The position numbers and the translations under genes were made by a program. Under the pieces are notes generated by a model. That model saw nothing but the letters and a program-made list of their open reading frames with translations. It was not told where the DNA came from and made no database searches. From NCBI GenBank assembly GCA_026127935.1, contig JAJSLL010000001.1, positions 1 through 64,000 of the forward strand: DNA of 64,000 nt, read 5' to 3'. Source of the stretch: Thermoplasmatales archaeon. Its GTDB lineage: Archaea; Thermoplasmatota; Thermoplasmata; Thermoplasmatales; GCA-001856825. Shown piece after piece: positions 1-64,000 of this stretch; position 1 is the first letter of the stretch; every line of letters starts with the position of its first letter.

Positions 1-17
1 AAATCCCGGTCCCGGCC
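1..17 (+). tRNA. 3' end of a tRNA truncated by the window edge (possibly tRNA-His)
   Basis: aaatcccggtcccggcc fits the end of a T-loop (..aaat), T-stem 3' strand cccgg, acceptor 3' strand tcccggc and discriminator c; C73 is typical of tRNA-His. The 5' part is outside the window. Confidence 0.5.
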
Positions 18-269
18 CTGATATAGATTCCAATTGCAAGAAATCAAGGACATTTCCGAGCGTTTACACAAGGCTATTCGAACACAATTTTTTAACTATT
101 TCAAATTTCCACTTTTATAATTACCCGATAATCCAACAGATTTCGTTATAGATGCATTATTTAAGAATAATTAAGTTTGTTTTATATTAATAGACTTTGG
201 TGTTTTAGGAGGGTAAATATTCAGCAATGTTTAAGCCAAGTTTTCCCATAGACATTTTTAGGTGATGAA

Positions 270-2975
270 TTGACAGAAAATTCTAGTTCCAACAACTCGC
301 CTACTACACCTAAAAAAACCAATAAAAGAACAATCGGAATTGTAATAGCAGTAGTTATCATCGTAATTATTGCCGGTGTTGTGGCTGGCGTAGTGTTGAC
401 TAAACAAAAACAGAGCTCAACTCCTCTAGCAATTTCCCCTTCTGTCTCATCAGTACAGACATCTGTGGGGACACCGCTTACTTTTACCACAGGAGTGACG
501 GCTAACATGCCATTTTCCAAAGCAGTATGGAATTTTGGGAATGGAGTGGAAAAGACTGTAACATCCAATTTGGGAGAAATATCTTATGCCTACAGTAGCC
601 CAGGCAGTTATCTTGTAGCTGTCACAGTTTATGCTACGAATGGTTCAACACTGACAAATTATCAGGGCCTTTTCGGGGTAACAATAATCCCGCAAACTGT
701 CGTTAATGGCGCAGCAATCTACGGAGGAATAACTATTAACTTGGCATCAGGAGGAACGACAAATCAGACAATTCCAGCTGGAGGATTTGAAAACATGACA
801 TTCTCTGGAAGTCTGCTTATACAGCCCCTCACTGTTGGTTCTTCAGTTCCTGGCGCTCTCAACTACACAATATCATCGTTTGTCTGGAACATAGACAGTG
901 GCAACTCAATAATTGACGACAACAATACTGGCTTGCCTGAAACAGTCAACGTAACCTTCAGTTCCTCTGGGATTCACACTGTTGATCTAATCACAAATAC
1001 TACATCAGGAACAAGTACGGCGACTGGTAGCTATTTCCTCACGATTGCAGCAGGTAATTATTCAATCTCATCGAAACCTATCCCTGTCAGCATAAATAAG
1101 AACCAGCTTGTGAATGCAATATTCTTCTCCGGAGGTCCTACAACATTTGACCCTGCTATAAACTACGACCTGCTTGGTTACGAAGTGTTGAACAATGTCT
1201 ACCAGGGACTTGTCTATTATAACGGTAGCTCGACATCTCAATTCAACCCTGTAATAGCGACAAACATTCCTACCGTTCAGAATGGTGAAGTAAATGCGAA
1301 TCACACTGTTTGGACTTTCTACATTAACAAATCAATAAAGTTCTCCAATGGAGATCCTGTCACGCCTTACGACGTATACCAGTCAATAGCGAGGACCCTC
1401 CTGTTCTCAAATGATCCAGGGTGCCCCGGATGGATCACAGCTCACATAATGCTACCCGGACCATCGATATATGGACCGTTCAACACTAGTTTCTATTGGA
1501 TACATCACGCAATAACTTGGAATAACACCACAAACTCGGTCACCTTCCACTTGATGCCGGCAAGTGCGACTTGGCTGCCAAATGCGACAGCATCATACGG
1601 CGGACAGAACTATGGAAATTTGAACCAGTCGTACCAGATTGAAGATTATGGAGGAGGACAGTACTTCTTACAGATAATGGCACTCATCTACAACTTCGTA
1701 CTGGATAATAGCTGGCTGAATTCCCACGGAGCAGGTCTAGCAAACACCAGCGCTGCGTACCAGAATTACATCCAGGACGGCAACGAGTCGCACTGGGTCC
1801 AATATCTGCACTACAACACAATGGGAACTGGCCCCTATGAGGAATCTCTGTACGAACCTGCACAAGAAACTGTACTTACTGTGAATCCTTATTATCAGCA
1901 AACCCCCGGAAACCCTGCTCCTTCGAAACTGATTCCCAAGATAATCTTGGAATATGAGTCAAACGACGCAACATCAATCTCCCAGATAGCTTCCGGATAT
2001 GCACAGGTAGGTATGAACGCATTTCCACCTTCAGAGACTCAACAAGCCCTCAATCTTGAAAAACAGGGCATTCTGAAATCGTTCAGTTTCTCGGAGTTGG
2101 CGGCTTATACCTGGGTCTACAACCTGAACTTAAACGTTTCAGGAGCGAAGCTTCTTGACGGACAGACGAACATTAATCAATTCTTCTTCGCAAACCTAAG
2201 CGTCAGAAAAGCGTTCTCCTATGCATACAACTACACCTATGCAATAAATGATGCAAACTCCTTCGACGGAATACCGTTTGTCAGCGCACTGACAGGTCTG
2301 ATACCCAATGGAATGCCAAACTATCCAGGCAATATATCAGCGCAGTTCAATCAGAACCAGAGCATCTCTCTTGCGAGATATTACTGGAACCAGACTAATT
2401 ACTCAAAGACTGGAAAGACTTACTATCTCCCAATAGTCTCGCAGCAAGGCAATCCGCAATTTGATGCGGAAGTAACTGTCTGGATCGCAGCCTTACAGGC
2501 AATGAGCGGCGGCCATGTGCAACCGGAACTCGTCGATCTTTCTTCGAATGAAATCAGCTCGCTTTCTTCTGCGCCGAGCCTAAACCCGATCCCGATTACG
2601 GTGCAGGAATGGTTCTTCGATTACCCTGACCCATCTGACTTCGTCGGGCCGTTCTACCAGGAATACGGAATATTCTCCTTCCCAGACGGACTTATGCAGG
2701 AACCCGGATTCAACCAGACTACAAATCCGAGCCAATGGGCAAACATAACAGAGATGTGGAATTTGTTTGACCAGGCAAACGGACAGACCAACTATACTCT
2801 GAGAACCAAACAGTACTGGCAAGCAGAAACGATAGCGCTCAACCTCTACCTTTATGTTGGAACCGTACAACCCCTAGAAGTGCTGTACTACAGTCCGTAC
2901 ATAGTCAAGGCAACTCTGGACCCATCCATGCTGACTCCAGGCACACTGGTCTACTACTTCATTCAGTACTCATAA
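270..2975 (+). CDS. ABC transporter substrate-binding protein, family 5 (peptide/oligosaccharide type), with N-terminal TM anchor and PKD-like domain(s)
   Basis: 901 aa ORF from TTG with upstream ggtga; N-terminal TM RTIGIVIAVVIIVIIAGVVAGVVL; PKD-like 'AVWNFGNGVEKTV..YAYSSPGSYLVAVTVY'; SBP_bac_5-like 'GGPTTFDPAINYDLLGYEVLNNVYQGLVYY'. Confidence 0.85.
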   Translation: MTENSSSNNSPTTPKKTNKRTIGIVIAVVIIVIIAGVVAGVVLTKQKQSSTPLAISPSVSSVQTSVGTPLTFTTGVTANMPFSKAVWNFGNGVEKTVTSNLGEISYAYSSPGSYLVAVTVYATNGSTLTNYQGLFGVTIIPQTVVNGAAIYGGITINLASGGTTNQTIPAGGFENMTFSGSLLIQPLTVGSSVPGALNYTISSFVWNIDSGNSIIDDNNTGLPETVNVTFSSSGIHTVDLITNTTSGTSTATGSYFLTIAAGNYSISSKPIPVSINKNQLVNAIFFSGGPTTFDPAINYDLLGYEVLNNVYQGLVYYNGSSTSQFNPVIATNIPTVQNGEVNANHTVWTFYINKSIKFSNGDPVTPYDVYQSIARTLLFSNDPGCPGWITAHIMLPGPSIYGPFNTSFYWIHHAITWNNTTNSVTFHLMPASATWLPNATASYGGQNYGNLNQSYQIEDYGGGQYFLQIMALIYNFVLDNSWLNSHGAGLANTSAAYQNYIQDGNESHWVQYLHYNTMGTGPYEESLYEPAQETVLTVNPYYQQTPGNPAPSKLIPKIILEYESNDATSISQIASGYAQVGMNAFPPSETQQALNLEKQGILKSFSFSELAAYTWVYNLNLNVSGAKLLDGQTNINQFFFANLSVRKAFSYAYNYTYAINDANSFDGIPFVSALTGLIPNGMPNYPGNISAQFNQNQSISLARYYWNQTNYSKTGKTYYLPIVSQQGNPQFDAEVTVWIAALQAMSGGHVQPELVDLSSNEISSLSSAPSLNPIPITVQEWFFDYPDPSDFVGPFYQEYGIFSFPDGLMQEPGFNQTTNPSQWANITEMWNLFDQANGQTNYTLRTKQYWQAETIALNLYLYVGTVQPLEVLYYSPYIVKATLDPSMLTPGTLVYYFIQYS

Positions 2976-2986
2976 TCATTCGATCT

Positions 2987-3020
2987 TATTTTTTCCTTTT
3001 TTTTTATTCAATTTTTAACA
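2987..3020 (+). terminator. T-rich archaeal-type terminator after the SBP gene
   Basis: cttattttttcctttttttttattcaattttt just downstream of the stop. Confidence 0.5.
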
Positions 3021-3098
3021 ATTCTGTAATTCTAACAGTCTTTAAGGTGGAAGAACTATTTCCAATATTTACAATCACATCGGTTTGCAGTAACATTT

Positions 3099-3347
3099 TT
3101 GAGATTTCAAAGCAGTCCACTTCTGCTGATTTGCAAGAGCTACGAAAATCCGGTGAGATTTTCATATTTCCAGAAGATCCTTCTTCAGATCAGTGCTAAC
3201 TCTCTTTCATCTTCCTTGGATGATCTGCTACAGAGACACCTGGTCAAGAGAGAAATAATAGTTTCAAAGCCATCTGAGGTGAATATTCTCAGACTGAAGA
3301 AGGAAAGATTATTACGGAAATTGCAGCACCCTTCTTCCTATACGTAG
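3099..3347 (+). CDS. short ORF, possible winged-helix (HxlR/ArsR-like) remnant
   Basis: FQKILLQISANSLSSSLDDLLQRHLVKREIIVSKPSEV resembles an HxlR-type wHTH core; too short for a normal full protein. Confidence 0.3.
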   Translation: MRFQSSPLLLICKSYENPVRFSYFQKILLQISANSLSSSLDDLLQRHLVKREIIVSKPSEVNILRLKKERLLRKLQHPSSYT

Positions 3348-3474
3348 GAATCGTAGGAGGATACTACAGGGATGTTTCATTAAAACTCAAATCTATGACC
3401 GTCTGATACGATTTACTGGATCATGCTCCTGTATAATCGCTATCATTTAGTAGTATCATCCCTTAAATCAACCA

Positions 3475-3987
3475 ATGCACATTCCAGAGACGGTCGGATG
3501 GCGTGACGAAAATGAAATCATTCAGATGAAAAAAGGAATGGAATATGCAGCCGTTGCGATAGTAATTAACAACGATAGGATCGTGATCGAAAAAAGAAAT
3601 TCTACCAAGGATGATCCGTGGTCTGGCCAGTTTTCACTTCCGGGAGGCCATTACTCAAAAGTTGAGCGGACTCTTAGGGAGACTGCGGTGAGAGAGACCT
3701 TAGAGGAAACAGGATTAAACCTGAATAAGAATTCCACTTACATGGGACATTTTGGCCCGTTCTCCCCTGGAAACAAACCCAACATGGAAGTCTATGCATA
3801 TGCATTCGAAATGGAACAGCCTACCCCACTGGTTTCTTCGAAGGAATCGGAATACCTATTCTGGGTCGCTCTCTCAGATCTGGTTCAAACCAACGAAGCA
3901 ATAATACCAGCTTACAGGACCAGGGAAGGACTGATATGGGGACTGACGGCAAGAATCATCGAGAGGTTCATGCTATTTTGTAAATAG
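3475..3987 (+). CDS. NUDIX hydrolase
   Basis: Nudix box pattern 'GGHYSKVERTLRETAVRETLEETGL'. Confidence 0.9.
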   Translation: MHIPETVGWRDENEIIQMKKGMEYAAVAIVINNDRIVIEKRNSTKDDPWSGQFSLPGGHYSKVERTLRETAVRETLEETGLNLNKNSTYMGHFGPFSPGNKPNMEVYAYAFEMEQPTPLVSSKESEYLFWVALSDLVQTNEAIIPAYRTREGLIWGLTARIIERFMLFCK

Positions 3988-4027
3988 AATACGAAATAAT
4001 TTTATATTCGCTCTGTTGGAATAGTAT

Positions 4028-5974
4028 ATGACAAAGGGTCCGAATCCTCTTCCATTCGATTCTTTTATGAATCCCGGACTGGGAAAATATTCGAAGGTTT
4101 ACAGGGAATCAATTGAAGCTCCTGAGAAATTTTACGAAGGTGCTGCGTGGATACTTGACTGGTATTCCAAGTGGGATTCCGTTCTCGACAAGAGCAACGA
4201 ACCTTACTACAAGTGGTTTGTAAACGGCAAGTTGAACGTGTGTTACAATGCCGTTGATAGACACGCCAATGGGAATAGGAGAAACAAGGCTGCATACATA
4301 TGGGTCGATGAGAAAGGAAATGAAAAAATTGTCACCTACAGGGGCCTTTACAGACGTGTCAATGCAGTTGCGAGGGCACTTCGTGAGATGGGAATACGGA
4401 AGGGAGACAGGATTGCAATATACATGCCAATGATCATAGAAGAACCAGTGGCAATGCTCGCAGCTGCAAGAATAGGGGCTGTTTTTACCCTGATCTTTTC
4501 AGGATTCGGAGCCGAGGCAATTGCGGAACGAATAAACGATTGCGGTGCAAGATTGGTAATAACTGCGGACGGAGGGTACAGAAGGGGCAAGATCGTTCCG
4601 CTCAAGGAATCCGTCGACCGTGCACTCGAACTCACAAAAACTGTTGAAACAGTCATAGTCGTAAAACACACTGGCTCAGAAATCAACATGGTCGAAGGAA
4701 GGGACTACTGGTACCATGATGTTGTTCAAGACAAGGAATTGGTTGAACCTGAGAGGATGGATTCCAACGATCCATTGTTCATTCTGTATACCTCCGGAAC
4801 TACCGGGAAACCGAAGGGGGTCGTGCACGGAAACGGAGGGTATGCAGTATGGATCGCCAACACGCTAAAGTGGGCGTTCGACCCGCAGGAGAACGACAGG
4901 TGGTGGTGTGCAGCCGATATCGGCTGGATCACTGGTCATAGCTATATCGTATTTGCCCCCCTGATACTCGGACTGACTTCGATTCTATATGAAGGCAGTT
5001 TTGACTATCCAACCCCGGATCAAATTTGGAAATTGATAGCGTACTATGAGGTCGACATATTGTACACGTCTCCAACGGCAATCCGCGCACTTATGAAGTA
5101 TGGAGACGAGTACCCTAAGAACCATAATCTCTCTTCGTTGCGCGTCCTCGGTTCTGTAGGCGAACCAATAAACCCAGTAGCCTGGGAATGGTATTATGAA
5201 AAGATCGGTAGCTCCCAGTGTCCAATCATAGACACTTACTGGCAAACTGAAACGGGCGGATTTGTGATAAGTCCGGCAATTGGGATAGGCGTTGCACCAC
5301 TGAAACCTGGATCCGCTACGCTTCCACTGCCAGGAATAGATCCTGTAATAATGGATCAAGACGGGAAGGAATTGCCAGCAGGGGAGAAGGGGTTCTTAGT
5401 AATCAGAAAACCTTGGCCCGGACTGATGACCGGGCTGAACAACGATGACGGAAAGTACAGGTCGATGTACTTTGGTAAATTCAAGAATATGTACTTCACA
5501 GGTGACTACGCCATCAAAGACAAGGATGGTTATTACTGGTTGCTCGGAAGGGCAGACGAGGTGCTCAAGGTGTCCGGACATAGAATAGGGACTATTGAGA
5601 TCGAAGATGCTTTGCTCTCGACAGGCATTGTTGCAGAGGCTGGAGTGTTCGGCAAATCACATCAGGTGAAGGGTGAAAGTATAGTCTCGTTCGTAGTGCT
5701 TAAGAGTGGAACTTCTTCAGAATCACCGATAGATATGATCAAGAATGGAGTGAGACACAATTTCGGTCCTATCCTTATTCCAGACGAAATACACATAGTT
5801 GGTTCACTGCCAAAGACAAGAAGTGGAAAGATAATGAGAAGGATAATCAAGGCAGTTTACCAGGATCAGATACCTGGAGATATTACCACGCTGGAATCTG
5901 GAGCATCGATCGAGGAGATAAAAGAAGCTATAGAGAAATTTAGGAAGGAACTGAAAATGACAAATGGCCAGTGA
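4028..5974 (+). CDS. acs: acetyl-CoA synthetase / acyl-CoA synthetase (AMP-forming)
   Basis: 648 aa; 'LYTSGTTGKPKGVVH', 'YWQTETGG', 'GRADEVLKVSGHRIGTIEIE', 'PKTRSGKIMRR'. Confidence 0.92.
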   Translation: MTKGPNPLPFDSFMNPGLGKYSKVYRESIEAPEKFYEGAAWILDWYSKWDSVLDKSNEPYYKWFVNGKLNVCYNAVDRHANGNRRNKAAYIWVDEKGNEKIVTYRGLYRRVNAVARALREMGIRKGDRIAIYMPMIIEEPVAMLAAARIGAVFTLIFSGFGAEAIAERINDCGARLVITADGGYRRGKIVPLKESVDRALELTKTVETVIVVKHTGSEINMVEGRDYWYHDVVQDKELVEPERMDSNDPLFILYTSGTTGKPKGVVHGNGGYAVWIANTLKWAFDPQENDRWWCAADIGWITGHSYIVFAPLILGLTSILYEGSFDYPTPDQIWKLIAYYEVDILYTSPTAIRALMKYGDEYPKNHNLSSLRVLGSVGEPINPVAWEWYYEKIGSSQCPIIDTYWQTETGGFVISPAIGIGVAPLKPGSATLPLPGIDPVIMDQDGKELPAGEKGFLVIRKPWPGLMTGLNNDDGKYRSMYFGKFKNMYFTGDYAIKDKDGYYWLLGRADEVLKVSGHRIGTIEIEDALLSTGIVAEAGVFGKSHQVKGESIVSFVVLKSGTSSESPIDMIKNGVRHNFGPILIPDEIHIVGSLPKTRSGKIMRRIIKAVYQDQIPGDITTLESGASIEEIKEAIEKFRKELKMTNGQ

Positions 5975-6093
5975 CCAAAAGAAAATGCGGATGTGAGGGA
6001 TAAATGCGGTGTATGCAATTGGTGATGCGATTTGTATAAACCGTCAGAACAGAAAATATGGAAAAAGGGAATTGAATAAAAATAAGAGGAAAA

Positions 6094-7677
6094 TCACTCG
6101 GGTGGAATCTCTTTGTACGCCGCGGTTATGTTTATTCCCATCCTCTTGTTAACGAAGTACATCACGACGAATATTATCGCTGCCACAATGTAGACGCTCC
6201 CTATCGTAATCCCGGTGGTAGAATTTATTGGCATGAGGTATGAATTCCAGAGCCCTATGATACCATATATAATGCCAGCAAGTGCAATAACTCCAAGCCA
6301 CGTGATAAGTGGAACACCTGCAATCTTTCTCTTGATTACAAATGAGTTGTTGTATAGATCTTTCTTCATGAAGGGGATCAGGATTGCCGTGATGGCTGGA
6401 ATGATGAATCCAAAGTCGAATATAGGGATTATATCTACGATAGCAGCTGCAGGTATGTACGCATAGGCTAGGAGTCCAACTATTCCAATAATTCCTACTG
6501 TTACGATCGAGATCACTGGCGCCTTAGTCCTGGTCGACACTTTGCTGAAGATCGTTGGAACTGCTCTGTCGAATGACCAGCCGAAGAGGTACCTTGATGC
6601 TCCGATCATGGTAGGTATGAAGAAGACAACATCAGGGAGCCAGAATACCAGTATACCTAGAATAGGAATTATCGGATTTGCGTAGACCAAGGAAATAAAG
6701 AACGGGGTGTACGTTCCAATGAAGGAAAATGGAAGGGTGTTTCCGTTTGCATAGTTGTAGGCCCAGGCGGTCATGAATTGTTGGCCAAATGCGTGGAATG
6801 TTGTGAAATAGAATGCCAGGTAAAACACAAGTATAACGACCAGCGCATACAGAATGGCGATTGGTAGTGATTTCTTGACCTGTTTCATTTCTCCAGACCA
6901 GTTTGCAGGGAGGGTATACCAAGTGAAGGCGTACCAGGAAATCGGGAGGGCCATTAGAGTAGTTGCAAGGCCAGGCTTGTATAGGAGTCCGTTGGAGAGG
7001 GCTGATGATATGACACCTGAATATGCTCCACTGCCTGCGAACTTATCAAAAGCGGTCGCGAATGTTCCCTGAGAGATTGTGGCCGTTATTCCAAACAGAG
7101 CGATTGTTGTGATCACTTCAATTATTCCTGTGATAAAGATAAGTGTAAATGCCTTTTTAGTTGGAACAAATGCAAGCACCAACAGGAATATGACAATTAT
7201 GACCACTGCGGAAATAACAGACGCATCTTTCGTGAGCATTGCCGCAGCAATATTCTGCAGAGCTATGTTCGAGTTCATAAATCCATATGTGTATATGGCG
7301 TATCCGAGGTATTGAGCGCCAAAGTAGGAATATATCCCCAAACTGAACACGTAAGCAAAGAACAGACCAAAAGAATTCAGGAAACCTAAAACAGAATTCA
7401 AGCCGCGACTAACGAAAACGTAGTCTCCACCCGACCTTGGCATCGAGATACCAAAAATGGTGTAGACCGCTCCAAGAGCAACGCTGGGAATGAACATCAC
7501 GGCCAGAGCCAGATATATGTTTGCACCAGGAGACAGAAATAGCAGGGAAATCAGAAAAATAGGTACTCCCCCGGTAACTAGTGCAAAAGTTGCAAAAAAT
7601 GAGCCTCCACCACCGACATTTCTCACCAAGCCCGTCGCGTCTCTCACAAAAACTTTAATTCCTTGCGATTGAGCCAT
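6094..7677 (-). CDS. APC-superfamily amino acid permease
   Basis: 527 aa polytopic; 'MPRSGGDYVFVSRGLN' typical of APC permeases. Confidence 0.85.
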   Translation of the reverse strand: MAQSQGIKVFVRDATGLVRNVGGGGSFFATFALVTGGVPIFLISLLFLSPGANIYLALAVMFIPSVALGAVYTIFGISMPRSGGDYVFVSRGLNSVLGFLNSFGLFFAYVFSLGIYSYFGAQYLGYAIYTYGFMNSNIALQNIAAAMLTKDASVISAVVIIVIFLLVLAFVPTKKAFTLIFITGIIEVITTIALFGITATISQGTFATAFDKFAGSGAYSGVISSALSNGLLYKPGLATTLMALPISWYAFTWYTLPANWSGEMKQVKKSLPIAILYALVVILVFYLAFYFTTFHAFGQQFMTAWAYNYANGNTLPFSFIGTYTPFFISLVYANPIIPILGILVFWLPDVVFFIPTMIGASRYLFGWSFDRAVPTIFSKVSTRTKAPVISIVTVGIIGIVGLLAYAYIPAAAIVDIIPIFDFGFIIPAITAILIPFMKKDLYNNSFVIKRKIAGVPLITWLGVIALAGIIYGIIGLWNSYLMPINSTTGITIGSVYIVAAIIFVVMYFVNKRMGINITAAYKEIPPE

Positions 7678-7844
7678 AGATTAATACACATCCTGATTAT
7701 AAATTAAATTTACCTTTAATGAGTCTAATCGAGGACTAAGGAAAATAAATCTTTGTACCAATGAGAAGTGAGAAAATTTTTTCCAGTTTGAACTCATGAA
7801 GAGAAACATCTCAACCTCTATATGGAAACCGGGCATGTGAATCA

Positions 7845-8702
7845 GTGTCTGGTGTCCTAAAATTTGCGGGTTCTTCCGAGGATTACGGATCTTCCCGGTT
7901 TGTTGTTTATGGAGTTCCTTTTGATTCGACAACTTCTTTTCGATCAGGACAGAGATTTGCACCAAACAGAATAAGAGAAGCATCATCGACCCTCGAGAGG
8001 TTTGTCTTCGAGCGAAAGTTCAACGTCAAGGAGATGGGTCTCTTCGATAGAGGAGACCTAGAGTCAACGGTAAGTCCGAAGAAAATGAAGAACGAGGTTT
8101 CCAAAAACTTCAGGGATCTTCTTAATGACAGAAAGTACTCAATCATGTTGGGTGGAGAACACTCTGTGTCGATAGGAGTGGGCGAAAATCTTGATGACGA
8201 AAATGTCTCAGTTCTTTTCATGGACGCACACCCAGACTTCAGAGATTCACTCCTTGATGAAAGGTTGAGTCACGGTTCCGTAGCGAGACGGATGATCGAT
8301 GTCTTGGGTATAGAAAGAGTTGGGGCTATTGGACTGAGAGCGATCTCAAGAGAGGAATATCAGGACCCACTGTTTTCGAGGTACAACTTCTTCACGACTG
8401 AAGAAGTGAGGAGGTATGGGCCCAAGGCAATAATCGACAAACTATTCAAGAAAGTGAAATCCAAGAAAATCTATCTATCCTTAGACTTAGACGTAATGGA
8501 TCCTGCCTACGCTCCTGGGGTAGCGACACCCGAACCATTCGGACTGGATCCATTCCACATCAAGGAAGTCATTAATGTCTTGGGCAAGAGATTGATGGGT
8601 GCAGATATTGTGGAACTGAGTCCTCCCTATGACAATGGAAATACTGCAGTGTTGGCGGCAAGGTTGGTACAGGAGATAATCTCGTCCAGCGTTGTTTCCT
8701 GA
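7845..8702 (+). CDS. speB: agmatinase / ureohydrolase family
   Basis: 'LGGEHSVSIGV', 'DAHPDFRDS', 'SLDLDVMDPAYAPGVATPEP' metal-binding motifs. Confidence 0.88.
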   Translation: MSGVLKFAGSSEDYGSSRFVVYGVPFDSTTSFRSGQRFAPNRIREASSTLERFVFERKFNVKEMGLFDRGDLESTVSPKKMKNEVSKNFRDLLNDRKYSIMLGGEHSVSIGVGENLDDENVSVLFMDAHPDFRDSLLDERLSHGSVARRMIDVLGIERVGAIGLRAISREEYQDPLFSRYNFFTTEEVRRYGPKAIIDKLFKKVKSKKIYLSLDLDVMDPAYAPGVATPEPFGLDPFHIKEVINVLGKRLMGADIVELSPPYDNGNTAVLAARLVQEIISSSVVS

Positions 8703-8871
8703 CTTGAGGTAGAGCCAAAACCAGCGATCGAAAATTATCCCAGTCTGGGGTACATCGATGTTAAGACAAATTTTCCTCAGTTAGAGGAGATAAGAGAAAT
8801 TAATTCGCACTTTATCAAAAGCGTAAAAAACAAATCCATTGGGGAGATAATCGATAGTAGGGGTTGTTATA

Positions 8872-10233
8872 GTGGATGAAAAAGGATTTTATTTCCCAAC
8901 CACGAAAAATACATCCAAGTCCAAGGATGTTTGGAAGGAGAGCTTAAAATATACTCCGTACGGAGTGCACTCGAATTATCGTGCCCTGGACCCGTATCCG
9001 ATGTATTTCAGGAAAGCACATGGGTCTAAGATCGAGGATGTGGACGGAAATCTTTACACAGACTTTAACATGGCATTTGGGGTACTGACGACAGGTCATT
9101 CGAATCCTGCACTCCTGAAGAAACTTAGAGATCGCTTAGAGAATGGGACCATACTCGGTTTCGAGTACGGAGATTCCCACAAGCTTGCCAGATTGGTGAC
9201 AAGCAGATTCAAGACGGATTTGGTGAGATTTTCTACAACTGGAGGAGAAGCAACGACTGCTGCAACAAGATTCGCCAGGGCATTTACCGGCAGGGAAAAG
9301 ATCATAAAATTTGAGGGGTGCTACCACGGGTCCCACGATCTTCTTCTTGTTAGCACTAAACCATCTAGAGGAAAGGCGGGTAACCCCAAGTTTCCAAATG
9401 CGGTTCCCTCCGGAACGGGGATTCCATCATCAGCTCTCGCAGACACAATAGTCCTGCCATTCAATGACGCTGACGCCCTCAGAGAAGCATTTAGAAGAGA
9501 CCACGACAAGATAGCCGGTGCAATTCTGGAGCCGGTTCCGATGAATATGGGACTCGTTCTTCCCAAGAAGGGGTTCCTTGAGGAGCTCAGGAAGCTGACG
9601 GAAGAGAATAACTCTGTACTGATTTTCGACGAGGTGAAAACTGGGTCCAAACACTATGGAGGAGCTGCGGAGTATTTCAAGATCAAACCTGACCTCATAA
9701 CGCTTGGGAAAGCTATAGGTGGAGGAATACCCATATCAGCGGTCACGGGTAAAACAGAGGTAATGCAGACAATAGGTCCAGGAAAGACCCCTCATGCTGG
9801 TACCTTTAACTCAAATCCCCTTTCAATAGATGCTGGGATAGCATCAATGGAGAACATACTCACCGAAGCCAATCTGAAAAATGCAGAGTCACTGAGCAGT
9901 AAGTTATCCAAGGCATACAGGGACATTATAGATGACAATGGGATCCCCCTCGGAGTACAGGACTGGAGTGTGAGTGGATCCATCTACTTCACGACCAAGA
10001 AGATAGAGAACTGGAGGGATTTCCTGACAACGAATGTCAACCAGTGGTACCGCTACTACTACATGATGCTTGACAAGGGAATAATCCCAGCGGCCCCAGG
10101 GCCCGATGAACAGTGGACGGTCTCAGTAATGCACTCAAGAGAGGACATAGATAATCACATCGAGGCATTCAAGGATGTCTCGGAGAACTTAAAACACGTG
10201 GCGTCTGAACTTCAGATAGAGGAGGCTCTATAG
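8872..10233 (+). CDS. class III aminotransferase, glutamate-1-semialdehyde 2,1-aminomutase-like
   Basis: 453 aa from GTG; 'TTGGEATTAATRFARAFTGREKIIKFEGCYHGSHD', 'FDEVKTG', 'LGKAIGGGIPISAVTG', 'HAGTFNSNPLSIDAG'. Confidence 0.85.
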   Translation: MDEKGFYFPTTKNTSKSKDVWKESLKYTPYGVHSNYRALDPYPMYFRKAHGSKIEDVDGNLYTDFNMAFGVLTTGHSNPALLKKLRDRLENGTILGFEYGDSHKLARLVTSRFKTDLVRFSTTGGEATTAATRFARAFTGREKIIKFEGCYHGSHDLLLVSTKPSRGKAGNPKFPNAVPSGTGIPSSALADTIVLPFNDADALREAFRRDHDKIAGAILEPVPMNMGLVLPKKGFLEELRKLTEENNSVLIFDEVKTGSKHYGGAAEYFKIKPDLITLGKAIGGGIPISAVTGKTEVMQTIGPGKTPHAGTFNSNPLSIDAGIASMENILTEANLKNAESLSSKLSKAYRDIIDDNGIPLGVQDWSVSGSIYFTTKKIENWRDFLTTNVNQWYRYYYMMLDKGIIPAAPGPDEQWTVSVMHSREDIDNHIEAFKDVSENLKHVASELQIEEAL

Positions 10234-10236
10234 CCT

Positions 10237-11007
10237 CTATCTCTTTTTTTCTTCGGGCAACTCGTACCACCTTACTTTCTCTCCTATTCTTGATCTCATC
10301 TTCCATTTCAGGGATTTGTCAGAGTGCTCGATGTCATCTACAAGCCCCCTAATCCTTTCCTGGACGAGTTTACCGTCCTCGGAGGATAGCGGAAGACTCT
10401 CGGCGAAGCTTCCCACCTTTGTCAAGTTACTCGTAAGTGTCTTGTAAGGGCCCCAGTCTTCAGCACACGACTTGACCAGAAAGTCTCTCGCAGAGTATCC
10501 CCTCTGATCTCTTTCGTCTATGTCTGCATATAGCAGCAATCTCACAAGGTCCCGCATATCTTTCTCGTTTATTTCAAAGATTTGCAGCTTTGTGAAAAGA
10601 AGCTCGCCAAGACCGATTGTTTCATCCGAGAAATTCAGCGATAGCGACAGATCGAGTGAGTGGCACATCTCAAATTTGTCTAGGAAGACGTCCAGCTGTT
10701 CACTCCCCTTCCGGAACAACAGTCTCGTGTCTCCATACAGTCCATTGAACGAATCGTTAGCCTGATAGCCGCAACTCTGAAGGGTCTGGTAGATCTTCTT
10801 CTTTTCCTTCCCTCTTCCAACAATGTCTATGTCTGCATACTTCCTCTGCAGGAAACTGTAATTGGTCTGACGATTGCTTTGAGATGTCCTATAGAAAATA
10901 GCCCAACCGCCTATAAGCTGGATATGGGCGCCGATCTCCCTTGCCTTTGTTATGATGCACTGGCAATCATCGCACTTTTGAACCTCTAGATCCTGAGAGA
11001 TCATCAA
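10237..11007 (-). CDS. predicted nucleotidyltransferase-fold protein
   Basis: 'IGAHIQLIGGWAIFYRT...RKYADIDIVGRGKE...LDVFLDKF' has the GG[WG]A and DxD pattern of the pol-beta/MNT NTase fold. Confidence 0.6.
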   Translation of the reverse strand: MMISQDLEVQKCDDCQCIITKAREIGAHIQLIGGWAIFYRTSQSNRQTNYSFLQRKYADIDIVGRGKEKKKIYQTLQSCGYQANDSFNGLYGDTRLLFRKGSEQLDVFLDKFEMCHSLDLSLSLNFSDETIGLGELLFTKLQIFEINEKDMRDLVRLLLYADIDERDQRGYSARDFLVKSCAEDWGPYKTLTSNLTKVGSFAESLPLSSEDGKLVQERIRGLVDDIEHSDKSLKWKMRSRIGEKVRWYELPEEKKR

Positions 11008-11011
11008 ACAC

Positions 11012-11983
11012 CTACCCCGTTACCAGTATCTGGTTCATGACTTTCCTATCCCTGAGAATCACCAGCCCACCATGAAGTACTCCCTCAGTATACTCGCTCC
11101 CCGGGTTTATGCACACCGTCTTGCCAATCTTATCTATCCCTCTCGATTCGTGGATGTGGCCATGTAGTGAAACTATCGGGGACCTCTCTTCTATGGCCCT
11201 CCTCACCGAGGTGCTGCCAACGTGGACCATAATCTGCTGCCCTCCCACGTTGGTGTATTTCAGATCCTTCTCTATCTTCGGTGCGAGGTCAAGATTCGTA
11301 TTGATCGGAGGAGGGTGGTACGCCAGTATCAGTTTATCGCTGGCATCGACCTGTGAAAGCTGCTTACTTATTATTTTCCACAGATCTTCCTCTTCGACGT
11401 CTCTGGGAGCATTCCACGGAGTCATATTTGCCTCGGAGATTCCTGCTATTTTGTACCCATCCATGTCGACTATCTTTTCTCCTATGTCCTGGGAGACCTC
11501 AGAATTGAAGTAATCCTCCAGGCCCCTCACGTCGTCATTCCCGGCCTCCATGTATAATTTGACCCCCGTAGGCTTCAACCTTTCATCCGCTATTTTCACC
11601 CATTCTTTGACTCTCTGAATCATGAGCTCGTGGAACACATCCATTTTCTTCTTTTGGTCCTGAGAGATTTCTCCGTATTCCTCTTTGGTCATGATCTTTG
11701 GATAATATCCCGTATCACTCTGTACCTTTATGAAACTCGAGACCTCTTCATCCGTATTAAGAGTTTTCTGCTGACCGAAGTAAGAGGTTTCATATGGCGG
11801 TTTACCATTACCAACTATTGGAATTATTGCCTTTCCCGTGATGTCTCCGCCAAATACCAGGCTATTGGCTTCGTACATCTTGGCTGCATTTAGAAACTTC
11901 TTAAATACGACGGTTGAACCGTGAAAATCAGAGGCGAAAAATATCTTTAAAGTTGGTTCCCTTTTTCCACTTTTTCCAAACAT
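11012..11983 (-). CDS. calcineurin-like metallophosphoesterase
   Basis: 'FFASDFHGS', 'LVFGGDITG', 'MEAGNDD', 'AYHPPP', 'SLHGHIHES', 'INPGSEY'. Confidence 0.88.
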   Translation of the reverse strand: MFGKSGKREPTLKIFFASDFHGSTVVFKKFLNAAKMYEANSLVFGGDITGKAIIPIVGNGKPPYETSYFGQQKTLNTDEEVSSFIKVQSDTGYYPKIMTKEEYGEISQDQKKKMDVFHELMIQRVKEWVKIADERLKPTGVKLYMEAGNDDVRGLEDYFNSEVSQDIGEKIVDMDGYKIAGISEANMTPWNAPRDVEEEDLWKIISKQLSQVDASDKLILAYHPPPINTNLDLAPKIEKDLKYTNVGGQQIMVHVGSTSVRRAIEERSPIVSLHGHIHESRGIDKIGKTVCINPGSEYTEGVLHGGLVILRDRKVMNQILVTG

Positions 11984-12125
11984 TTAAAGATATAACAGAA
12001 TAACCGTTAATAAATCTTTAGATGTCAATCACTCTTTTGTTCTGTACTCCAAAAATTTTGCTTTCGTAAGACTTATTTGGTACTTTATTCGTTATGTGTA
12101 AACGTTGGTTGCCGCATCATTACTA

Positions 12126-12450
12126 TTAAATAATCAATGCAAACGCGTACCCAAATGGCAGAAGAAAGTAAATCTGTCTGTCGAAGAGTTCTATTCCAGA
12201 GCTCAAGGAATGGTTGATGCGGCCAACAGAAAGGGTATTCATTTGAGAATGCATGGTGTCGCAGCCGTGTACCATTAAATAAGGGAGTCCAAGAGAGAGC
12301 GGAACCTCTTCCTGAATTTTGGAAGAATTGGGCAGGGTGTAAATCCATTTACCGATCTGGACTTGAAGGAATACAACGGTCTTATGGAGTATCAAATATC
12401 CACAAACCCTTTCCACGATTTCCATGAATTGATTAAAGTGGGCAACTAAC
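12126..12450 (+). pseudogene. degraded nucleotidyltransferase-like gene
   Basis: Own translation: MAEESK(+1 shift)LSVEEFYSRAQGMVDAANRKGIHLRMHGVAAVYH*IRESKRERNLFLNFGRIGQGVNPFTDLDLKEYNG..; frameshift plus in-frame TAA. Confidence 0.55.
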
Positions 12451-12482
12451 CTGAAGCTCCATAATCCCTATGTCAAGCGATT

Positions 12483-13598
12483 TCACTTTCGGAATTCTGG
12501 GGGATCTTTCCTGTAAGAGTATATCATTTCTTCATTCACCGTTACAGGCAATTTGGGAAAGAGCATCCTCTTTCCTCTCACCCGTTTCCTATCCACAAAC
12601 CTAGCTATCTCCTCATCCCTCATTACATCAGAAATCTTGTTGATTGGAGCGGCTGGAACGGATGTCTTTCTGAACAGTTTGAGCCACTGCTCCATGCCTC
12701 TCTTCATCATAACCGTTGTCAGAATAGGGATCAGTTGTTCCCTGTTCTCTACCCTCAGCTCATTTGTTAGGAATCTCTTGTCTCTCAGAAGATCTTTCCT
12801 GCCTATTGCGTTGCAGAATTTCTCCCAGTGATTGTTGTTTGCAACGGCTATCATTATCGTTCTGTCCTTTGTCTCGAACGGCTGATATGGGACTATCCCA
12901 GGGTGAGCAGTGCCTATTGGTTTGGGGTCTTTCCCCGTAGCCGCAAAGGATCCGAAGAGGAACGGCATTGAATAGAGTGCGCTTCCAATGAGCGGAATAT
13001 CCAACTTAACACTCCTCCGTCGCTTGCTCAAAGAACCTGAAAGTAGGTAGGCAAGAATTGTTGTCGCGCACAGATAGCCAGCGTATATGTCGACGGTAGA
13101 ATTTCCAACTCTCGCCAAGTTTTCCTCATCTCTCCCTGTTACGCTCATTAGACCGGATTCGCCCTGCATGAGGATGTCGTATCCGGGGAGACCTGAACGC
13201 CTGCCAATCCTGCCGTATCCAGAAATAGTCACGTACAGGATCTTTCTGTTCTTGGATCTTATAGTCCCATACCTTACTCCCAGCTTCTCCTCGACGCTTG
13301 GAAGGAAGTTGTGAATGAAGACGTCTGATTTCTTAACAAGGGAGTAGAGTCTCTGTCTATCCGCTTCATCTTTGAGATTGAGGAAAACCACGTCCTTGTT
13401 CCTGTTTACCGACAGGAAATATGAGCTCTCTTTCCCTATCATTGGTTGATAATTCCTCGTTTCATCCCCTCTTTTGGGATCTTCCACCTTTACTATCTCT
13501 GCTCCAAGGTCTGAAAGAAGCATCGTACAGAATGGTCCCGCCAGAACTCTTGATGCATCCAAAACTCTAACTCCTTCAAGTGGCAGTCTAATTGTCAT
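12483..13598 (-). CDS. CaiB/BaiF family (class III) CoA-transferase
   Basis: 'PLEGVRVLDASRVLAGPFCTMLLSDLGAEIVKVEDPKRGDETR', 'GYGRIGRRSGLPGYDILMQGESGLMSVTG'. Confidence 0.92.
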   Translation of the reverse strand: MTIRLPLEGVRVLDASRVLAGPFCTMLLSDLGAEIVKVEDPKRGDETRNYQPMIGKESSYFLSVNRNKDVVFLNLKDEADRQRLYSLVKKSDVFIHNFLPSVEEKLGVRYGTIRSKNRKILYVTISGYGRIGRRSGLPGYDILMQGESGLMSVTGRDEENLARVGNSTVDIYAGYLCATTILAYLLSGSLSKRRRSVKLDIPLIGSALYSMPFLFGSFAATGKDPKPIGTAHPGIVPYQPFETKDRTIMIAVANNNHWEKFCNAIGRKDLLRDKRFLTNELRVENREQLIPILTTVMMKRGMEQWLKLFRKTSVPAAPINKISDVMRDEEIARFVDRKRVRGKRMLFPKLPVTVNEEMIYSYRKDPPEFRK

Positions 13599-14058
13599 CT
13601 ATTCACCCCTAGTTCTATTCCCCGAGCGTGTTTAGTCGTGTGGTTTGATCTTCAGACTTGGCTCCCCCAATCTTTCCAGTACCATTTACCTCAACCATCA
13701 GATCATTCTCGCAGAGCTTCTTTTGATTGAAGCCAACTTATTCATTTTTGCGTTGAACCACACGGAATGCTAAACATTCTCTAAAGGAGTCTATGACTTG
13801 TTTGGATTTATACTTTAGAATCAATTCTTAGGAGTCAGTCCAATCCAAACGCTCCTTTCCTTTCTGCACAACCGATCTCGAAAATCCTAGTGAAAGAAAT
13901 TTCTTTGAACACTGCTGAAACAAAGGCCAACTATCTATTTTTTCCAAGATTCGTTCAATAGGGGACCAAATTTTCGTCTTTTCTCGCTTAAGCAAATTAA
14001 ATTTCCTAACTGTGCCTAATGATCACTAATAATTATATCGCCTGAAAACTTATTCATT

Positions 14059-14526
14059 ATGGACAACTTTGACAGAAGAATTCTCAGACTGCTCGAACAG
14101 GATGCGACCCTTTCTCTAAAAGAGATTGGAAAAAGGGTTGGCCTTTACTCTCCCTCTGCAGTTAGCAAGAGAATAGAAGGACTGAGGAAGAAAGGTTACA
14201 TTAAGAAGATATCAGCTACTCTGGATTTCTCAAAACTTGGGTTCAATTTTTACACCATGACGTTTGTGAGGGGAAAATATGGAACTCACTATAAGGACAA
14301 GATAGCGAGCAAGCTGATGGAGATACCGGGGATCGCATGCGTTTACTTTCTCCTGGGCGACATAGATTTCCTCTTGTACACCATCTCAAAGGACAAGGAT
14401 GAGTATTCAAAAATATTAGACAGGATCTCATCCATCCCGGAGATAGAGAGATCCGACACTAGAACGGTGCTCCAGTCCTACAGAGAAATGGACTTTTCCA
14501 CGGTTGACTTTTGGTCGACCTCCTAA
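14059..14526 (+). CDS. Lrp/AsnC family transcriptional regulator
   Basis: 'DNFDRRILRLLEQDATLSLKEIGKRVGLYSPSAVSKRIEGLRKKGYIKKISATLD' plus RAM-like C-terminus. Confidence 0.92.
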   Translation: MDNFDRRILRLLEQDATLSLKEIGKRVGLYSPSAVSKRIEGLRKKGYIKKISATLDFSKLGFNFYTMTFVRGKYGTHYKDKIASKLMEIPGIACVYFLLGDIDFLLYTISKDKDEYSKILDRISSIPEIERSDTRTVLQSYREMDFSTVDFWSTS

Positions 14527-16010
14527 GACTGATCTCCGTATATCTGGTAGTACCAGCTCTTTCTGGTCTGGCCGGTCAGGTCTACGTAGACATGCTTTAC
14601 CGTTGTGAATTCTTCTAGGGAATACTTCGAAGTGGACGCACCGTATCCCGACTTCTTCATTGGAGACCATGGCATTTCCGAGGGGATCGGAGCGTGATCG
14701 TTGACCCATACCGTCCCAAATCTCAGGTCTCTGGCTGCCATCATTGCCATTCTAATGTCCTTGGTCCATACGGACGAGGCTAGCCCGTACAAAACGTCGT
14801 TTGCTTTTTCTATGACTTCCTGGTACGTCTTGAATCTGAGTAGTACTGGTACCGGTCCAAAGATCTCCTCCTGCACGATCCGGGCCTTGTTGTTCTCAGT
14901 TGAAAATAGCGCGGGCCTCAAGAAGAATCCAGATTCGAATCCCCTTGAACCTCCCTCGTACAGAATTTCTGCTTCTTTCTTCCCGATCTCGATGTAGTCC
15001 TTCACCTTTGCCTGTTGCTCCTTTGAGATCAGCGGTCCCAGATCCGTTTTAGGATCTGTTGGATTTCCCACCCTGATCCTGCTCAGCTTTTCAATCATGA
15101 GCTTCTTGAATTTCTCGAAGACACCCTCCTGGATGTATATTCTGGTCGCTGCCCCGCAGTCCTGACCATTGTTTATGAGTCCTCCCACGACTGCACCTTC
15201 CGTGGCTGCGTCTAGGTCTGCGTCGTCAAAGACTATGAACGGCGCCTTACCTCCCAGCTCCAGGGAAAGTCTCTTGACGGAATCAGAAGCAAGGTTGGAT
15301 ATTTTCTTACCAACCTCGTTGGAACCGGTAAAGGCTATCATATCCACCTTGTCGCTTCTTGCAAGCTCTTCTCCCACCGCAGATCCTGACCCCGTGACAA
15401 CATTGAAGACTCCCTTGGGTATTCCAACCTTCTTGATGGCGCCTGCAAGCTCTAGCGCGGTTAGGGGAGTATAGCTCGCTGGTTTTACAACGACAGTGTT
15501 GCCCGCGGCTATTGCAGGGATTGCCCTCCAACCCACCATCATCAACGGATAATTCCACGGAGTTATGGCTGCAACCACTCCAACAGGTTCTCTCCTCAGC
15601 ATGCTTGTCCCATCGGGAACGTATTCTTTTGTAGCAACTCCTTCTATCAATCGCGTAGCACCCGCAAAGAACTTCAGGTTGTCTATTGTGTAAGCGATGT
15701 CGTAATCTATGACTTGCTTGACAGCTTTCCCAGTGTTTTGAAGCTCGATTTCCCCATACTTCACCATATTCTCTTCCAGGATTCTCGCAAGCTTCATTAC
15801 ATATTCAGCCCTGAAGGCTGGAGGTAGTTTTGACCATCCTCCTGAGTCAAATGCCGTTCTGGCTGCATCGATAGCAGCCCTCGCGTCTTCCTGTCCACCT
15901 CTCTGAATCTTTGCAACCGTCTGCTCGTTTGCAGGGTTGATCACATTCTGCTCTTCTTCCTTGTTTGACTTTACCCATTCGTTGTCGATAAATAGATCAT
16001 AACTCTTCAT
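14523..16010 (-). CDS. NAD(P)-dependent aldehyde dehydrogenase
   Basis: 495 aa; 'ITPWNYPLMM', 'FTGSNEVGKKI', 'LELGGKAPFIVFDDADLD', 'NNGQDCGAATRIYI'. Confidence 0.93.
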   Translation of the reverse strand: MKSYDLFIDNEWVKSNKEEEQNVINPANEQTVAKIQRGGQEDARAAIDAARTAFDSGGWSKLPPAFRAEYVMKLARILEENMVKYGEIELQNTGKAVKQVIDYDIAYTIDNLKFFAGATRLIEGVATKEYVPDGTSMLRREPVGVVAAITPWNYPLMMVGWRAIPAIAAGNTVVVKPASYTPLTALELAGAIKKVGIPKGVFNVVTGSGSAVGEELARSDKVDMIAFTGSNEVGKKISNLASDSVKRLSLELGGKAPFIVFDDADLDAATEGAVVGGLINNGQDCGAATRIYIQEGVFEKFKKLMIEKLSRIRVGNPTDPKTDLGPLISKEQQAKVKDYIEIGKKEAEILYEGGSRGFESGFFLRPALFSTENNKARIVQEEIFGPVPVLLRFKTYQEVIEKANDVLYGLASSVWTKDIRMAMMAARDLRFGTVWVNDHAPIPSEMPWSPMKKSGYGASTSKYSLEEFTTVKHVYVDLTGQTRKSWYYQIYGDQS

Positions 16011-16173
16011 GCAGTGTTCACATTAGTTACACATAATCAAAGAATAAAATTCCTTCATCGATTCTTACGCTTTCTCAATCAGAGAAAAGAATTCCACAGT
16101 ATCTCAGGAATGGAGAAGAAATTCCGTGGTTTTATGGAGAGAAGTGCGTGAATACGGCATGGATGGATGAGCC

Positions 16174-16680
16174 TCAGAGATATTTCATCATTGTGATCGC
16201 TGTATCATTGAAACCCATCTTTGGGTACAGATTCTTAGCTACCGGATTGAAACCAAATACGTTTAGCTGAACCCTCTTGGCTCCTTCTTTCTTGGCTATG
16301 TTCACAAGTTCCTTCATTGCTTCCTCGCCGTACCCTTTCCCTCTCCTGTCCTCATTGATGAAAATGTCCCAGAGGTATGTCTCCTTCATCACTCCTTCCC
16401 TGATCTCGTATCATACTGTTACAACCACCTTACTTCTTTCTACGATCTGCATGATGTGATGACCTTTTGTCGAAAGGCCTTCTGGAAGGAGGCTCCGCAT
16501 ATTTCTTTCAGCCTTTTCGTGTGTTATGTTCTCCTTCAGGATGCCTGCTTTCTTCATGTCTCTTGTATACGATTCAATTGAATATTTCCAGTAACTTGGG
16601 AAATCTTCAGAGGAGATCTGTTCAAAAAGTACCTGTTCTGACCATATTTTGAACCAATTAAAAGTAGATGAAGCGTTAAG
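16174..16680 (-). pseudogene. GNAT N-acetyltransferase interrupted by an in-frame TGA
   Basis: Reverse-strand reading: WSEQVLFEQISSEDFPSYWKYSIESYTRDMKKAGILKENITHEKAERNMRSLLPEGLSTKGHHIMQIVERSKVVVTV*YEIREGVMKETYLWDIFINEDRRGKGYGEEAMKELV..; TGA at 16411-16413, same frame continues. Confidence 0.75.
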
Positions 16681-17049
16681 ATTTGAGACGAAACGATATC
16701 TCGACAGTTAACTCCTAGATCGGTACTTTAAAATTGCAGTGCCGAACATAGTAAATTTACGACAATACCTCTTAGAAATTGAAAGGTGTACAAATTCAGA
16801 AGGCGTTCTGAGATAGATTCCCCGCTAAATGCGATTCCAGTTTGGCTATATTAATGATCTTTAGATGGATCAAGGATGTCAGAGCTCTTTGACCAAGGGT
16901 TTCCGATTAAGCCAAATTCATATTTTATACTTGCCCACTTTGGAGGAGTATCATATGGTACAGTATTATACGTACGAAGAAACTTGATGAGACGCAATCT
17001 TGAAAACACCCAGACCTCCGGAAGAAAAAAATATATGCAATTATAGAAT

Positions 17050-18063
17050 TTGTTTAAGTACTTTATTCGAATAATGAAACGTCAAATGAAATCAGAAATA
17101 AATAAGTACATCCCTACCAGAGCTGAAATATCAGCAATGAAGGCAGTTATCAAACTCCAGGGATCATCAATAAACGAACTTGGATCATTTATTGAAAAAT
17201 CTCAGGAATGGACTTCTCAGGTAGTTAGTAAGCTGGAAAGCAAAGGATTCGTGACAACCAATAGAAAGGGAATGACCAAGACTGTTGTACCTTCTTCTAC
17301 TGGTTTTGCAACATCCCTTTCTGAACTCGTCCAATCTGAACCATTTGTGCCTTGGGAGAACCTCCTCTCGGGTTCAAGATTAGCTATTCTCTTGGCAGCT
17401 ACGACAGGGGAAAAGAATTTCGTTTCAGACCTGAACCGAACAACCTCATGGAGAGCGAAGAAAGAACTGAGGATGCACGGTATTTCCCCTCTGATGATCG
17501 CTAACAAAGAAATGACCGATCAAAAGGTGGTGAAATTTGTAAGAGAATATGCGGAACATATTGGAGTCCAGTTCATTCACGGCTCTCTTCCGAGGGATGC
17601 CATCATCCTTTGGAAGAGCTGGTTTGAGTGCATTTTCAAATACCCTCTTGGAGAGAACAAGAACTTCCCCAAAGAAATCAACAACATCCAGCCCACTGCA
17701 TTTACTGCATTTCCAAGATACGGTTTGCAATTTTTGACGAATGAAGCATTTTACTACTTTAGTAGTTCAGAAAATAAGCTGACCAAGAATGACATTGTGC
17801 TCCACACACTTTTAGTGGACCCAGGTAATGTGACTAACGTTACATATGCCGTTCTCTTCATTCTCAAGAATTATAGGAAATCAGAAATGAGACAACTAAA
17901 GGTGGACGCACTTAAATATCAACTGGAAGGGTTGGTCGACCAAATAATAACCTATATCAGATCCTCTGGTAATGTTCGCACATCTTACTTCCCCAAATGG
18001 GATGAAATGAGCGAGATTGCAAGAGAATATAGAATAGAGGTGCAAATGTGGACACAACCGTGA
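17050..18063 (+). CDS. winged-helix (MarR-like) protein, putative antitoxin partner of the downstream NTase
   Basis: N-terminal wHTH 'SSINELGSFIEKSQEWTSQVVSKLESKGFVTTNRKG'; 16-nt overlap with the downstream NTase. Confidence 0.65.
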   Translation: MFKYFIRIMKRQMKSEINKYIPTRAEISAMKAVIKLQGSSINELGSFIEKSQEWTSQVVSKLESKGFVTTNRKGMTKTVVPSSTGFATSLSELVQSEPFVPWENLLSGSRLAILLAATTGEKNFVSDLNRTTSWRAKKELRMHGISPLMIANKEMTDQKVVKFVREYAEHIGVQFIHGSLPRDAIILWKSWFECIFKYPLGENKNFPKEINNIQPTAFTAFPRYGLQFLTNEAFYYFSSSENKLTKNDIVLHTLLVDPGNVTNVTYAVLFILKNYRKSEMRQLKVDALKYQLEGLVDQIITYIRSSGNVRTSYFPKWDEMSEIAREYRIEVQMWTQP

Positions 18064-18895
18064 GAAATTTCGATCCAAGTTACGTGAAAAAGGAGCTAGC
18101 AAGAGTCGACAAAACACTTCCTGAAAAAACAAAGATCTATGTCACAGGTGGTGCAGTGATGGCCTCTTCCGGCTTGAAGATCGGAACAAAGGACATCGAT
18201 GTCATCGTCGAATCTAGTAAAGCATTGAACAATCTGGTCTCTGCATTGTTAGAAGAGCAGTACTACACGGCGAGTAGAGCTAGTCTTCCTCCTCCCTACG
18301 TAGGTCTCTCGGCTGTGGTTCTGGAAAACTCACAGGGGTTTCGGTGGGATATCTTTTTGAAGATAGTTGCTAGAAAGTTGTTTCTTTCATCCGGAATGAA
18401 AAAAAGAGCCATGCTAATGTTTCAAGGCAAAAAACTCCTTCATACAGGCTCTCAAATGAGGACATTTTTCTACTGAAGGGTGTGACAGAGAGAGATCGCG
18501 ACCTGGACGATATGTTTACGATTTCAAAGACAGGCTTAGACTATGACGTGATCTACGAGGAGTGTGTATATCAGTCCAGAAAATCCTGAAGGATTTGGGA
18601 ATCAGCACTGTTCGGGCAGTGTGAAGATCTTAGAAAAAAGTACGATGTCGAGATACCATTCTTAAGGAAACTACGCAAACTGGCAGAAGAGGAAATTCTT
18701 CAGGTGAAGATACTGGAAAGTATCTACCATGGGGCATCTACAAAGGAGGCAGTACTGAATGACCTTAAAGGATTGCTTCCAGACGACCTGAAATTTGGGC
18801 TGAACCTGCTTGTCAAACGAAGGAAGATCGCACTATCTAACAATACAATAACCCTAACCGATAGTGCAAAGAAACACCAACTGACATTGCATTGA
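18048..18895 (+). pseudogene. nucleotidyltransferase (DUF6036-like) with frameshift and premature stop
   Basis: 'KIYVTGGAVMASSGLKIGTKDIDVIVESS' NTase motif; frame shifts near 18420-18450 to LSNEDIFLLKGVTERDRDLDDMFTISKTGLDYDVIYEECVYQSRKS*RIWESALFGQCEDLRKKYDVEIPFLRKLRKLAEEEILQVKILES..; TGA at 18587-18589. Confidence 0.7.
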
Positions 18896-19007
18896 TAATC
18901 ATTCTGTGTAGAACAAAAGCGAAGTCATATAGTATACTAGCATACTTTTAACTAATGTCATATAGTGTAATTATACATGGATAAAGAGGCCTTACGTTAC
19001 AAAGATT

Positions 19008-19150
19008 AAGAGTGTCGTAACTTTGACTAACTTGGTCCGATACCTTGAAGCGGCATACCTCATCTTCAATATTGAAAGGTTTTCTTTCAAACTGAAAGAG
19101 ATAATCAATGCCCCCAAGAAGATATATACAATTGACAATGGAATTGAAGT
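19008..19150 (+). pseudogene. fragment of archaeal DUF4143-type AAA ATPase
   Basis: Own translation KSVVTLTNLVRYLEAAYLIFNIERFSFKLKEIINAPKKIYTIDNGIE matches the 'YLEEAYLIF..ERFS.K.KE....PKKIY.IDNG' block. Confidence 0.6.
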
Positions 19151-19395
19151 GCACCCATACGGCAATTTACAGTACCCCCTCTCTTTATTTTGATCCATCC
19201 AATGAATAGAAATAGAGTAGACCTCTGGAGTTACCCAGAGGTCCCTCGTCAAACGTAGCCGGCGGATTTCCCACACTACGCTTACCGACTGCTTTCACGA
19301 CATGGTATTATGACTCCTCCCAAGATATGATGGCGGTTTACATTCAAGAAGGGTGAATCCGAGCTTCTGTATGTCTGAATATCGCCACTTGCATT

Positions 19396-19779
19396 GTGCT
19401 GTCTACAGTGCATGTTCATAAGACGGTTCTGCACATAGCTCCATACTCCATTGAACACTCTGGATGCCTGACTGTGAGCAAAGTAATTTCCCCCCATCCC
19501 CTCAGTATGGGAGTGAGTGCATCTCTTGCCTTTGTTGGTGTCATAGTGGATAGATTCCTAAGGTCGTTTGTGGTGGAAAGCTAAAGCACCCGACCTGGAA
19601 GATGTCCAGATGCAACAACTGTGGTAGAGACTACGAAAGGGACAGGTTAGCCTCACTGGCTGTCTCCCTACGCAATCCCTACCTCTGCGGAGAACCGTTC
19701 CCTATGAGTGCGATAGCCTCTTTTTCATCTGTGAAGGATGAATACCTGATATTCCTGGAACGGGTTCGACAGAGATGAG
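19396..19779 (+). mobile_element. remnant of TnpB/OrfB-like transposase (IS200/IS605 type)
   Basis: After a frameshift: KHPTWKMSRCNNCGRDYERDRLASLAVSLRNPYLCGEPFPMSAIASFSSVKDEYLIFLERVRQR*; CxxC zinc-ribbon half followed by RDxLAS. Confidence 0.5.
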
Positions 19780-20098
19780 ATATAATTCTCCTCCTTGAGT
19801 TTCTTATTCTTTTCAACAAGACGATCTATCATCTCCTGATCTCTTGGAATTTCTGCAAGAAGTCGATTCATGAACTATATATTACACCATGGATATACAT
19901 GTTTCCGATACTATGTTTGATAAAATACCATAGTCAAGCACAGGGGACTGATCAGTTACCTTCGAACGAAACCGTTATGCATAAAGATGCATAATGTTTT
20001 GCAAACGGAAAGCCACTTTCGTCCAAGATAAGTTGACACGAAACTCTGAGGAATTAGACCTATAGCAAATTATTAAATTTCGCAACTAATTCCAAATA

Positions 20099-21037
20099 GT
20101 GCACGGAAAGAAAATTTTAGTCACTGGGGCAGCTGGTTTCATCGGTTCTAACCTCGTCGAATCTCTTGTGAAGGACAATTACGTGGTAGGTGTGGACAAC
20201 CTCTCTTCCGGGAAGGAAGAAAATATACGTGAATTCGCATCATCAAAGAACTTTAAATTCAAGAAGATTGACGTGAAGGACAGCGAGGCTCTCAGGAGGG
20301 AAATGGAAGGGGTCGATATAGTGTTTCACCTAAGTGCAAACGCAGACGTCAGAAGAGGCTTCGAAGATTCCAGTGTAGACTTCAGGGAAAACGTGCAGGT
20401 CACCCATACTGTCTTGGAATCTATGAGGGTAATGGACGTCAAAGAACTGGTCTTCTCATCCACCAGCGCAGTGTATGGCAACGCAGACGTCATTCCCACA
20501 CCAGAACTGTATGGTCCATTGAGACCCATCTCTCATTACGGTGCATCAAAACTTGCAGCTGAAGCTTTCATTTTTAGTTTCTCTAGCAACTATGGATTGC
20601 GGTCATCGGTCTTCAGGTTTGCGAACGTTGTGGGGAAGAAGGGAACACACGGTGCAATTGCAGATTTCATCAGGAAGTTATCTAAGAACAAGTCCAGATT
20701 GGAGGTGCTGGGTGACGGCACCCAAATGAAATCTTACATTTATGTTGACGATTGCGTCAGTGGAATGATCAGTCTTCACGGGAAAGAGGAGGGATTGTTC
20801 AATTTGGGTACAAGGGGTAGGACGACGGTTGCGCAGATTGCGGAAATGACGATAGCCAGATATGCCCCTGGCGCTGAGATCAGTTACGTCGGTGGACCCG
20901 GAGGAGCGGGATGGATCGGGGATGTGAAGTTCGCAGGACTTGATATTACTAAAGCTCAAAGGAATGGATGGAAATACGAGACAGAGAGCAACGACGCGGT
21001 CAAGAGAGCAATCGACGATGCAGGGGCTGCCAGATGA
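20099..21037 (+). CDS. galE: NAD-dependent epimerase/dehydratase (UDP-glucose 4-epimerase-like)
   Basis: GTG start; 'ILVTGAAGFIGSNLVESL', 'VDNLSSGKEEN', 'SSTSAVYG', 'YGASKLAAE'. Confidence 0.9.
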   Translation: MHGKKILVTGAAGFIGSNLVESLVKDNYVVGVDNLSSGKEENIREFASSKNFKFKKIDVKDSEALRREMEGVDIVFHLSANADVRRGFEDSSVDFRENVQVTHTVLESMRVMDVKELVFSSTSAVYGNADVIPTPELYGPLRPISHYGASKLAAEAFIFSFSSNYGLRSSVFRFANVVGKKGTHGAIADFIRKLSKNKSRLEVLGDGTQMKSYIYVDDCVSGMISLHGKEEGLFNLGTRGRTTVAQIAEMTIARYAPGAEISYVGGPGGAGWIGDVKFAGLDITKAQRNGWKYETESNDAVKRAIDDAGAAR

Positions 21038-21834
21038 AGGTTCCAACGTTCGTTCAATCTCTCGACAACATTATGAAGGGCGGAATACCTGCGGGGAGCT
21101 CGGTACTATTATTGGGTGAACCGGGGGCAGGAAATTTTGAGTTTTCACTTACCTCAGCTGTCAACCTAGCCCGGGCGCTAGACGGCAAGATTCCAAGGGG
21201 GTTGGAGAATTACGAAGTGGAATTTCCGGAAGGCATTCTGTATGTATCATTTTCAAAGCCGGCCAATGAAATCATTAGAATTCTCAATCTGTCCTTGGAC
21301 GAATCTCTTGCGGCCAGTTTGAGGAAGAGAATATCAATACTCGACCTCTCACGGCTTTACTACTCACAGACTCAGATACCTTCTTCCTGGATTGGAGGAA
21401 ACACTATACGGGACAAGGAAAATCTGGTCTCTTCTTTTATAAAGGAAATAGACAAGGCAGGGAAGAACAAACTGATAATCATAGACTCTTTCACAGACCT
21501 TATCACAAGCAGGTATCTCGATGAGAAAACTATGTTTGATATTTCCAGAGGGATTTCCCGGGCCAGCAAGACTTGGAATTCAATAGTATATGTTTTGATG
21601 ACTGCAAACATAATCGAGAAAAGGGCAGAGTATGTTTTGATGGAGATATTTGACGGGACGCTCCTCTTTGAATGGAACAGCATGGAAAGATCAAGCAAGA
21701 GGAAGAGGTACATGTCAATCCCCAGATTTACGGGAGTGCTGCCTCTGATTGAGAGAGAGAAGATAGAGCGATTTGACACCGAATTTGATTTCAAGACTGG
21801 AATGATAGTACTCAACACTACGAAGGTGAAATGA
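21034..21834 (+). CDS. KaiC/RAD55-like ATPase paralogue with degenerate Walker A
   Basis: 'VPTFVQSLDNIMKGGIPAGSSVLLLGEPGAGNFEF'; Walker-B-like 'LIIIDSFTDL'. Confidence 0.75.
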   Translation: MKVPTFVQSLDNIMKGGIPAGSSVLLLGEPGAGNFEFSLTSAVNLARALDGKIPRGLENYEVEFPEGILYVSFSKPANEIIRILNLSLDESLAASLRKRISILDLSRLYYSQTQIPSSWIGGNTIRDKENLVSSFIKEIDKAGKNKLIIIDSFTDLITSRYLDEKTMFDISRGISRASKTWNSIVYVLMTANIIEKRAEYVLMEIFDGTLLFEWNSMERSSKRKRYMSIPRFTGVLPLIEREKIERFDTEFDFKTGMIVLNTTKVK

Positions 21835-22526
21835 TGGAGAATGTAGACACCGGAGTGGACGGACTAAACACGATGCTAGGAGGAGGGATCCCTTCTGGAA
21901 GCTCTACGCTCGTGCTTGGTAGCTATGGCGCTGGTAAGACAACCATGGGCATACACTTTGCACACAGAGGGGCGTTGAATGGCGAGAACGTCGTTTATTT
22001 CACCCTTGAAGAGAGGAAGGAGAGCATAATTCTAGCCTCCAAATCATACAACAAGGATTTCACCCCCTACCTAGACAAGAACCTGTTCCTTCTGAATCCC
22101 GGCACAGTCGAATTCGTTGAGATGTTGAAGTCTGAGGGGAATTTCAAGGCCAGTATTGAGTCGCTGAAACCTAAGAGAATTGTGATAGACAGCATATCAT
22201 TGATACTGATGGTGGCAGAAAATGATGTACTGAAACGGAACGTGATAATCAATCTCTCCAATGCGCTGAGAGATCTGAATGTCACATCTTTCCTCTTGGC
22301 CGAATCAAACGTTTCGATTCCCTACTCCAGCAGAGACGGGCTAGCTGAATTCGTTTCAGACGGAGTAATCTCGCTACAGAACAGGTATGACGACAGCATA
22401 GGTTCCACAACGAGCATAATAAGGGTTCTTAAGATGAGGCTGACTAATCACGATAGAAAAGCCAGACCATACAGCATCGGATCAAATGGAATAGAGATCC
22501 TTGCAAAATCAGAACTGTTTCAATGA
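21831..22526 (+). CDS. KaiC/RAD55-like RecA-superfamily ATPase
   Basis: 'TGVDGLNTMLGGGIPSGSSTLVLGSYGAGKTTMGIHF', 'RIVIDSISLIL'. Confidence 0.88.
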   Translation: MMENVDTGVDGLNTMLGGGIPSGSSTLVLGSYGAGKTTMGIHFAHRGALNGENVVYFTLEERKESIILASKSYNKDFTPYLDKNLFLLNPGTVEFVEMLKSEGNFKASIESLKPKRIVIDSISLILMVAENDVLKRNVIINLSNALRDLNVTSFLLAESNVSIPYSSRDGLAEFVSDGVISLQNRYDDSIGSTTSIIRVLKMRLTNHDRKARPYSIGSNGIEILAKSELFQ

Positions 22527-22533
22527 ACCCGCT

Positions 22534-23223
22534 TCAAAATAATCCGAATTCGATTCTCTTCCCCGGCGTTCTCAACCAGTAATCTCCAATCTCTGAAGTG
22601 TTCTTGACGTGAGTGCCTGCACAGGCACAGGAGTCAAGTCCTTCTATCTCTACCACCGAAATTTCTACGACCGACTTAGGAAGCTTGTCAAGGTTGCATC
22701 TAGCCATCAACTTTGGATCAAGGTCGTCACGCTTGACCTCGTATCTCTTCACGTTTCTTGCGGTCTTGTTTATTTTGTATCCCTCGCTATTCACCTTGAT
22801 GCTGCTCGAATCGCTCTCTATGTACCCATATCCTGGAAAAACTTCTGTCACCAATGATGGAAAGCCTGTCTTGAAAACAACGGCAGAGATTGCATGTTGA
22901 AGAGTGTGCATTTTCATGATCCTGTATCTTCTTTCCCAGTCCAAGACCAACTTGGCCCTAAGTATGGGCGCTTCTACTGTGGATAGATGCAAGACGTTCT
23001 TACCCTTCTTTCTTACGTTGTAGATAGGTATCTTCAAATCCCCCGATATTAGCATCCCCCGGTCTCCAGGCTGCCCTCCTCCCTGATAATGCAATATTGT
23101 TCTATCGAGGATGTACCCTCCATTCTCGTATCCAAGAACTTTGACTTCTGTCTCTTTAATGTATGAGCCTTCTATGCCATGGAGGTACAGTAACGAACCT
23201 CCATCACTCAATGAATGTTTCAC
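22534..23223 (-). CDS. alaX: alanyl-tRNA editing protein AlaX
   Basis: 'LHYQGGGQPGDRG', 'KMHTLQHAISAV', 'CACAGTHVKNTSEIG'. Confidence 0.9.
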   Translation of the reverse strand: MKHSLSDGGSLLYLHGIEGSYIKETEVKVLGYENGGYILDRTILHYQGGGQPGDRGMLISGDLKIPIYNVRKKGKNVLHLSTVEAPILRAKLVLDWERRYRIMKMHTLQHAISAVVFKTGFPSLVTEVFPGYGYIESDSSSIKVNSEGYKINKTARNVKRYEVKRDDLDPKLMARCNLDKLPKSVVEISVVEIEGLDSCACAGTHVKNTSEIGDYWLRTPGKRIEFGLF

Positions 23224-23830
23224 CTTTGGTGTAGTTCTTCTTTATCTCCTCGATTATGAGGTCCCTGTTCCTTCTCAACTGGCTCTCGTACCACTTGGCA
23301 AAGACGTTCAGCAGTATTTCCTCCAACTCTTCGACCTTTGCACCCTTCATTGGAGATTGATAAAGGATGTACTGGGTGAAATACCGGTGCCAGCCGGTAT
23401 ACCTGTCGTACTTCTCCCCCTCGGAAAACTCGAACATTGCAGAAATGGATTCATTTTCCTCTTTCTTGTAGATTATCTTTAGGTTGTCTCCCACTCTTTC
23501 AACTTCCCCTGCTGTGTCTTTGAAAGTTATGTTGCTGACGTTCTCAAAAAAGAAATCGTTGCTCAGCTGGAACTTCTCAGGGTAACTAGTGAATTCAAGC
23601 CACTTATTCGGGGGAGGGTCTATCGTGAAGTGAATATTTTGCTTATTGAATCTAACCCAAGTTTGCCACAGGTCAGTCAGAATCCTCTTGTTGAATTCCG
23701 ATTTCTTTCCGGTGGTCTGGGAACTATCCTTCATTACTTCCTTCTCTTTCTTTGAAAGTTGCTCCTCAAGCTTAGAAAACCAGTCCTTCGGTTGCTCTGT
23801 TGCTGGCATTTGTATCAAGAGAGTATTCAA
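23204..23830 (-). CDS. uncharacterised protein, overlaps alaX by 20 nt
   Basis: 208 aa ORF, no recognised motif. Confidence 0.6.
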   Translation of the reverse strand: MNTLLIQMPATEQPKDWFSKLEEQLSKKEKEVMKDSSQTTGKKSEFNKRILTDLWQTWVRFNKQNIHFTIDPPPNKWLEFTSYPEKFQLSNDFFFENVSNITFKDTAGEVERVGDNLKIIYKKEENESISAMFEFSEGEKYDRYTGWHRYFTQYILYQSPMKGAKVEELEEILLNVFAKWYESQLRRNRDLIIEEIKKNYTKGETFIE

Positions 23831-24041
23831 TATGAAATATTAAACCTTTAAGCTAAAATTGGAAATGGCGGGTAATTCTAATCAACTTCTTCCAAACAAT
23901 GACCGTCAAAGGCAATATATGCGAATGAAGAACGGTTTCAGATAACCTCAACGTGAAACATTCCATTTACCAAAGCCTGACTTGGTGCTTTTGTCAGTTG
24001 AACAATCATCGGCATTAGCGGAGTGAAATCCAATTAATGCA

Positions 24042-24641
24042 TCAGAAAAATGACTTTACCCCATAGTAGAGCATTACTACAGCGAATGCAACCAGGATTA
24101 CAAAAGAGAAAACTCTCAGTAATGGCGAATATCTGCTTCCAACCTTGTGCATGGCATAAGGAAATACCGTGATCCAGGTGAGTATTCCTACAAAAAATCC
24201 GGCCACTGAAAGAAGAGTCATTTTTTCGATCAAGAATAGTCCAACTGTTACCCACCATATAATTTGGAATGGGTTTGTTATTCCCATTGTCAAACCAACA
24301 ACGTAGTTCCCTTTCGGGGTTTTTGAAGGCATTCTGGATCTAATGACTGAAATCGCTAGATAGACCATTACTGCAGCACCAACAATATAGAGATATTTGA
24401 AAGCGAAAGGAGGAATTGCTGCTCTCCCGAAATATAGAACAATGAGATAAATCAAGTCCGCAGTCATAGCCCCGATCCCAACGCTAGCTCCGTGGAGGAC
24501 AGTTTTTGAGGATTCATTCATTATCACAGCGTTGACCGGTCCCGGGGGAGCTGCTAGAGATAGTCCGAGAACATAGCCTACAAGGACAACGTAAGAACCG
24601 CTCAGAAACACACGTTCAGATTTGCATTCCATATTAAACAC
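24042..24641 (-). CDS. LysE-family translocator
   Basis: 'LAAPPGPVNAVIMNESSKTVLHGASVGIGAMTADLIYLIVLYFG'. Confidence 0.85.
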   Translation of the reverse strand: MFNMECKSERVFLSGSYVVLVGYVLGLSLAAPPGPVNAVIMNESSKTVLHGASVGIGAMTADLIYLIVLYFGRAAIPPFAFKYLYIVGAAVMVYLAISVIRSRMPSKTPKGNYVVGLTMGITNPFQIIWWVTVGLFLIEKMTLLSVAGFFVGILTWITVFPYAMHKVGSRYSPLLRVFSFVILVAFAVVMLYYGVKSFF

Positions 24642-24922
24642 TTGCTTCTAGAGAAAAATTAGTCCGTTTATGTGATATATTATCCGAAGACCTCCCAATT
24701 TTCAGGTATTTCATAAGTTTTGATATTACCAATAAATTCTCTTCCTCTAGATAATGGAGAAAACCTTCCAAACTACTATCAGTTGAGAATACTCTTAAAA
24801 GATTTAGGGCTCAAGAAATTGAATTTTAGCAGGAATAAGATTTGCAATTACTCATCCAAATTTATATACTCATCACTATATTCTGATTCAATCCAAGTTG
24901 ATTCATAAGATAATTTGAAGAG

Positions 24923-24997
24923 TGCTCCGGCCGGGATTTGGACCCGGGTCGTCGGCTCGAAAGGCCGATATGCTTGGCCGGACTACACTACCGGAGC
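24923..24997 (-). tRNA. tRNA-Glu (anticodon UUC)
   Basis: Reverse complement gctccggtagtgtagtccggccaagcatatcggcctttcgagccgacgacccgggtccaaatcccggccggagca: 7-bp acceptor, anticodon stem tcggc/gccga with loop ctttcga (TTC), T-arm ccggg-tccaaat-cccgg; no encoded CCA. Confidence 0.95.
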
Positions 24998-25453
24998 GTG
25001 AACGAACGATAACATTGCTTGTTATATATTCTTACTGCAACAACTGAGCAATTTGACGTATAGCATCTGGTCGTTCTCAATGTCTGAAGATCCGGGTATT
25101 AAATTATAAAATGGCTCTCATATTTGGGGTGCCTATTGTCCTAATCTTGGTAGGCGCGCTGATCCACTAGTCCGTTTTACACAGAGGAAGTGGGAGCACA
25201 TTCCCAGGTTCTCCCAATGGGTTACCTATAAACACTTACAGGATATGGTGCCGTATTCAACAGAAACTCCTCGTGATGCATTTCTACTCCGCCAAGCCGT
25301 TGGCGTTGGATTCTTTTAAGGTATAACATGAAGTTTCCACCTCTCAAATTAGTGCACATAGATGGGGAAAGAGGTAGTACCCCCCCTCCCAAACTACGAT
25401 AAGATTAAAGTAATCAGAATCTCTTACATCACGAAACTCCTGAGGGAATGTGA

Positions 25454-26299
25454 ATGAATTTCACCGTTGAAGCATATATGACCAAGAAACCGTTTACCCT
25501 GAAACTTCCAGCCTCTGTTTCTGATGCAATGCAAATTATGGCAAGCAAGGACGTTGCCGCTGTGCCGATAATAGATCCTAAAACGAATTTTGCCGGTATT
25601 GTGTCAAGGAGGGACATCTTGGAACATCCGAAGGAAGACGAGTTGTCGCTTCTTATGAGAACGGATTTACCTACCCTCACCTCCAAGGAACCGTTGGAAA
25701 AGGCAGTTACGCTATTCACCAAGATATTACGAAGACATTTGCCTGTCGTTGACAACAAGAAGGTAGTCGGAATCATAACCCCGTACGACATCCTCGATGC
25801 GGTTATTGCAAAGAAACTCGAAACACCGATATCGAAGCTGATTACCAGGACGGCAATACCCATCTACACAAAGTCAACTGCTAAAATGGTCGAGAGAGTC
25901 ATAAAGTTGACGAAAGTTACTGCATTCCCCGTACTTGACAACAATGGGAATTTGAAAGGACTAGTTACAGAAAGGGATTTGCTGAACGGAGCAAACCTCG
26001 ATTCGAAGACGGTATCAACTCAGCTCGGAATAGGAGAAGACGATGATGCGTGGAGCTGGGAAAGCCTTAGGGATATATACACTTTCTACTACACAATAAG
26101 GGACTTGGAGATCCCAAACGTTGAGGTCGAGAAGATAATGGTAAAGAACCCGATTTCAATCTTTGAGGGAGCTTCTGCATATGATGCAGCAAAGATCATG
26201 AAGAAAAACAAGTTCACCCAGCTACCTGTCAGAGACGTAGATGATGAACTGAGCGGAATGGTTTATGACTTTGACGTAATATCTTCCTTGATCAAATGA
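25454..26299 (+). CDS. multi-CBS-domain protein
   Basis: 'MTKKPFTLKLPASVSDAMQIMASKDVAAVPIIDPKTNFAGIVSRRDIL' and three further CBS-like repeats. Confidence 0.9.
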   Translation: MNFTVEAYMTKKPFTLKLPASVSDAMQIMASKDVAAVPIIDPKTNFAGIVSRRDILEHPKEDELSLLMRTDLPTLTSKEPLEKAVTLFTKILRRHLPVVDNKKVVGIITPYDILDAVIAKKLETPISKLITRTAIPIYTKSTAKMVERVIKLTKVTAFPVLDNNGNLKGLVTERDLLNGANLDSKTVSTQLGIGEDDDAWSWESLRDIYTFYYTIRDLEIPNVEVEKIMVKNPISIFEGASAYDAAKIMKKNKFTQLPVRDVDDELSGMVYDFDVISSLIK

Positions 26300-27939
26300 A
26301 GGGTGTGGATCAAGAAGAAGTCTCTAGAAGAAGGGGAATTTATTTCCAGGGATTTGGAATATACGGTGGATTATCTGGGCTGTACGATTACGGTCCATAT
26401 GGCGCACGTATAAAGGATAAGGTCATTAGAATCTGGAAGGAGATCATGTTGAGTGAGGGGAACATCGCGGAGTTCGATGGAACCACTATTACTCACACAC
26501 AGGTTCTGAAGGCATCCGGTCATTATGACAGGTTTTTTGACTATTCGATAGAGTGCACGAAATGCCACACTAAGTACCGCGCTGATGACCTAATTGAAAA
26601 AATGGGAGTAGCAGCAACCCTCGACAAGAAGTGGCTTCAGGATAAGATTCTTGAATTGGAGATAAGGTGCGAGAAGTGCCAGGGAGATCTGGGGGAAGTG
26701 AAGATACAGAAACTAATGTTCCCAGTCGAGCAGGGTGAAAACCTAGAGCCACTGTTCCTGAGACCTGAAACTGCCCAGGGAATGTTTGTAAACTTCAAGG
26801 AATATTATAGGTTCTTTAGGGAAAAACTGCCGTTTGCTATGATCACTGTTGGTAGAGGTTACAGGAATGAAATCTCGCCAAGAAGAGCCATTTTCAGACT
26901 TAGGGAGTTCAACATGATGGAGTGCGAATCTTACTTTGATCCCAAGAACGAAAAGTGGGTCCGTGAACCCGATAACGAAATCAAGGTGACATTCCTTACA
27001 AACGAGGGTAAAGAGATCAAGGCGACTTCAAAGGAAGCGTATGACAAGGGAATTGTAAAGAGTCAGCCGATGGCATATTTCTTTGGCCTTGCACTTAGAT
27101 TTTATTCAAAAGTGGGCATCGACTTGGAGAAGATCAGGTACAGACAACACAAAAAGGAGGAGAGAGCACACTACTCTTCAGAAACCTGGGATGCAGAGGC
27201 TTTGACCGACATAGGTTGGATAGAGATAACCGGAAACTCCCACAGGGGTACCTTCGATTTGACCAACCACATAAGATCATCCGGGAAAGACCTGTATGCT
27301 CAAAGGATAATTCCAAAGAGAGAAGAATTTCAAAAGGTCAAGGAAATAGACTACAAAAAGGTGAAGTCTGAATATCCCGATATCTCTTCCAAAATAATAG
27401 CAGCAATGAAGGAAGGAAAGACCGAGGTAACGATAGATGACAAGAACATCCAACTCGACAGATTCACTATAGAACGGGAGGAGAAAGTTGTTGTCGACAG
27501 GGAGAGTTTCGTTCCAGTTGTAATTGAGCCAGCATTTGGGCTTGACAGAATCCTGTACGCTATACTTGACCACAATCTCTCGTCCAGGGAAGATTCAGGT
27601 TATGCTTACCTGAAAATACCCTACTCAATCTCCCCTTATGATGCGGTCGTACTGCCCTTGATGAATAAGGACGGAATGGACGAAAGTGCAGGTAAAATTT
27701 TTGAAGACCTACTCAAGAGTAAGTTCTCGGTTCTGTACGATGACTCAGGATCGATAGGCAAGAGGTATTCAAGATACGATGAAGTTGGAATCGTGTACTG
27801 CATCACCATAGATTATGATACAATCAAGAACGGAGATGTGACTATCAGGCATCGAGATACTAAGGAACAAATAAGAATCAAGATCGAAGATATTCCGCGT
27901 TATCTAGGATCTGACCCATGGAATGGGAAAGCGAATTAG
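26296..27939 (+). CDS. glyS: glycyl-tRNA synthetase
   Basis: 'RRGIYFQGFGIYGGLSGLYDYGPYGA', 'LFLRPETAQGMFVNFK', 'VGRGYRNEISPRRAIFRLREFNMMECE'. Confidence 0.97.
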   Translation: MKGVDQEEVSRRRGIYFQGFGIYGGLSGLYDYGPYGARIKDKVIRIWKEIMLSEGNIAEFDGTTITHTQVLKASGHYDRFFDYSIECTKCHTKYRADDLIEKMGVAATLDKKWLQDKILELEIRCEKCQGDLGEVKIQKLMFPVEQGENLEPLFLRPETAQGMFVNFKEYYRFFREKLPFAMITVGRGYRNEISPRRAIFRLREFNMMECESYFDPKNEKWVREPDNEIKVTFLTNEGKEIKATSKEAYDKGIVKSQPMAYFFGLALRFYSKVGIDLEKIRYRQHKKEERAHYSSETWDAEALTDIGWIEITGNSHRGTFDLTNHIRSSGKDLYAQRIIPKREEFQKVKEIDYKKVKSEYPDISSKIIAAMKEGKTEVTIDDKNIQLDRFTIEREEKVVVDRESFVPVVIEPAFGLDRILYAILDHNLSSREDSGYAYLKIPYSISPYDAVVLPLMNKDGMDESAGKIFEDLLKSKFSVLYDDSGSIGKRYSRYDEVGIVYCITIDYDTIKNGDVTIRHRDTKEQIRIKIEDIPRYLGSDPWNGKAN

Positions 27940-28664
27940 AAGCATCACTGACGAAATCAGTTCGAGAATTGCCCAATGAAGTAGGAATACTTTTTTCAGG
28001 CGGACTTGACAGTTCCCTGATTGCGTACCTCTCAAAGAAAGAAGGAAAGGAAGTACGGTTGTATGTCTGTGGAGTTGACGGATCTCACGACTCAATCTGG
28101 GCACCGATAGCAGCCAAATCAATGGATATGCAGGTTAACTTCTTGAGTGAACACGAGAATGACATTTTGGAAGGTATTAGGAGCATCAAACAGATTACTG
28201 GAGAGACATCAGCTCTTTTGATTCTGATAGAGCTTTCTCTCTATTTCACCACCAAATTCTCCACTGATCACAAACTTGTCACTGGCCAGGGAGCAGATGA
28301 ACTCTTCTTAGGATACAAGAAATATGAGACCAAAGACACATCAAAGGAAGATCTTGACAGGGTTGTGAATTACGTCGTACCGATGGAGCGAAAGATCGCT
28401 TCATACAACGGAAAAGAACTTCTGTATCCGTACCTCCATGAAAGTGTTGTAGATATGGCCTCTCGAATTCCGTACGACCTCAAGGTCCAGAATGGTTCTA
28501 GAAAATACATTCTTAGGTCGACTGCCTCTCGAATTAAACTGGATAAGGAGATAGTGTGGAAACAGAAGAAAGCCGCACAGTACTCTTCCGGGTTCAAAGA
28601 TGTGGTGGCGAGAATGGCAAAGAGAAAAGGAAAAAATGTTCACGATTTTATCAATGAACTGTAG
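27918..28664 (+). CDS. stand-alone asparagine synthase-like (PP-loop) domain protein
   Basis: 'GILFSGGLDSSLIAYLSKKEG', 'VTGQGADELFLGYKKY'; no N-terminal glutaminase domain. Confidence 0.85.
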   Translation: MEWESELEASLTKSVRELPNEVGILFSGGLDSSLIAYLSKKEGKEVRLYVCGVDGSHDSIWAPIAAKSMDMQVNFLSEHENDILEGIRSIKQITGETSALLILIELSLYFTTKFSTDHKLVTGQGADELFLGYKKYETKDTSKEDLDRVVNYVVPMERKIASYNGKELLYPYLHESVVDMASRIPYDLKVQNGSRKYILRSTASRIKLDKEIVWKQKKAAQYSSGFKDVVARMAKRKGKNVHDFINEL

Positions 28665-29923
28665 CGGTCAAATATCTCCTCATTTTTCTTTCTGAGTTCA
28701 TCCAAGTTCAAGCCAAAGAAGTCTCCTTGTGAGTATAGCAATTTACCATTTACAATCGTCTGTTCAACGTCATTTCCATTGGACGAATAAATAAGAATGT
28801 TTTCAGCGTTGTCCCTTCTTAACGGAATCTGTCCAACGCCTCCGCCTACTACTGTAATGTCAGCAAGGGCTCCCTCCTTCAAGATTCCCGATTTCTTACC
28901 GAGCACTCTCCAAGGGTTCTTGGTCATGAAATCTATAACCTGGGATGGTGGGAGAATCTGCCCTTCTTCTCTGTAATTCTTTTGAAGTAATGAAGCAAGC
29001 TTTGCATTTTCAAGCATATCGAGGGAATTTCCAGTAGTAGCAGAATCGGTCCCAAGTGTCAAGTTAACTCCATGCTGTACCATTTCTAGAACCGGGACGA
29101 AATTTCCGTTTGCAAGTTTCATATTGCTCACCGGGTTGTTCACTGCTGTTACCTTGTTCCTCCCCATAATCTTGATCTCATTCAGAGTAACATAGATCGT
29201 ATGCGCTGCAATCAGCCTGTCACTCAAAAAACCGAAGGCATCTAGATACTCTACCGGTCTCTTCTTTTCCTTCTTGACGATGTCATATACCTCCTTCCTA
29301 TTTTCGCTCAGGTGTATAGTATACGGAAGATCGTACCGGTCTGCAAGTTCCTTGGAAGCAATCAAATCATCTCTGTCACACGAATAGATTCCATGTGGTG
29401 CAGGGAGAGGAGTGACCAGTTCACTTCCCTTGAACTTTGAAATGAACTGTTCTGCATTCTTGAGAGGGTCGCCTTTCTGGGTGGTCAGATTCTTGTTCAC
29501 GATACTCCAACCCAGATACGAGCGTATCCCAACTTCCTGAACAGCTCGTGCTACCATATCTTCTCCGTAATACATATCCAAGAAAGTGGTGGTTCCTTTC
29601 CTCAACATTTCTGCGATACCCAGTTTGCTGCCATAATAGACATCTTCGTCTGTTCTGATGGAATCAAGTTTAAATCCTGTATCGAGGAACTTGGAAAAAG
29701 GAACATCGTCCAAGAGCGTTCTCATGTTTGTCATTGCGACGTGATTGTGCATGTTTACAAATCCGGGAGAAACAATCTTGTTGGAACAATTAATGACGTA
29801 CTCTGATTCAACACTTATTTTTTCAGAAATCTGAGAAATAGAATTCCCATCGATGAATAAGTCCATCCTCTTTGGTGCGTGATCTTCAGTGAGCAAAATG
29901 CCGTCCTTCAACAGGATTTGCAT
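28640..29923 (-). CDS. amidohydrolase, SAH/MTA/5'-deoxyadenosine deaminase-like
   Basis: 'VSPGFVNMHNHVAM', 'GTTTFLDMYYGED', 'LTLGTDSATTGNSLDMLENAKLASLLQK'. Confidence 0.88.
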   Translation of the reverse strand: MQILLKDGILLTEDHAPKRMDLFIDGNSISQISEKISVESEYVINCSNKIVSPGFVNMHNHVAMTNMRTLLDDVPFSKFLDTGFKLDSIRTDEDVYYGSKLGIAEMLRKGTTTFLDMYYGEDMVARAVQEVGIRSYLGWSIVNKNLTTQKGDPLKNAEQFISKFKGSELVTPLPAPHGIYSCDRDDLIASKELADRYDLPYTIHLSENRKEVYDIVKKEKKRPVEYLDAFGFLSDRLIAAHTIYVTLNEIKIMGRNKVTAVNNPVSNMKLANGNFVPVLEMVQHGVNLTLGTDSATTGNSLDMLENAKLASLLQKNYREEGQILPPSQVIDFMTKNPWRVLGKKSGILKEGALADITVVGGGVGQIPLRRDNAENILIYSSNGNDVEQTIVNGKLLYSQGDFFGLNLDELRKKNEEIFDRYSSLIKS

Positions 29924-29951
29924 GCGTTGCTATTGCTTTTTCTTATTTATC

Positions 29952-31016
29952 CTATCTGAAGAGAATCAGAAATCCCGCTAATGCGGTTATCAGGAGAAAG
30001 AGGAAAGAATACTTGTTGAATTTTAAAAAATTCTTTCCGGAAAGATTCCTCAGAGCTATGATGTTGGCCAGCGATGCAATGACAGTGCCGTTCCCGCCAA
30101 TGTTCACTCCGTATGAAAGAACTGCCCACGAAGAGACTTTCCCAAAGAGAACAGTTGTCGGAACATTGGATATAACTTGTGAGAATATTATCGAAGTAAA
30201 GTAAGTCAGTATCCCTCCTCCTGTAAATGGGAGGGATATCATTGACCTAATGGAATTCATAACTAGGAAAATTAGAATAAAGACCATTATCAACACGTAA
30301 TCGACTCTCGCTACAGCTTGTGGTTCCAGGAATACTAGTGATAATAGAGCAATAGCTATCAGAGCGATGAACAGAAAAATTGTCGCATCGAGCAGCATCC
30401 CAACTATTGTTGCGACCAACAGGAATAGATAAAAAATGAAGAAATAAAATCGTGGTTTTTCCTTAACGTCACTCGGAGGGAGCTTCTCATTCTTGAAAAC
30501 AAGGGAAAATACAATCAGAATTGCAATTGATACCAGGAAAATCGGTGCCATTGTTTCGACAAATGTAAAAAAATTGAGTGAATATAGTCGAAACAATATG
30601 ATATTTTGGGGATTGCCGAAAGGCATCAGAAGAGATCCAACATTAGCGGCAATTGCCTGAAATATAATGACATCATCAAGATTTTTTCCAGAAAATTTCC
30701 CTATAGCAATTGTGATTGGAATCAGTACCAGAAGAGAAACATCATTCGTGAGAAACATGGCCAAGAAAGCAGTCAAAAGTATAGATATGATCATCAACTT
30801 CCTCCTACCGTCAGTTACCTTAATGATCTGGTAAGCAACGTAGTTCAGACCACCAGAATACATTAAACCTGTATTAACTACAATTAGAGTAGAAAGGATG
30901 GCGATAGTATTCCAGTCAACCATTCCCGGAGAATAGAGGCTTCTTCTCACTAAGATGATAACCAAATACGCAAGTCCCAAGACAAGAAGCAGTATTTTAT
31001 TTACTGTTAACTTCAT
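29952..31016 (-). CDS. SLC13/ArsB-like permease
   Basis: 354 aa polytopic; 'FLAMFLTNDVSLLVLIPI', 'NVGSLLMPFGNPQNIIL', 'GVNIGGNGTVIASLANIIAL'. Confidence 0.82.
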   Translation of the reverse strand: MKLTVNKILLLVLGLAYLVIILVRRSLYSPGMVDWNTIAILSTLIVVNTGLMYSGGLNYVAYQIIKVTDGRRKLMIISILLTAFLAMFLTNDVSLLVLIPITIAIGKFSGKNLDDVIIFQAIAANVGSLLMPFGNPQNIILFRLYSLNFFTFVETMAPIFLVSIAILIVFSLVFKNEKLPPSDVKEKPRFYFFIFYLFLLVATIVGMLLDATIFLFIALIAIALLSLVFLEPQAVARVDYVLIMVFILIFLVMNSIRSMISLPFTGGGILTYFTSIIFSQVISNVPTTVLFGKVSSWAVLSYGVNIGGNGTVIASLANIIALRNLSGKNFLKFNKYSFLFLLITALAGFLILFR

Positions 31017-31358
31017 TCAAAGCGTATTCTTTAGAAGAGTATCGAGTTCTGGGCCTATGGCCTTGAGTATTGACTTGACCATCTCGTCCCTGAAAGATTC
31101 TGGGATCGAGATCAGTCCAAGTTCTGCAACTACCTTCAGCATCTTTGCTTGAGCGCCGGCTTCTAGAAGCTTTCCTCGAGTGTAATCCCGAATAGAGTCC
31201 TTCAGCTCATTTTCCATCCTAGGATTCTCCTTCAGTTTTTCCTTGATTCTTTCCTTGATTTCGTCCTTGTAGAGTTCCTGAATAGCCTGAACAATTATTT
31301 CGTCCGAAATCATTAGTTTCTTTGAGTCCTCCAAGATGAAATTTTCGTCTTTGGCCAT
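31017..31358 (-). CDS. uncharacterised small alpha-helical protein
   Basis: 113 aa charged helical ORF abutting the permease gene. Confidence 0.6.
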   Translation of the reverse strand: MAKDENFILEDSKKLMISDEIIVQAIQELYKDEIKERIKEKLKENPRMENELKDSIRDYTRGKLLEAGAQAKMLKVVAELGLISIPESFRDEMVKSILKAIGPELDTLLKNTL

Positions 31359-31408
31359 GAGATGTTATACCAAAGTCATATAATAGCTATTGCTGTGACA
31401 CCTCCGAG

Positions 31409-31807
31409 CTAAATGTCTAGAGTAACTTCGATTAGAGCAGGAGCCCTCTTCACAATCAGTCTGTCGTAGGTTGCAGCCTTCACAAGAATTGACCCTCTCT
31501 CCTTCTTACTGAAAGGCTCCCCCATACCGTCCCATCTAACTTTTCCCTCACAAACAGTAATTTTCCTGATCTTTATGGCAAGTTGTGTTGATTCAGACTT
31601 GTATATCAGATCGTTCAGCAATCTGGTGACGCATCCCTCATCAGTATCATATTCGATAGAAGAACTCAACAACACCTCTGGTCGAATAATGTCAGAGTAG
31701 ATCATTCTGAGCATGTAATTTGAAAGCTCCAGGAGTGTACCCTGAAACGATCTACCCCAGGCTCTGAGTCTCACATCGGCAGTATGATCTAGGCTTTCTA
31801 CTGGCAC
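31409..31807 (-). CDS. archease
   Basis: 'ESLDHTADVRLRAWGRSFQGTLLELSNYML', 'LLNDLIYKSESTQLAI', 'GSILVKAATYDRLIV'. Confidence 0.88.
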   Translation of the reverse strand: MPVESLDHTADVRLRAWGRSFQGTLLELSNYMLRMIYSDIIRPEVLLSSSIEYDTDEGCVTRLLNDLIYKSESTQLAIKIRKITVCEGKVRWDGMGEPFSKKERGSILVKAATYDRLIVKRAPALIEVTLDI

Positions 31808-32109
31808 AAATTTATGATGCAGGAGTAAGATAAAACATTATTGAGACTGCCTTTTGAGTTCTTCAAATTCTTGTTTTAGCTACTTTTTTTGGGTTGAAAA
31901 TGCGAAAAATGTCTATGAACTCGTGCTTCGGAATAGCCTTTGCAGCCAAAAACAAACTCAGACGCGTACTGTACCAACAAGAATGCGTATGAATCCGGAG
32001 CAGTATCCGAGCACGTCCTTAAGTTTCCATCCTTATCTTCCTACTGGAAAAGTGTAATAAAGTATACTCTTTCTAAATGCGATTTAAAGAAGTAAAGAGT
32101 TAGAAACCG

Positions 32110-33705
32110 CTAATCACTTTTTTTCCGGAACTCGTCCATTGCATACTGTCCGAGTTTCCCAGGATTCATCATATTTGAAATGTCTACAAGCTCCTCTTTG
32201 GTTATGGCTTTTGAAGCTAACAACAACCCCAGGTAAATTAGGCCATAAGCAAGGAACAGACCTATCATAATGAAGATCGACATCCTGTTGTAACCGTGAA
32301 AGAAATAATAGAACAATCCACCAAGGAGTATTGCCATCACCGCGCTCCTTGCAGATTGGTAAGTCACTTTGATTTTTACTTCGAAGAGCAGCGCTATTAT
32401 GGAAGTCAGGAGTAGAGCAATGCCAGAAATAAGATATGAGTAAGCCCCGCCAACTACACCCAAACCCCCAAGATGGACATCTGCCAATGTCCTGGGAATG
32501 AGGACTATGCTCAGTACAATCCAGAGGACATAACCAACGTTGGTCAGCAAGGCCGTAATTTTGGTTTTCGCAACTGCGTTAAAGTGGGTCCAAAATGGAA
32601 TCGCCATTGTCCAGAACCAGGACCCAATAAGCATTACTTGAAGGGGGAAAGCGAATGCAATCAATGCAGAGTTCCAAAGGTTGAGAATTGGTGCAGCGAA
32701 AATTGTCGCAAACACGGTAAGAGGGGTTACGAAGAGCGTCAGGTACTTAATCGACAAGCCCATGGTCTTTCCGTAATCTCCGTTGGATGCAAATTGGGAG
32801 GTCAGAGAAGGAAGTATAAGGACAGTGACGGACATGGTGAATCCAGTCATCATTAGTATCAACCTGTAATCGGTTGCAAATCCTCCAGATTGAAATGACC
32901 CAAAAGCGATATAGACTAGCACTTGAGGCACATTGGTGGATATTGCGGTCGCGATGGAAACTCCGATAAGAGGATATGAATATTTCAGGTAAGTTCTGAT
33001 CGTTTCCAAGCGGGGCCACTTGAAATTCCACGGCATTCCTACGACAAAGCTCGCGACTGCATACACAGTGTAAGAGATGGAGTAGGAAACGGCTATCAAT
33101 ATGGCCATTTCGGGAATTCCAGAACGTGAGCTGGGGAAATGAAAGATGTTGAAGTGAAGGAATATAACGATAGATGCAAATCTTGCTACAGATTCTATTA
33201 TGGGAGGGAGAGACATCTTGAACGCTTCCTGAGTCCCGGTGAAAAAGGCTCGGTTTGCCTGGATGTATGGAAGACCCACGAAATAAGGAATCAAGAAGAG
33301 TATGCTGATGTATATCAACGGGGACTGGAAGTGCTGATGGAGGACCGTTGTCCATACAAAAACAGCAAGAAGTATGATGCCGACGTAAATGATCGTGAGA
33401 ATTACCTTCATGAAAATCAGGGCATTGTTGTATTCGTTCCTGTATTTTCCAAGAGCGATCATTCTGGTATGAGCCGTGTTTATTCCCAGATCTGAAACGA
33501 ACGAGAACACTAGACCGAAAGAAAGCGCCGTGGAAAATATTCCCCACGAGCTGACCCCTGCATCCCTCAGGATTAAGAGCATCGTAAGGAATCCAACTAT
33601 CAGGCCGAAACCATTCTGCAATAGAATCCACGCAGGTTTGGCAGTTTCCATCTCTGTGGCCGTAGTAGGCAAATGTAGAAAAATGTTGGTATAATGAGAA
33701 ATCAT
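32110..33705 (-). CDS. polysaccharide/oligosaccharide flippase-like membrane protein (MOP superfamily)
   Basis: 531 aa, about 12-14 predicted TM segments, Wzx-like pattern. Confidence 0.75.
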   Translation of the reverse strand: MISHYTNIFLHLPTTATEMETAKPAWILLQNGFGLIVGFLTMLLILRDAGVSSWGIFSTALSFGLVFSFVSDLGINTAHTRMIALGKYRNEYNNALIFMKVILTIIYVGIILLAVFVWTTVLHQHFQSPLIYISILFLIPYFVGLPYIQANRAFFTGTQEAFKMSLPPIIESVARFASIVIFLHFNIFHFPSSRSGIPEMAILIAVSYSISYTVYAVASFVVGMPWNFKWPRLETIRTYLKYSYPLIGVSIATAISTNVPQVLVYIAFGSFQSGGFATDYRLILMMTGFTMSVTVLILPSLTSQFASNGDYGKTMGLSIKYLTLFVTPLTVFATIFAAPILNLWNSALIAFAFPLQVMLIGSWFWTMAIPFWTHFNAVAKTKITALLTNVGYVLWIVLSIVLIPRTLADVHLGGLGVVGGAYSYLISGIALLLTSIIALLFEVKIKVTYQSARSAVMAILLGGLFYYFFHGYNRMSIFIMIGLFLAYGLIYLGLLLASKAITKEELVDISNMMNPGKLGQYAMDEFRKKSD

Positions 33706-33731
33706 TATATTTTGCTAAACTCTCGCAGAAC

Positions 33732-34277
33732 GTGATACCATCGTTCATCACCTCCCTCGTCCTCTTCATACCGGCATTCATAGCCAACCCAAGCGCAGTA
33801 ATCACGGGAGGAAAGTTAGTCATAGATGGAGGCAGAAGCTGGAAGGGGAAGCGAATATTTGGTGATCACAAAACCTGGTCTGGGCTAGCCGGTGGAGTAT
33901 TCGCAGGGTCCCTGATAGGTCTCATCTTGAACTATGTATTTCTTTTCACCAATATTGGGGAATTGACTTTTTCGAATCAGTTAAGTACAGTATTTGAGAT
34001 GGTGCTGGTTCTTTCGTTCTTCTCAATGTTTGGCGATTTAGTGGGATCTTTCATAAAGAGAAGAATCGGAAGGGCTCCTGGTGCGGAGTCTCTCTTCCTA
34101 GATCAGTATCCATTTGCCCTTTTTGCGCTCGCATTCTTTTACATATTTTTTGGAAGCAAGGGAGTAGAGCTGTTCCCTTGGCCTGGAGTAATTGCAATTC
34201 TGGTAGTCACTCCATTGATCCATAGGGCAGTCAACATTATAGGATACAAACTCAAGATGAAGAGTGTACCATACTAG
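33732..34277 (+). CDS. carS: CDP-archaeol synthase
   Basis: 'FIPAFIANPSAVITGG...LVIDGGRSWKGKRIFGDHKTWSGLAGGVFAGSL'. Confidence 0.93.
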   Translation: MIPSFITSLVLFIPAFIANPSAVITGGKLVIDGGRSWKGKRIFGDHKTWSGLAGGVFAGSLIGLILNYVFLFTNIGELTFSNQLSTVFEMVLVLSFFSMFGDLVGSFIKRRIGRAPGAESLFLDQYPFALFALAFFYIFFGSKGVELFPWPGVIAILVVTPLIHRAVNIIGYKLKMKSVPY

Positions 34278-36073
34278 TCCAGGAAGGCATTCGTCTCGGA
34301 TACCACGTCTTTGCTCAAATAGAGGTTTGGCAGTTCTGGCCTGAATTTCTTCGCTCTGGAATCGAGAATGATTGCCACCCCCTTTTCCTCGGGACTCCTT
34401 ATCAATCTGCCTAATGCTTGTCTTATCCTGGTAGCTGCAACAGCGTCATAAGCGTACTCCCACCCCCTCCTAAATTTCATTTCATAGAAGAGTTCCATTG
34501 CCGATGTTTCCGGAGAAGGTGGAGGGTAAGGAATACCTGTCAGAACAGCCGTCTCGACCAGTTTACCGGGTAGGTCTATTCCCTCTGATATGCGTCCGTT
34601 GATTACGGCGAAGAGGTTACCGCCTTTCTGTTTAAAGTTGGTCATAAGATTGACGAATTCCTCATTGCTCATGCCCTTCCTCTCAAAGAATATCCTTCCC
34701 TTCATGTCTATCTCTAGGAACGAAGACAGCTGTTCATATGATGTACAAAAAATGATCTTGTTGTGCTTGACATTTTCCACTATGTCTCTGATGTAACTAT
34801 TCATTCTCTCTCTTGATTCATCCTTCATCGTGTACCTGGAGGTGACATCGTCCACGAACAGTACCTTGAGGTTCCTCTCAAGGTAATCTGCCTTTATGAC
34901 AATTTTCTCAGGATCCTTAACCCCGACCTCGTCAATGAACTTACTGAAAGGAGATATGGTCCCAGACATGAAATAAGTCCTATAGGAGTCTCCGAAAAAG
35001 CGTAGAATTTCATAAGTCTCCAGATTCATTATGCTGATACCAGACGGTTCCTCGTTGTGAGAAATCGTTACACTATATCCTTCATCATCATCCATGAGCC
35101 TGGAACCCAGGACTGATGCATTGTATATGTAACTCCTAGGGAGCTTCCCCTCCGCGCTCTTGGATTCCTTTATCGATAGTCCAAAATTTGCAGCTAGGTT
35201 CAGGAGATTCTTGATGTCTAAAGAGTTCATCTGGAATGAATCCATGTAGGCTTCAGTTACTTCCTGAGTGGTGATGATCCTATCTCCTTCTTTCAGTAAG
35301 GTATCCAGAGCTTTGTTGAGGGATTCCACGATGTACGAAACATTCACCTTATTGATCAGCAGATCTCCGAACTGATCTATCTCCTTGGAACAGTTGGAAA
35401 GAGTATTGTAAGTGAGCTTCTTGGAAAGCAGGTTTCTTGTAAGGTCAGGGATGTTGTGTGCCTCGTCAGCTATCAGTATGATGTCCTTCAATTCTGCCTC
35501 CATCCATCCAAGGAATCTCTCCCTGATGAACGGATTCAGAAAGAATGAGTAAGAGGTGACAAGCACTTTAGCGTCTGCTGCCAAACTCTTTTGAGCAAAA
35601 TATGGACAGTATTCCTCTTTTCCAAGGTTCAGAAAGTCTTCCTGAGACATTATGGTCTTCCTCCAGTCTCTTTCAAAGTTGGTTTCGTACTGGCACCCTA
35701 TCTTTCCACTCTTGTGCATCTCGACCAAAACTCTGCAAAAACTACTCTGCTCTTCTGGAGTGCCCTGTGACATCTCGGACGCCTGTTTCTTGTAAAGACA
35801 CATCTCCCCTCTCCCAAAAAAAGTCATTACCTTCTCAAGCCCTAGCGCTCTTGCTTCCCTCAGCAAATTCTCTCCCTGTGAATTGGTTCTAGTCAGGAAC
35901 ACAACCCTCCTATCGGGGTACTTAGATACTACGTGGAATAGCACGGATACTGTCTTTCCGGATCCCGTGGGGCTTTCGAGTATGGTGGACCTCTTTTGAC
36001 TCTGGTCCAATTTCTGAAATATCATCTCCTGCCATGGGTATATCTCATACGGAAACTTTGGTGCATCTTTCAA
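34274..36073 (-). CDS. XPD/Rad3/DinG-like helicase
   Basis: 'ESPTGSGKTVSVLFHV', 'LIADEAHNIPDL', FeS-type cysteines, 'AVINGRISEGIDLPG', 'RQALGRLIRSPEEKG'. ORF is open to 36217; a TTG at 36073 is a more plausible start because the longer form overlaps the next gene. Confidence 0.88.
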   Translation of the reverse strand: MKDAPKFPYEIYPWQEMIFQKLDQSQKRSTILESPTGSGKTVSVLFHVVSKYPDRRVVFLTRTNSQGENLLREARALGLEKVMTFFGRGEMCLYKKQASEMSQGTPEEQSSFCRVLVEMHKSGKIGCQYETNFERDWRKTIMSQEDFLNLGKEEYCPYFAQKSLAADAKVLVTSYSFFLNPFIRERFLGWMEAELKDIILIADEAHNIPDLTRNLLSKKLTYNTLSNCSKEIDQFGDLLINKVNVSYIVESLNKALDTLLKEGDRIITTQEVTEAYMDSFQMNSLDIKNLLNLAANFGLSIKESKSAEGKLPRSYIYNASVLGSRLMDDDEGYSVTISHNEEPSGISIMNLETYEILRFFGDSYRTYFMSGTISPFSKFIDEVGVKDPEKIVIKADYLERNLKVLFVDDVTSRYTMKDESRERMNSYIRDIVENVKHNKIIFCTSYEQLSSFLEIDMKGRIFFERKGMSNEEFVNLMTNFKQKGGNLFAVINGRISEGIDLPGKLVETAVLTGIPYPPPSPETSAMELFYEMKFRRGWEYAYDAVAATRIRQALGRLIRSPEEKGVAIILDSRAKKFRPELPNLYLSKDVVSETNAFLD

Positions 36074-36977
36074 GGAACAGATCCACCTCCTTGACCAAAG
36101 GAAGTCCAAAGCTCGATACTTGATTCTCGAGGTCCTTCTTACTGATGGAAGTGGTAAATTTGTAGGAATTAAGGCTGCTGAATACATCTTTTTCTCCAAC
36201 ACCAATAAGCTTGCCAAGATCCCTTGAAATTGCGTGCTTCTCCCTTATCGTTAAATCTGACCCAACGTTACTCTCGTACCTTTTCAAGAAAGATGAGACC
36301 GATTGTCCCGGGTTCCCTACTGTGAAGAGACAGCAGCAAATTTCATCGCTTTCTGTTTTTGAACCTCGACGCATTGTGAGGTACGGCTCCCATATCTGAG
36401 CGGCGTCGATTTCCTTAGCATTGTATGCTCGGATAATGTCTTTGATGCTCTTGTAATAGACCTGCTCGTAGTTCCCTGAATTCCTGGAATCTTTGTCCAT
36501 TCTCGACAACGGAGTAGTACCTATCCTACCTGAGGAATGCCTCCGAATCGTTCCGGACCCACCGGATGCAATTCCCGCAACAGGAGAAATTTTCCTGTCG
36601 ATGAGGTAGAAAAAGTATCCAGAAATGAGCGGGCTTGCAACCATGTCCTCCGAACCAGTCATCAGTTCCTTCAGAGCTTCCAAGCTGTTATCATAGACTT
36701 TCACTCTAAAAGGAATGCGGTTGCCAAGCTGGTTCAGCGTACCGACAACATTGATGTATTCCGCACTTCGTAGTATTCCCACTCTCAGTGTCATCGAATG
36801 ATTCAGAGCGACAAGTATCGTTCTCTGACTCACCTTCTTCCTTAGGATAAGTTTCTCCCTTTCCAACTTACCAAGTACTTCCGACATTCGAGATCTCGAA
36901 GATTTGAGTCTCGAAGTGAGTTCCTTCTGAGTTACATCTTCTTTGAAAAGTATCTCAAGAACTTTTTCTCTCAACAT
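36045..36977 (-). CDS. winged-helix domain fused to a periplasmic-binding-protein-like domain (putative regulator)
   Basis: N-terminal wHTH 'QKELTSRLKSSRSRMSEVLGKLEREKLILRKK'; then SBP/NMT1-like 'LRVGILRSAEYINVVGTL..VKVYDNSLEALKELMTGSEDMVASPLI..AAQIWEPYLTM'. Confidence 0.65.
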   Translation of the reverse strand: MLREKVLEILFKEDVTQKELTSRLKSSRSRMSEVLGKLEREKLILRKKVSQRTILVALNHSMTLRVGILRSAEYINVVGTLNQLGNRIPFRVKVYDNSLEALKELMTGSEDMVASPLISGYFFYLIDRKISPVAGIASGGSGTIRRHSSGRIGTTPLSRMDKDSRNSGNYEQVYYKSIKDIIRAYNAKEIDAAQIWEPYLTMRRGSKTESDEICCCLFTVGNPGQSVSSFLKRYESNVGSDLTIREKHAISRDLGKLIGVGEKDVFSSLNSYKFTTSISKKDLENQVSSFGLPLVKEVDLFLERCTKVSV

Positions 36978-36982
36978 AGGGT

Positions 36983-38203
36983 TCAGATTTCAAACTCTTC
37001 CCCATTCTTTGGTAGGACGATCTTGGACGAGGTGAGATCTTTTGCCAATTCTTCTCTCTTCTCTCCGTGCATTAATACAACTTTGTCGGGTTTAGATCCC
37101 TCAATGAATTCAACAAGTTCCTTGTGTCCAGAGTGTGCAGAAAAGTCGAAGAACTTCACGTCCATGTTCACTTTTGTTGTCACACCTGCCAGATTGATGC
37201 TACCTGTTTCCAGGAGCATCCTTCCATTGGTATCTTCAACCTGATATCCGGTTAGGAAAAGGCCGTTCTTTTGATCGTTGAGATTAGAAATGTAATTGAG
37301 GACAGGTCCGCCATCTAACATTCCACTTGTGGTTAGAATCACGTCTCCGTTAAGTGCTTTTTCTCGATCTGACTTGCTCCGTACAAATCTCACCCTCCTG
37401 AGCATTTTCTTGTATCTTTGGTAGTTCTTTATGTACTTCGGGAAACTGAGTAAGACATTGGAAACAGTCCTGCCCATTCCATCGATCCAAATTTCATAGT
37501 CTGTGTTTTCAAGAACCATCAATAACTCCTGAGAGCGGCCGATTGCGAAGGATGGCACCACAGCTACCCCATCGCCCTCTACTACTTTCTGAATCGAGGA
37601 TAGGAAATTCTCTTCGACGCTTGGTCTTGGAGGATGCTCCTTTCCCGCATATGTACTTTCAACGACCAACACATCTGTGCTGATCGGTTTTATACCGAAA
37701 GTCAGGTGGGTGTCTATGCTCTGGATATCGCCCGTGAAAACTATGCTGCTCTCATTCTGGACACGGTACATGGCACTTCCTACGAGGTGACCGGTAGAAT
37801 GAGAAGTAATGTCCTGGTCCTTGAACTCCATCGTCTCGCCATAGTTCAGAGGCGTGAATGTTTCTATTATGCTATCTACATCGAATTCTTCGAAGGGAAG
37901 ACTATTCCCTTCCAGGTTTGCTATCTTGACCGAGTCGTAGAGAAGAATGGGTACCACCGAGAGTGTCGGTGGTGTTGCATAGACATTGGCCCCTCCATTC
38001 TTGTTCAGCCAAGGTAACATTCCTACATGATCAAGGTGTGAATGTGTCACGAATACCCCATCTACTTTTGGTGCAAGCATTGGGAAAGTTGGAGGTTTTG
38101 TAGGATTCATCCCGTAATCAAAGAGGAATTTGTATCTGTCAGTTGAGAGGACCATTCCCAATCTGCCAACCTCGTCTCCTCCTCCCAAAAACCTAGCTTT
38201 CAT
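36983..38203 (-). CDS. MBL-fold beta-CASP ribonuclease (RNase J/aCPSF-like)
   Basis: 'FVTHSHLDHVGMLPWL', 'HSTGHLVGSAMYRV', 'VFTGDI', 'DFSAHSGHKELVEFI', 'VVLMHGEK'. Confidence 0.9.
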   Translation of the reverse strand: MKARFLGGGDEVGRLGMVLSTDRYKFLFDYGMNPTKPPTFPMLAPKVDGVFVTHSHLDHVGMLPWLNKNGGANVYATPPTLSVVPILLYDSVKIANLEGNSLPFEEFDVDSIIETFTPLNYGETMEFKDQDITSHSTGHLVGSAMYRVQNESSIVFTGDIQSIDTHLTFGIKPISTDVLVVESTYAGKEHPPRPSVEENFLSSIQKVVEGDGVAVVPSFAIGRSQELLMVLENTDYEIWIDGMGRTVSNVLLSFPKYIKNYQRYKKMLRRVRFVRSKSDREKALNGDVILTTSGMLDGGPVLNYISNLNDQKNGLFLTGYQVEDTNGRMLLETGSINLAGVTTKVNMDVKFFDFSAHSGHKELVEFIEGSKPDKVVLMHGEKREELAKDLTSSKIVLPKNGEEFEI

Positions 38204-38973
38204 AGTCCAGCCTCCTTAAGGTGAAGTCCACATTTGCATGTTCTTTCGACAGATATTCTTGGTATAGCGTTTGTCAATACTTTCTTTATATTTTCTTCGT
38301 TCTCTTTCATAACTCTAATTACTTCCTTTGAATTTACTGGTATATCGGCCCAGACGTCATAGTCCGTCACAGTTGCAAGTGTAAAGTAGCACATCTCCTT
38401 CTCCCTTGCCAGGTTAATCTCCGGCACTAGCGTCATCCCTATAATATCCCCCACCCCTCTGAAAAACTTGCTCTCAGATCTTGTGGAGAACCTTGGACCC
38501 TCTATGCAGACATAGGTTCCACCCTTCTTTGACTTGATCCTTAGATCGATTAGACTCTTGTGGAATGTATCCAAGAGCTCGGGACAGAATGGGTCTGCCA
38601 TCGAGATATGTACAACTTCCGGTCCATCGAAAAAGGTATAATTCCTACCATTGGTGTAATCAAAAAACTGATCCGGCAGAGCAATCGCTCCCGGTTCGAT
38701 ATCTTTCTGAAGCGATCCAACTGCGGAAACTCCTATTATTCTTTCCACTCCAACTTCCTTAAGTCCATATATATTGGCTCTGAAGTTTATTTTGTGCGGC
38801 GGTATCTTGTGTTCCTTTCCGTGCCTATAAAGTACTGCAACCTCCTGTCCCCCTATCTTTCCAAGTTCTATTGGTGAAGACATTTCTCCATAGGGAGTGT
38901 CGAGTTTGATGACTTCGGCATTTTCTAGTAACTTTCCAGTAACCGAACCACCTATTAGTCCTATTTTTGCCAT
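38200..38973 (-). CDS. mtnP: S-methyl-5'-thioadenosine phosphorylase
   Basis: 'HGKEHKIPPHKINFRANIYGLKEVGVERIIGVSAVGSL', 'EGPRFSTRSESKFFRG', 'ATVTDYDVW'. Confidence 0.93.
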   Translation of the reverse strand: MAKIGLIGGSVTGKLLENAEVIKLDTPYGEMSSPIELGKIGGQEVAVLYRHGKEHKIPPHKINFRANIYGLKEVGVERIIGVSAVGSLQKDIEPGAIALPDQFFDYTNGRNYTFFDGPEVVHISMADPFCPELLDTFHKSLIDLRIKSKKGGTYVCIEGPRFSTRSESKFFRGVGDIIGMTLVPEINLAREKEMCYFTLATVTDYDVWADIPVNSKEVIRVMKENEENIKKVLTNAIPRISVERTCKCGLHLKEAGL

Positions 38974-39206
38974 CGGAACTATATATTTGGCAGTCTAAAA
39001 ATGTGTTGGAATGGCAAACTGTAGCTAAATTTGGTTTAGCTATTGAATATATTTTACTTCTATCCTGCAGCTCTTTTACCTACATTTTGATACCAGCGGA
39101 GTTGCATTCAAATACGCAGTGACATCCCGTATTGCTTTTTCTTGGAATACTATGTTTTCCGTGCGCAAAAAACCAGCAGCGAGGTTCAAAACGCAGTCAG
39201 TGGACA

Positions 39207-39416
39207 TCATGACTTTTGAATTTTCACCTTCTTAATGTCCTTGGACCGAAGTCGAGATTTTGCAGCATCTACAAATTCCTCGGGAAGCGGTCCTTTCTCA
39301 ATCTTTACGTGAGAAACATTTTCTGTCTCCTTTTTCAGATTTGACCACATTTTGATTCCTGCTGGGTCCCTGAGTCCCGAGAAAATGGCAGGATTGATCG
39401 CATGTTCGTCTCTCAA
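39207..39416 (-). CDS. small uncharacterised protein
   Basis: 69 aa ORF, clean intergenic position. Confidence 0.4.
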   Translation of the reverse strand: MRDEHAINPAIFSGLRDPAGIKMWSNLKKETENVSHVKIEKGPLPEEFVDAAKSRLRSKDIKKVKIQKS

Positions 39417-39428
39417 GATCAGACCATA

Positions 39429-39563
39429 CTAAAAGATGAGGCCCATGAATAAGACCAGACTTATCACATAACCAACCATGGCAATCTTTGAGAATGTCTC
39501 GATTTTAAGAAAGTCGTGTAGTTCCTCGCTTCCTATTAATTTCTTTGTCGTTGGGGTTTGCAT
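39429..39563 (-). CDS. 44-aa single-TM (tail-anchored) small protein
   Basis: Own translation MQTPTTKKLIGSEELHDFLKIETFSKIAMVGYVISLVLFMGLIF*; below the ORF-track cutoff. Confidence 0.45.
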   Translation of the reverse strand: MQTPTTKKLIGSEELHDFLKIETFSKIAMVGYVISLVLFMGLIF

Positions 39564-39773
39564 GATTTCTTCTCTAACATTAAATCAAGTTTTTAATCCA
39601 AATGACGGTTTCTTGACCCAGATGGTTTGTTGAACTACAGATCGAAAAAAATATCACCAATGAACGAGTGGTTCAATCAAGGGGACGAATATTGGCTTTC
39701 CCTCGGTACTACCAACACTATCAGCCCAACGCCAAACTAATCACTATTATATATGAGGTAACAATCTGGTTCC

Positions 39774-40010
39774 ATGGAAGGCAAGCTACGTCCTCTTAAC
39801 ATTCTAGGAAATAGCCTGAACCAGTACGTACTGGTCAAGGTTAAGTGGAACAGAGAGTATAGGGGACTGCTGGATGGTTATGACCAACACCTCAACCTTG
39901 TCATCAAGAATGCCGAGGAGGTAGTGGAAAACAAGAGCAGGGGGACATTCCCCATAATGGTTGTCAGAGGAGACGTAGTAGTCTACATTTCACCTTCGGA
40001 GGCGATATAA
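39774..40010 (+). CDS. archaeal Sm/LSm-like RNA-binding protein (SmAP)
   Basis: 'RPLNILGNSLNQYVLVKVKWNREYRGLLDGYDQHLNLVIKNAEE...VVRGDVVVYISP'. Confidence 0.95.
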   Translation: MEGKLRPLNILGNSLNQYVLVKVKWNREYRGLLDGYDQHLNLVIKNAEEVVENKSRGTFPIMVVRGDVVVYISPSEAI

Positions 40011-40011
40011 G

Positions 40012-40173
40012 ATGAGAGGAACCCCTTCAATGGGAAGGAGAAACAGGATAAAAGTCCATATAAAGTGTAGAAGATGTGGCCAGCATTCTTACAACGTAAC
40101 GCATAAAAGGTGCGCACACTGTGGATACCCAGACTCAAGGATCAGAAGTTATAACTGGGCGAAGTCTAGGTGA
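40012..40173 (+). CDS. rpl37e: 50S ribosomal protein L37e
   Basis: Own translation MRGTPSMGRRNRIKVHIKCRRCGQHSYNVTHKRCAHCGYPDSRIRSYNWAKSR*; two CxxC pairs; missed by the ORF track because it is 53 aa. Confidence 0.96.
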   Translation: MRGTPSMGRRNRIKVHIKCRRCGQHSYNVTHKRCAHCGYPDSRIRSYNWAKSR

Positions 40174-41527
40174 ATCCTGCGGGATTGTAGCTCTTGCGGA
40201 GAGCATCCCGGTCGGTTACAGATTAGTACAGTCACTGAGGATAATCCAACACAGGGGACAGGAATCTTCTGGAATTTCTATAAACACCGGAAAAGTCCTC
40301 AAGAACTATAAGGGAATGGGTCTTGTCAACGAAGTTTTTTCAGGCGTGAAGATAGAGAAAGATACTGGTATAGGTATAGGACACATTAGGTACAGCACGG
40401 CAGGCTCTTCCACACTCGAGAATGCCCAGCCCCTGTACGCAAACATCGGAAAGTTTGAGATAGCTATCGGGCATAACGGTGAGATAGTCAATGCTCTCCA
40501 GCTCAAAAGGTCGCTTGAGAGCAAGGGGTACTCGTTTGCAACTAATTCTGATACAGAAGTCGTGATGAAATTGCTCTCGATTGAACTCTCCAAAACGTCT
40601 GATCCTGTTCTCTCAATGAAGAACACATTCAAAAAATTGGTTGGAGCGTACTCTCTAAACTTAATGATCAATCAGCGTGTTTTCGTCGCGCGTGACCCAA
40701 ATGGAATCAGGCCACTTGTAGTTGGGACTACAGAATTTGGTTACGGCGCTGCATCAGAGAGCGTGGTGTTCGATCAGCTCAACGGAAAGATGATAAGGGA
40801 TGTCCGCCCCGGAGAAATAGTGGAAATAAAGAAGAATGAATTCGATTCCTTCATGTACAATGAATCTTCTAAGACAGCTCATTGCATGTTTGAGTACGTT
40901 TACTTTGCACGACCTGACAGCGTGGTTGATGGAAGGAGCGTATTCGAGACAAGGATGGAACTCGGCAGAATTCTCGCTCGGGAGAGTCCAGTAAAGGGAG
41001 TCGACTGCGTAGTTGCGGTTCCTGACTCTGCAAGAACCCACGCGCAGGGATATGCCGAAGAATCAGGAATACCACTCACGGAAGGACTAATCAAGAACAG
41101 ATACGTGGACAGAACTTTCATTATGCCAGAGCAGGCAGGCAGGGAAAGTGAGCTCGACATAAAACTGAATCCGATAAGGCAGCTGATAGAGGGAAAGAAA
41201 GTGGTCCTGGTGGATGACAGTATCATAAGGGGGAACACCACCAGAAAGATCGTAAAGATGCTGAAGAAATACGGTGCGAAAGAGGTTCATCTGAGGATAG
41301 CGTGTCCACCCGTGCGTTTTCCCTGTTACCTCGGAATAGACATGAAAACAAAGGACCAGTTCATAGCCGCAAACCGGAGCCTCAAGGAAATAAATGCAAA
41401 ACTAGGGGCTGACAGTCTTCGCTACATTTCCCTGGAAGGACTTATTGAGGCAACTAGCCTAGGAAAAGAAAATCTGTGCCTCGGTTGCCTTAATGACAAG
41501 TATCCCGTGAGAATTGGAAGTCACTGA
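40121..41527 (+). CDS. purF: amidophosphoribosyltransferase
   Basis: 'ESCGIVALAE' nucleophile Cys; 'GHIRYSTAGSSTLENAQPL', 'DPNGIRPLVVG', 'VVLVDDSIIRGNTTRKIV'. Confidence 0.95.
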   Translation: MDTQTQGSEVITGRSLGESCGIVALAESIPVGYRLVQSLRIIQHRGQESSGISINTGKVLKNYKGMGLVNEVFSGVKIEKDTGIGIGHIRYSTAGSSTLENAQPLYANIGKFEIAIGHNGEIVNALQLKRSLESKGYSFATNSDTEVVMKLLSIELSKTSDPVLSMKNTFKKLVGAYSLNLMINQRVFVARDPNGIRPLVVGTTEFGYGAASESVVFDQLNGKMIRDVRPGEIVEIKKNEFDSFMYNESSKTAHCMFEYVYFARPDSVVDGRSVFETRMELGRILARESPVKGVDCVVAVPDSARTHAQGYAEESGIPLTEGLIKNRYVDRTFIMPEQAGRESELDIKLNPIRQLIEGKKVVLVDDSIIRGNTTRKIVKMLKKYGAKEVHLRIACPPVRFPCYLGIDMKTKDQFIAANRSLKEINAKLGADSLRYISLEGLIEATSLGKENLCLGCLNDKYPVRIGSH

Positions 41528-41539
41528 GCTGCGGTACAT

Positions 41540-42409
41540 TTAGAAATTATTTTTCTTGCTGCTCTGGTGGGACTGCAGAAATTTTATGGAATCGTAAAGG
41601 AAGATGTTGGTCCTCATATCAACTCCATTCTTCAGGCCAAGCGAGATCAGTTCTCCTGTTATTGAATCAATCTCGGTCCGCTTTCCCTGTCTCAGGTCCT
41701 GAAGCATGCTGCTATCATTCTCGGCAGTAACCTTGCAGGTCTCCAAAACGTTCTTCTCAACTTCTAGTCTGTAACCCATTTTTGAAAATAATTCTTCAAG
41801 CTCATTGATTGTAGCCATAGCTATGCTCCACAGCTCTTTAACATGCGGTAGCTGTCCATTCTTCACGCCGAATAGGGATGTTATGGGGTTTATCACTGCG
41901 TTTATTGCAGCTTTCCTGTACAGTTCCGGTTCTATGTCATTCACCCATTCAGCTTCAATCCCCGATTCCCTCAAAAATCTCAGGTCAATCTCCCCGGATC
42001 TGCTTCCTAGTCTGAAGTAACCCTTTCCAGTGAGTTCAGCGACTCCCTTAGATAGTCTCTTCGAGGCCCAGGTTGTGACCGCATATATTTTCAAAACTCC
42101 GTCTCTTTCCGTGCTGATGTGAATCAGCCCGTTCTGGATTAGGATCACCTTGCCCTTGAGATTATAGCTCGCGTATACCCCTTGCAGGTCATAAGACTTT
42201 ACTGCAATTATCGTGAGATCGGAGTCCTCTATTCCTTCTGAGATTTTTACAACAAACTTCTCCTCTTTCCCATTGTACCACAACACGAGACCCTTTTCGT
42301 AGTACTTCTTTTCCCCACTCTTAACCGTCAGCACTACTTCGTTTTTCTTGTGGAGAAAGTAAGACAGAACTATGCCCATCGAACCTGCGCCAATTATGTT
42401 TATTTTCAT
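41540..42409 (-). CDS. 2-dehydropantoate 2-reductase-like protein
   Basis: 'INIIGAGSMGIVLSYFL', 'KAAINAVINPITSLFGVKNG'. Confidence 0.85.
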   Translation of the reverse strand: MKINIIGAGSMGIVLSYFLHKKNEVVLTVKSGEKKYYEKGLVLWYNGKEEKFVVKISEGIEDSDLTIIAVKSYDLQGVYASYNLKGKVILIQNGLIHISTERDGVLKIYAVTTWASKRLSKGVAELTGKGYFRLGSRSGEIDLRFLRESGIEAEWVNDIEPELYRKAAINAVINPITSLFGVKNGQLPHVKELWSIAMATINELEELFSKMGYRLEVEKNVLETCKVTAENDSSMLQDLRQGKRTEIDSITGELISLGLKNGVDMRTNIFLYDSIKFLQSHQSSKKNNF

Positions 42410-42999
42410 GCGACCTTTGCCGTCTCGAATGCGGGGAGAATTTTACCCTGCTCGAACGCCTTCATGTTGATGTCCCAGTGCTTTTCCGGTAACGATTCTT
42501 TGATTGCGGTTATCAGGTTCTCTTCTCTGAGGTTCAGCAGCCCGGTCGAAAAAGTCGCGCCAATCATGGCAGTATTAGCTACCCTCTTGTTTCCTAGGTT
42601 CATTGCAATTTGGTCTGCCTCCACGTTGATCGTCTTGTACTTGCTCAGTGCCTCTGCAACGATCCTTTCAGGGTAATCCTGTATCTTCAGGGTGAGGGAA
42701 ACGGGATGTATCATCCTTCTGTTCAACACTATCACTCCAGATTCTTTCAATTTTGATAGGTTTCTAGCCCCTTCGAGTTCTTCGAATGCGAGCATGATAT
42801 CTGCAGATCTTGCTGGGATGATGGCACTTTTGTAGTCTCCGATCCTGACTTCTACCACTATTTTTCCTCCTCTCTGTGCCATGCCATGCAGTTCTGTCAT
42901 TAGAGCATTTTTACCTTCAATCAAAGCTGCCTTTCCAACTATGTTGGCTACCGTTATTATTCCCTGTCCTCCTACGCCTGCTAAGACCAAGGAGACCAC
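42406..42999 (-). CDS. iorB: indolepyruvate:ferredoxin oxidoreductase, beta subunit
   Basis: GTG start overlapping the iorA stop; 'VSLVLAGVGGQGIITVANIVGKAAL', 'MAQRGGKIVVEVRIG'. Confidence 0.88.
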   Translation of the reverse strand: MVSLVLAGVGGQGIITVANIVGKAALIEGKNALMTELHGMAQRGGKIVVEVRIGDYKSAIIPARSADIMLAFEELEGARNLSKLKESGVIVLNRRMIHPVSLTLKIQDYPERIVAEALSKYKTINVEADQIAMNLGNKRVANTAMIGATFSTGLLNLREENLITAIKESLPEKHWDINMKAFEQGKILPAFETAKVA

Positions 43000-44825
43000 T
43001 ATGGCTTCACCTCGATGGCGTTGAACGGGCAGACAAGTGGCTCTGAACAGACTGAGCAACCGTCGCACAGTTCTGGATCGATGTATACTCTGCCCTCATC
43101 CACATAAAAGGCAGCGCAAGTGAAATTCTTCACACAGTTGTAACAGAGATTGCACTTGTCTTGGTTTATCTGGAAGACCTTCGCCTCAGAAGGCACTCTC
43201 TTCCTGTCCACTTCTAGGGCACATTCCCTCTTGCTTATAATGACAGCAAGTTCATTGGAATCCAGGGCCTTCTTGAATGTGTCGAGTGAATTCTTGAGGT
43301 CATAAGGATCCATCGAGTATACGTTCTTGATTCCGATCCCTCTCACCACGCTCTCGATGTCTACCCTCTTGAAGGGCGGGGTCGTTTCAGGGGTAGGCTG
43401 TCCGCCGGTCATCGCAGTGACGTAATTGTCCATGATGACCAAAACGAAGTTGTGATTGTTGTGGTATGCGTTGATAAGACCTGGGATTCCAGCGTGGAAG
43501 AAGGTGCTGTCTCCTATGAAACTGACGACCCTCTCTTTTGCCTCTATCGTGAATCCGCTAGAAGAGCCGATCGAAGAACCCATCGAGAAGCAGTAATCTC
43601 CGAGCTGATACGGCTCGTAATATCCGAGGGAATAGCAGCCGATATCAGTGGGTACGATAGCGTCCTTGATTCCCCTCTGTTTCATGGCCAACTTTGCCAC
43701 ATAATAAGTTGCTCTGTGAGGGCAACCTGGACAAAGTACTGGCGCTCTTTCTGGAAGATTCAAATTTTGGGTTTTCGTTTGGAATTGGATACCGTATATC
43801 TCGGATAGAAAACCTGCCACACGGTCCACATCCATTTCGTATGAAGTGGGAATGCTCCCGTTAATCTTCCCATAGAATTTCTTGTTGATCGAGCGAATAG
43901 CGCAGAGGGATAGAATTTGTTCCTCCAAGAAGGGACCACCTTCTTCGACGAAGATAACTCGTTCGGCTTTCTCTACCTCCTTGAGGATCATTTCTTGGTC
44001 GAGGGGAAAGCTCAGTCCGATCTTCAAGATTCTAGCTTTTACGTTAAGCATCTGGATGGCTTCATCTATGTAGTTGTAGGCAGCTCCAGACGTAATTATC
44101 AGCGTGGAGGAATCGCCGTACACACTGTTCAGGATACCGTTATATTTAGAAGATCTGACTTTTTCAAGTCTGTTCACAATCGACATCTGTGCCTTGTAGG
44201 CATTTTCAGGCAACAAAACTAACGAGGCACTCTTCTTGTATTTCCACTCATTCTTTTCCTTAATCTTCCCAAGTCTAACCGGCGCTCTTACGTGCGAAAT
44301 ACGAGTGACACTCCTGATCAAGACAGGATGTCCAATCTCTTCTGAAATATCGAAAGCGTGAACGATATAGTCCTTGAGCTCCTGCGGGCTTGATGGTTCT
44401 ATTACTATGGTCCGTGCAAATTTTCCCAGGAATCTGTTGTCCTGTTCGTTCTGGGACGAATGCATAGAAGGGTCGTCAGCAGAGAAGACGACCATGCCTC
44501 CCTTCACCCCTGCTCCAGACAGTGAGACGAACGAATCCATCGCGACGTTCAGACCCACGTGTTTCATGAAAACGAATGACCTCAGTCCTCCAGCAGATGC
44601 TGCGGAAGCTACCTCCAGAGCAACCTTTTCGTTTGTAGAAAATTCGAACTTTATTCCAATCCTGTCCGATAACTTATAGAGAACATCGCCTATTTCCGAA
44701 CTTGGAGTACCTGGATAAGCTGCTGCGACAGACACTCCAGCTTCGTACAATCCCCTTACGACTGCTTCGTTTCCAAGGAGAAATTCCATTTTTCCCTCAG
44801 AACCAAGAAGCAAGTCGTATGCCAT
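42999..44825 (-). CDS. iorA: indolepyruvate:ferredoxin oxidoreductase, alpha subunit
   Basis: 608 aa; 'AAYPGTPSSEIGDVL', 'CPGCPHRATYYV', 'TDIGCYSLG', 'GDSTFFHAGIPGLINAYHNNHNFVLVIMDN', C-terminal 4Fe-4S cysteines. Confidence 0.93.
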   Translation of the reverse strand: MAYDLLLGSEGKMEFLLGNEAVVRGLYEAGVSVAAAYPGTPSSEIGDVLYKLSDRIGIKFEFSTNEKVALEVASAASAGGLRSFVFMKHVGLNVAMDSFVSLSGAGVKGGMVVFSADDPSMHSSQNEQDNRFLGKFARTIVIEPSSPQELKDYIVHAFDISEEIGHPVLIRSVTRISHVRAPVRLGKIKEKNEWKYKKSASLVLLPENAYKAQMSIVNRLEKVRSSKYNGILNSVYGDSSTLIITSGAAYNYIDEAIQMLNVKARILKIGLSFPLDQEMILKEVEKAERVIFVEEGGPFLEEQILSLCAIRSINKKFYGKINGSIPTSYEMDVDRVAGFLSEIYGIQFQTKTQNLNLPERAPVLCPGCPHRATYYVAKLAMKQRGIKDAIVPTDIGCYSLGYYEPYQLGDYCFSMGSSIGSSSGFTIEAKERVVSFIGDSTFFHAGIPGLINAYHNNHNFVLVIMDNYVTAMTGGQPTPETTPPFKRVDIESVVRGIGIKNVYSMDPYDLKNSLDTFKKALDSNELAVIISKRECALEVDRKRVPSEAKVFQINQDKCNLCYNCVKNFTCAAFYVDEGRVYIDPELCDGCSVCSEPLVCPFNAIEVKP

Positions 44826-44826
44826 T

Positions 44827-45708
44827 CTACGACTGCTCCTTTTTCAGGAGATATGACCATCTCTCGTTGACCGATTCTTCGATCACCTTGATCTCGTCGT
44901 CCTTCAGGTGTGCAAATCTCCCCTGCAGAGACAGGTAATCCGTCAACCGAGCCGTCTTGCCGGGTTTGAATAGAGAAAATTTACCATTCCTGAATTCATA
45001 GAGAGGGAACACTTTTGATTCAACCGCAAGCCTGGAGATCTTTACGGTATCAGCCGAATTGTGATACCATCCTGGGGGGCACGGTGAGAGAATCTGTATG
45101 AATTTTGGGCCCTTGATCGACTTGGCTATTGAGATCTTTCTCTCCAGGTCTTCCGGGTACCCGATCGTAGCCGTAGCAACGTAGGGAACATTCTGTGCTA
45201 TCATGAGGTCCGCTACAAACTTCTTGTTCTGTTTCTTGAAATCTCTTTTCATTCCAACAGGAGTCGTAGTCGTCCATGCTCCGTAAGGGGTACTGCCGCT
45301 TCTCTGGATTCCGGTATTCATGTATGCCTCGTTGTCGTACATGATATAGATCACGTTGTGGCCCCTTTCCATAGCGGCACTCAGTCCCTGCAGACCGATA
45401 TCAGCAGTTCCTCCGTCTCCTGCAAATGCAAACACATTGTAGTCTTCCTTCCCCTGTGCATCAAGTCCCTCTCTCAAACCAGATATTGCTGCGCCGGCAG
45501 CCGCGAAAGGTGTGTAAAGTAACGGGACTTTCAGGTTGGTGGCCGGAAACTCTCCCGGGACTACTGACCAGCAGCAGGCTGGGATTGCAAGCGCAGTCTT
45601 GGGACCGGCTGCCTTGAGCATATACCTCATCGAGAGGGCTGCTCCACATCCCGCGCAAGCAGTATGTCCCTGTTCCATGTATTCTTCCCTCGGTATTGTG
45701 AGAGGCAT
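44827..45708 (-). CDS. porB: 2-oxoacid:ferredoxin oxidoreductase (POR/VOR type), beta subunit
   Basis: 'GHTACAGCGAALSMRYML', 'AFAGDGGTADIGLQGLSAAMERGHNVIYIMYDNEAYMNTGIQRSG'. Confidence 0.93.
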   Translation of the reverse strand: MPLTIPREEYMEQGHTACAGCGAALSMRYMLKAAGPKTALAIPACCWSVVPGEFPATNLKVPLLYTPFAAAGAAISGLREGLDAQGKEDYNVFAFAGDGGTADIGLQGLSAAMERGHNVIYIMYDNEAYMNTGIQRSGSTPYGAWTTTTPVGMKRDFKKQNKKFVADLMIAQNVPYVATATIGYPEDLERKISIAKSIKGPKFIQILSPCPPGWYHNSADTVKISRLAVESKVFPLYEFRNGKFSLFKPGKTARLTDYLSLQGRFAHLKDDEIKVIEESVNERWSYLLKKEQS

Positions 45709-46884
45709 TTATCTCGCCTCCACATTGACCCACTCTATCTCATTATTGCCCTCTACAAGATTTTCGAACATTAGTTCATAATCCTTGACTCTAACGTCCC
45801 TTCCTCCCAATCCGACCACATAATTCCTCATCGGGACGTCCACCCTTCCATAAAGGGCGGTAGCCACGTCTTCAAACGTGGGTCCCCTTTGACCGAACGA
45901 GAGGTTTCTTTCTACCACGCCAAGTCCCTTGAGACCCTTGACGGCTTTGACAATTTCCTCTCCTGGAAAAGGTCTGTAGAAATATAGCCTAATGAGCCCC
46001 ACTTTCTGACCCCTTTCCCTGAGTTTCCTTATCGTGTATTTTGCGGTAGAGGAAATAGCTCCCAACGTAATCAGGGCATAATCTGCATCTTCCATCATGA
46101 AATTCTCAGTGAGTCCTGGAAGCTCTGCATTGAATAGATCATTAAAGGTGGTAATCTCTTTCTTGATCGCATTTGTGGCATTGTACATGCTGTCTCTCAT
46201 GTCCTTCTTCATTTCCATAAAGGGACCATCGGGGGGTACAATTGATCCGTATCCAGCAGGATTATTGAAATCCATTTTTGATTCCAGCTCAAGCTCACCC
46301 AGGTAATCTGCTGCCGTACTGTGACTTCTAACTTCAACAGGTTCGGACGTATGAGAGAGGGTGAATGCGTCCAGCATATTCATAACGGGGAGCAACAGCT
46401 TGTTGTTCTCCGCAATCTTGTATCCAAGAAGTATGCTGTCCATAGCCTCTTGATTTGTCTCACAGTACATCTGAAGCCAACCCGTATCTTTCTGGTTGAA
46501 GGAATCAGTATGCTCACCCCATATGCTCCATGGCGGGCCTATCGCACGATTTACGACAGTCATGACCAGGGGCAACCTCATTCCTGCTGCCCAGTGAAGT
46601 GCTTCATGCATATACAGTAGGCCGTGTGAGGAAGATGCTGTAAAAGATCGCACGCCCGTCATCTCACTTGCAGTAACAGCGGACATTGCACTGTGTTCGC
46701 TTTCGACTTCGATGAACTTCGAATTCAGTTCGCCATTGGCCACCATCTCTGCCAGTTTTTCAACAATGGTGGTTTGTGGAGTTATTGGATAAGCAGCTAT
46801 GACCTTTACATTTGATAATTTGACGCCAGCTGCCACAGCCTCGTTTCCCGTCATTATACGTCTGGACGACTGCATCGATTCCAT
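45709..46884 (-). CDS. porA: 2-oxoacid:ferredoxin oxidoreductase (POR/VOR type), alpha subunit
   Basis: 'MTGNEAVAAGVKLSNVKVIAAYPITPQTTIVEKLAEM', 'VESEHSAMSAVTASEMTGVRSFTASSSHGL'. Confidence 0.93.
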   Translation of the reverse strand: MESMQSSRRIMTGNEAVAAGVKLSNVKVIAAYPITPQTTIVEKLAEMVANGELNSKFIEVESEHSAMSAVTASEMTGVRSFTASSSHGLLYMHEALHWAAGMRLPLVMTVVNRAIGPPWSIWGEHTDSFNQKDTGWLQMYCETNQEAMDSILLGYKIAENNKLLLPVMNMLDAFTLSHTSEPVEVRSHSTAADYLGELELESKMDFNNPAGYGSIVPPDGPFMEMKKDMRDSMYNATNAIKKEITTFNDLFNAELPGLTENFMMEDADYALITLGAISSTAKYTIRKLRERGQKVGLIRLYFYRPFPGEEIVKAVKGLKGLGVVERNLSFGQRGPTFEDVATALYGRVDVPMRNYVVGLGGRDVRVKDYELMFENLVEGNNEIEWVNVEAR

Positions 46885-46885
46885 T

Positions 46886-47176
46886 TCACTCCTCCTCCCT
46901 GACCATCTCTATGGCACCGAATGGGCACTCTGTTTCACATATCCCACATCCCTTGCAGTGATCGTAGTCTATCGAAGGTGCCTCTAGAGATGAGAATTTT
47001 TCATTCGGCGACTTCAGCCTAGAGTCAACGACAAGGTCAATTGCAACGTCTGGGCAGAACTTCCAGCAAATTGCACATCTCGTGCACTTGGTATAATCAA
47101 TCACTGGCTTGCTGGTCCTCCAGGAGGAAAGTATTTTTGTGGATGTTGAAGCGTAAGTTATTGGGAGAAAGGGCAT
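46886..47176 (-). CDS. porD: 2-oxoacid:ferredoxin oxidoreductase, delta (ferredoxin) subunit
   Basis: two 4Fe-4S motifs 'CTRCAICWKFCPDVAI', 'CKGCGICETECPFGAIEMV'. Confidence 0.92.
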   Translation of the reverse strand: MPFLPITYASTSTKILSSWRTSKPVIDYTKCTRCAICWKFCPDVAIDLVVDSRLKSPNEKFSSLEAPSIDYDHCKGCGICETECPFGAIEMVREEE

Positions 47177-47178
47177 GA

Positions 47179-47724
47179 CTAGTTCAACTCCGTCTCTTCG
47201 AACGCTTCCTGTATAGCATTGACATTTTCCTTCTTTCTTGAAGGAACCGTGTCGGAGGTTGCGTTCTTAATTGATTGAAGTGAAACCAGATTGGATATCT
47301 TTGCGAATGCCCCAAGGATAGCGGTATTGACTATCGGGTGAGATGGATCTCCAAGACCATTCCTGAGTGCGATGCTGGTTGCATCGACGCTAGCCACCCT
47401 GTACTTTCCTGCCTCCTTCAGGTTACCGCGCTTCCCATTCACAACGATAATGCCATCGTTCTTCAGTCCCTCGGTGACGTTCACGCCGTTCATCAGTGAT
47501 TTGTCCAAAATTATCACTGCATCAGGTTCGTAAATTTGACTCCTGAGTTCGATCCTCTGATCGTCAACTCTGGTGAAGGCTGTTACAGGCGCACCTCTTC
47601 TCTCCGTACCAAAGAACGGAAAGGAGGTCACCCACTTGCTCTCTAGGAATGCAGCAGTAGCAAGAATTTTAGAGGCAGTGACCGCCCCTTGTCCACCTCT
47701 ACCGTGGAACCTTATTTCGTACAT
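47179..47724 (-). CDS. porC: 2-oxoacid:ferredoxin oxidoreductase, gamma subunit
   Basis: 'EIRFHGRGGQGAVTASKILATAAFLESKWVTSFPFFGTERRGAPVTAFTRV'. Confidence 0.93.
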   Translation of the reverse strand: MYEIRFHGRGGQGAVTASKILATAAFLESKWVTSFPFFGTERRGAPVTAFTRVDDQRIELRSQIYEPDAVIILDKSLMNGVNVTEGLKNDGIIVVNGKRGNLKEAGKYRVASVDATSIALRNGLGDPSHPIVNTAILGAFAKISNLVSLQSIKNATSDTVPSRKKENVNAIQEAFEETELN

Positions 47725-47917
47725 ATCTTACACTAATCCAATAGTGCACGATGTTATAAAAAGACATTAGGAATTTTAGGTGCACTTAAATCGTGTAGAC
47801 ATTGGATTATTCAAGGTTTAATGATGATTTCAAGTCCGCTAAATCATTGAATTTAACGTAACCTAACTTGAATCAAAAACAATAACAATATTATCTGTAA
47901 GTTTATACCAAACGGAA

Positions 47918-48814
47918 ATGGACGTTAGGATACTCATCGACGAAATTGTCAAGAACATGGGGTACAGAACCTACCCCGGGTATCCGGAGGATTACATCTG
48001 GGTGGATCATGGTGACGGGTCGGGAGAGGTCATAATGCTCCTGGAAAATGACGACATGGAAAAGGTAAGGGAGTACAATTCATCCACCGTTTCATTCCCA
48101 GGGGAGAGATTTCTTTTCCTGCTCTCTGACGGTCCAAATAAGGAGATACTGTCGTACTGCAAGGGACACAAAATCACCCCAGTCACGAGAAACGAGGCTG
48201 CGAAGATGCTTGGAATGGCACTCATCGATATGCACTTGGCCAAGAAGCCTGCGAAAAGACCAGTGGTCCAGCAGGTAAGCGAAAACAAGGACTTCATACT
48301 AGTCTATCTGGAGGAAGGAAACAATCCAAAGTACATTCGACCAGTGGTTACGGGGGAGGTGGTCACAGGTTCAATCGGCCTGCGTTCAGATCTTATCTTT
48401 GTTCCCTATCATTTCGTTTCCTATTCCATGAAAGTGTTGGAGGGGGACAACATTGCGACCAAGGAAGGGACTGCAATGATCAATGCAGTAAATGGAAAGG
48501 TCTACAGATCGATAAACGGTTATGAGATACTCGATTCTTGGCCGACAATTCACAGGGAGTTGGAACCTAAGTGGGAACCTCTGGCTTCTATGGAAAGGGC
48601 TAAGAGATGGGCAGGTGACAACCTCGAGACAGAGGTCCTGGAAAAGAGTGAAACTGCGGGTTTCATAATCTACTCAAGGAGCCGAGTAAAACCTCTGGAG
48701 GACACAATAAAGGTGACGTTCATCAACACCTGTTTCTATCCAATTTATTCTTCTTCCGTACTTGTTATGGACGGGTTCACCGGTGAGATAAAATCAATCA
48801 GCGATTATGTCTGA
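47918..48814 (+). CDS. uncharacterised protein
   Basis: 298 aa ORF, no confidently recognised family. Confidence 0.65.
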   Translation: MDVRILIDEIVKNMGYRTYPGYPEDYIWVDHGDGSGEVIMLLENDDMEKVREYNSSTVSFPGERFLFLLSDGPNKEILSYCKGHKITPVTRNEAAKMLGMALIDMHLAKKPAKRPVVQQVSENKDFILVYLEEGNNPKYIRPVVTGEVVTGSIGLRSDLIFVPYHFVSYSMKVLEGDNIATKEGTAMINAVNGKVYRSINGYEILDSWPTIHRELEPKWEPLASMERAKRWAGDNLETEVLEKSETAGFIIYSRSRVKPLEDTIKVTFINTCFYPIYSSSVLVMDGFTGEIKSISDYV

Positions 48815-48960
48815 ATCGAGTGACTTTTTATGATGGAAATGAGAACTCGTTAACTGGAGGGTCGTATCTTGATCCAATTTGTGTGTCACTAATCGGAATC
48901 TGAAACATACGTAAACATCAGTGTGTTGAGACAGAAAGTCATAATAAACAGTAATTTATA

Positions 48961-49515
48961 TTGATTGGGATATTAATGCAAGAGGCTACTGGTTCTGACT
49001 TGAAATTCATAATAGAATATGTAAAGCAGAAGAGAGGACAGAGCGGGGTTAGGGTGTTGCTGAACGAACTGAACAAGCCATCGATACTATTCACCACTCT
49101 GACCAAGATCGGCAGGACTCAGGTTTTCAGAGAAGAAATCTACAAAAAGCTCATTGAGGCCGCCGCTGTTACTCTTGGGGGAGACCTCAAGACAAGGTTG
49201 AATCAGCTTGGTTATGCCCTGGGAGATCGAGCAAAGATGACCAAGTTCATAGCTAGGTTCTCCACACCCAAGCAGCTAGTAAGACTGATTGAAGACAGCA
49301 TCATAACGGATGTCCCTTTTGTCAAATCTTCAGTAAACGAACTTTCCAAACATGTCACTATACTTAGGGTAACGGCAAGAAAGAATGGCGAGAATTTCCT
49401 AGACGTGGCTGATGGTTACGTCACCGCTGTACTGGATCAAACAGGGAAGTCACTTACTATCACAGAAAAGAAGATCACCAGTGAAGAAGTCTCGTTCAAA
49501 TTCAAGATCGGCTAG
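48961..49515 (+). CDS. uncharacterised protein
   Basis: 184 aa ORF (TTG, or ATG at 48976). Confidence 0.65.
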   Translation: MIGILMQEATGSDLKFIIEYVKQKRGQSGVRVLLNELNKPSILFTTLTKIGRTQVFREEIYKKLIEAAAVTLGGDLKTRLNQLGYALGDRAKMTKFIARFSTPKQLVRLIEDSIITDVPFVKSSVNELSKHVTILRVTARKNGENFLDVADGYVTAVLDQTGKSLTITEKKITSEEVSFKFKIG

Positions 49516-49523
49516 GTTTTTAT

Positions 49524-50243
49524 ATGAGTCTTGTGAGAGTCGAAAAGAAAGAACGGGTAGCACAGATTGTCATCAACAGACCCGAGAAAAAAAATGCACT
49601 CTCTCCAGAAGTTATCAAGGACATCAGGAGTGCCTTCGAGTCACTTAAAGAAGTAGCAGTGGTGATAATCAGAGGAGAAGGTGACTTTTTCTCCGCGGGA
49701 GGGGATCTTTCCGTAATGTTTTCTGCGTCTGAAGAAGAAGGATTCAAGTTTTCAAAACTTGGAAATGAATTCGCAGACTTCGTCCAGAATTACGGGGCAA
49801 TTACGATTGCAGCGATCGAAGGAGGAGCTTACGGAGGAGGACTCGAATTGGCTCTCAGCTGTGATTTAAGAATAGCTTCCCCACAAGCAAAGATCGGGCT
49901 CAGCGAGGTCAACCTTGGCCTGATTCCAGGATGGGGTGGAATGAAGAGGTTGATAAAGGTCGCAGGAGCAGGCACTGCAAGATACGTTGCTCTCACAGGA
50001 AAGATACTCGACGGTAATGAGGCCTACAGACTTGGCATACTGAGCTATCTTGCGGAAAACCCTGTTAAGTTTTCTGAAGACCTTGCAGCTACCTTATCTC
50101 AAAAATCTGTGGAGAGCATAAAGAGGATCAAGGCCCTGATCGGCCAGGATGTTTATTCATCCGAGAAAGAGGAAAAGCTATTCGGAGAGGTGCTGCAGAC
50201 GCCTGCAGCAAGAGTCACCCTAGAAAAGTTCCTGAAGAGGTGA
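49524..50243 (+). CDS. enoyl-CoA hydratase/isomerase family protein
   Basis: 'RPEKKNALSPEVI', 'GEGDFFSAGGDLS', 'AIEGGAYGGGLELALSCDLRIASPQAKIGLSEVNLGLIPGWGG'. Confidence 0.93.
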   Translation: MSLVRVEKKERVAQIVINRPEKKNALSPEVIKDIRSAFESLKEVAVVIIRGEGDFFSAGGDLSVMFSASEEEGFKFSKLGNEFADFVQNYGAITIAAIEGGAYGGGLELALSCDLRIASPQAKIGLSEVNLGLIPGWGGMKRLIKVAGAGTARYVALTGKILDGNEAYRLGILSYLAENPVKFSEDLAATLSQKSVESIKRIKALIGQDVYSSEKEEKLFGEVLQTPAARVTLEKFLKR

Positions 50244-50245
50244 GT

Positions 50246-52957
50246 TCACTCCAGCCTGATGGCTGGACGACCAGGCAACGCTTTCTTGGAGTAAACCGGG
50301 TCCTGAGATATCACTACCTCAACATTGAGATATCTCGAAAGATCGTCCCTGTACTTTTCCAGGGTCTTTCCTTCGTCTCTTATTTTCTGGGTCAGATCCT
50401 TCTTCTTGATTAGTGTAATGAGGAAATCTCTCTGCTCAGGATTTGCATCCTTAATCATCAATTTTATATCTTTTGATTTCGACTCATCTAACAACTTCCA
50501 CTTCCACTCTTCAGCAGTCCCAATCACCATTCTCTTAGGTTGAACGGTGGAAACCTTCGTTATGCTGCGGAAGTCCTCGATGATTGATTCTACAAAATTC
50601 CACTCCGATTCTTGCACATTGTAATGATTCTCCATTGAGGGATAAATTTGGGACGACGCAAACCCGTTTCCGCCATACATCTCGTATATCTCTTCAGCAA
50701 GGAAAGGCACTACTGGTGAAAGACTGAGTGCCCACTCTTTTGCGAATTTTTTTACGACCCTGAGTGCCCTTTCCTTTCCAGAAAAGTTCTCCAGGTCCCT
50801 CACATCATTCAGTGCGTTGAAGAATAATTCGACAGTGGCCTCCCTCACTCGCATGGATTCATAACTCTTTGAGCTCGCTGCGATCCTATCGATCATCCTA
50901 GATGCTAGCCACAGGTCCCTCTCGTCGGGTTCCTCTTCAACGTTTCTTGCCTCTTCGAGGAGGGAATAGAATCTTTCGAGTTTCTTGGAATAATTCTCCA
51001 CCTCTCCCGTCCTCCAGTCAACGTCATACCACACGTCAGCATTTGAAGCAAGGTACATTCTGAAGAGATCCGCTCCGTACTTACGTTTGATCGTCAATAG
51101 GGGATAGACGTTCCCCTTGCTCTTGCTCATCTTCTGCCCCTCCGAATTCACCATTCCACCGGTAGATATCCCAATTGGCCACTCTTCAGGTGGAAAAATT
51201 GCGACGTGGTTGAAAAGGTAGAATGTGAGGTGATTGGATATGTGAGGATAACTGGTGTGCCTGAGGTCGACCGGATACCAGTACAGGAACTCCTTCCTCG
51301 CCTCAGAAGCGAGTCCTCTCGTTTCTTCGCTCTTCCCGGATAGGTTACCCCTTCCGAGCAATATGTGATCGAACAACTCTCCGTCTATTTCCTCGAACTT
51401 CATCTTCCTCAGGAAGGGCATGATCGTATAGACAACAGTGTAGATCGTGGAATCGCTCAGGCTCTCTATTACCCATTCCCTGTCCATTGGGAGTTTGGTC
51501 CCCAGTCCCCTCTTTCTTGCGCAAGGTCTTTCCTTTATCCAGTCTACCGTTTGCAGGAATTGACTCTTCAAGTTGTCCGGTCTCAGATACATTCTTCCTA
51601 TGAGCTCCCTGACCTTTTCCTTCCACTCCTCAATCGAATAGTCGATGAACCACTGGTTCTTGATGACCGCAACTATTACCGGGTTCCCCTCACGGGTTTC
51701 AGCCTTCCTGGACGTTTCGTACACCGGTATTGCAACCCCCATCCGCATGAGATCTTCGGTAATCTCGTCCTTGACATCCTTCACGACCCTTCCCTTGAAC
51801 TTGCCTCTGATGATCTTGCCGTGGTAGAACTCCTGTTCATACACGAACTTGGTAGCTTCAACCAATTTCTCTCTATCGTCAAGATTTGTAATTCCAAATT
51901 TCTTCCTTACCTCTTCCATGTCAAGATTGTGTCCCAATGTATCTATCACCTGAATGTACTCCGGTTTCTCCGATATAACCGACAACCCTACGTGGTCCCA
52001 TATAGAATGCGCTGGTACAGAATAGTCAACCCCTGTTCCTATATCAGGATCCACAAACTGGCCGGGGAAAATTGGAATCTCCCTGGAATAGAGAGGTTCC
52101 CTTGCCTTCTTATTGAAGTACTTCTTGACATCAACGTCTCCAACAAACTGTGCCTCCCTCTGATGTTTCAATTTCTCATAGGCCCTCTTGCTAACAATAA
52201 ATGACTGTCCCCTCATCATAATACGGCAGTACTTTCCGTCTGGATTGAGAAATAGGTTTGTGACTCCGTCGAGCGTCTCGGGTCTGACCGTAGATGCAAG
52301 CAGGATGTCATTCTCCACATAGAAGAACACACCCGTGAATTGGGTGATCGAGACTTTATCCGTATCGCCCTCAAGGATGTCATCCTCACCAACTGGGTTT
52401 CCCTCTTCTTCAGAATAGAGTATAGGATAGTCCCCGATCTTGATCAGTTTCTTTTCCTGGAGGATGCCGAACTGCCATTCTATAAACTTGTTGTAGATGG
52501 GCTCTCCCGAAGTGAACTTCCTCGTCCAATCTATAGAGAATCCCATGTTTGTAAAATCATTGATTATTTTCTCTGAAAAGTATGATGCGATGTTCGAAGG
52601 CACCGAAAACTCTGCGACTCTCGAAGGGTCGTCCCCGTAAAGTTCTAGATAACTCTTGTAAAGGTTTATTGTTGGCACGTCGCCGTGTTCTATCTTCTTG
52701 CTGAATGCCAATATGGGAGTACCAGAAATGTGGAATCCCATGGGATAAAGGACATTGAATCCAGCCATTCTCCTGTACCTTGCAACTATGTCTCCGACCG
52801 TGTAAGTTCTGCCGTGACCAATGTGGAGGGCACCATTGCAGTACGGCCAGGGTACCGTGAGCATGAATTTCTTTCCGTCAGGTTTGGGTTCAAAGACTCT
52901 CGCATCTCTCCATTTCTTTAACCATTTTTCTTCTAAAGCATTGAAATCGTATGTCAC
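50246..52957 (-). CDS. leuS: leucyl-tRNA synthetase
   Basis: 903 aa; 'VPWPYCNGALHIGHGRTYTVGDIVARYRRMAGFNVLYPMGFH', 'KMSKSKGNVYPL'. Confidence 0.97.
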   Translation of the reverse strand: MTYDFNALEEKWLKKWRDARVFEPKPDGKKFMLTVPWPYCNGALHIGHGRTYTVGDIVARYRRMAGFNVLYPMGFHISGTPILAFSKKIEHGDVPTINLYKSYLELYGDDPSRVAEFSVPSNIASYFSEKIINDFTNMGFSIDWTRKFTSGEPIYNKFIEWQFGILQEKKLIKIGDYPILYSEEEGNPVGEDDILEGDTDKVSITQFTGVFFYVENDILLASTVRPETLDGVTNLFLNPDGKYCRIMMRGQSFIVSKRAYEKLKHQREAQFVGDVDVKKYFNKKAREPLYSREIPIFPGQFVDPDIGTGVDYSVPAHSIWDHVGLSVISEKPEYIQVIDTLGHNLDMEEVRKKFGITNLDDREKLVEATKFVYEQEFYHGKIIRGKFKGRVVKDVKDEITEDLMRMGVAIPVYETSRKAETREGNPVIVAVIKNQWFIDYSIEEWKEKVRELIGRMYLRPDNLKSQFLQTVDWIKERPCARKRGLGTKLPMDREWVIESLSDSTIYTVVYTIMPFLRKMKFEEIDGELFDHILLGRGNLSGKSEETRGLASEARKEFLYWYPVDLRHTSYPHISNHLTFYLFNHVAIFPPEEWPIGISTGGMVNSEGQKMSKSKGNVYPLLTIKRKYGADLFRMYLASNADVWYDVDWRTGEVENYSKKLERFYSLLEEARNVEEEPDERDLWLASRMIDRIAASSKSYESMRVREATVELFFNALNDVRDLENFSGKERALRVVKKFAKEWALSLSPVVPFLAEEIYEMYGGNGFASSQIYPSMENHYNVQESEWNFVESIIEDFRSITKVSTVQPKRMVIGTAEEWKWKLLDESKSKDIKLMIKDANPEQRDFLITLIKKKDLTQKIRDEGKTLEKYRDDLSRYLNVEVVISQDPVYSKKALPGRPAIRLE

Positions 52958-52966
52958 CAGATCACC

Positions 52967-53509
52967 TTACTCCAGAATCATCACTGCTGCGGCAACTACT
53001 GTTGTCCACTCATCCTCATTCTTCACAGTCGAGGACGCCGTTATGTTGCTTGTGAGTAAAATTGCATCATTCAATCTGAACTTCCCATTTTCATCGACCC
53101 GATAAGAATTCAATCCTATAGTGCTTGCAAGCATTTCTGCTGCAAGTTCCTCTGCGAACTTACCTGCCACCTCCGACGTCTCTCCAAAACTGTGATGTTC
53201 GCTAAGATATCCATACATAGTTCTGTTTCTAGGGATTGCAAATCCCACAGAAGCAGAAATCAATCTATTGAGCTCGTTTGAGCTATTTCTTGCCAGTACC
53301 AAGTGAAGTATCTGGCCTGGTTTCAGTAGTTTGAGTCCCTCCTCCCTGTCTACCATTTCTGCATATGGTGGAAAAATTGAGCTTACCTCAACCAAATTGT
53401 ATTTTGCGATATCTGCATCCCTTAGGGCATTTTCGAACGATCCAAGCTGGCTCCGATGTGTCCCTACTCCTTTAACGAAGAATATTTTCCGAGGCACCAT
53501 TGACGGCAT
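52967..53509 (-). CDS. pdaD: pyruvoyl-dependent arginine decarboxylase
   Basis: '[44 protein letters not shown]' with Ser-Ser self-cleavage context. Confidence 0.92.
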
Positions 53510-53670
53510 TTCAGTGGTAAATTACATCTCGGTTTTATCCTTTTCTAACACTTCAACTTTACAACTCGGAGATCTCGACAATATTGTGCCACTTGATATC
53601 GAGCAATGAGGATTATCAGGTGAATCGAATGATCCTCTAATCTACTGTTTCGAAACACAAGGTTTAATAA

Positions 53671-53689
53671 TGTTAGTATAATACTAACA
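53671..53689. promoter_or_regulatory. perfect 9-1-9 inverted repeat, likely operator of the DtxR-type regulator
   Basis: tgttagtat-a-atactaaca directly before the GTG start; extra half-site-like atactaat at about 53702. Confidence 0.75.
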
Positions 53690-53690
53690 A

Positions 53691-54107
53691 GTGGAAGATA
53701 ATACTAATACCGTTACAAAACGTGAAAGAGACTGTTTAATCGCGTTAGAGGAAGATTCTCAGAATGGTTTCCCTATGCGTTTGCACCAAATCGCTTCAAC
53801 CCTTGGCATCAAGCCACCAACTGCTCTAAATGTGATTAAAAGGTTGGAAGAGAAGGGGCTCGCAAGATCCGTAGATGGAATGACTATACTTACAGATTCT
53901 GGCAAGAAGATTGCGGAAGGGATTCTGCTGGTTCACAGGACATACGAATCTTTGCTATGCAAGAGCGGGGTGTCAGAGAACTCTGCTTGCGAAGAGGCCG
54001 CAGAAGTAGATTTTATAATTCCAACTCGAAACGCACGGTTAATATTGCGCACAATCGGTAATCCTAAAATGTGTCCTCACGGCAAACCAATCATCGGTGT
54101 GGAATAA
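53691..54107 (+). CDS. DtxR/MntR-family metal-dependent transcriptional regulator
   Basis: GTG start; 'MRLHQIASTLGIKPPTALNVIKRLEEKGLARSVDG', 'CEEAAEVDFIIP'. Confidence 0.82.
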   Translation: MEDNTNTVTKRERDCLIALEEDSQNGFPMRLHQIASTLGIKPPTALNVIKRLEEKGLARSVDGMTILTDSGKKIAEGILLVHRTYESLLCKSGVSENSACEEAAEVDFIIPTRNARLILRTIGNPKMCPHGKPIIGVE

Positions 54108-55035
54108 AATGTCTTTTCTAGGTTTTATTCTGAATCCTCCGACAGGTCTATCTGTCTATTTCATACTTCTGATAGCATTCATACTGGGACTGATGCACGG
54201 TATCACACCAGATGAACACACCTGGCCTATCACTTTCAGTTACTCGATCGGGAGCTACAGCACGAAGGGCGGTATGAAGTCTGGTTTTATCTTCTCCTCT
54301 GGATTCACAATTCAGAGGGCAATACTCACCACATTAGGATTTGTCGGACTTGCAACTATTTACATTAAATTCAACCTTGACGGTCCTGTGTACGTTCTAG
54401 TGGGGGTAGTAATGTTCATCGTGGGGTACTATTTGCTCAAAGGAACGGATTTACATATTCCTCTAGATAAATTATTAGGAGGGCATGTACATCACTCAAC
54501 CAAATCAGAGAGACTTCCAATACAGGAAGTAGAAAGCAATGTCAAAGCTGTTCCAGCGAAAATGGCTTTCCTCCACGGTTTCATAGCTGGATGGGGGTTT
54601 GGGGGATTCTCGACGATCATAACCTTCATCCTAGCTCCTCAGATGCCAAGCATATTTTACGCTCCCCTAGTAGGTGCTCTCTTTGGTCTTGGAACCATGG
54701 TTATGCAGGTGGTTATTGGCGCGACCTTTGCAAACATAATGAGAGTCAAAAAGCTCTCTTTGGACCAGATAAAATATGTTGGCAGGTCAACGGCTGCACG
54801 AACACTCTACCTAGGAGGGATTGCGTTTGCTGCGATAGGGGCGCTCGTACTGGGATTCCCCTTCATAGACCGAATAGCCATCAACACAGGCAATCCTATA
54901 CCCAATCTCAGTTCCATTGGTGTAGCGACAGTACTTGTCATAATGGTGGTTGGGGTCATTGGGATGAGTAGTTTATACATGGGATACAGGGAAAGTGTTG
55001 CGTTGCAACGTACGAAGATGGCTGAAAGCAAGTGA
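54097..55035 (+). CDS. polytopic membrane protein, putative metal transporter (NicO/TauE-like architecture)
   Basis: 'ILGLMHGITPDEHTWPITFSYSIG'; six or more TMs in two halves; overlaps the DtxR-type gene by 11 nt. Confidence 0.65.
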   Translation: MWNKMSFLGFILNPPTGLSVYFILLIAFILGLMHGITPDEHTWPITFSYSIGSYSTKGGMKSGFIFSSGFTIQRAILTTLGFVGLATIYIKFNLDGPVYVLVGVVMFIVGYYLLKGTDLHIPLDKLLGGHVHHSTKSERLPIQEVESNVKAVPAKMAFLHGFIAGWGFGGFSTIITFILAPQMPSIFYAPLVGALFGLGTMVMQVVIGATFANIMRVKKLSLDQIKYVGRSTAARTLYLGGIAFAAIGALVLGFPFIDRIAINTGNPIPNLSSIGVATVLVIMVVGVIGMSSLYMGYRESVALQRTKMAESK

Positions 55036-55233
55036 TAAAATAAGGAATCAAGAAGAAAAGAAAATTCAGCCTTTCCCTTGAAATTTTCCCCCCGTATCAT
55101 GCTAGAAGGGAACAACATATTATTCATTAGAAAAGAGAGAGAAAAAACCGCACGCACTTCGCGTTAACTTCGATTAAAATAATTAAAATATTCGGCGACA
55201 AGTATTTTATACGAGGTTAGATTCGAACCTTAT

Positions 55234-55704
55234 ATGCAGGCGTCCCCCAGCATCTCAAAGGTGCTAGTCGTAGGTCCAAAAGGTTCTGGAAAGACAAGTC
55301 TACTGTGCAGAATGATCTATGACTCAACCGATGAATGCGGGCAGGTACCTGGGCAGTTTTTGAAGTTCAGTTTTTCAAGGGGAGACGGAGATAGCGTTTC
55401 CTTCCTTTTTAAAGAGGTAAATAATCTTCCCACACCAGAAAAGAAATCTGCGTACATTTTGACTCTTAATTCTAATAGCAAGAGTGATATCGAAAATCTT
55501 CCAAACACTTTGTCACTTATTTCAGACAAGAAGGTAATCATTGCACTGTGTATGGCAGATCTGCATTACTCGGCTGCTTTCTGGGTGGATGACATCAAGA
55601 AAATCTTAGGAAAGAAGAACATAAAAGTCGTTCCTGTCTCCTCAAAGACTGGAGAAAACATCAAGCAGCTAATGCTTGATCTGTCTGATATGGTGCTCAC
55701 TTAG
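55234..55704 (+). CDS. divergent small P-loop GTPase-like protein
   Basis: Walker A 'VVGPKGSGKTSLLCRM'; G5-like 'VPVSSKTGENIKQLM'. Confidence 0.6.
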   Translation: MQASPSISKVLVVGPKGSGKTSLLCRMIYDSTDECGQVPGQFLKFSFSRGDGDSVSFLFKEVNNLPTPEKKSAYILTLNSNSKSDIENLPNTLSLISDKKVIIALCMADLHYSAAFWVDDIKKILGKKNIKVVPVSSKTGENIKQLMLDLSDMVLT

Positions 55705-55705
55705 G

Positions 55706-56455
55706 ATGATCCAGGGAAAGTTGAGAAACAGAAGGGTAATGATTGAGAACGAAGCAGATGCCTCCACTCTAAGGAACAAGGGATCTTTAGGTAGAAATGT
55801 CGGGCAGAAGCTCTCCCTAGACCTCATGACATCACTTGATCTTCTCCTGAGGAAGAAGATAGAGGTAAGGAGTAGAACGGAACAAGTTACTTCGGACCAC
55901 ATTGTTAAGATGTTGTCTCAGGACGAAATGAAAGTCGCAACTGCTTACCATTTTCTAAAAATTAAGGGACTGAAACCAGTGATCAAGAAAGGAGCCCTGT
56001 TCTCTTACGGTACAAGAGTTATGGTCTTTCGGGACAGTGAAAGCATCAATTTCGAAAACGTGAGAGCCAAGTCCTGTCATATAGCCATAACGGACTCAGA
56101 AGGAAGCTGCCTGTTGTATTCTGTCAGTAGGCTTCATATGAAAAGAAAACTGGAATTCAATGATTCGAGGGGAGCGGTTAACGAGCGCAGAAAGCATAAG
56201 AGATTGATAGAGCTGCTAGAATCAAGAGGATTGAAGGTCGCAAGCGGACTGAAGTTCGGTTCAGAATTTAGAATATATGAAAAAGACTCATCGCACGCTA
56301 GGTATCTGATGACATTCGGATCAATCTCTCTTGCCCGTGATCTCGCTGCCAAAGTTAGAATTGCTCAGTCCGTCAGGAAGACATTTGTTCAGGCATGCTT
56401 TTTGGAAAAGAAGAGAGAAATATTATTCCTTGAGATCAAGTGGAACCGATTATAG
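55706..56455 (+). CDS. endA: tRNA-splicing endonuclease
   Basis: 'RLIELLESRGLKVASGLKFGSEFRIYEKDSSHARYLM...RIAQSVRKTFVQACF' with catalytic Y/H/K context. Confidence 0.88.
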   Translation: MIQGKLRNRRVMIENEADASTLRNKGSLGRNVGQKLSLDLMTSLDLLLRKKIEVRSRTEQVTSDHIVKMLSQDEMKVATAYHFLKIKGLKPVIKKGALFSYGTRVMVFRDSESINFENVRAKSCHIAITDSEGSCLLYSVSRLHMKRKLEFNDSRGAVNERRKHKRLIELLESRGLKVASGLKFGSEFRIYEKDSSHARYLMTFGSISLARDLAAKVRIAQSVRKTFVQACFLEKKREILFLEIKWNRL

Positions 56456-56927
56456 GCCTTCTTTTCTTGGGATATTTTTTCAATTCATTTCCACAGTGAG
56501 GACACTCTTTAAACGATCTATCAAACTTCCTGTTGCAGCCAATGCATCTGTACCCCCACTCTATCTCTGTGTTGATGGATTTCCCTCCGAATGATTGATA
56601 GTTGACCTTCATTCTCTTGCAGACGTTTTGTATGGATAGATCATTTGTCAATAGGGTCGCATCGGAATCCTTTGCTAGGGCTATGAGTTCCATATCTGTG
56701 GCGCTCAGTTGATCCAAATCACCGGTCTCTTTTGCCTTCTTCCTGACTTCTTCGATTGTTGATTTATTCGGTTCAATAATCCTGAACAATTCAATTACTG
56801 TTTCAAGATTACCCTTCATTTTCTTCCCTTTCACTTCATCCAGCACGGCGGAGGTGATTATGTATTCATTATTGCCTTCGACCTGAAAGCCATAAAAGAG
56901 TGATGAGGTATCAACGACTATCTTCAT
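56436..56927 (-). CDS. nob1: Nob1-like rRNA maturation endonuclease (PIN + Zn ribbon)
   Basis: 'IVVDTSSLFYGF', 'SATDMELIALAKDSDATLLTNDLSIQNV', 'YRCIGCNRKF...CPHCGNEL'. Confidence 0.93.
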   Translation of the reverse strand: MKIVVDTSSLFYGFQVEGNNEYIITSAVLDEVKGKKMKGNLETVIELFRIIEPNKSTIEEVRKKAKETGDLDQLSATDMELIALAKDSDATLLTNDLSIQNVCKRMKVNYQSFGGKSINTEIEWGYRCIGCNRKFDRSFKECPHCGNELKKYPKKRRPIIGST

Positions 56928-57537
56928 GATCTCTCCAGTACTTGCAATCTTTTTTCAGACTGCACAAGTCACACAAGGGTGTGATTGGTTTGCAAATCTT
57001 CTTGCCAAATTCCACAAAGTAAGAGTTTACCTCGTTCCACCTTTGCTTTGGTATTCTTTTCTTGAGAATCAACTCTGTGTCTTCAGTTTTTTCGGAAGTT
57101 GAAAGTCCCAACCGGAATGAAATTCGCTGGACGTGGGTATCGACGGCCAGTCCATCCTTACCCACCCCCTCTGAAAGAACTATGTTTGCAACCTTTCGCC
57201 CAACTCCCGGCAGTTCCAAAAGTTCTTCCATGCTATCCGGAACCCTACGATTGAATTTTCTTATAATCATCTTTGAAGTTTCGACTACGTCTACTGCCTT
57301 ATTCTTGTAGAATCCAACTGGTTTTATCAAACCCTCAACGACAGCGGGAGAAGCTCTGGAGAGTTTTTCAATTGACGGAAATCTGCAAAAGAGCCTAAGA
57401 CTAGCCCTGTCCGTGACCTCGTCCTTTGTCCTCGTAGACATAATTCCAGTTATCAGTATCCTGAATGCATCATCCCAGATCGCAATATGGGGGTCGACCA
57501 TCTTCTCTATCCTGTCAAGAATGAGGTTGGCATTCAT
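56911..57537 (-). CDS. nth: endonuclease III
   Basis: HhH 'LLELPGVGRKVANIVLSEG', 'VDTHVQRISFRLGLS', C-terminal FeS cysteines 'CKPITPLCDLCSLKKDC'. Confidence 0.95.
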   Translation of the reverse strand: MNANLILDRIEKMVDPHIAIWDDAFRILITGIMSTRTKDEVTDRASLRLFCRFPSIEKLSRASPAVVEGLIKPVGFYKNKAVDVVETSKMIIRKFNRRVPDSMEELLELPGVGRKVANIVLSEGVGKDGLAVDTHVQRISFRLGLSTSEKTEDTELILKKRIPKQRWNEVNSYFVEFGKKICKPITPLCDLCSLKKDCKYWRDHEDSR

Positions 57538-57621
57538 CTTTGAGTCAAATCAGTCGTTGGTATTATAATATTTCAGGATGATCAGAGCACATTTTATATG
57601 TAATGTTATCATTATTTACGC

Positions 57622-58092
57622 ATGGGTCAAAAGACGAGAGGCATACTCCCTTTGTCCAAGATTCTGGTCGCAATAGATGGTACCAAGCCCTCTATGAGAG
57701 CGCTTGATATGGGAATAAGCCTGGCAAAGGTCCAACCTGGCCTAGAAGTGGAAATAGTGATGGTAGTCCCTTATCCAGTTCAATACGTGACCGGAGAAAA
57801 CCCGACCGGGGATTTGACTATTGTTGAAAGACTTGCGACCCTAAAAGAGGGGGGGCAAACCATACTAAATCATGCCAAAGATTATTCCGTATCCAACGGA
57901 GTAATGAATCTCAAGACATATCTCAAGCAGGGAGATCCTGCGAGAGAAATTCTTGACCTTGCTAAAGTCACAAATCCGGACCTCATTGTAATAGGAAACA
58001 GAAAGAGGGGATTCCTGAGAGGAGTATTCCTAGGCTCCGTGAGTCAGAGGGTAGCTGCGAACTCAGAGTGTGCAGTCCTGATCGTGAAATAA
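57622..58092 (+). CDS. universal stress protein (UspA family)
   Basis: 'KILVAIDGTKPSMRALDMGISLA', 'LIVIGNRKRGFLRGVFLGSVSQRVAANSECAVLIV'. Confidence 0.93.
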   Translation: MGQKTRGILPLSKILVAIDGTKPSMRALDMGISLAKVQPGLEVEIVMVVPYPVQYVTGENPTGDLTIVERLATLKEGGQTILNHAKDYSVSNGVMNLKTYLKQGDPAREILDLAKVTNPDLIVIGNRKRGFLRGVFLGSVSQRVAANSECAVLIVK

Positions 58093-58121
58093 ATTTTTAT
58101 TACCCCGAACTATCAGATGAC

Positions 58122-58367
58122 ATGAAAGAGTTCCCAAATTTCAGCCTGAAGGAAGGTTCCAAAGTGAAGATATATCTGAGGTCAGGAAACGAGATAAAGG
58201 CGCTTGAAGGAGAATTTAAGGGGTTATCCGATACATTCCAGCCACTCCTTTACCTGGCAGACAAGGACAAGAACTACCTCATAAATATGAGGGACATAAT
58301 ATACATAGAGACAAATGACAATTTGGAAGCAATAGAGAGGGAAAAGAAAGCAGATTACGTCTTCTAG
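58122..58367 (+). CDS. Sm-like fold candidate, uncharacterised
   Basis: 'MKEFPNFSLKEGSKVKIYLRSGNEIKALEGEFKGLSDTFQPLLYLADKDKNYLINMRDIIYIE' follows an Sm1/Sm2-like pattern; ATG at 58122 more likely than the ORF-track start at 58068. Confidence 0.6.
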   Translation: MKEFPNFSLKEGSKVKIYLRSGNEIKALEGEFKGLSDTFQPLLYLADKDKNYLINMRDIIYIETNDNLEAIEREKKADYVF

Positions 58368-58428
58368 GACACTCCTAGGTGCTGCAAATAGATACCAACG
58401 GAAAATATTTTTAACCATTTGCCATGTA

Positions 58429-59013
58429 TTGTCGTTGAAGTTAGGAGTCATGGCAAAGGATTTCAGGGTTTATAACAGACTACTGACTCTGCTCAAGGGC
58501 ATGAATGAGCCCTTCATATCTCTGCGCCCTGAAGACAGTTTCACCGGATTCGACGTCGTTTTCACAGACATGGAGCTCAGGGGAAGAAACGTGTTCCAAA
58601 CGAAAGGGGTAGATGAATTTAGGTTGAAACAGCTGGTTCGTTCAAAGAACTCTGAAAAAATAGTTGTTGGCATAGACCCGGGTCCTACCCCAGGGGTTGC
58701 AACGCTGGCAAATAATGTAGTTATTGACAAGCGCAGCATCTACGACGTCGGAGAGATAAGATACTACGTTTCCAAGGTCCGAAGGGAGTGCGTGTACAGC
58801 AGCTTTTTAATTAAGGTAGGTAACGGGGACAGGAGATACAGGAACGAGATCATCCGGAGCTTGGTGGACTTCAGATTGCAGATAGTTGATGAGAGAGGAA
58901 GTTCTAGGACTATAAAGAGGGGAGAGGATTTTGGTTCAGCGATCAACATTGCCCTTAGCGACGATATTCTTTCTGATCACTTCTTCCACTTTGGTCTTCT
59001 CTTACGTGCGTAA
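58429..59013 (+). CDS. RuvC/RNase H-like fold protein of unknown function
   Basis: 'IVVGIDPGPTPGVATL', 'FLIKVGNGDRRYRNEIIRSLVD', 'GEDFGSAINIAL'. Confidence 0.6.
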   Translation: MSLKLGVMAKDFRVYNRLLTLLKGMNEPFISLRPEDSFTGFDVVFTDMELRGRNVFQTKGVDEFRLKQLVRSKNSEKIVVGIDPGPTPGVATLANNVVIDKRSIYDVGEIRYYVSKVRRECVYSSFLIKVGNGDRRYRNEIIRSLVDFRLQIVDERGSSRTIKRGEDFGSAINIALSDDILSDHFFHFGLLLRA

Positions 59014-59744
59014 TAGCTTGCGATGAAGAGAACTGCGATGATGATTGCGAAGAAAGCGATGATCCCTATGTAGATGTAAATCACGTATGGGTTCCCCGAT
59101 TGGATCTGGAACGTATAGGAGTTTCCGTTCTGAAGTTTTGCTATGCTGTTGTTGAGAATGATAGAAACGGTATATACTCCAGTAGGGAGCTCTCCCGATA
59201 CCCAGTCGTATGAAATGTTCTTCGTGGCGTGGCTGGAAACGTTCACCAATTCACTCCCTGCATATTTCCCGTTGACATTGAATGTCACGTTGATCGCAGT
59301 CAGGTTGAAGTCGGAAGTGTTGTTGATGGTTGCTTTGAGTATTGTGTATTGCTTTACTGTGACTTTCGATGTCATGTTGTAAACGAAGATCTGTCCGTTT
59401 GTCATATAACCGGTAACCTGGAACAGGAGTCTTATCGTTGTTTCAACCGAAGGTGCAGTGATATTGAAAACTGTAGGACCAGCCCTGATGTCGGTCCTGT
59501 AAGAGGGAGATATAGGGGACGCACCTGTCAGGTTGTACCCGGAGACGATCATCGTTATCGAGTAGTTCTTGAAGATCTGCTGCACGTTAATGCTATAAGT
59601 GAAGTTTGAGCTGATTGCAACCGATGAGGGACCGGTGACTGTCACAGGACCGGTTGTGGTTTGATTAGTGGCATTCGCACCCACGACTAGTACTGAACCA
59701 GCAATAAGAGCAATAATTATCAGGCTCACAATGAATGTTTTCAC
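58977..59744 (-). CDS. secreted, C-terminally membrane-anchored CARDB/Ig-like protein
   Basis: N-terminal signal 'FIVSLIIIALIAGSVLVVG'; C-terminal TM 'YIYIGIIAFFAIIIAVLFIASYYARKRRPKWKK'. Confidence 0.7.
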   Translation of the reverse strand: MKTFIVSLIIIALIAGSVLVVGANATNQTTTGPVTVTGPSSVAISSNFTYSINVQQIFKNYSITMIVSGYNLTGASPISPSYRTDIRAGPTVFNITAPSVETTIRLLFQVTGYMTNGQIFVYNMTSKVTVKQYTILKATINNTSDFNLTAINVTFNVNGKYAGSELVNVSSHATKNISYDWVSGELPTGVYTVSIILNNSIAKLQNGNSYTFQIQSGNPYVIYIYIGIIAFFAIIIAVLFIASYYARKRRPKWKK

Positions 59745-62700
59745 GATCTGAACCTCCTTCTGAATATCAACATTACCGCTACCATTGCGAGCACGATGAA
59801 AGCCGAGAAAGCGTAGATGTAATAGTCTTGGGTGAGGTGAGAGTACGGGGAAAGGTCATGCCCAGTTCCGGTCCCGGTGCTCAACTTTAGCTGCGGAATT
59901 GCAAGCGTGACTGTGACGATCTTCGTGGTGTTTCCATAGCTTATCAGCACGGAAATTTGCTGACCAACCAGTGATTTTCCTGAGGTAGAATTGATGAAGA
60001 TATACGTCGTGTTGTTTCTGCCTGATGCAAGGTAGGTGGTGAAGTTTCCAGAATTGTTGAAGGTCGCGATTATGCCATTCGAAGTCAACAGTCCTTGATT
60101 GAGTATCGATGCATTGACTGCGGTCAGTACGTTGCCTGTGTTGTATAACGTCAGAGGGATCTCCAGAACATTTCCGACGACCTTGCCGGTGCTGTTGCTC
60201 AGCTTGGCAGTTATATCCTGAACCTTATTTATCGTGAAATTGACTTGAACAGTCTGGAATGTGTTTCCGAAATAGACTCTAACATCGACACTCTGAGAGC
60301 CTGCAGTCGCACCAGATGGAATCTTGATCGTTACGTTGGTCTCCCCTGAAGTGTTCGGTAGCAACGTTATTGCATTGCCGCTTACGTAGAATGTCGACGA
60401 ATTACCGATTGTGAATTTCAAGGGGACATTTGCATGGCTCGTTATTAGGAGCGGGAAGGTATAAGACTGGCCCGCAGAGAGAAGCGGTTCACCCGATTCC
60501 GCATAGAATGATGCCTTCTGAACTAAGTTTAGCTTGAAGGCTAGTGTAGCAGAACTTATCCCCGACACTTTTACATTCTGGTTGATCGAATAGTTGTCCA
60601 GATACCCATAGTATGAATAGGTCGTGGTGGCACTGAATGTGTAAGTGCCGTTTGGCAGATTTATGATTCCCGATGAATGGAGATAATAAGGTGCATCGCT
60701 CTTGATCGAAACCATCCCAGAGTATGATGAATTGTTCAGGTATGTTCCATAGTTAAGAGGATACCCATTATTTAGGGCTATGTTCAAGTTGAGACCCGTG
60801 CTCTTGAGATCGAACCCGCCGAAATATGCGAGATTGCCGGAGGTCACGTAGATGGAGTAGTTTCCGCGGGGTAATGATATCGTTCCCGAACCCACCATTC
60901 CTGTCACGTTCTTTGGTCCCTGAATGTAATAGGTTCCGGCGTTGAGTGTTGAACCACCGTAAGTAAAGTTCATAGAAACGTTGGAAAGCGCTTCGACAAG
61001 TACACCCTTGAGTGTAATGGATTGTGGGGAGGAAATGTAACTTGTAGTGGAGGCATAATAGATGTAGGAGGTGTTGAAGTTCTTTTCAAGGGTGAAGGAA
61101 TAAGTTCCTTTTGGCAGAAGAATGGAGCTCCCCCAGCTCACATTTCCGGACGAGGAACCTATGTTGACGTTACCCGACGGAGAGGCAGAAATGGTGACGT
61201 TGTAGGCCGTTTTAAAATTCAGTGAGACGTTCGTGTCGTTCGTTAGGTATATCTTTTCGAGTGCTGCAGTTGTCCCGCTATAAGCATAGATCGTATAGGT
61301 ACCTACCGGCAGTGTGGAGTTTAGCGCTGTGGATACGAGAGTACCATTACTGAAGACATAGACTTCCTGGACAGGGTCGACATTCAGTCTGGCCATCACT
61401 GTCAGGTTAGCGTTGAAGCTCTGAGACGAAGCTCCAGGACCAACCGAAATGAAATTCTGTGACGAAGTTACACTCGTCCCTGGATGAGAGAAAGTCATGG
61501 AATAGTTTCCTGGTAACATTGTGAGGTTGAAGTAGTGAGTGCCTGAAATCACGTAGTCTTGTGTTCCATTCAGATAGAGATTGATTGGAACGCTTCCGGA
61601 GTACGACGCATAGACGGAAACATTCACAGGCAGAGCCTGAAGTTCAATATTGGTTGGTGAAGAGGACTGTACGGTATAACCCGGAGAAATGAAGCTGGTG
61701 TTGCTCAAACTCGCTCCATCATAGAGGTATATTGAGTATGAACCGTTGGATCCAACGAACGAGTCGTAATACGGACCGCTTCCCATCTGTGTAGTCAGCA
61801 GACCTTTAACCGACGCACCATTACTTGTGACTGTCCCATTCAGCTGCTGTCCCAGTTGTCCTTTAAGGTTCAGGTACTGGGTTTGGTCGCCCAGTGTGAA
61901 GAACAAGGATGCGACGTAGAGTGAAGAGTTGTATTGCGAGTGTGTCACCACGCTATAGTCTCCTGGAGGCAGATAGATTGCGAAGTGACCTGTGTTGTTG
62001 CCGTAAAGGCTGACAAAAATATTGCTTCCTGTGATTGAGATGTATGTGTAGCTCTGGATAGCATTACTAACTGTGTACTGGCCCGTGACAAGATAAGACC
62101 TCTGAAGGTTCAGGAAAACAGTCTTTGCCCCTGAAACTTTCAAGATCCCCGAAGCAGAGTAGTATGAGCCATCATACAGAATATCTGTATAGAATGTATT
62201 GGTTGAGACCGGTAAACTGTAATATCCGATGCCCTGAGAATTTGTCAGCACTGTCTGAGTACTCAGATTCTCCGAACCGTTGTTGATCTGAATGGGTGCA
62301 CTTACAAGCTGACCATAGACCTCAGTGATGAAGGTGATTCTGTACGTTCTGGAGAACGAAAGATCCAGACGAGTGGTCGTATTGATTGTGACTCTTGTCG
62401 TGAAATTATCCCATAGTCCGGAGCTAGTCGCGCTGACATTGAACACTCCCGGAAGCAGTTCAAATAGCTGTGCAGGCTTAGTGAGATTGTAGGTCTTGCT
62501 ATAATTCCCTCTACTGAAGGTTATCTTTGCACCAGGAGAGATTGAGTTCCCGTTTGCAAGCGTGGCGTTCAACGTCCCGTACGTCATGGGGATATCCTGT
62601 GAAACGGTAGAATTCGAGACAGTAACAGAGGAGATGTTGTTATACCATTTCCCTTCTGTGTATATGGAAATTTCGTAGCTGTATGGAGCGATGTTTGAGA

Positions 62701-64000
62701 AGTGGTATGTTCCATTTGGTGATGTAGTGGTGTAGTAAGCCTTGTTGTACGTAGCGTTGTAAAATTTGACCGTTCCATTTATTGGTTGGTCGGGATTAGT
62801 GAATGTGCTGATCTTAGCGATGTTCAGAAATGCCAGACCGTTGACGTCTGTTGAGTTGATAACCAGATTGCGTGTGATATTCCAGGTCGGCCCATAGTTG
62901 TTGTAGCTCAACCGATCGGCCTGAGCATTGGAGATCGTGACGTTGTAGTATCCCAGAGTCTTGCCTCCGACCATGTACAGCTGGTTGTATGCTCCCGTAG
63001 AATAGGTGATGGTATCGTTCCCTGCAACTGCATAGATTGAGTAATATCCTGTGGAATTCGTCAGGACGGTTTCGTGTGGGATTCCGTACTGGTCTGTCAG
63101 CGTTACTCTTGCCCCCTGAACAGGTTGCCCGCTATTGTCATACACTCTTCCACTGATGATTGCACCGGGGTAGTACTGCAGGAAAACCACGTCACTTGAT
63201 AGGACATAGGACGGCGGGAATAGATCAGTTGTGCCGTCGTGGTTCTTCAGATATTGGTATCCCTGCTCTAGGGAAACCTCTTTCCATGCAGAGGAATGGT
63301 TCTGATAATCGGTATAAGGATTCCACAAAACTGTCTTGTAGGCAACTTCAAAGTTGGACATTCCCCATCCCTGCATGGCGGGATACGAACTCAGGCCGCT
63401 AGAGTACCCAGGTATACCGTTGGTCGATCCAATTGTTGACGGCGGGTACCCGATGAAGCCTCTGTAGATAGTGGTGTTGTAGAACTGTGGGGTATACGAG
63501 ATGTTGTAGCTGGCCGCTGTATCTCCAGATGGGAAATTCTGTATTGCATAAGTGTTGCCGGAAGTGTCCGTGACGTTTATGTTGTAAAATTCTGTCGGAA
63601 CTATTTCCCCAGACGCATTGACGTACGGGAAATCACCCAGATACGAAGGAGCGTAGAATATTCCGGTATTCGTTCCATTGAACGGGAAGAGCCCGTAGTC
63701 CACAGCTACGTAACTCATGTACTTGCTCATGAATTGCTCAACGGCTGAATACAGGTTGATCAGAGTAGCAAGTGAATACGTGTTCGTTAGGAAATGTTCC
63801 ATTATTATGTAAACAGCGTCTCCTCTCTGAATCAACTGGTGCTGCCCGTAGTAGGAAGGGTTTGCGTTGATCTGTGCTATCATTCCATCCTGATGTGAGT
63901 TGCTCGGATTTGCCATGTAGCTCATTACAAGGTTTGTGCCATTTTGACCGAGGTAATCATTCAGGAGAGGCAGAATAGGCGAATCGTTAAAGTTGCCCGT
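59741..64000 (-). CDS. C-terminal part of an AglB/STT3-like oligosaccharyltransferase with very long extracytoplasmic tail (5' end outside window)
   Basis: ORF open to the window edge (upstream of the listed Met reads TGNFNDSPILPLLNDYLGQNGTNLVMSYMA); 'SNFEVAYKTVLWNPYT..VVFLQYYPGAIISGRVYDNSGQPVQGARV' resembles the AglB C-terminal 'FEYVPGA' segment followed by carboxypeptidase-regulatory-like repeats; C-terminal TM. Confidence 0.55.
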   Translation of the reverse strand, partial: TGNFNDSPILPLLNDYLGQNGTNLVMSYMANPSNSHQDGMIAQINANPSYYGQHQLIQRGDAVYIIMEHFLTNTYSLATLINLYSAVEQFMSKYMSYVAVDYGLFPFNGTNTGIFYAPSYLGDFPYVNASGEIVPTEFYNINVTDTSGNTYAIQNFPSGDTAASYNISYTPQFYNTTIYRGFIGYPPSTIGSTNGIPGYSSGLSSYPAMQGWGMSNFEVAYKTVLWNPYTDYQNHSSAWKEVSLEQGYQYLKNHDGTTDLFPPSYVLSSDVVFLQYYPGAIISGRVYDNSGQPVQGARVTLTDQYGIPHETVLTNSTGYYSIYAVAGNDTITYSTGAYNQLYMVGGKTLGYYNVTISNAQADRLSYNNYGPTWNITRNLVINSTDVNGLAFLNIAKISTFTNPDQPINGTVKFYNATYNKAYYTTTSPNGTYHFSNIAPYSYEISIYTEGKWYNNISSVTVSNSTVSQDIPMTYGTLNATLANGNSISPGAKITFSRGNYSKTYNLTKPAQLFELLPGVFNVSATSSGLWDNFTTRVTINTTTRLDLSFSRTYRITFITEVYGQLVSAPIQINNGSENLSTQTVLTNSQGIGYYSLPVSTNTFYTDILYDGSYYSASGILKVSGAKTVFLNLQRSYLVTGQYTVSNAIQSYTYISITGSNIFVSLYGNNTGHFAIYLPPGDYSVVTHSQYNSSLYVASLFFTLGDQTQYLNLKGQLGQQLNGTVTSNGASVKGLLTTQMGSGPYYDSFVGSNGSYSIYLYDGASLSNTSFISPGYTVQSSSPTNIELQALPVNVSVYASYSGSVPINLYLNGTQDYVISGTHYFNLTMLPGNYSMTFSHPGTSVTSSQNFISVGPGASSQSFNANLTVMARLNVDPVQEVYVFSNGTLVSTALNSTLPVGTYTIYAYSGTTAALEKIYLTNDTNVSLNFKTAYNVTISASPSGNVNIGSSSGNVSWGSSILLPKGTYSFTLEKNFNTSYIYYASTTSYISSPQSITLKGVLVEALSNVSMNFTYGGSTLNAGTYYIQGPKNVTGMVGSGTISLPRGNYSIYVTSGNLAYFGGFDLKSTGLNLNIALNNGYPLNYGTYLNNSSYSGMVSIKSDAPYYLHSSGIINLPNGTYTFSATTTYSYYGYLDNYSINQNVKVSGISSATLAFKLNLVQKASFYAESGEPLLSAGQSYTFPLLITSHANVPLKFTIGNSSTFYVSGNAITLLPNTSGETNVTIKIPSGATAGSQSVDVRVYFGNTFQTVQVNFTINKVQDITAKLSNSTGKVVGNVLEIPLTLYNTGNVLTAVNASILNQGLLTSNGIIATFNNSGNFTTYLASGRNNTTYIFINSTSGKSLVGQQISVLISYGNTTKIVTVTLAIPQLKLSTGTGTGHDLSPYSHLTQDYYIYAFSAFIVLAMVAVMLIFRRRFRS

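Follow-up and report, generated by a model that had tools for sequence, protein, structure and literature searches.

A KaiC-family protein with a conserved, inactivated ATP site (A) and an intact KaiC-family ATPase (B) are encoded side by side across the archaeal class Thermoplasmata. The two genes are neighbours throughout, and the proteins are therefore very probably the halves of one two-part machine. We consider it likely that this pair is the functional unit, rather than the three-gene triad in which it sits in the window (the whole 64,000-nucleotide stretch of DNA analysed here). By the same judgement, its products would form an obligate heteromeric KaiC-type complex in which ATP is used only at the B sites and the site in A is plugged. 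KaiC-like proteins are widespread in archaea and mostly lack a known function. A fixed pair that spans the class, in methanogens and acidophiles, would provide a defined complex for purification, and a clear test of pseudo-ATPase subunits tuning a KaiC-type machine.

In the window, A and B follow a third gene, E, on the + strand, and the three are chained by two ATGA overlaps (21034-21037 and 21831-21834). This is exactly the arrangement of coupled genes that an earlier note on this DNA had described, down to coordinates and strand. The TATA-like stretch ahead of E is a candidate promoter, and its position suggests a leaderless transcript for the three-gene unit. The features are as follows:

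20067..20080, + strand: TATA-like A+T-rich stretch aaattattaaattt, read from the sequence, ∼25 nt 5′ of the GTG start of E
20099..21037, + strand: E, extended-SDR NDP-sugar epimerase/dehydratase (Pfam/NCBIfam matches); a lineage-specific upstream neighbour, not core of the module
21034..21834, + strand: A, KaiC-family pseudo-ATPase, 266 aa, starting at a conserved ATG within the ATGA overlap
21115..21144, + strand: degenerate Walker A of A, GEPGAGNFEF; in 95/95 proteins it lacks the Lys and has Glu/Asp at residue 36
21256..21258, + strand: Lys75 of A, basic in 94/95, where B and KaiC have their catalytic Glu pair
21484..21486, + strand: Walker B Asp151 of A, retained in 94/95
21724..21726, + strand: Arg231 of A, a basic residue (Lys/Arg) in 95/95, at the alignment position of the trans-acting Lys found in B and KaiC
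21831..22526, + strand: B, intact KaiC-family ATPase, a KaiC_arch_3/TIGR03880 relative by NCBIfam match and alignment, 231 aa
21918..21944, + strand: P-loop of B, GSYGAGKTT, a canonical Walker A that has its Lys in 91/91 proteins
22008..22013, + strand: Glu60-Glu61, the catalytic pair of B, conserved in 91/91 proteins
22431..22439, + strand: trans-acting Lys-Met-Arg 201-203 of B, Lys and Arg invariant in 91/91

Membership of both proteins in the KaiC superfamily was established by the HMM searches that the earlier note had proposed, with Pfam PF06745 scores of 45.7 bits for A and 168.4 bits for B against a cut-off of 26.6. A KaiC search of the window's own genome returned B as the best match and A as a weak, split one. 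The P-loop and Walker B of A had been read correctly: LIIIDSFTDL is kept at Walker B, and GEPGAGNFEF lacks the Lys and Thr of Walker A. Alignments across the class comprised 95 A and 91 B proteins. At residue 34, the Walker Lys position, no A protein carries Lys (0/95), and two residues further on all 95 carry Glu or Asp. Residue 75, at the second Glu position of B's catalytic pair, is Lys or Arg in all but one. Residues 74-75 of A fall on 60-61 of B in the profile alignment, and 231 of A on 201 of B in the merged one; the A-B match is weak in the C-terminal third, which makes the finger assignment less sure than those of the P-loop and Glu sites. At that finger the basic residue 231 is universal among the A proteins, which have lost the trans-acting Arg that B carries two positions further along. 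A has thus shed its cis machinery (Walker Lys, Thr and catalytic Glu) and retained Walker B Asp151 and the trans Lys. Without the Walker A Lys and catalytic Glu pair of an active KaiC-type ATPase, it would be classed by its residues as an iKaiC, a KaiC-like domain with a degraded ATP site. An insert specific to A contains an invariant Pro116 and Trp119.

A local mutation or sequencing error was the alternative that the earlier note had named for this motif, and a normal Walker A was looked for among the orthologues without a single Lys being found. Every A orthologue from 41 related genomes that covers the P-loop reads GxxGxGxxEF, without the Walker Lys, and the degenerate loop is retained down to ∼33% identity. 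In one close relative (G002), A differs by 17 bases, all of them silent (dN 0, dS 0.10); in another (G003), dN is 0.012 and dS 0.12. At larger distances, synonymous sites of A are saturated. Because distant orthologues keep the motif and close copies differ almost only at silent sites, the degenerate A is not the product of chance or sequencing error. By these substitution patterns, A is under purifying selection.

In B, the P-loop GSYGAGKTT is canonical, as had been recognized from the sequence. B is KaiC_arch_3-like: its best model is TIGR03880 (7.6e-52), with a score of 176 bits that lies under the NCBIfam cut-off of 249.45. Matches to this model above the cut-off occur in 14 Thermoplasmatota genomes. 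Lys36, Glu60, Glu61, Lys201 and Arg203 are invariant in 91/91 proteins, the residues expected of an active KaiC-type ATPase site. Among 14 control genomes, Haloferax volcanii gave the sole TIGR03880 match, which lies above the cut-off. A plasmid search outside Thermoplasmata for relatives of B accompanied by an A gene returned only ordinary KaiC-type proteins.

The pairing of the two genes is nearly without exception. In 121 of 122 loci, a set that includes some duplicates from the same genome and has 96-97 distinct A sequences, B comes after A, and the one exception lies within ∼50 bases of a contig end. B stands beside A on the same strand in all 79 named loci, which are drawn from I-plasma, DHVE2/Aciduliprofundum, ARK-15, JdFR-45, Methanomassiliicoccales, Sysuiplasma, Proteinoplasmatales and haloalkaliphilic Thermoplasmata. 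Orthologues of A were found in 29 of 41 related genomes, and in all 41 the two genes are jointly present or jointly absent (B at E < 1e-65). Co-occurrence extends to 242 of 243 phylum genomes, the sole discordant one being the contig-edge genome; A matches among these 243 fall almost all within class Thermoplasmata, with one outside. By profile search, 194 of 300 sampled genomes of the class carry A. That search found no A in the listed genomes of one family of the window's order (f6), which hold only distant KaiC paralogues; this family, without the pair in its sampled members, is probably Thermoplasmataceae.

E does not share this constancy. Its Pfam Epimerase match (4.9e-49) marks it as an extended-SDR NDP-sugar epimerase/dehydratase, but it scores 129.6 bits against the GalE equivalog TIGR01179, below the NCBIfam cut-off of 262.3. 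The name galE given to it earlier was therefore right about a sugar epimerase-like enzyme but too specific. E adjoins A in 17 of the 79 named loci, namely in the window's family and in two related ones, f3 and f5, the latter with one gene between. The other 62, including those of DHVE2/Aciduliprofundum and Methanomassiliicoccales, have A-B without an epimerase, a count in which a few contigs start too near A to judge. In other lineages, the genes beside the pair are FEN1 (with PolD facing), PurC, CinA/NadM/LonB, divergent genes, or none, as called outside the window by a simple longest-ORF heuristic. Clustering of the flanking genes found none, apart from A and B, that is common to all lineages. 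Because the link of E to A is confined to the window's family and its two relatives, with other neighbours elsewhere, the triad is a local operon around a class-wide pair, and E lies outside the functional unit. In the I-plasma AMDU3 record ATMD01000001 (L064:9005-10001), the epimerase is in two overlapping frames, from a frameshift or assembly error, and A and B are intact.

The neighbourhood survey across Thermoplasmata that the earlier note had called for thus divides its central proposal, an obligate active/inactive heteromer regulating a surface-sugar step tied to the epimerase. The proposed heteromer is well supported by adjacency, co-occurrence and, at the level of sequence, the conserved inactive site; the sugar role fails with the triad, which is not conserved. 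A regulator of surface-sugar synthesis linked to E would fit the overlap of all three frames in the window's family and the epimerase next to or near A in f3 and f5, but the 62 epimerase-free loci make it very unlikely.

Folds and phylogeny place the pair among KaiC and RadA-paralogue proteins. AlphaFold2 monomers are confident (pLDDT 90.7 for A and 93.5 for B), and both have the KaiC/RecA fold, like the CI domain of cyanobacterial KaiC and the single-domain archaeal KaiC_arch_3. In Foldseek searches, the top matches of A are KaiC and PH0186; those of B are PH0186 and KaiC, and SSO2452 also ranks high for B. The best PDB sequence match of A is 2w0m, of the SSO2452/PH0186 group of archaeal RadC/RadA paralogues. 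In a tree that also included ArlH and further KaiC paralogues, A forms a single clade (support 100) on a long stem that leaves its deeper position in the KaiC tree unsure, and B forms another (86). A does not join ArlH. Another KaiC paralogue of Aciduliprofundum/DHVE2 (L189, L177, L181 and L182) has the unusual P-loop GPTGSMKSS.

Like A, ArlH is a KaiC-family protein, with weak similarity to the C-terminal half of A, and 91 of 95 A proteins give sub-threshold matches to the NCBIfam ArlH model, a likely source of archaellum misannotation. With no specific Pfam/NCBIfam model of its own, A risks being annotated as a KaiC ATPase or as ArlH. Against a cut-off of 215 bits for the ArlH model NF052589, A reaches 32.3 and B 43.9. 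That the pair is a diverged, ArlH-like switch for archaella or type IV pili is extremely improbable: the window's family and f3 lack ArlH yet have A-B, several f6 genomes have an ArlH-like match without A-B, A and ArlH fall in separate clades, and I-plasma is reported to have lost archaella (PMC10354927). An archaellum link was rejected on this distribution, in which pair and archaellum are independent.

Recombination is a possible, if doubtful, setting. A-B might be a recombination mediator, a counterpart of Rad55-Rad57 or the Shu proteins, that aids or restrains RadA on ssDNA with B as the ATPase and A as a structural partner; this would narrow the heteromer idea to one particular role. SSO2452 and PH0186 are among the solved structures most like the pair in fold, and an action on RadA has been reported for archaeal RadC proteins (PMC4080772). 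Moreover, in the haloalkaliphilic Thermoplasmata group, FEN1 lies within a few bases 3′ of B, with the PolD large subunit facing it. These FEN1 loci (L088, L089, L109, L112, L117, L118, L127, L131, L132, L135 and L137, most with PolD large subunit convergent behind) number 11 and are confined to this one group, however, and elsewhere the pair is accompanied by PurC, CinA, LonB, the epimerase or no partner. KaiC-family folds are also common to signalling proteins, and KaiC homologues function as regulators as well (PMC13286277). As RadC proteins act on RadA and KaiC homologues regulate, the target of A-B may lie in recombination or in signalling, and gene neighbourhood does not choose between them.

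A further question is whether A needs B at all. The term iKaiC is used in PMC5847659, citing Makarova et al. 2017, for inactivated KaiC-like domains of archaeal signalling proteins, and A could be an independent, non-ATPase adaptor of this kind that only shares an operon with B. We regard this as unlikely, since class-wide invariant adjacency and joint absence are stronger than is usual for mere operon-mates. Like an iKaiC, A is a KaiC-family protein without a working P-loop; unlike one, it stands alone, has one fixed active partner, a reversal of acidic and basic charges and its own insert. Some points also weigh against a heteromer. Adjacency can mean co-regulation without contact, and among the loci searched there is no natural A-B fusion; the functions of the neighbours differ by lineage, so no target is indicated.

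The heteromer that we favour could work as follows. Translation of A and B from a shared message would be coupled, and the two proteins would join in a complex of the KaiC/aRadC type, probably a ring or an even-numbered oligomer. ATP would be bound and hydrolysed in B only. In KaiC, the Glu pair serves to activate water and to bind Mg, and the next subunit supplies Lys224/Arg226, which touch the phosphates (PMC2777353); similarly, each B site would be closed by the basic finger of the neighbouring subunit, whose Lys is retained in A. The pocket of A has a conserved charge reversal, with an acidic P-loop residue and a basic one in place of the Glu, and a salt bridge between the two may keep the pocket shut. 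On this view A would not cycle itself but, as a fixed subunit, would constrain and steer the ATP-driven change of B, giving the complex a regulatory role, and its insert, with the invariant Pro116 and Trp119, may present a binding surface for a putative partner. Rad55-Rad57, where the ATPase matters in just one of two RecA-family partners (PMC8472222), offers a precedent by analogy: both systems would join two RecA-family paralogues with an important ATPase in one. The two differ in subfamily, and Rad57 has its Walker Lys (K131), which A has lost.

Comparison with other known systems suggests what is new here. B retains the Walker A, catalytic Glu pair and trans Lys/Arg of KaiC and KaiC_arch_3, but KaiC is a homo-hexamer (PMC2777353), whereas an inactive A is always encoded beside the active B. 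Archaeal RadC proteins are reported to be ring-forming ATPases for which no inactive partner is described in PMC4080772; A-B resembles these RadC/RadA paralogues in the best PDB sequence match of A and among the best folds of B, and differs from them in having such a partner. From ArlH it is set apart by clade and distribution. Inactive KaiC domains were already known, and the novelty appears to be the fixed active/inactive pair with its conserved charge reversal. No description of the pair was found in the literature searched, although the Makarova et al. 2017 survey of archaeal KaiC proteins may already list the family. At somewhat below even chances, we further propose that active and charge-plugged subunits alternate in a class-wide KaiC hetero-oligomer, with ATP sites at every second interface. 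Such an alternating A-B ring would, to our knowledge, be the first in the KaiC family to consist of obligately paired active and inactive subunits.

Two other loci were observed in the window. A gene with an AlaX-like alanyl-tRNA editing domain (22534-23223, − strand) is convergent with B, with 7 bases separating the stop codons, and the same layout recurs in the window's family. Further upstream (17050-18476, + strand) are two overlapping genes, one encoding a protein with an HVO_2833 C-terminal domain (5.6e-17); the pair gives a weak DUF6036 nucleotidyltransferase match, below cut-off, and its layout is like that of an AbiE-like nucleotidyltransferase pair.
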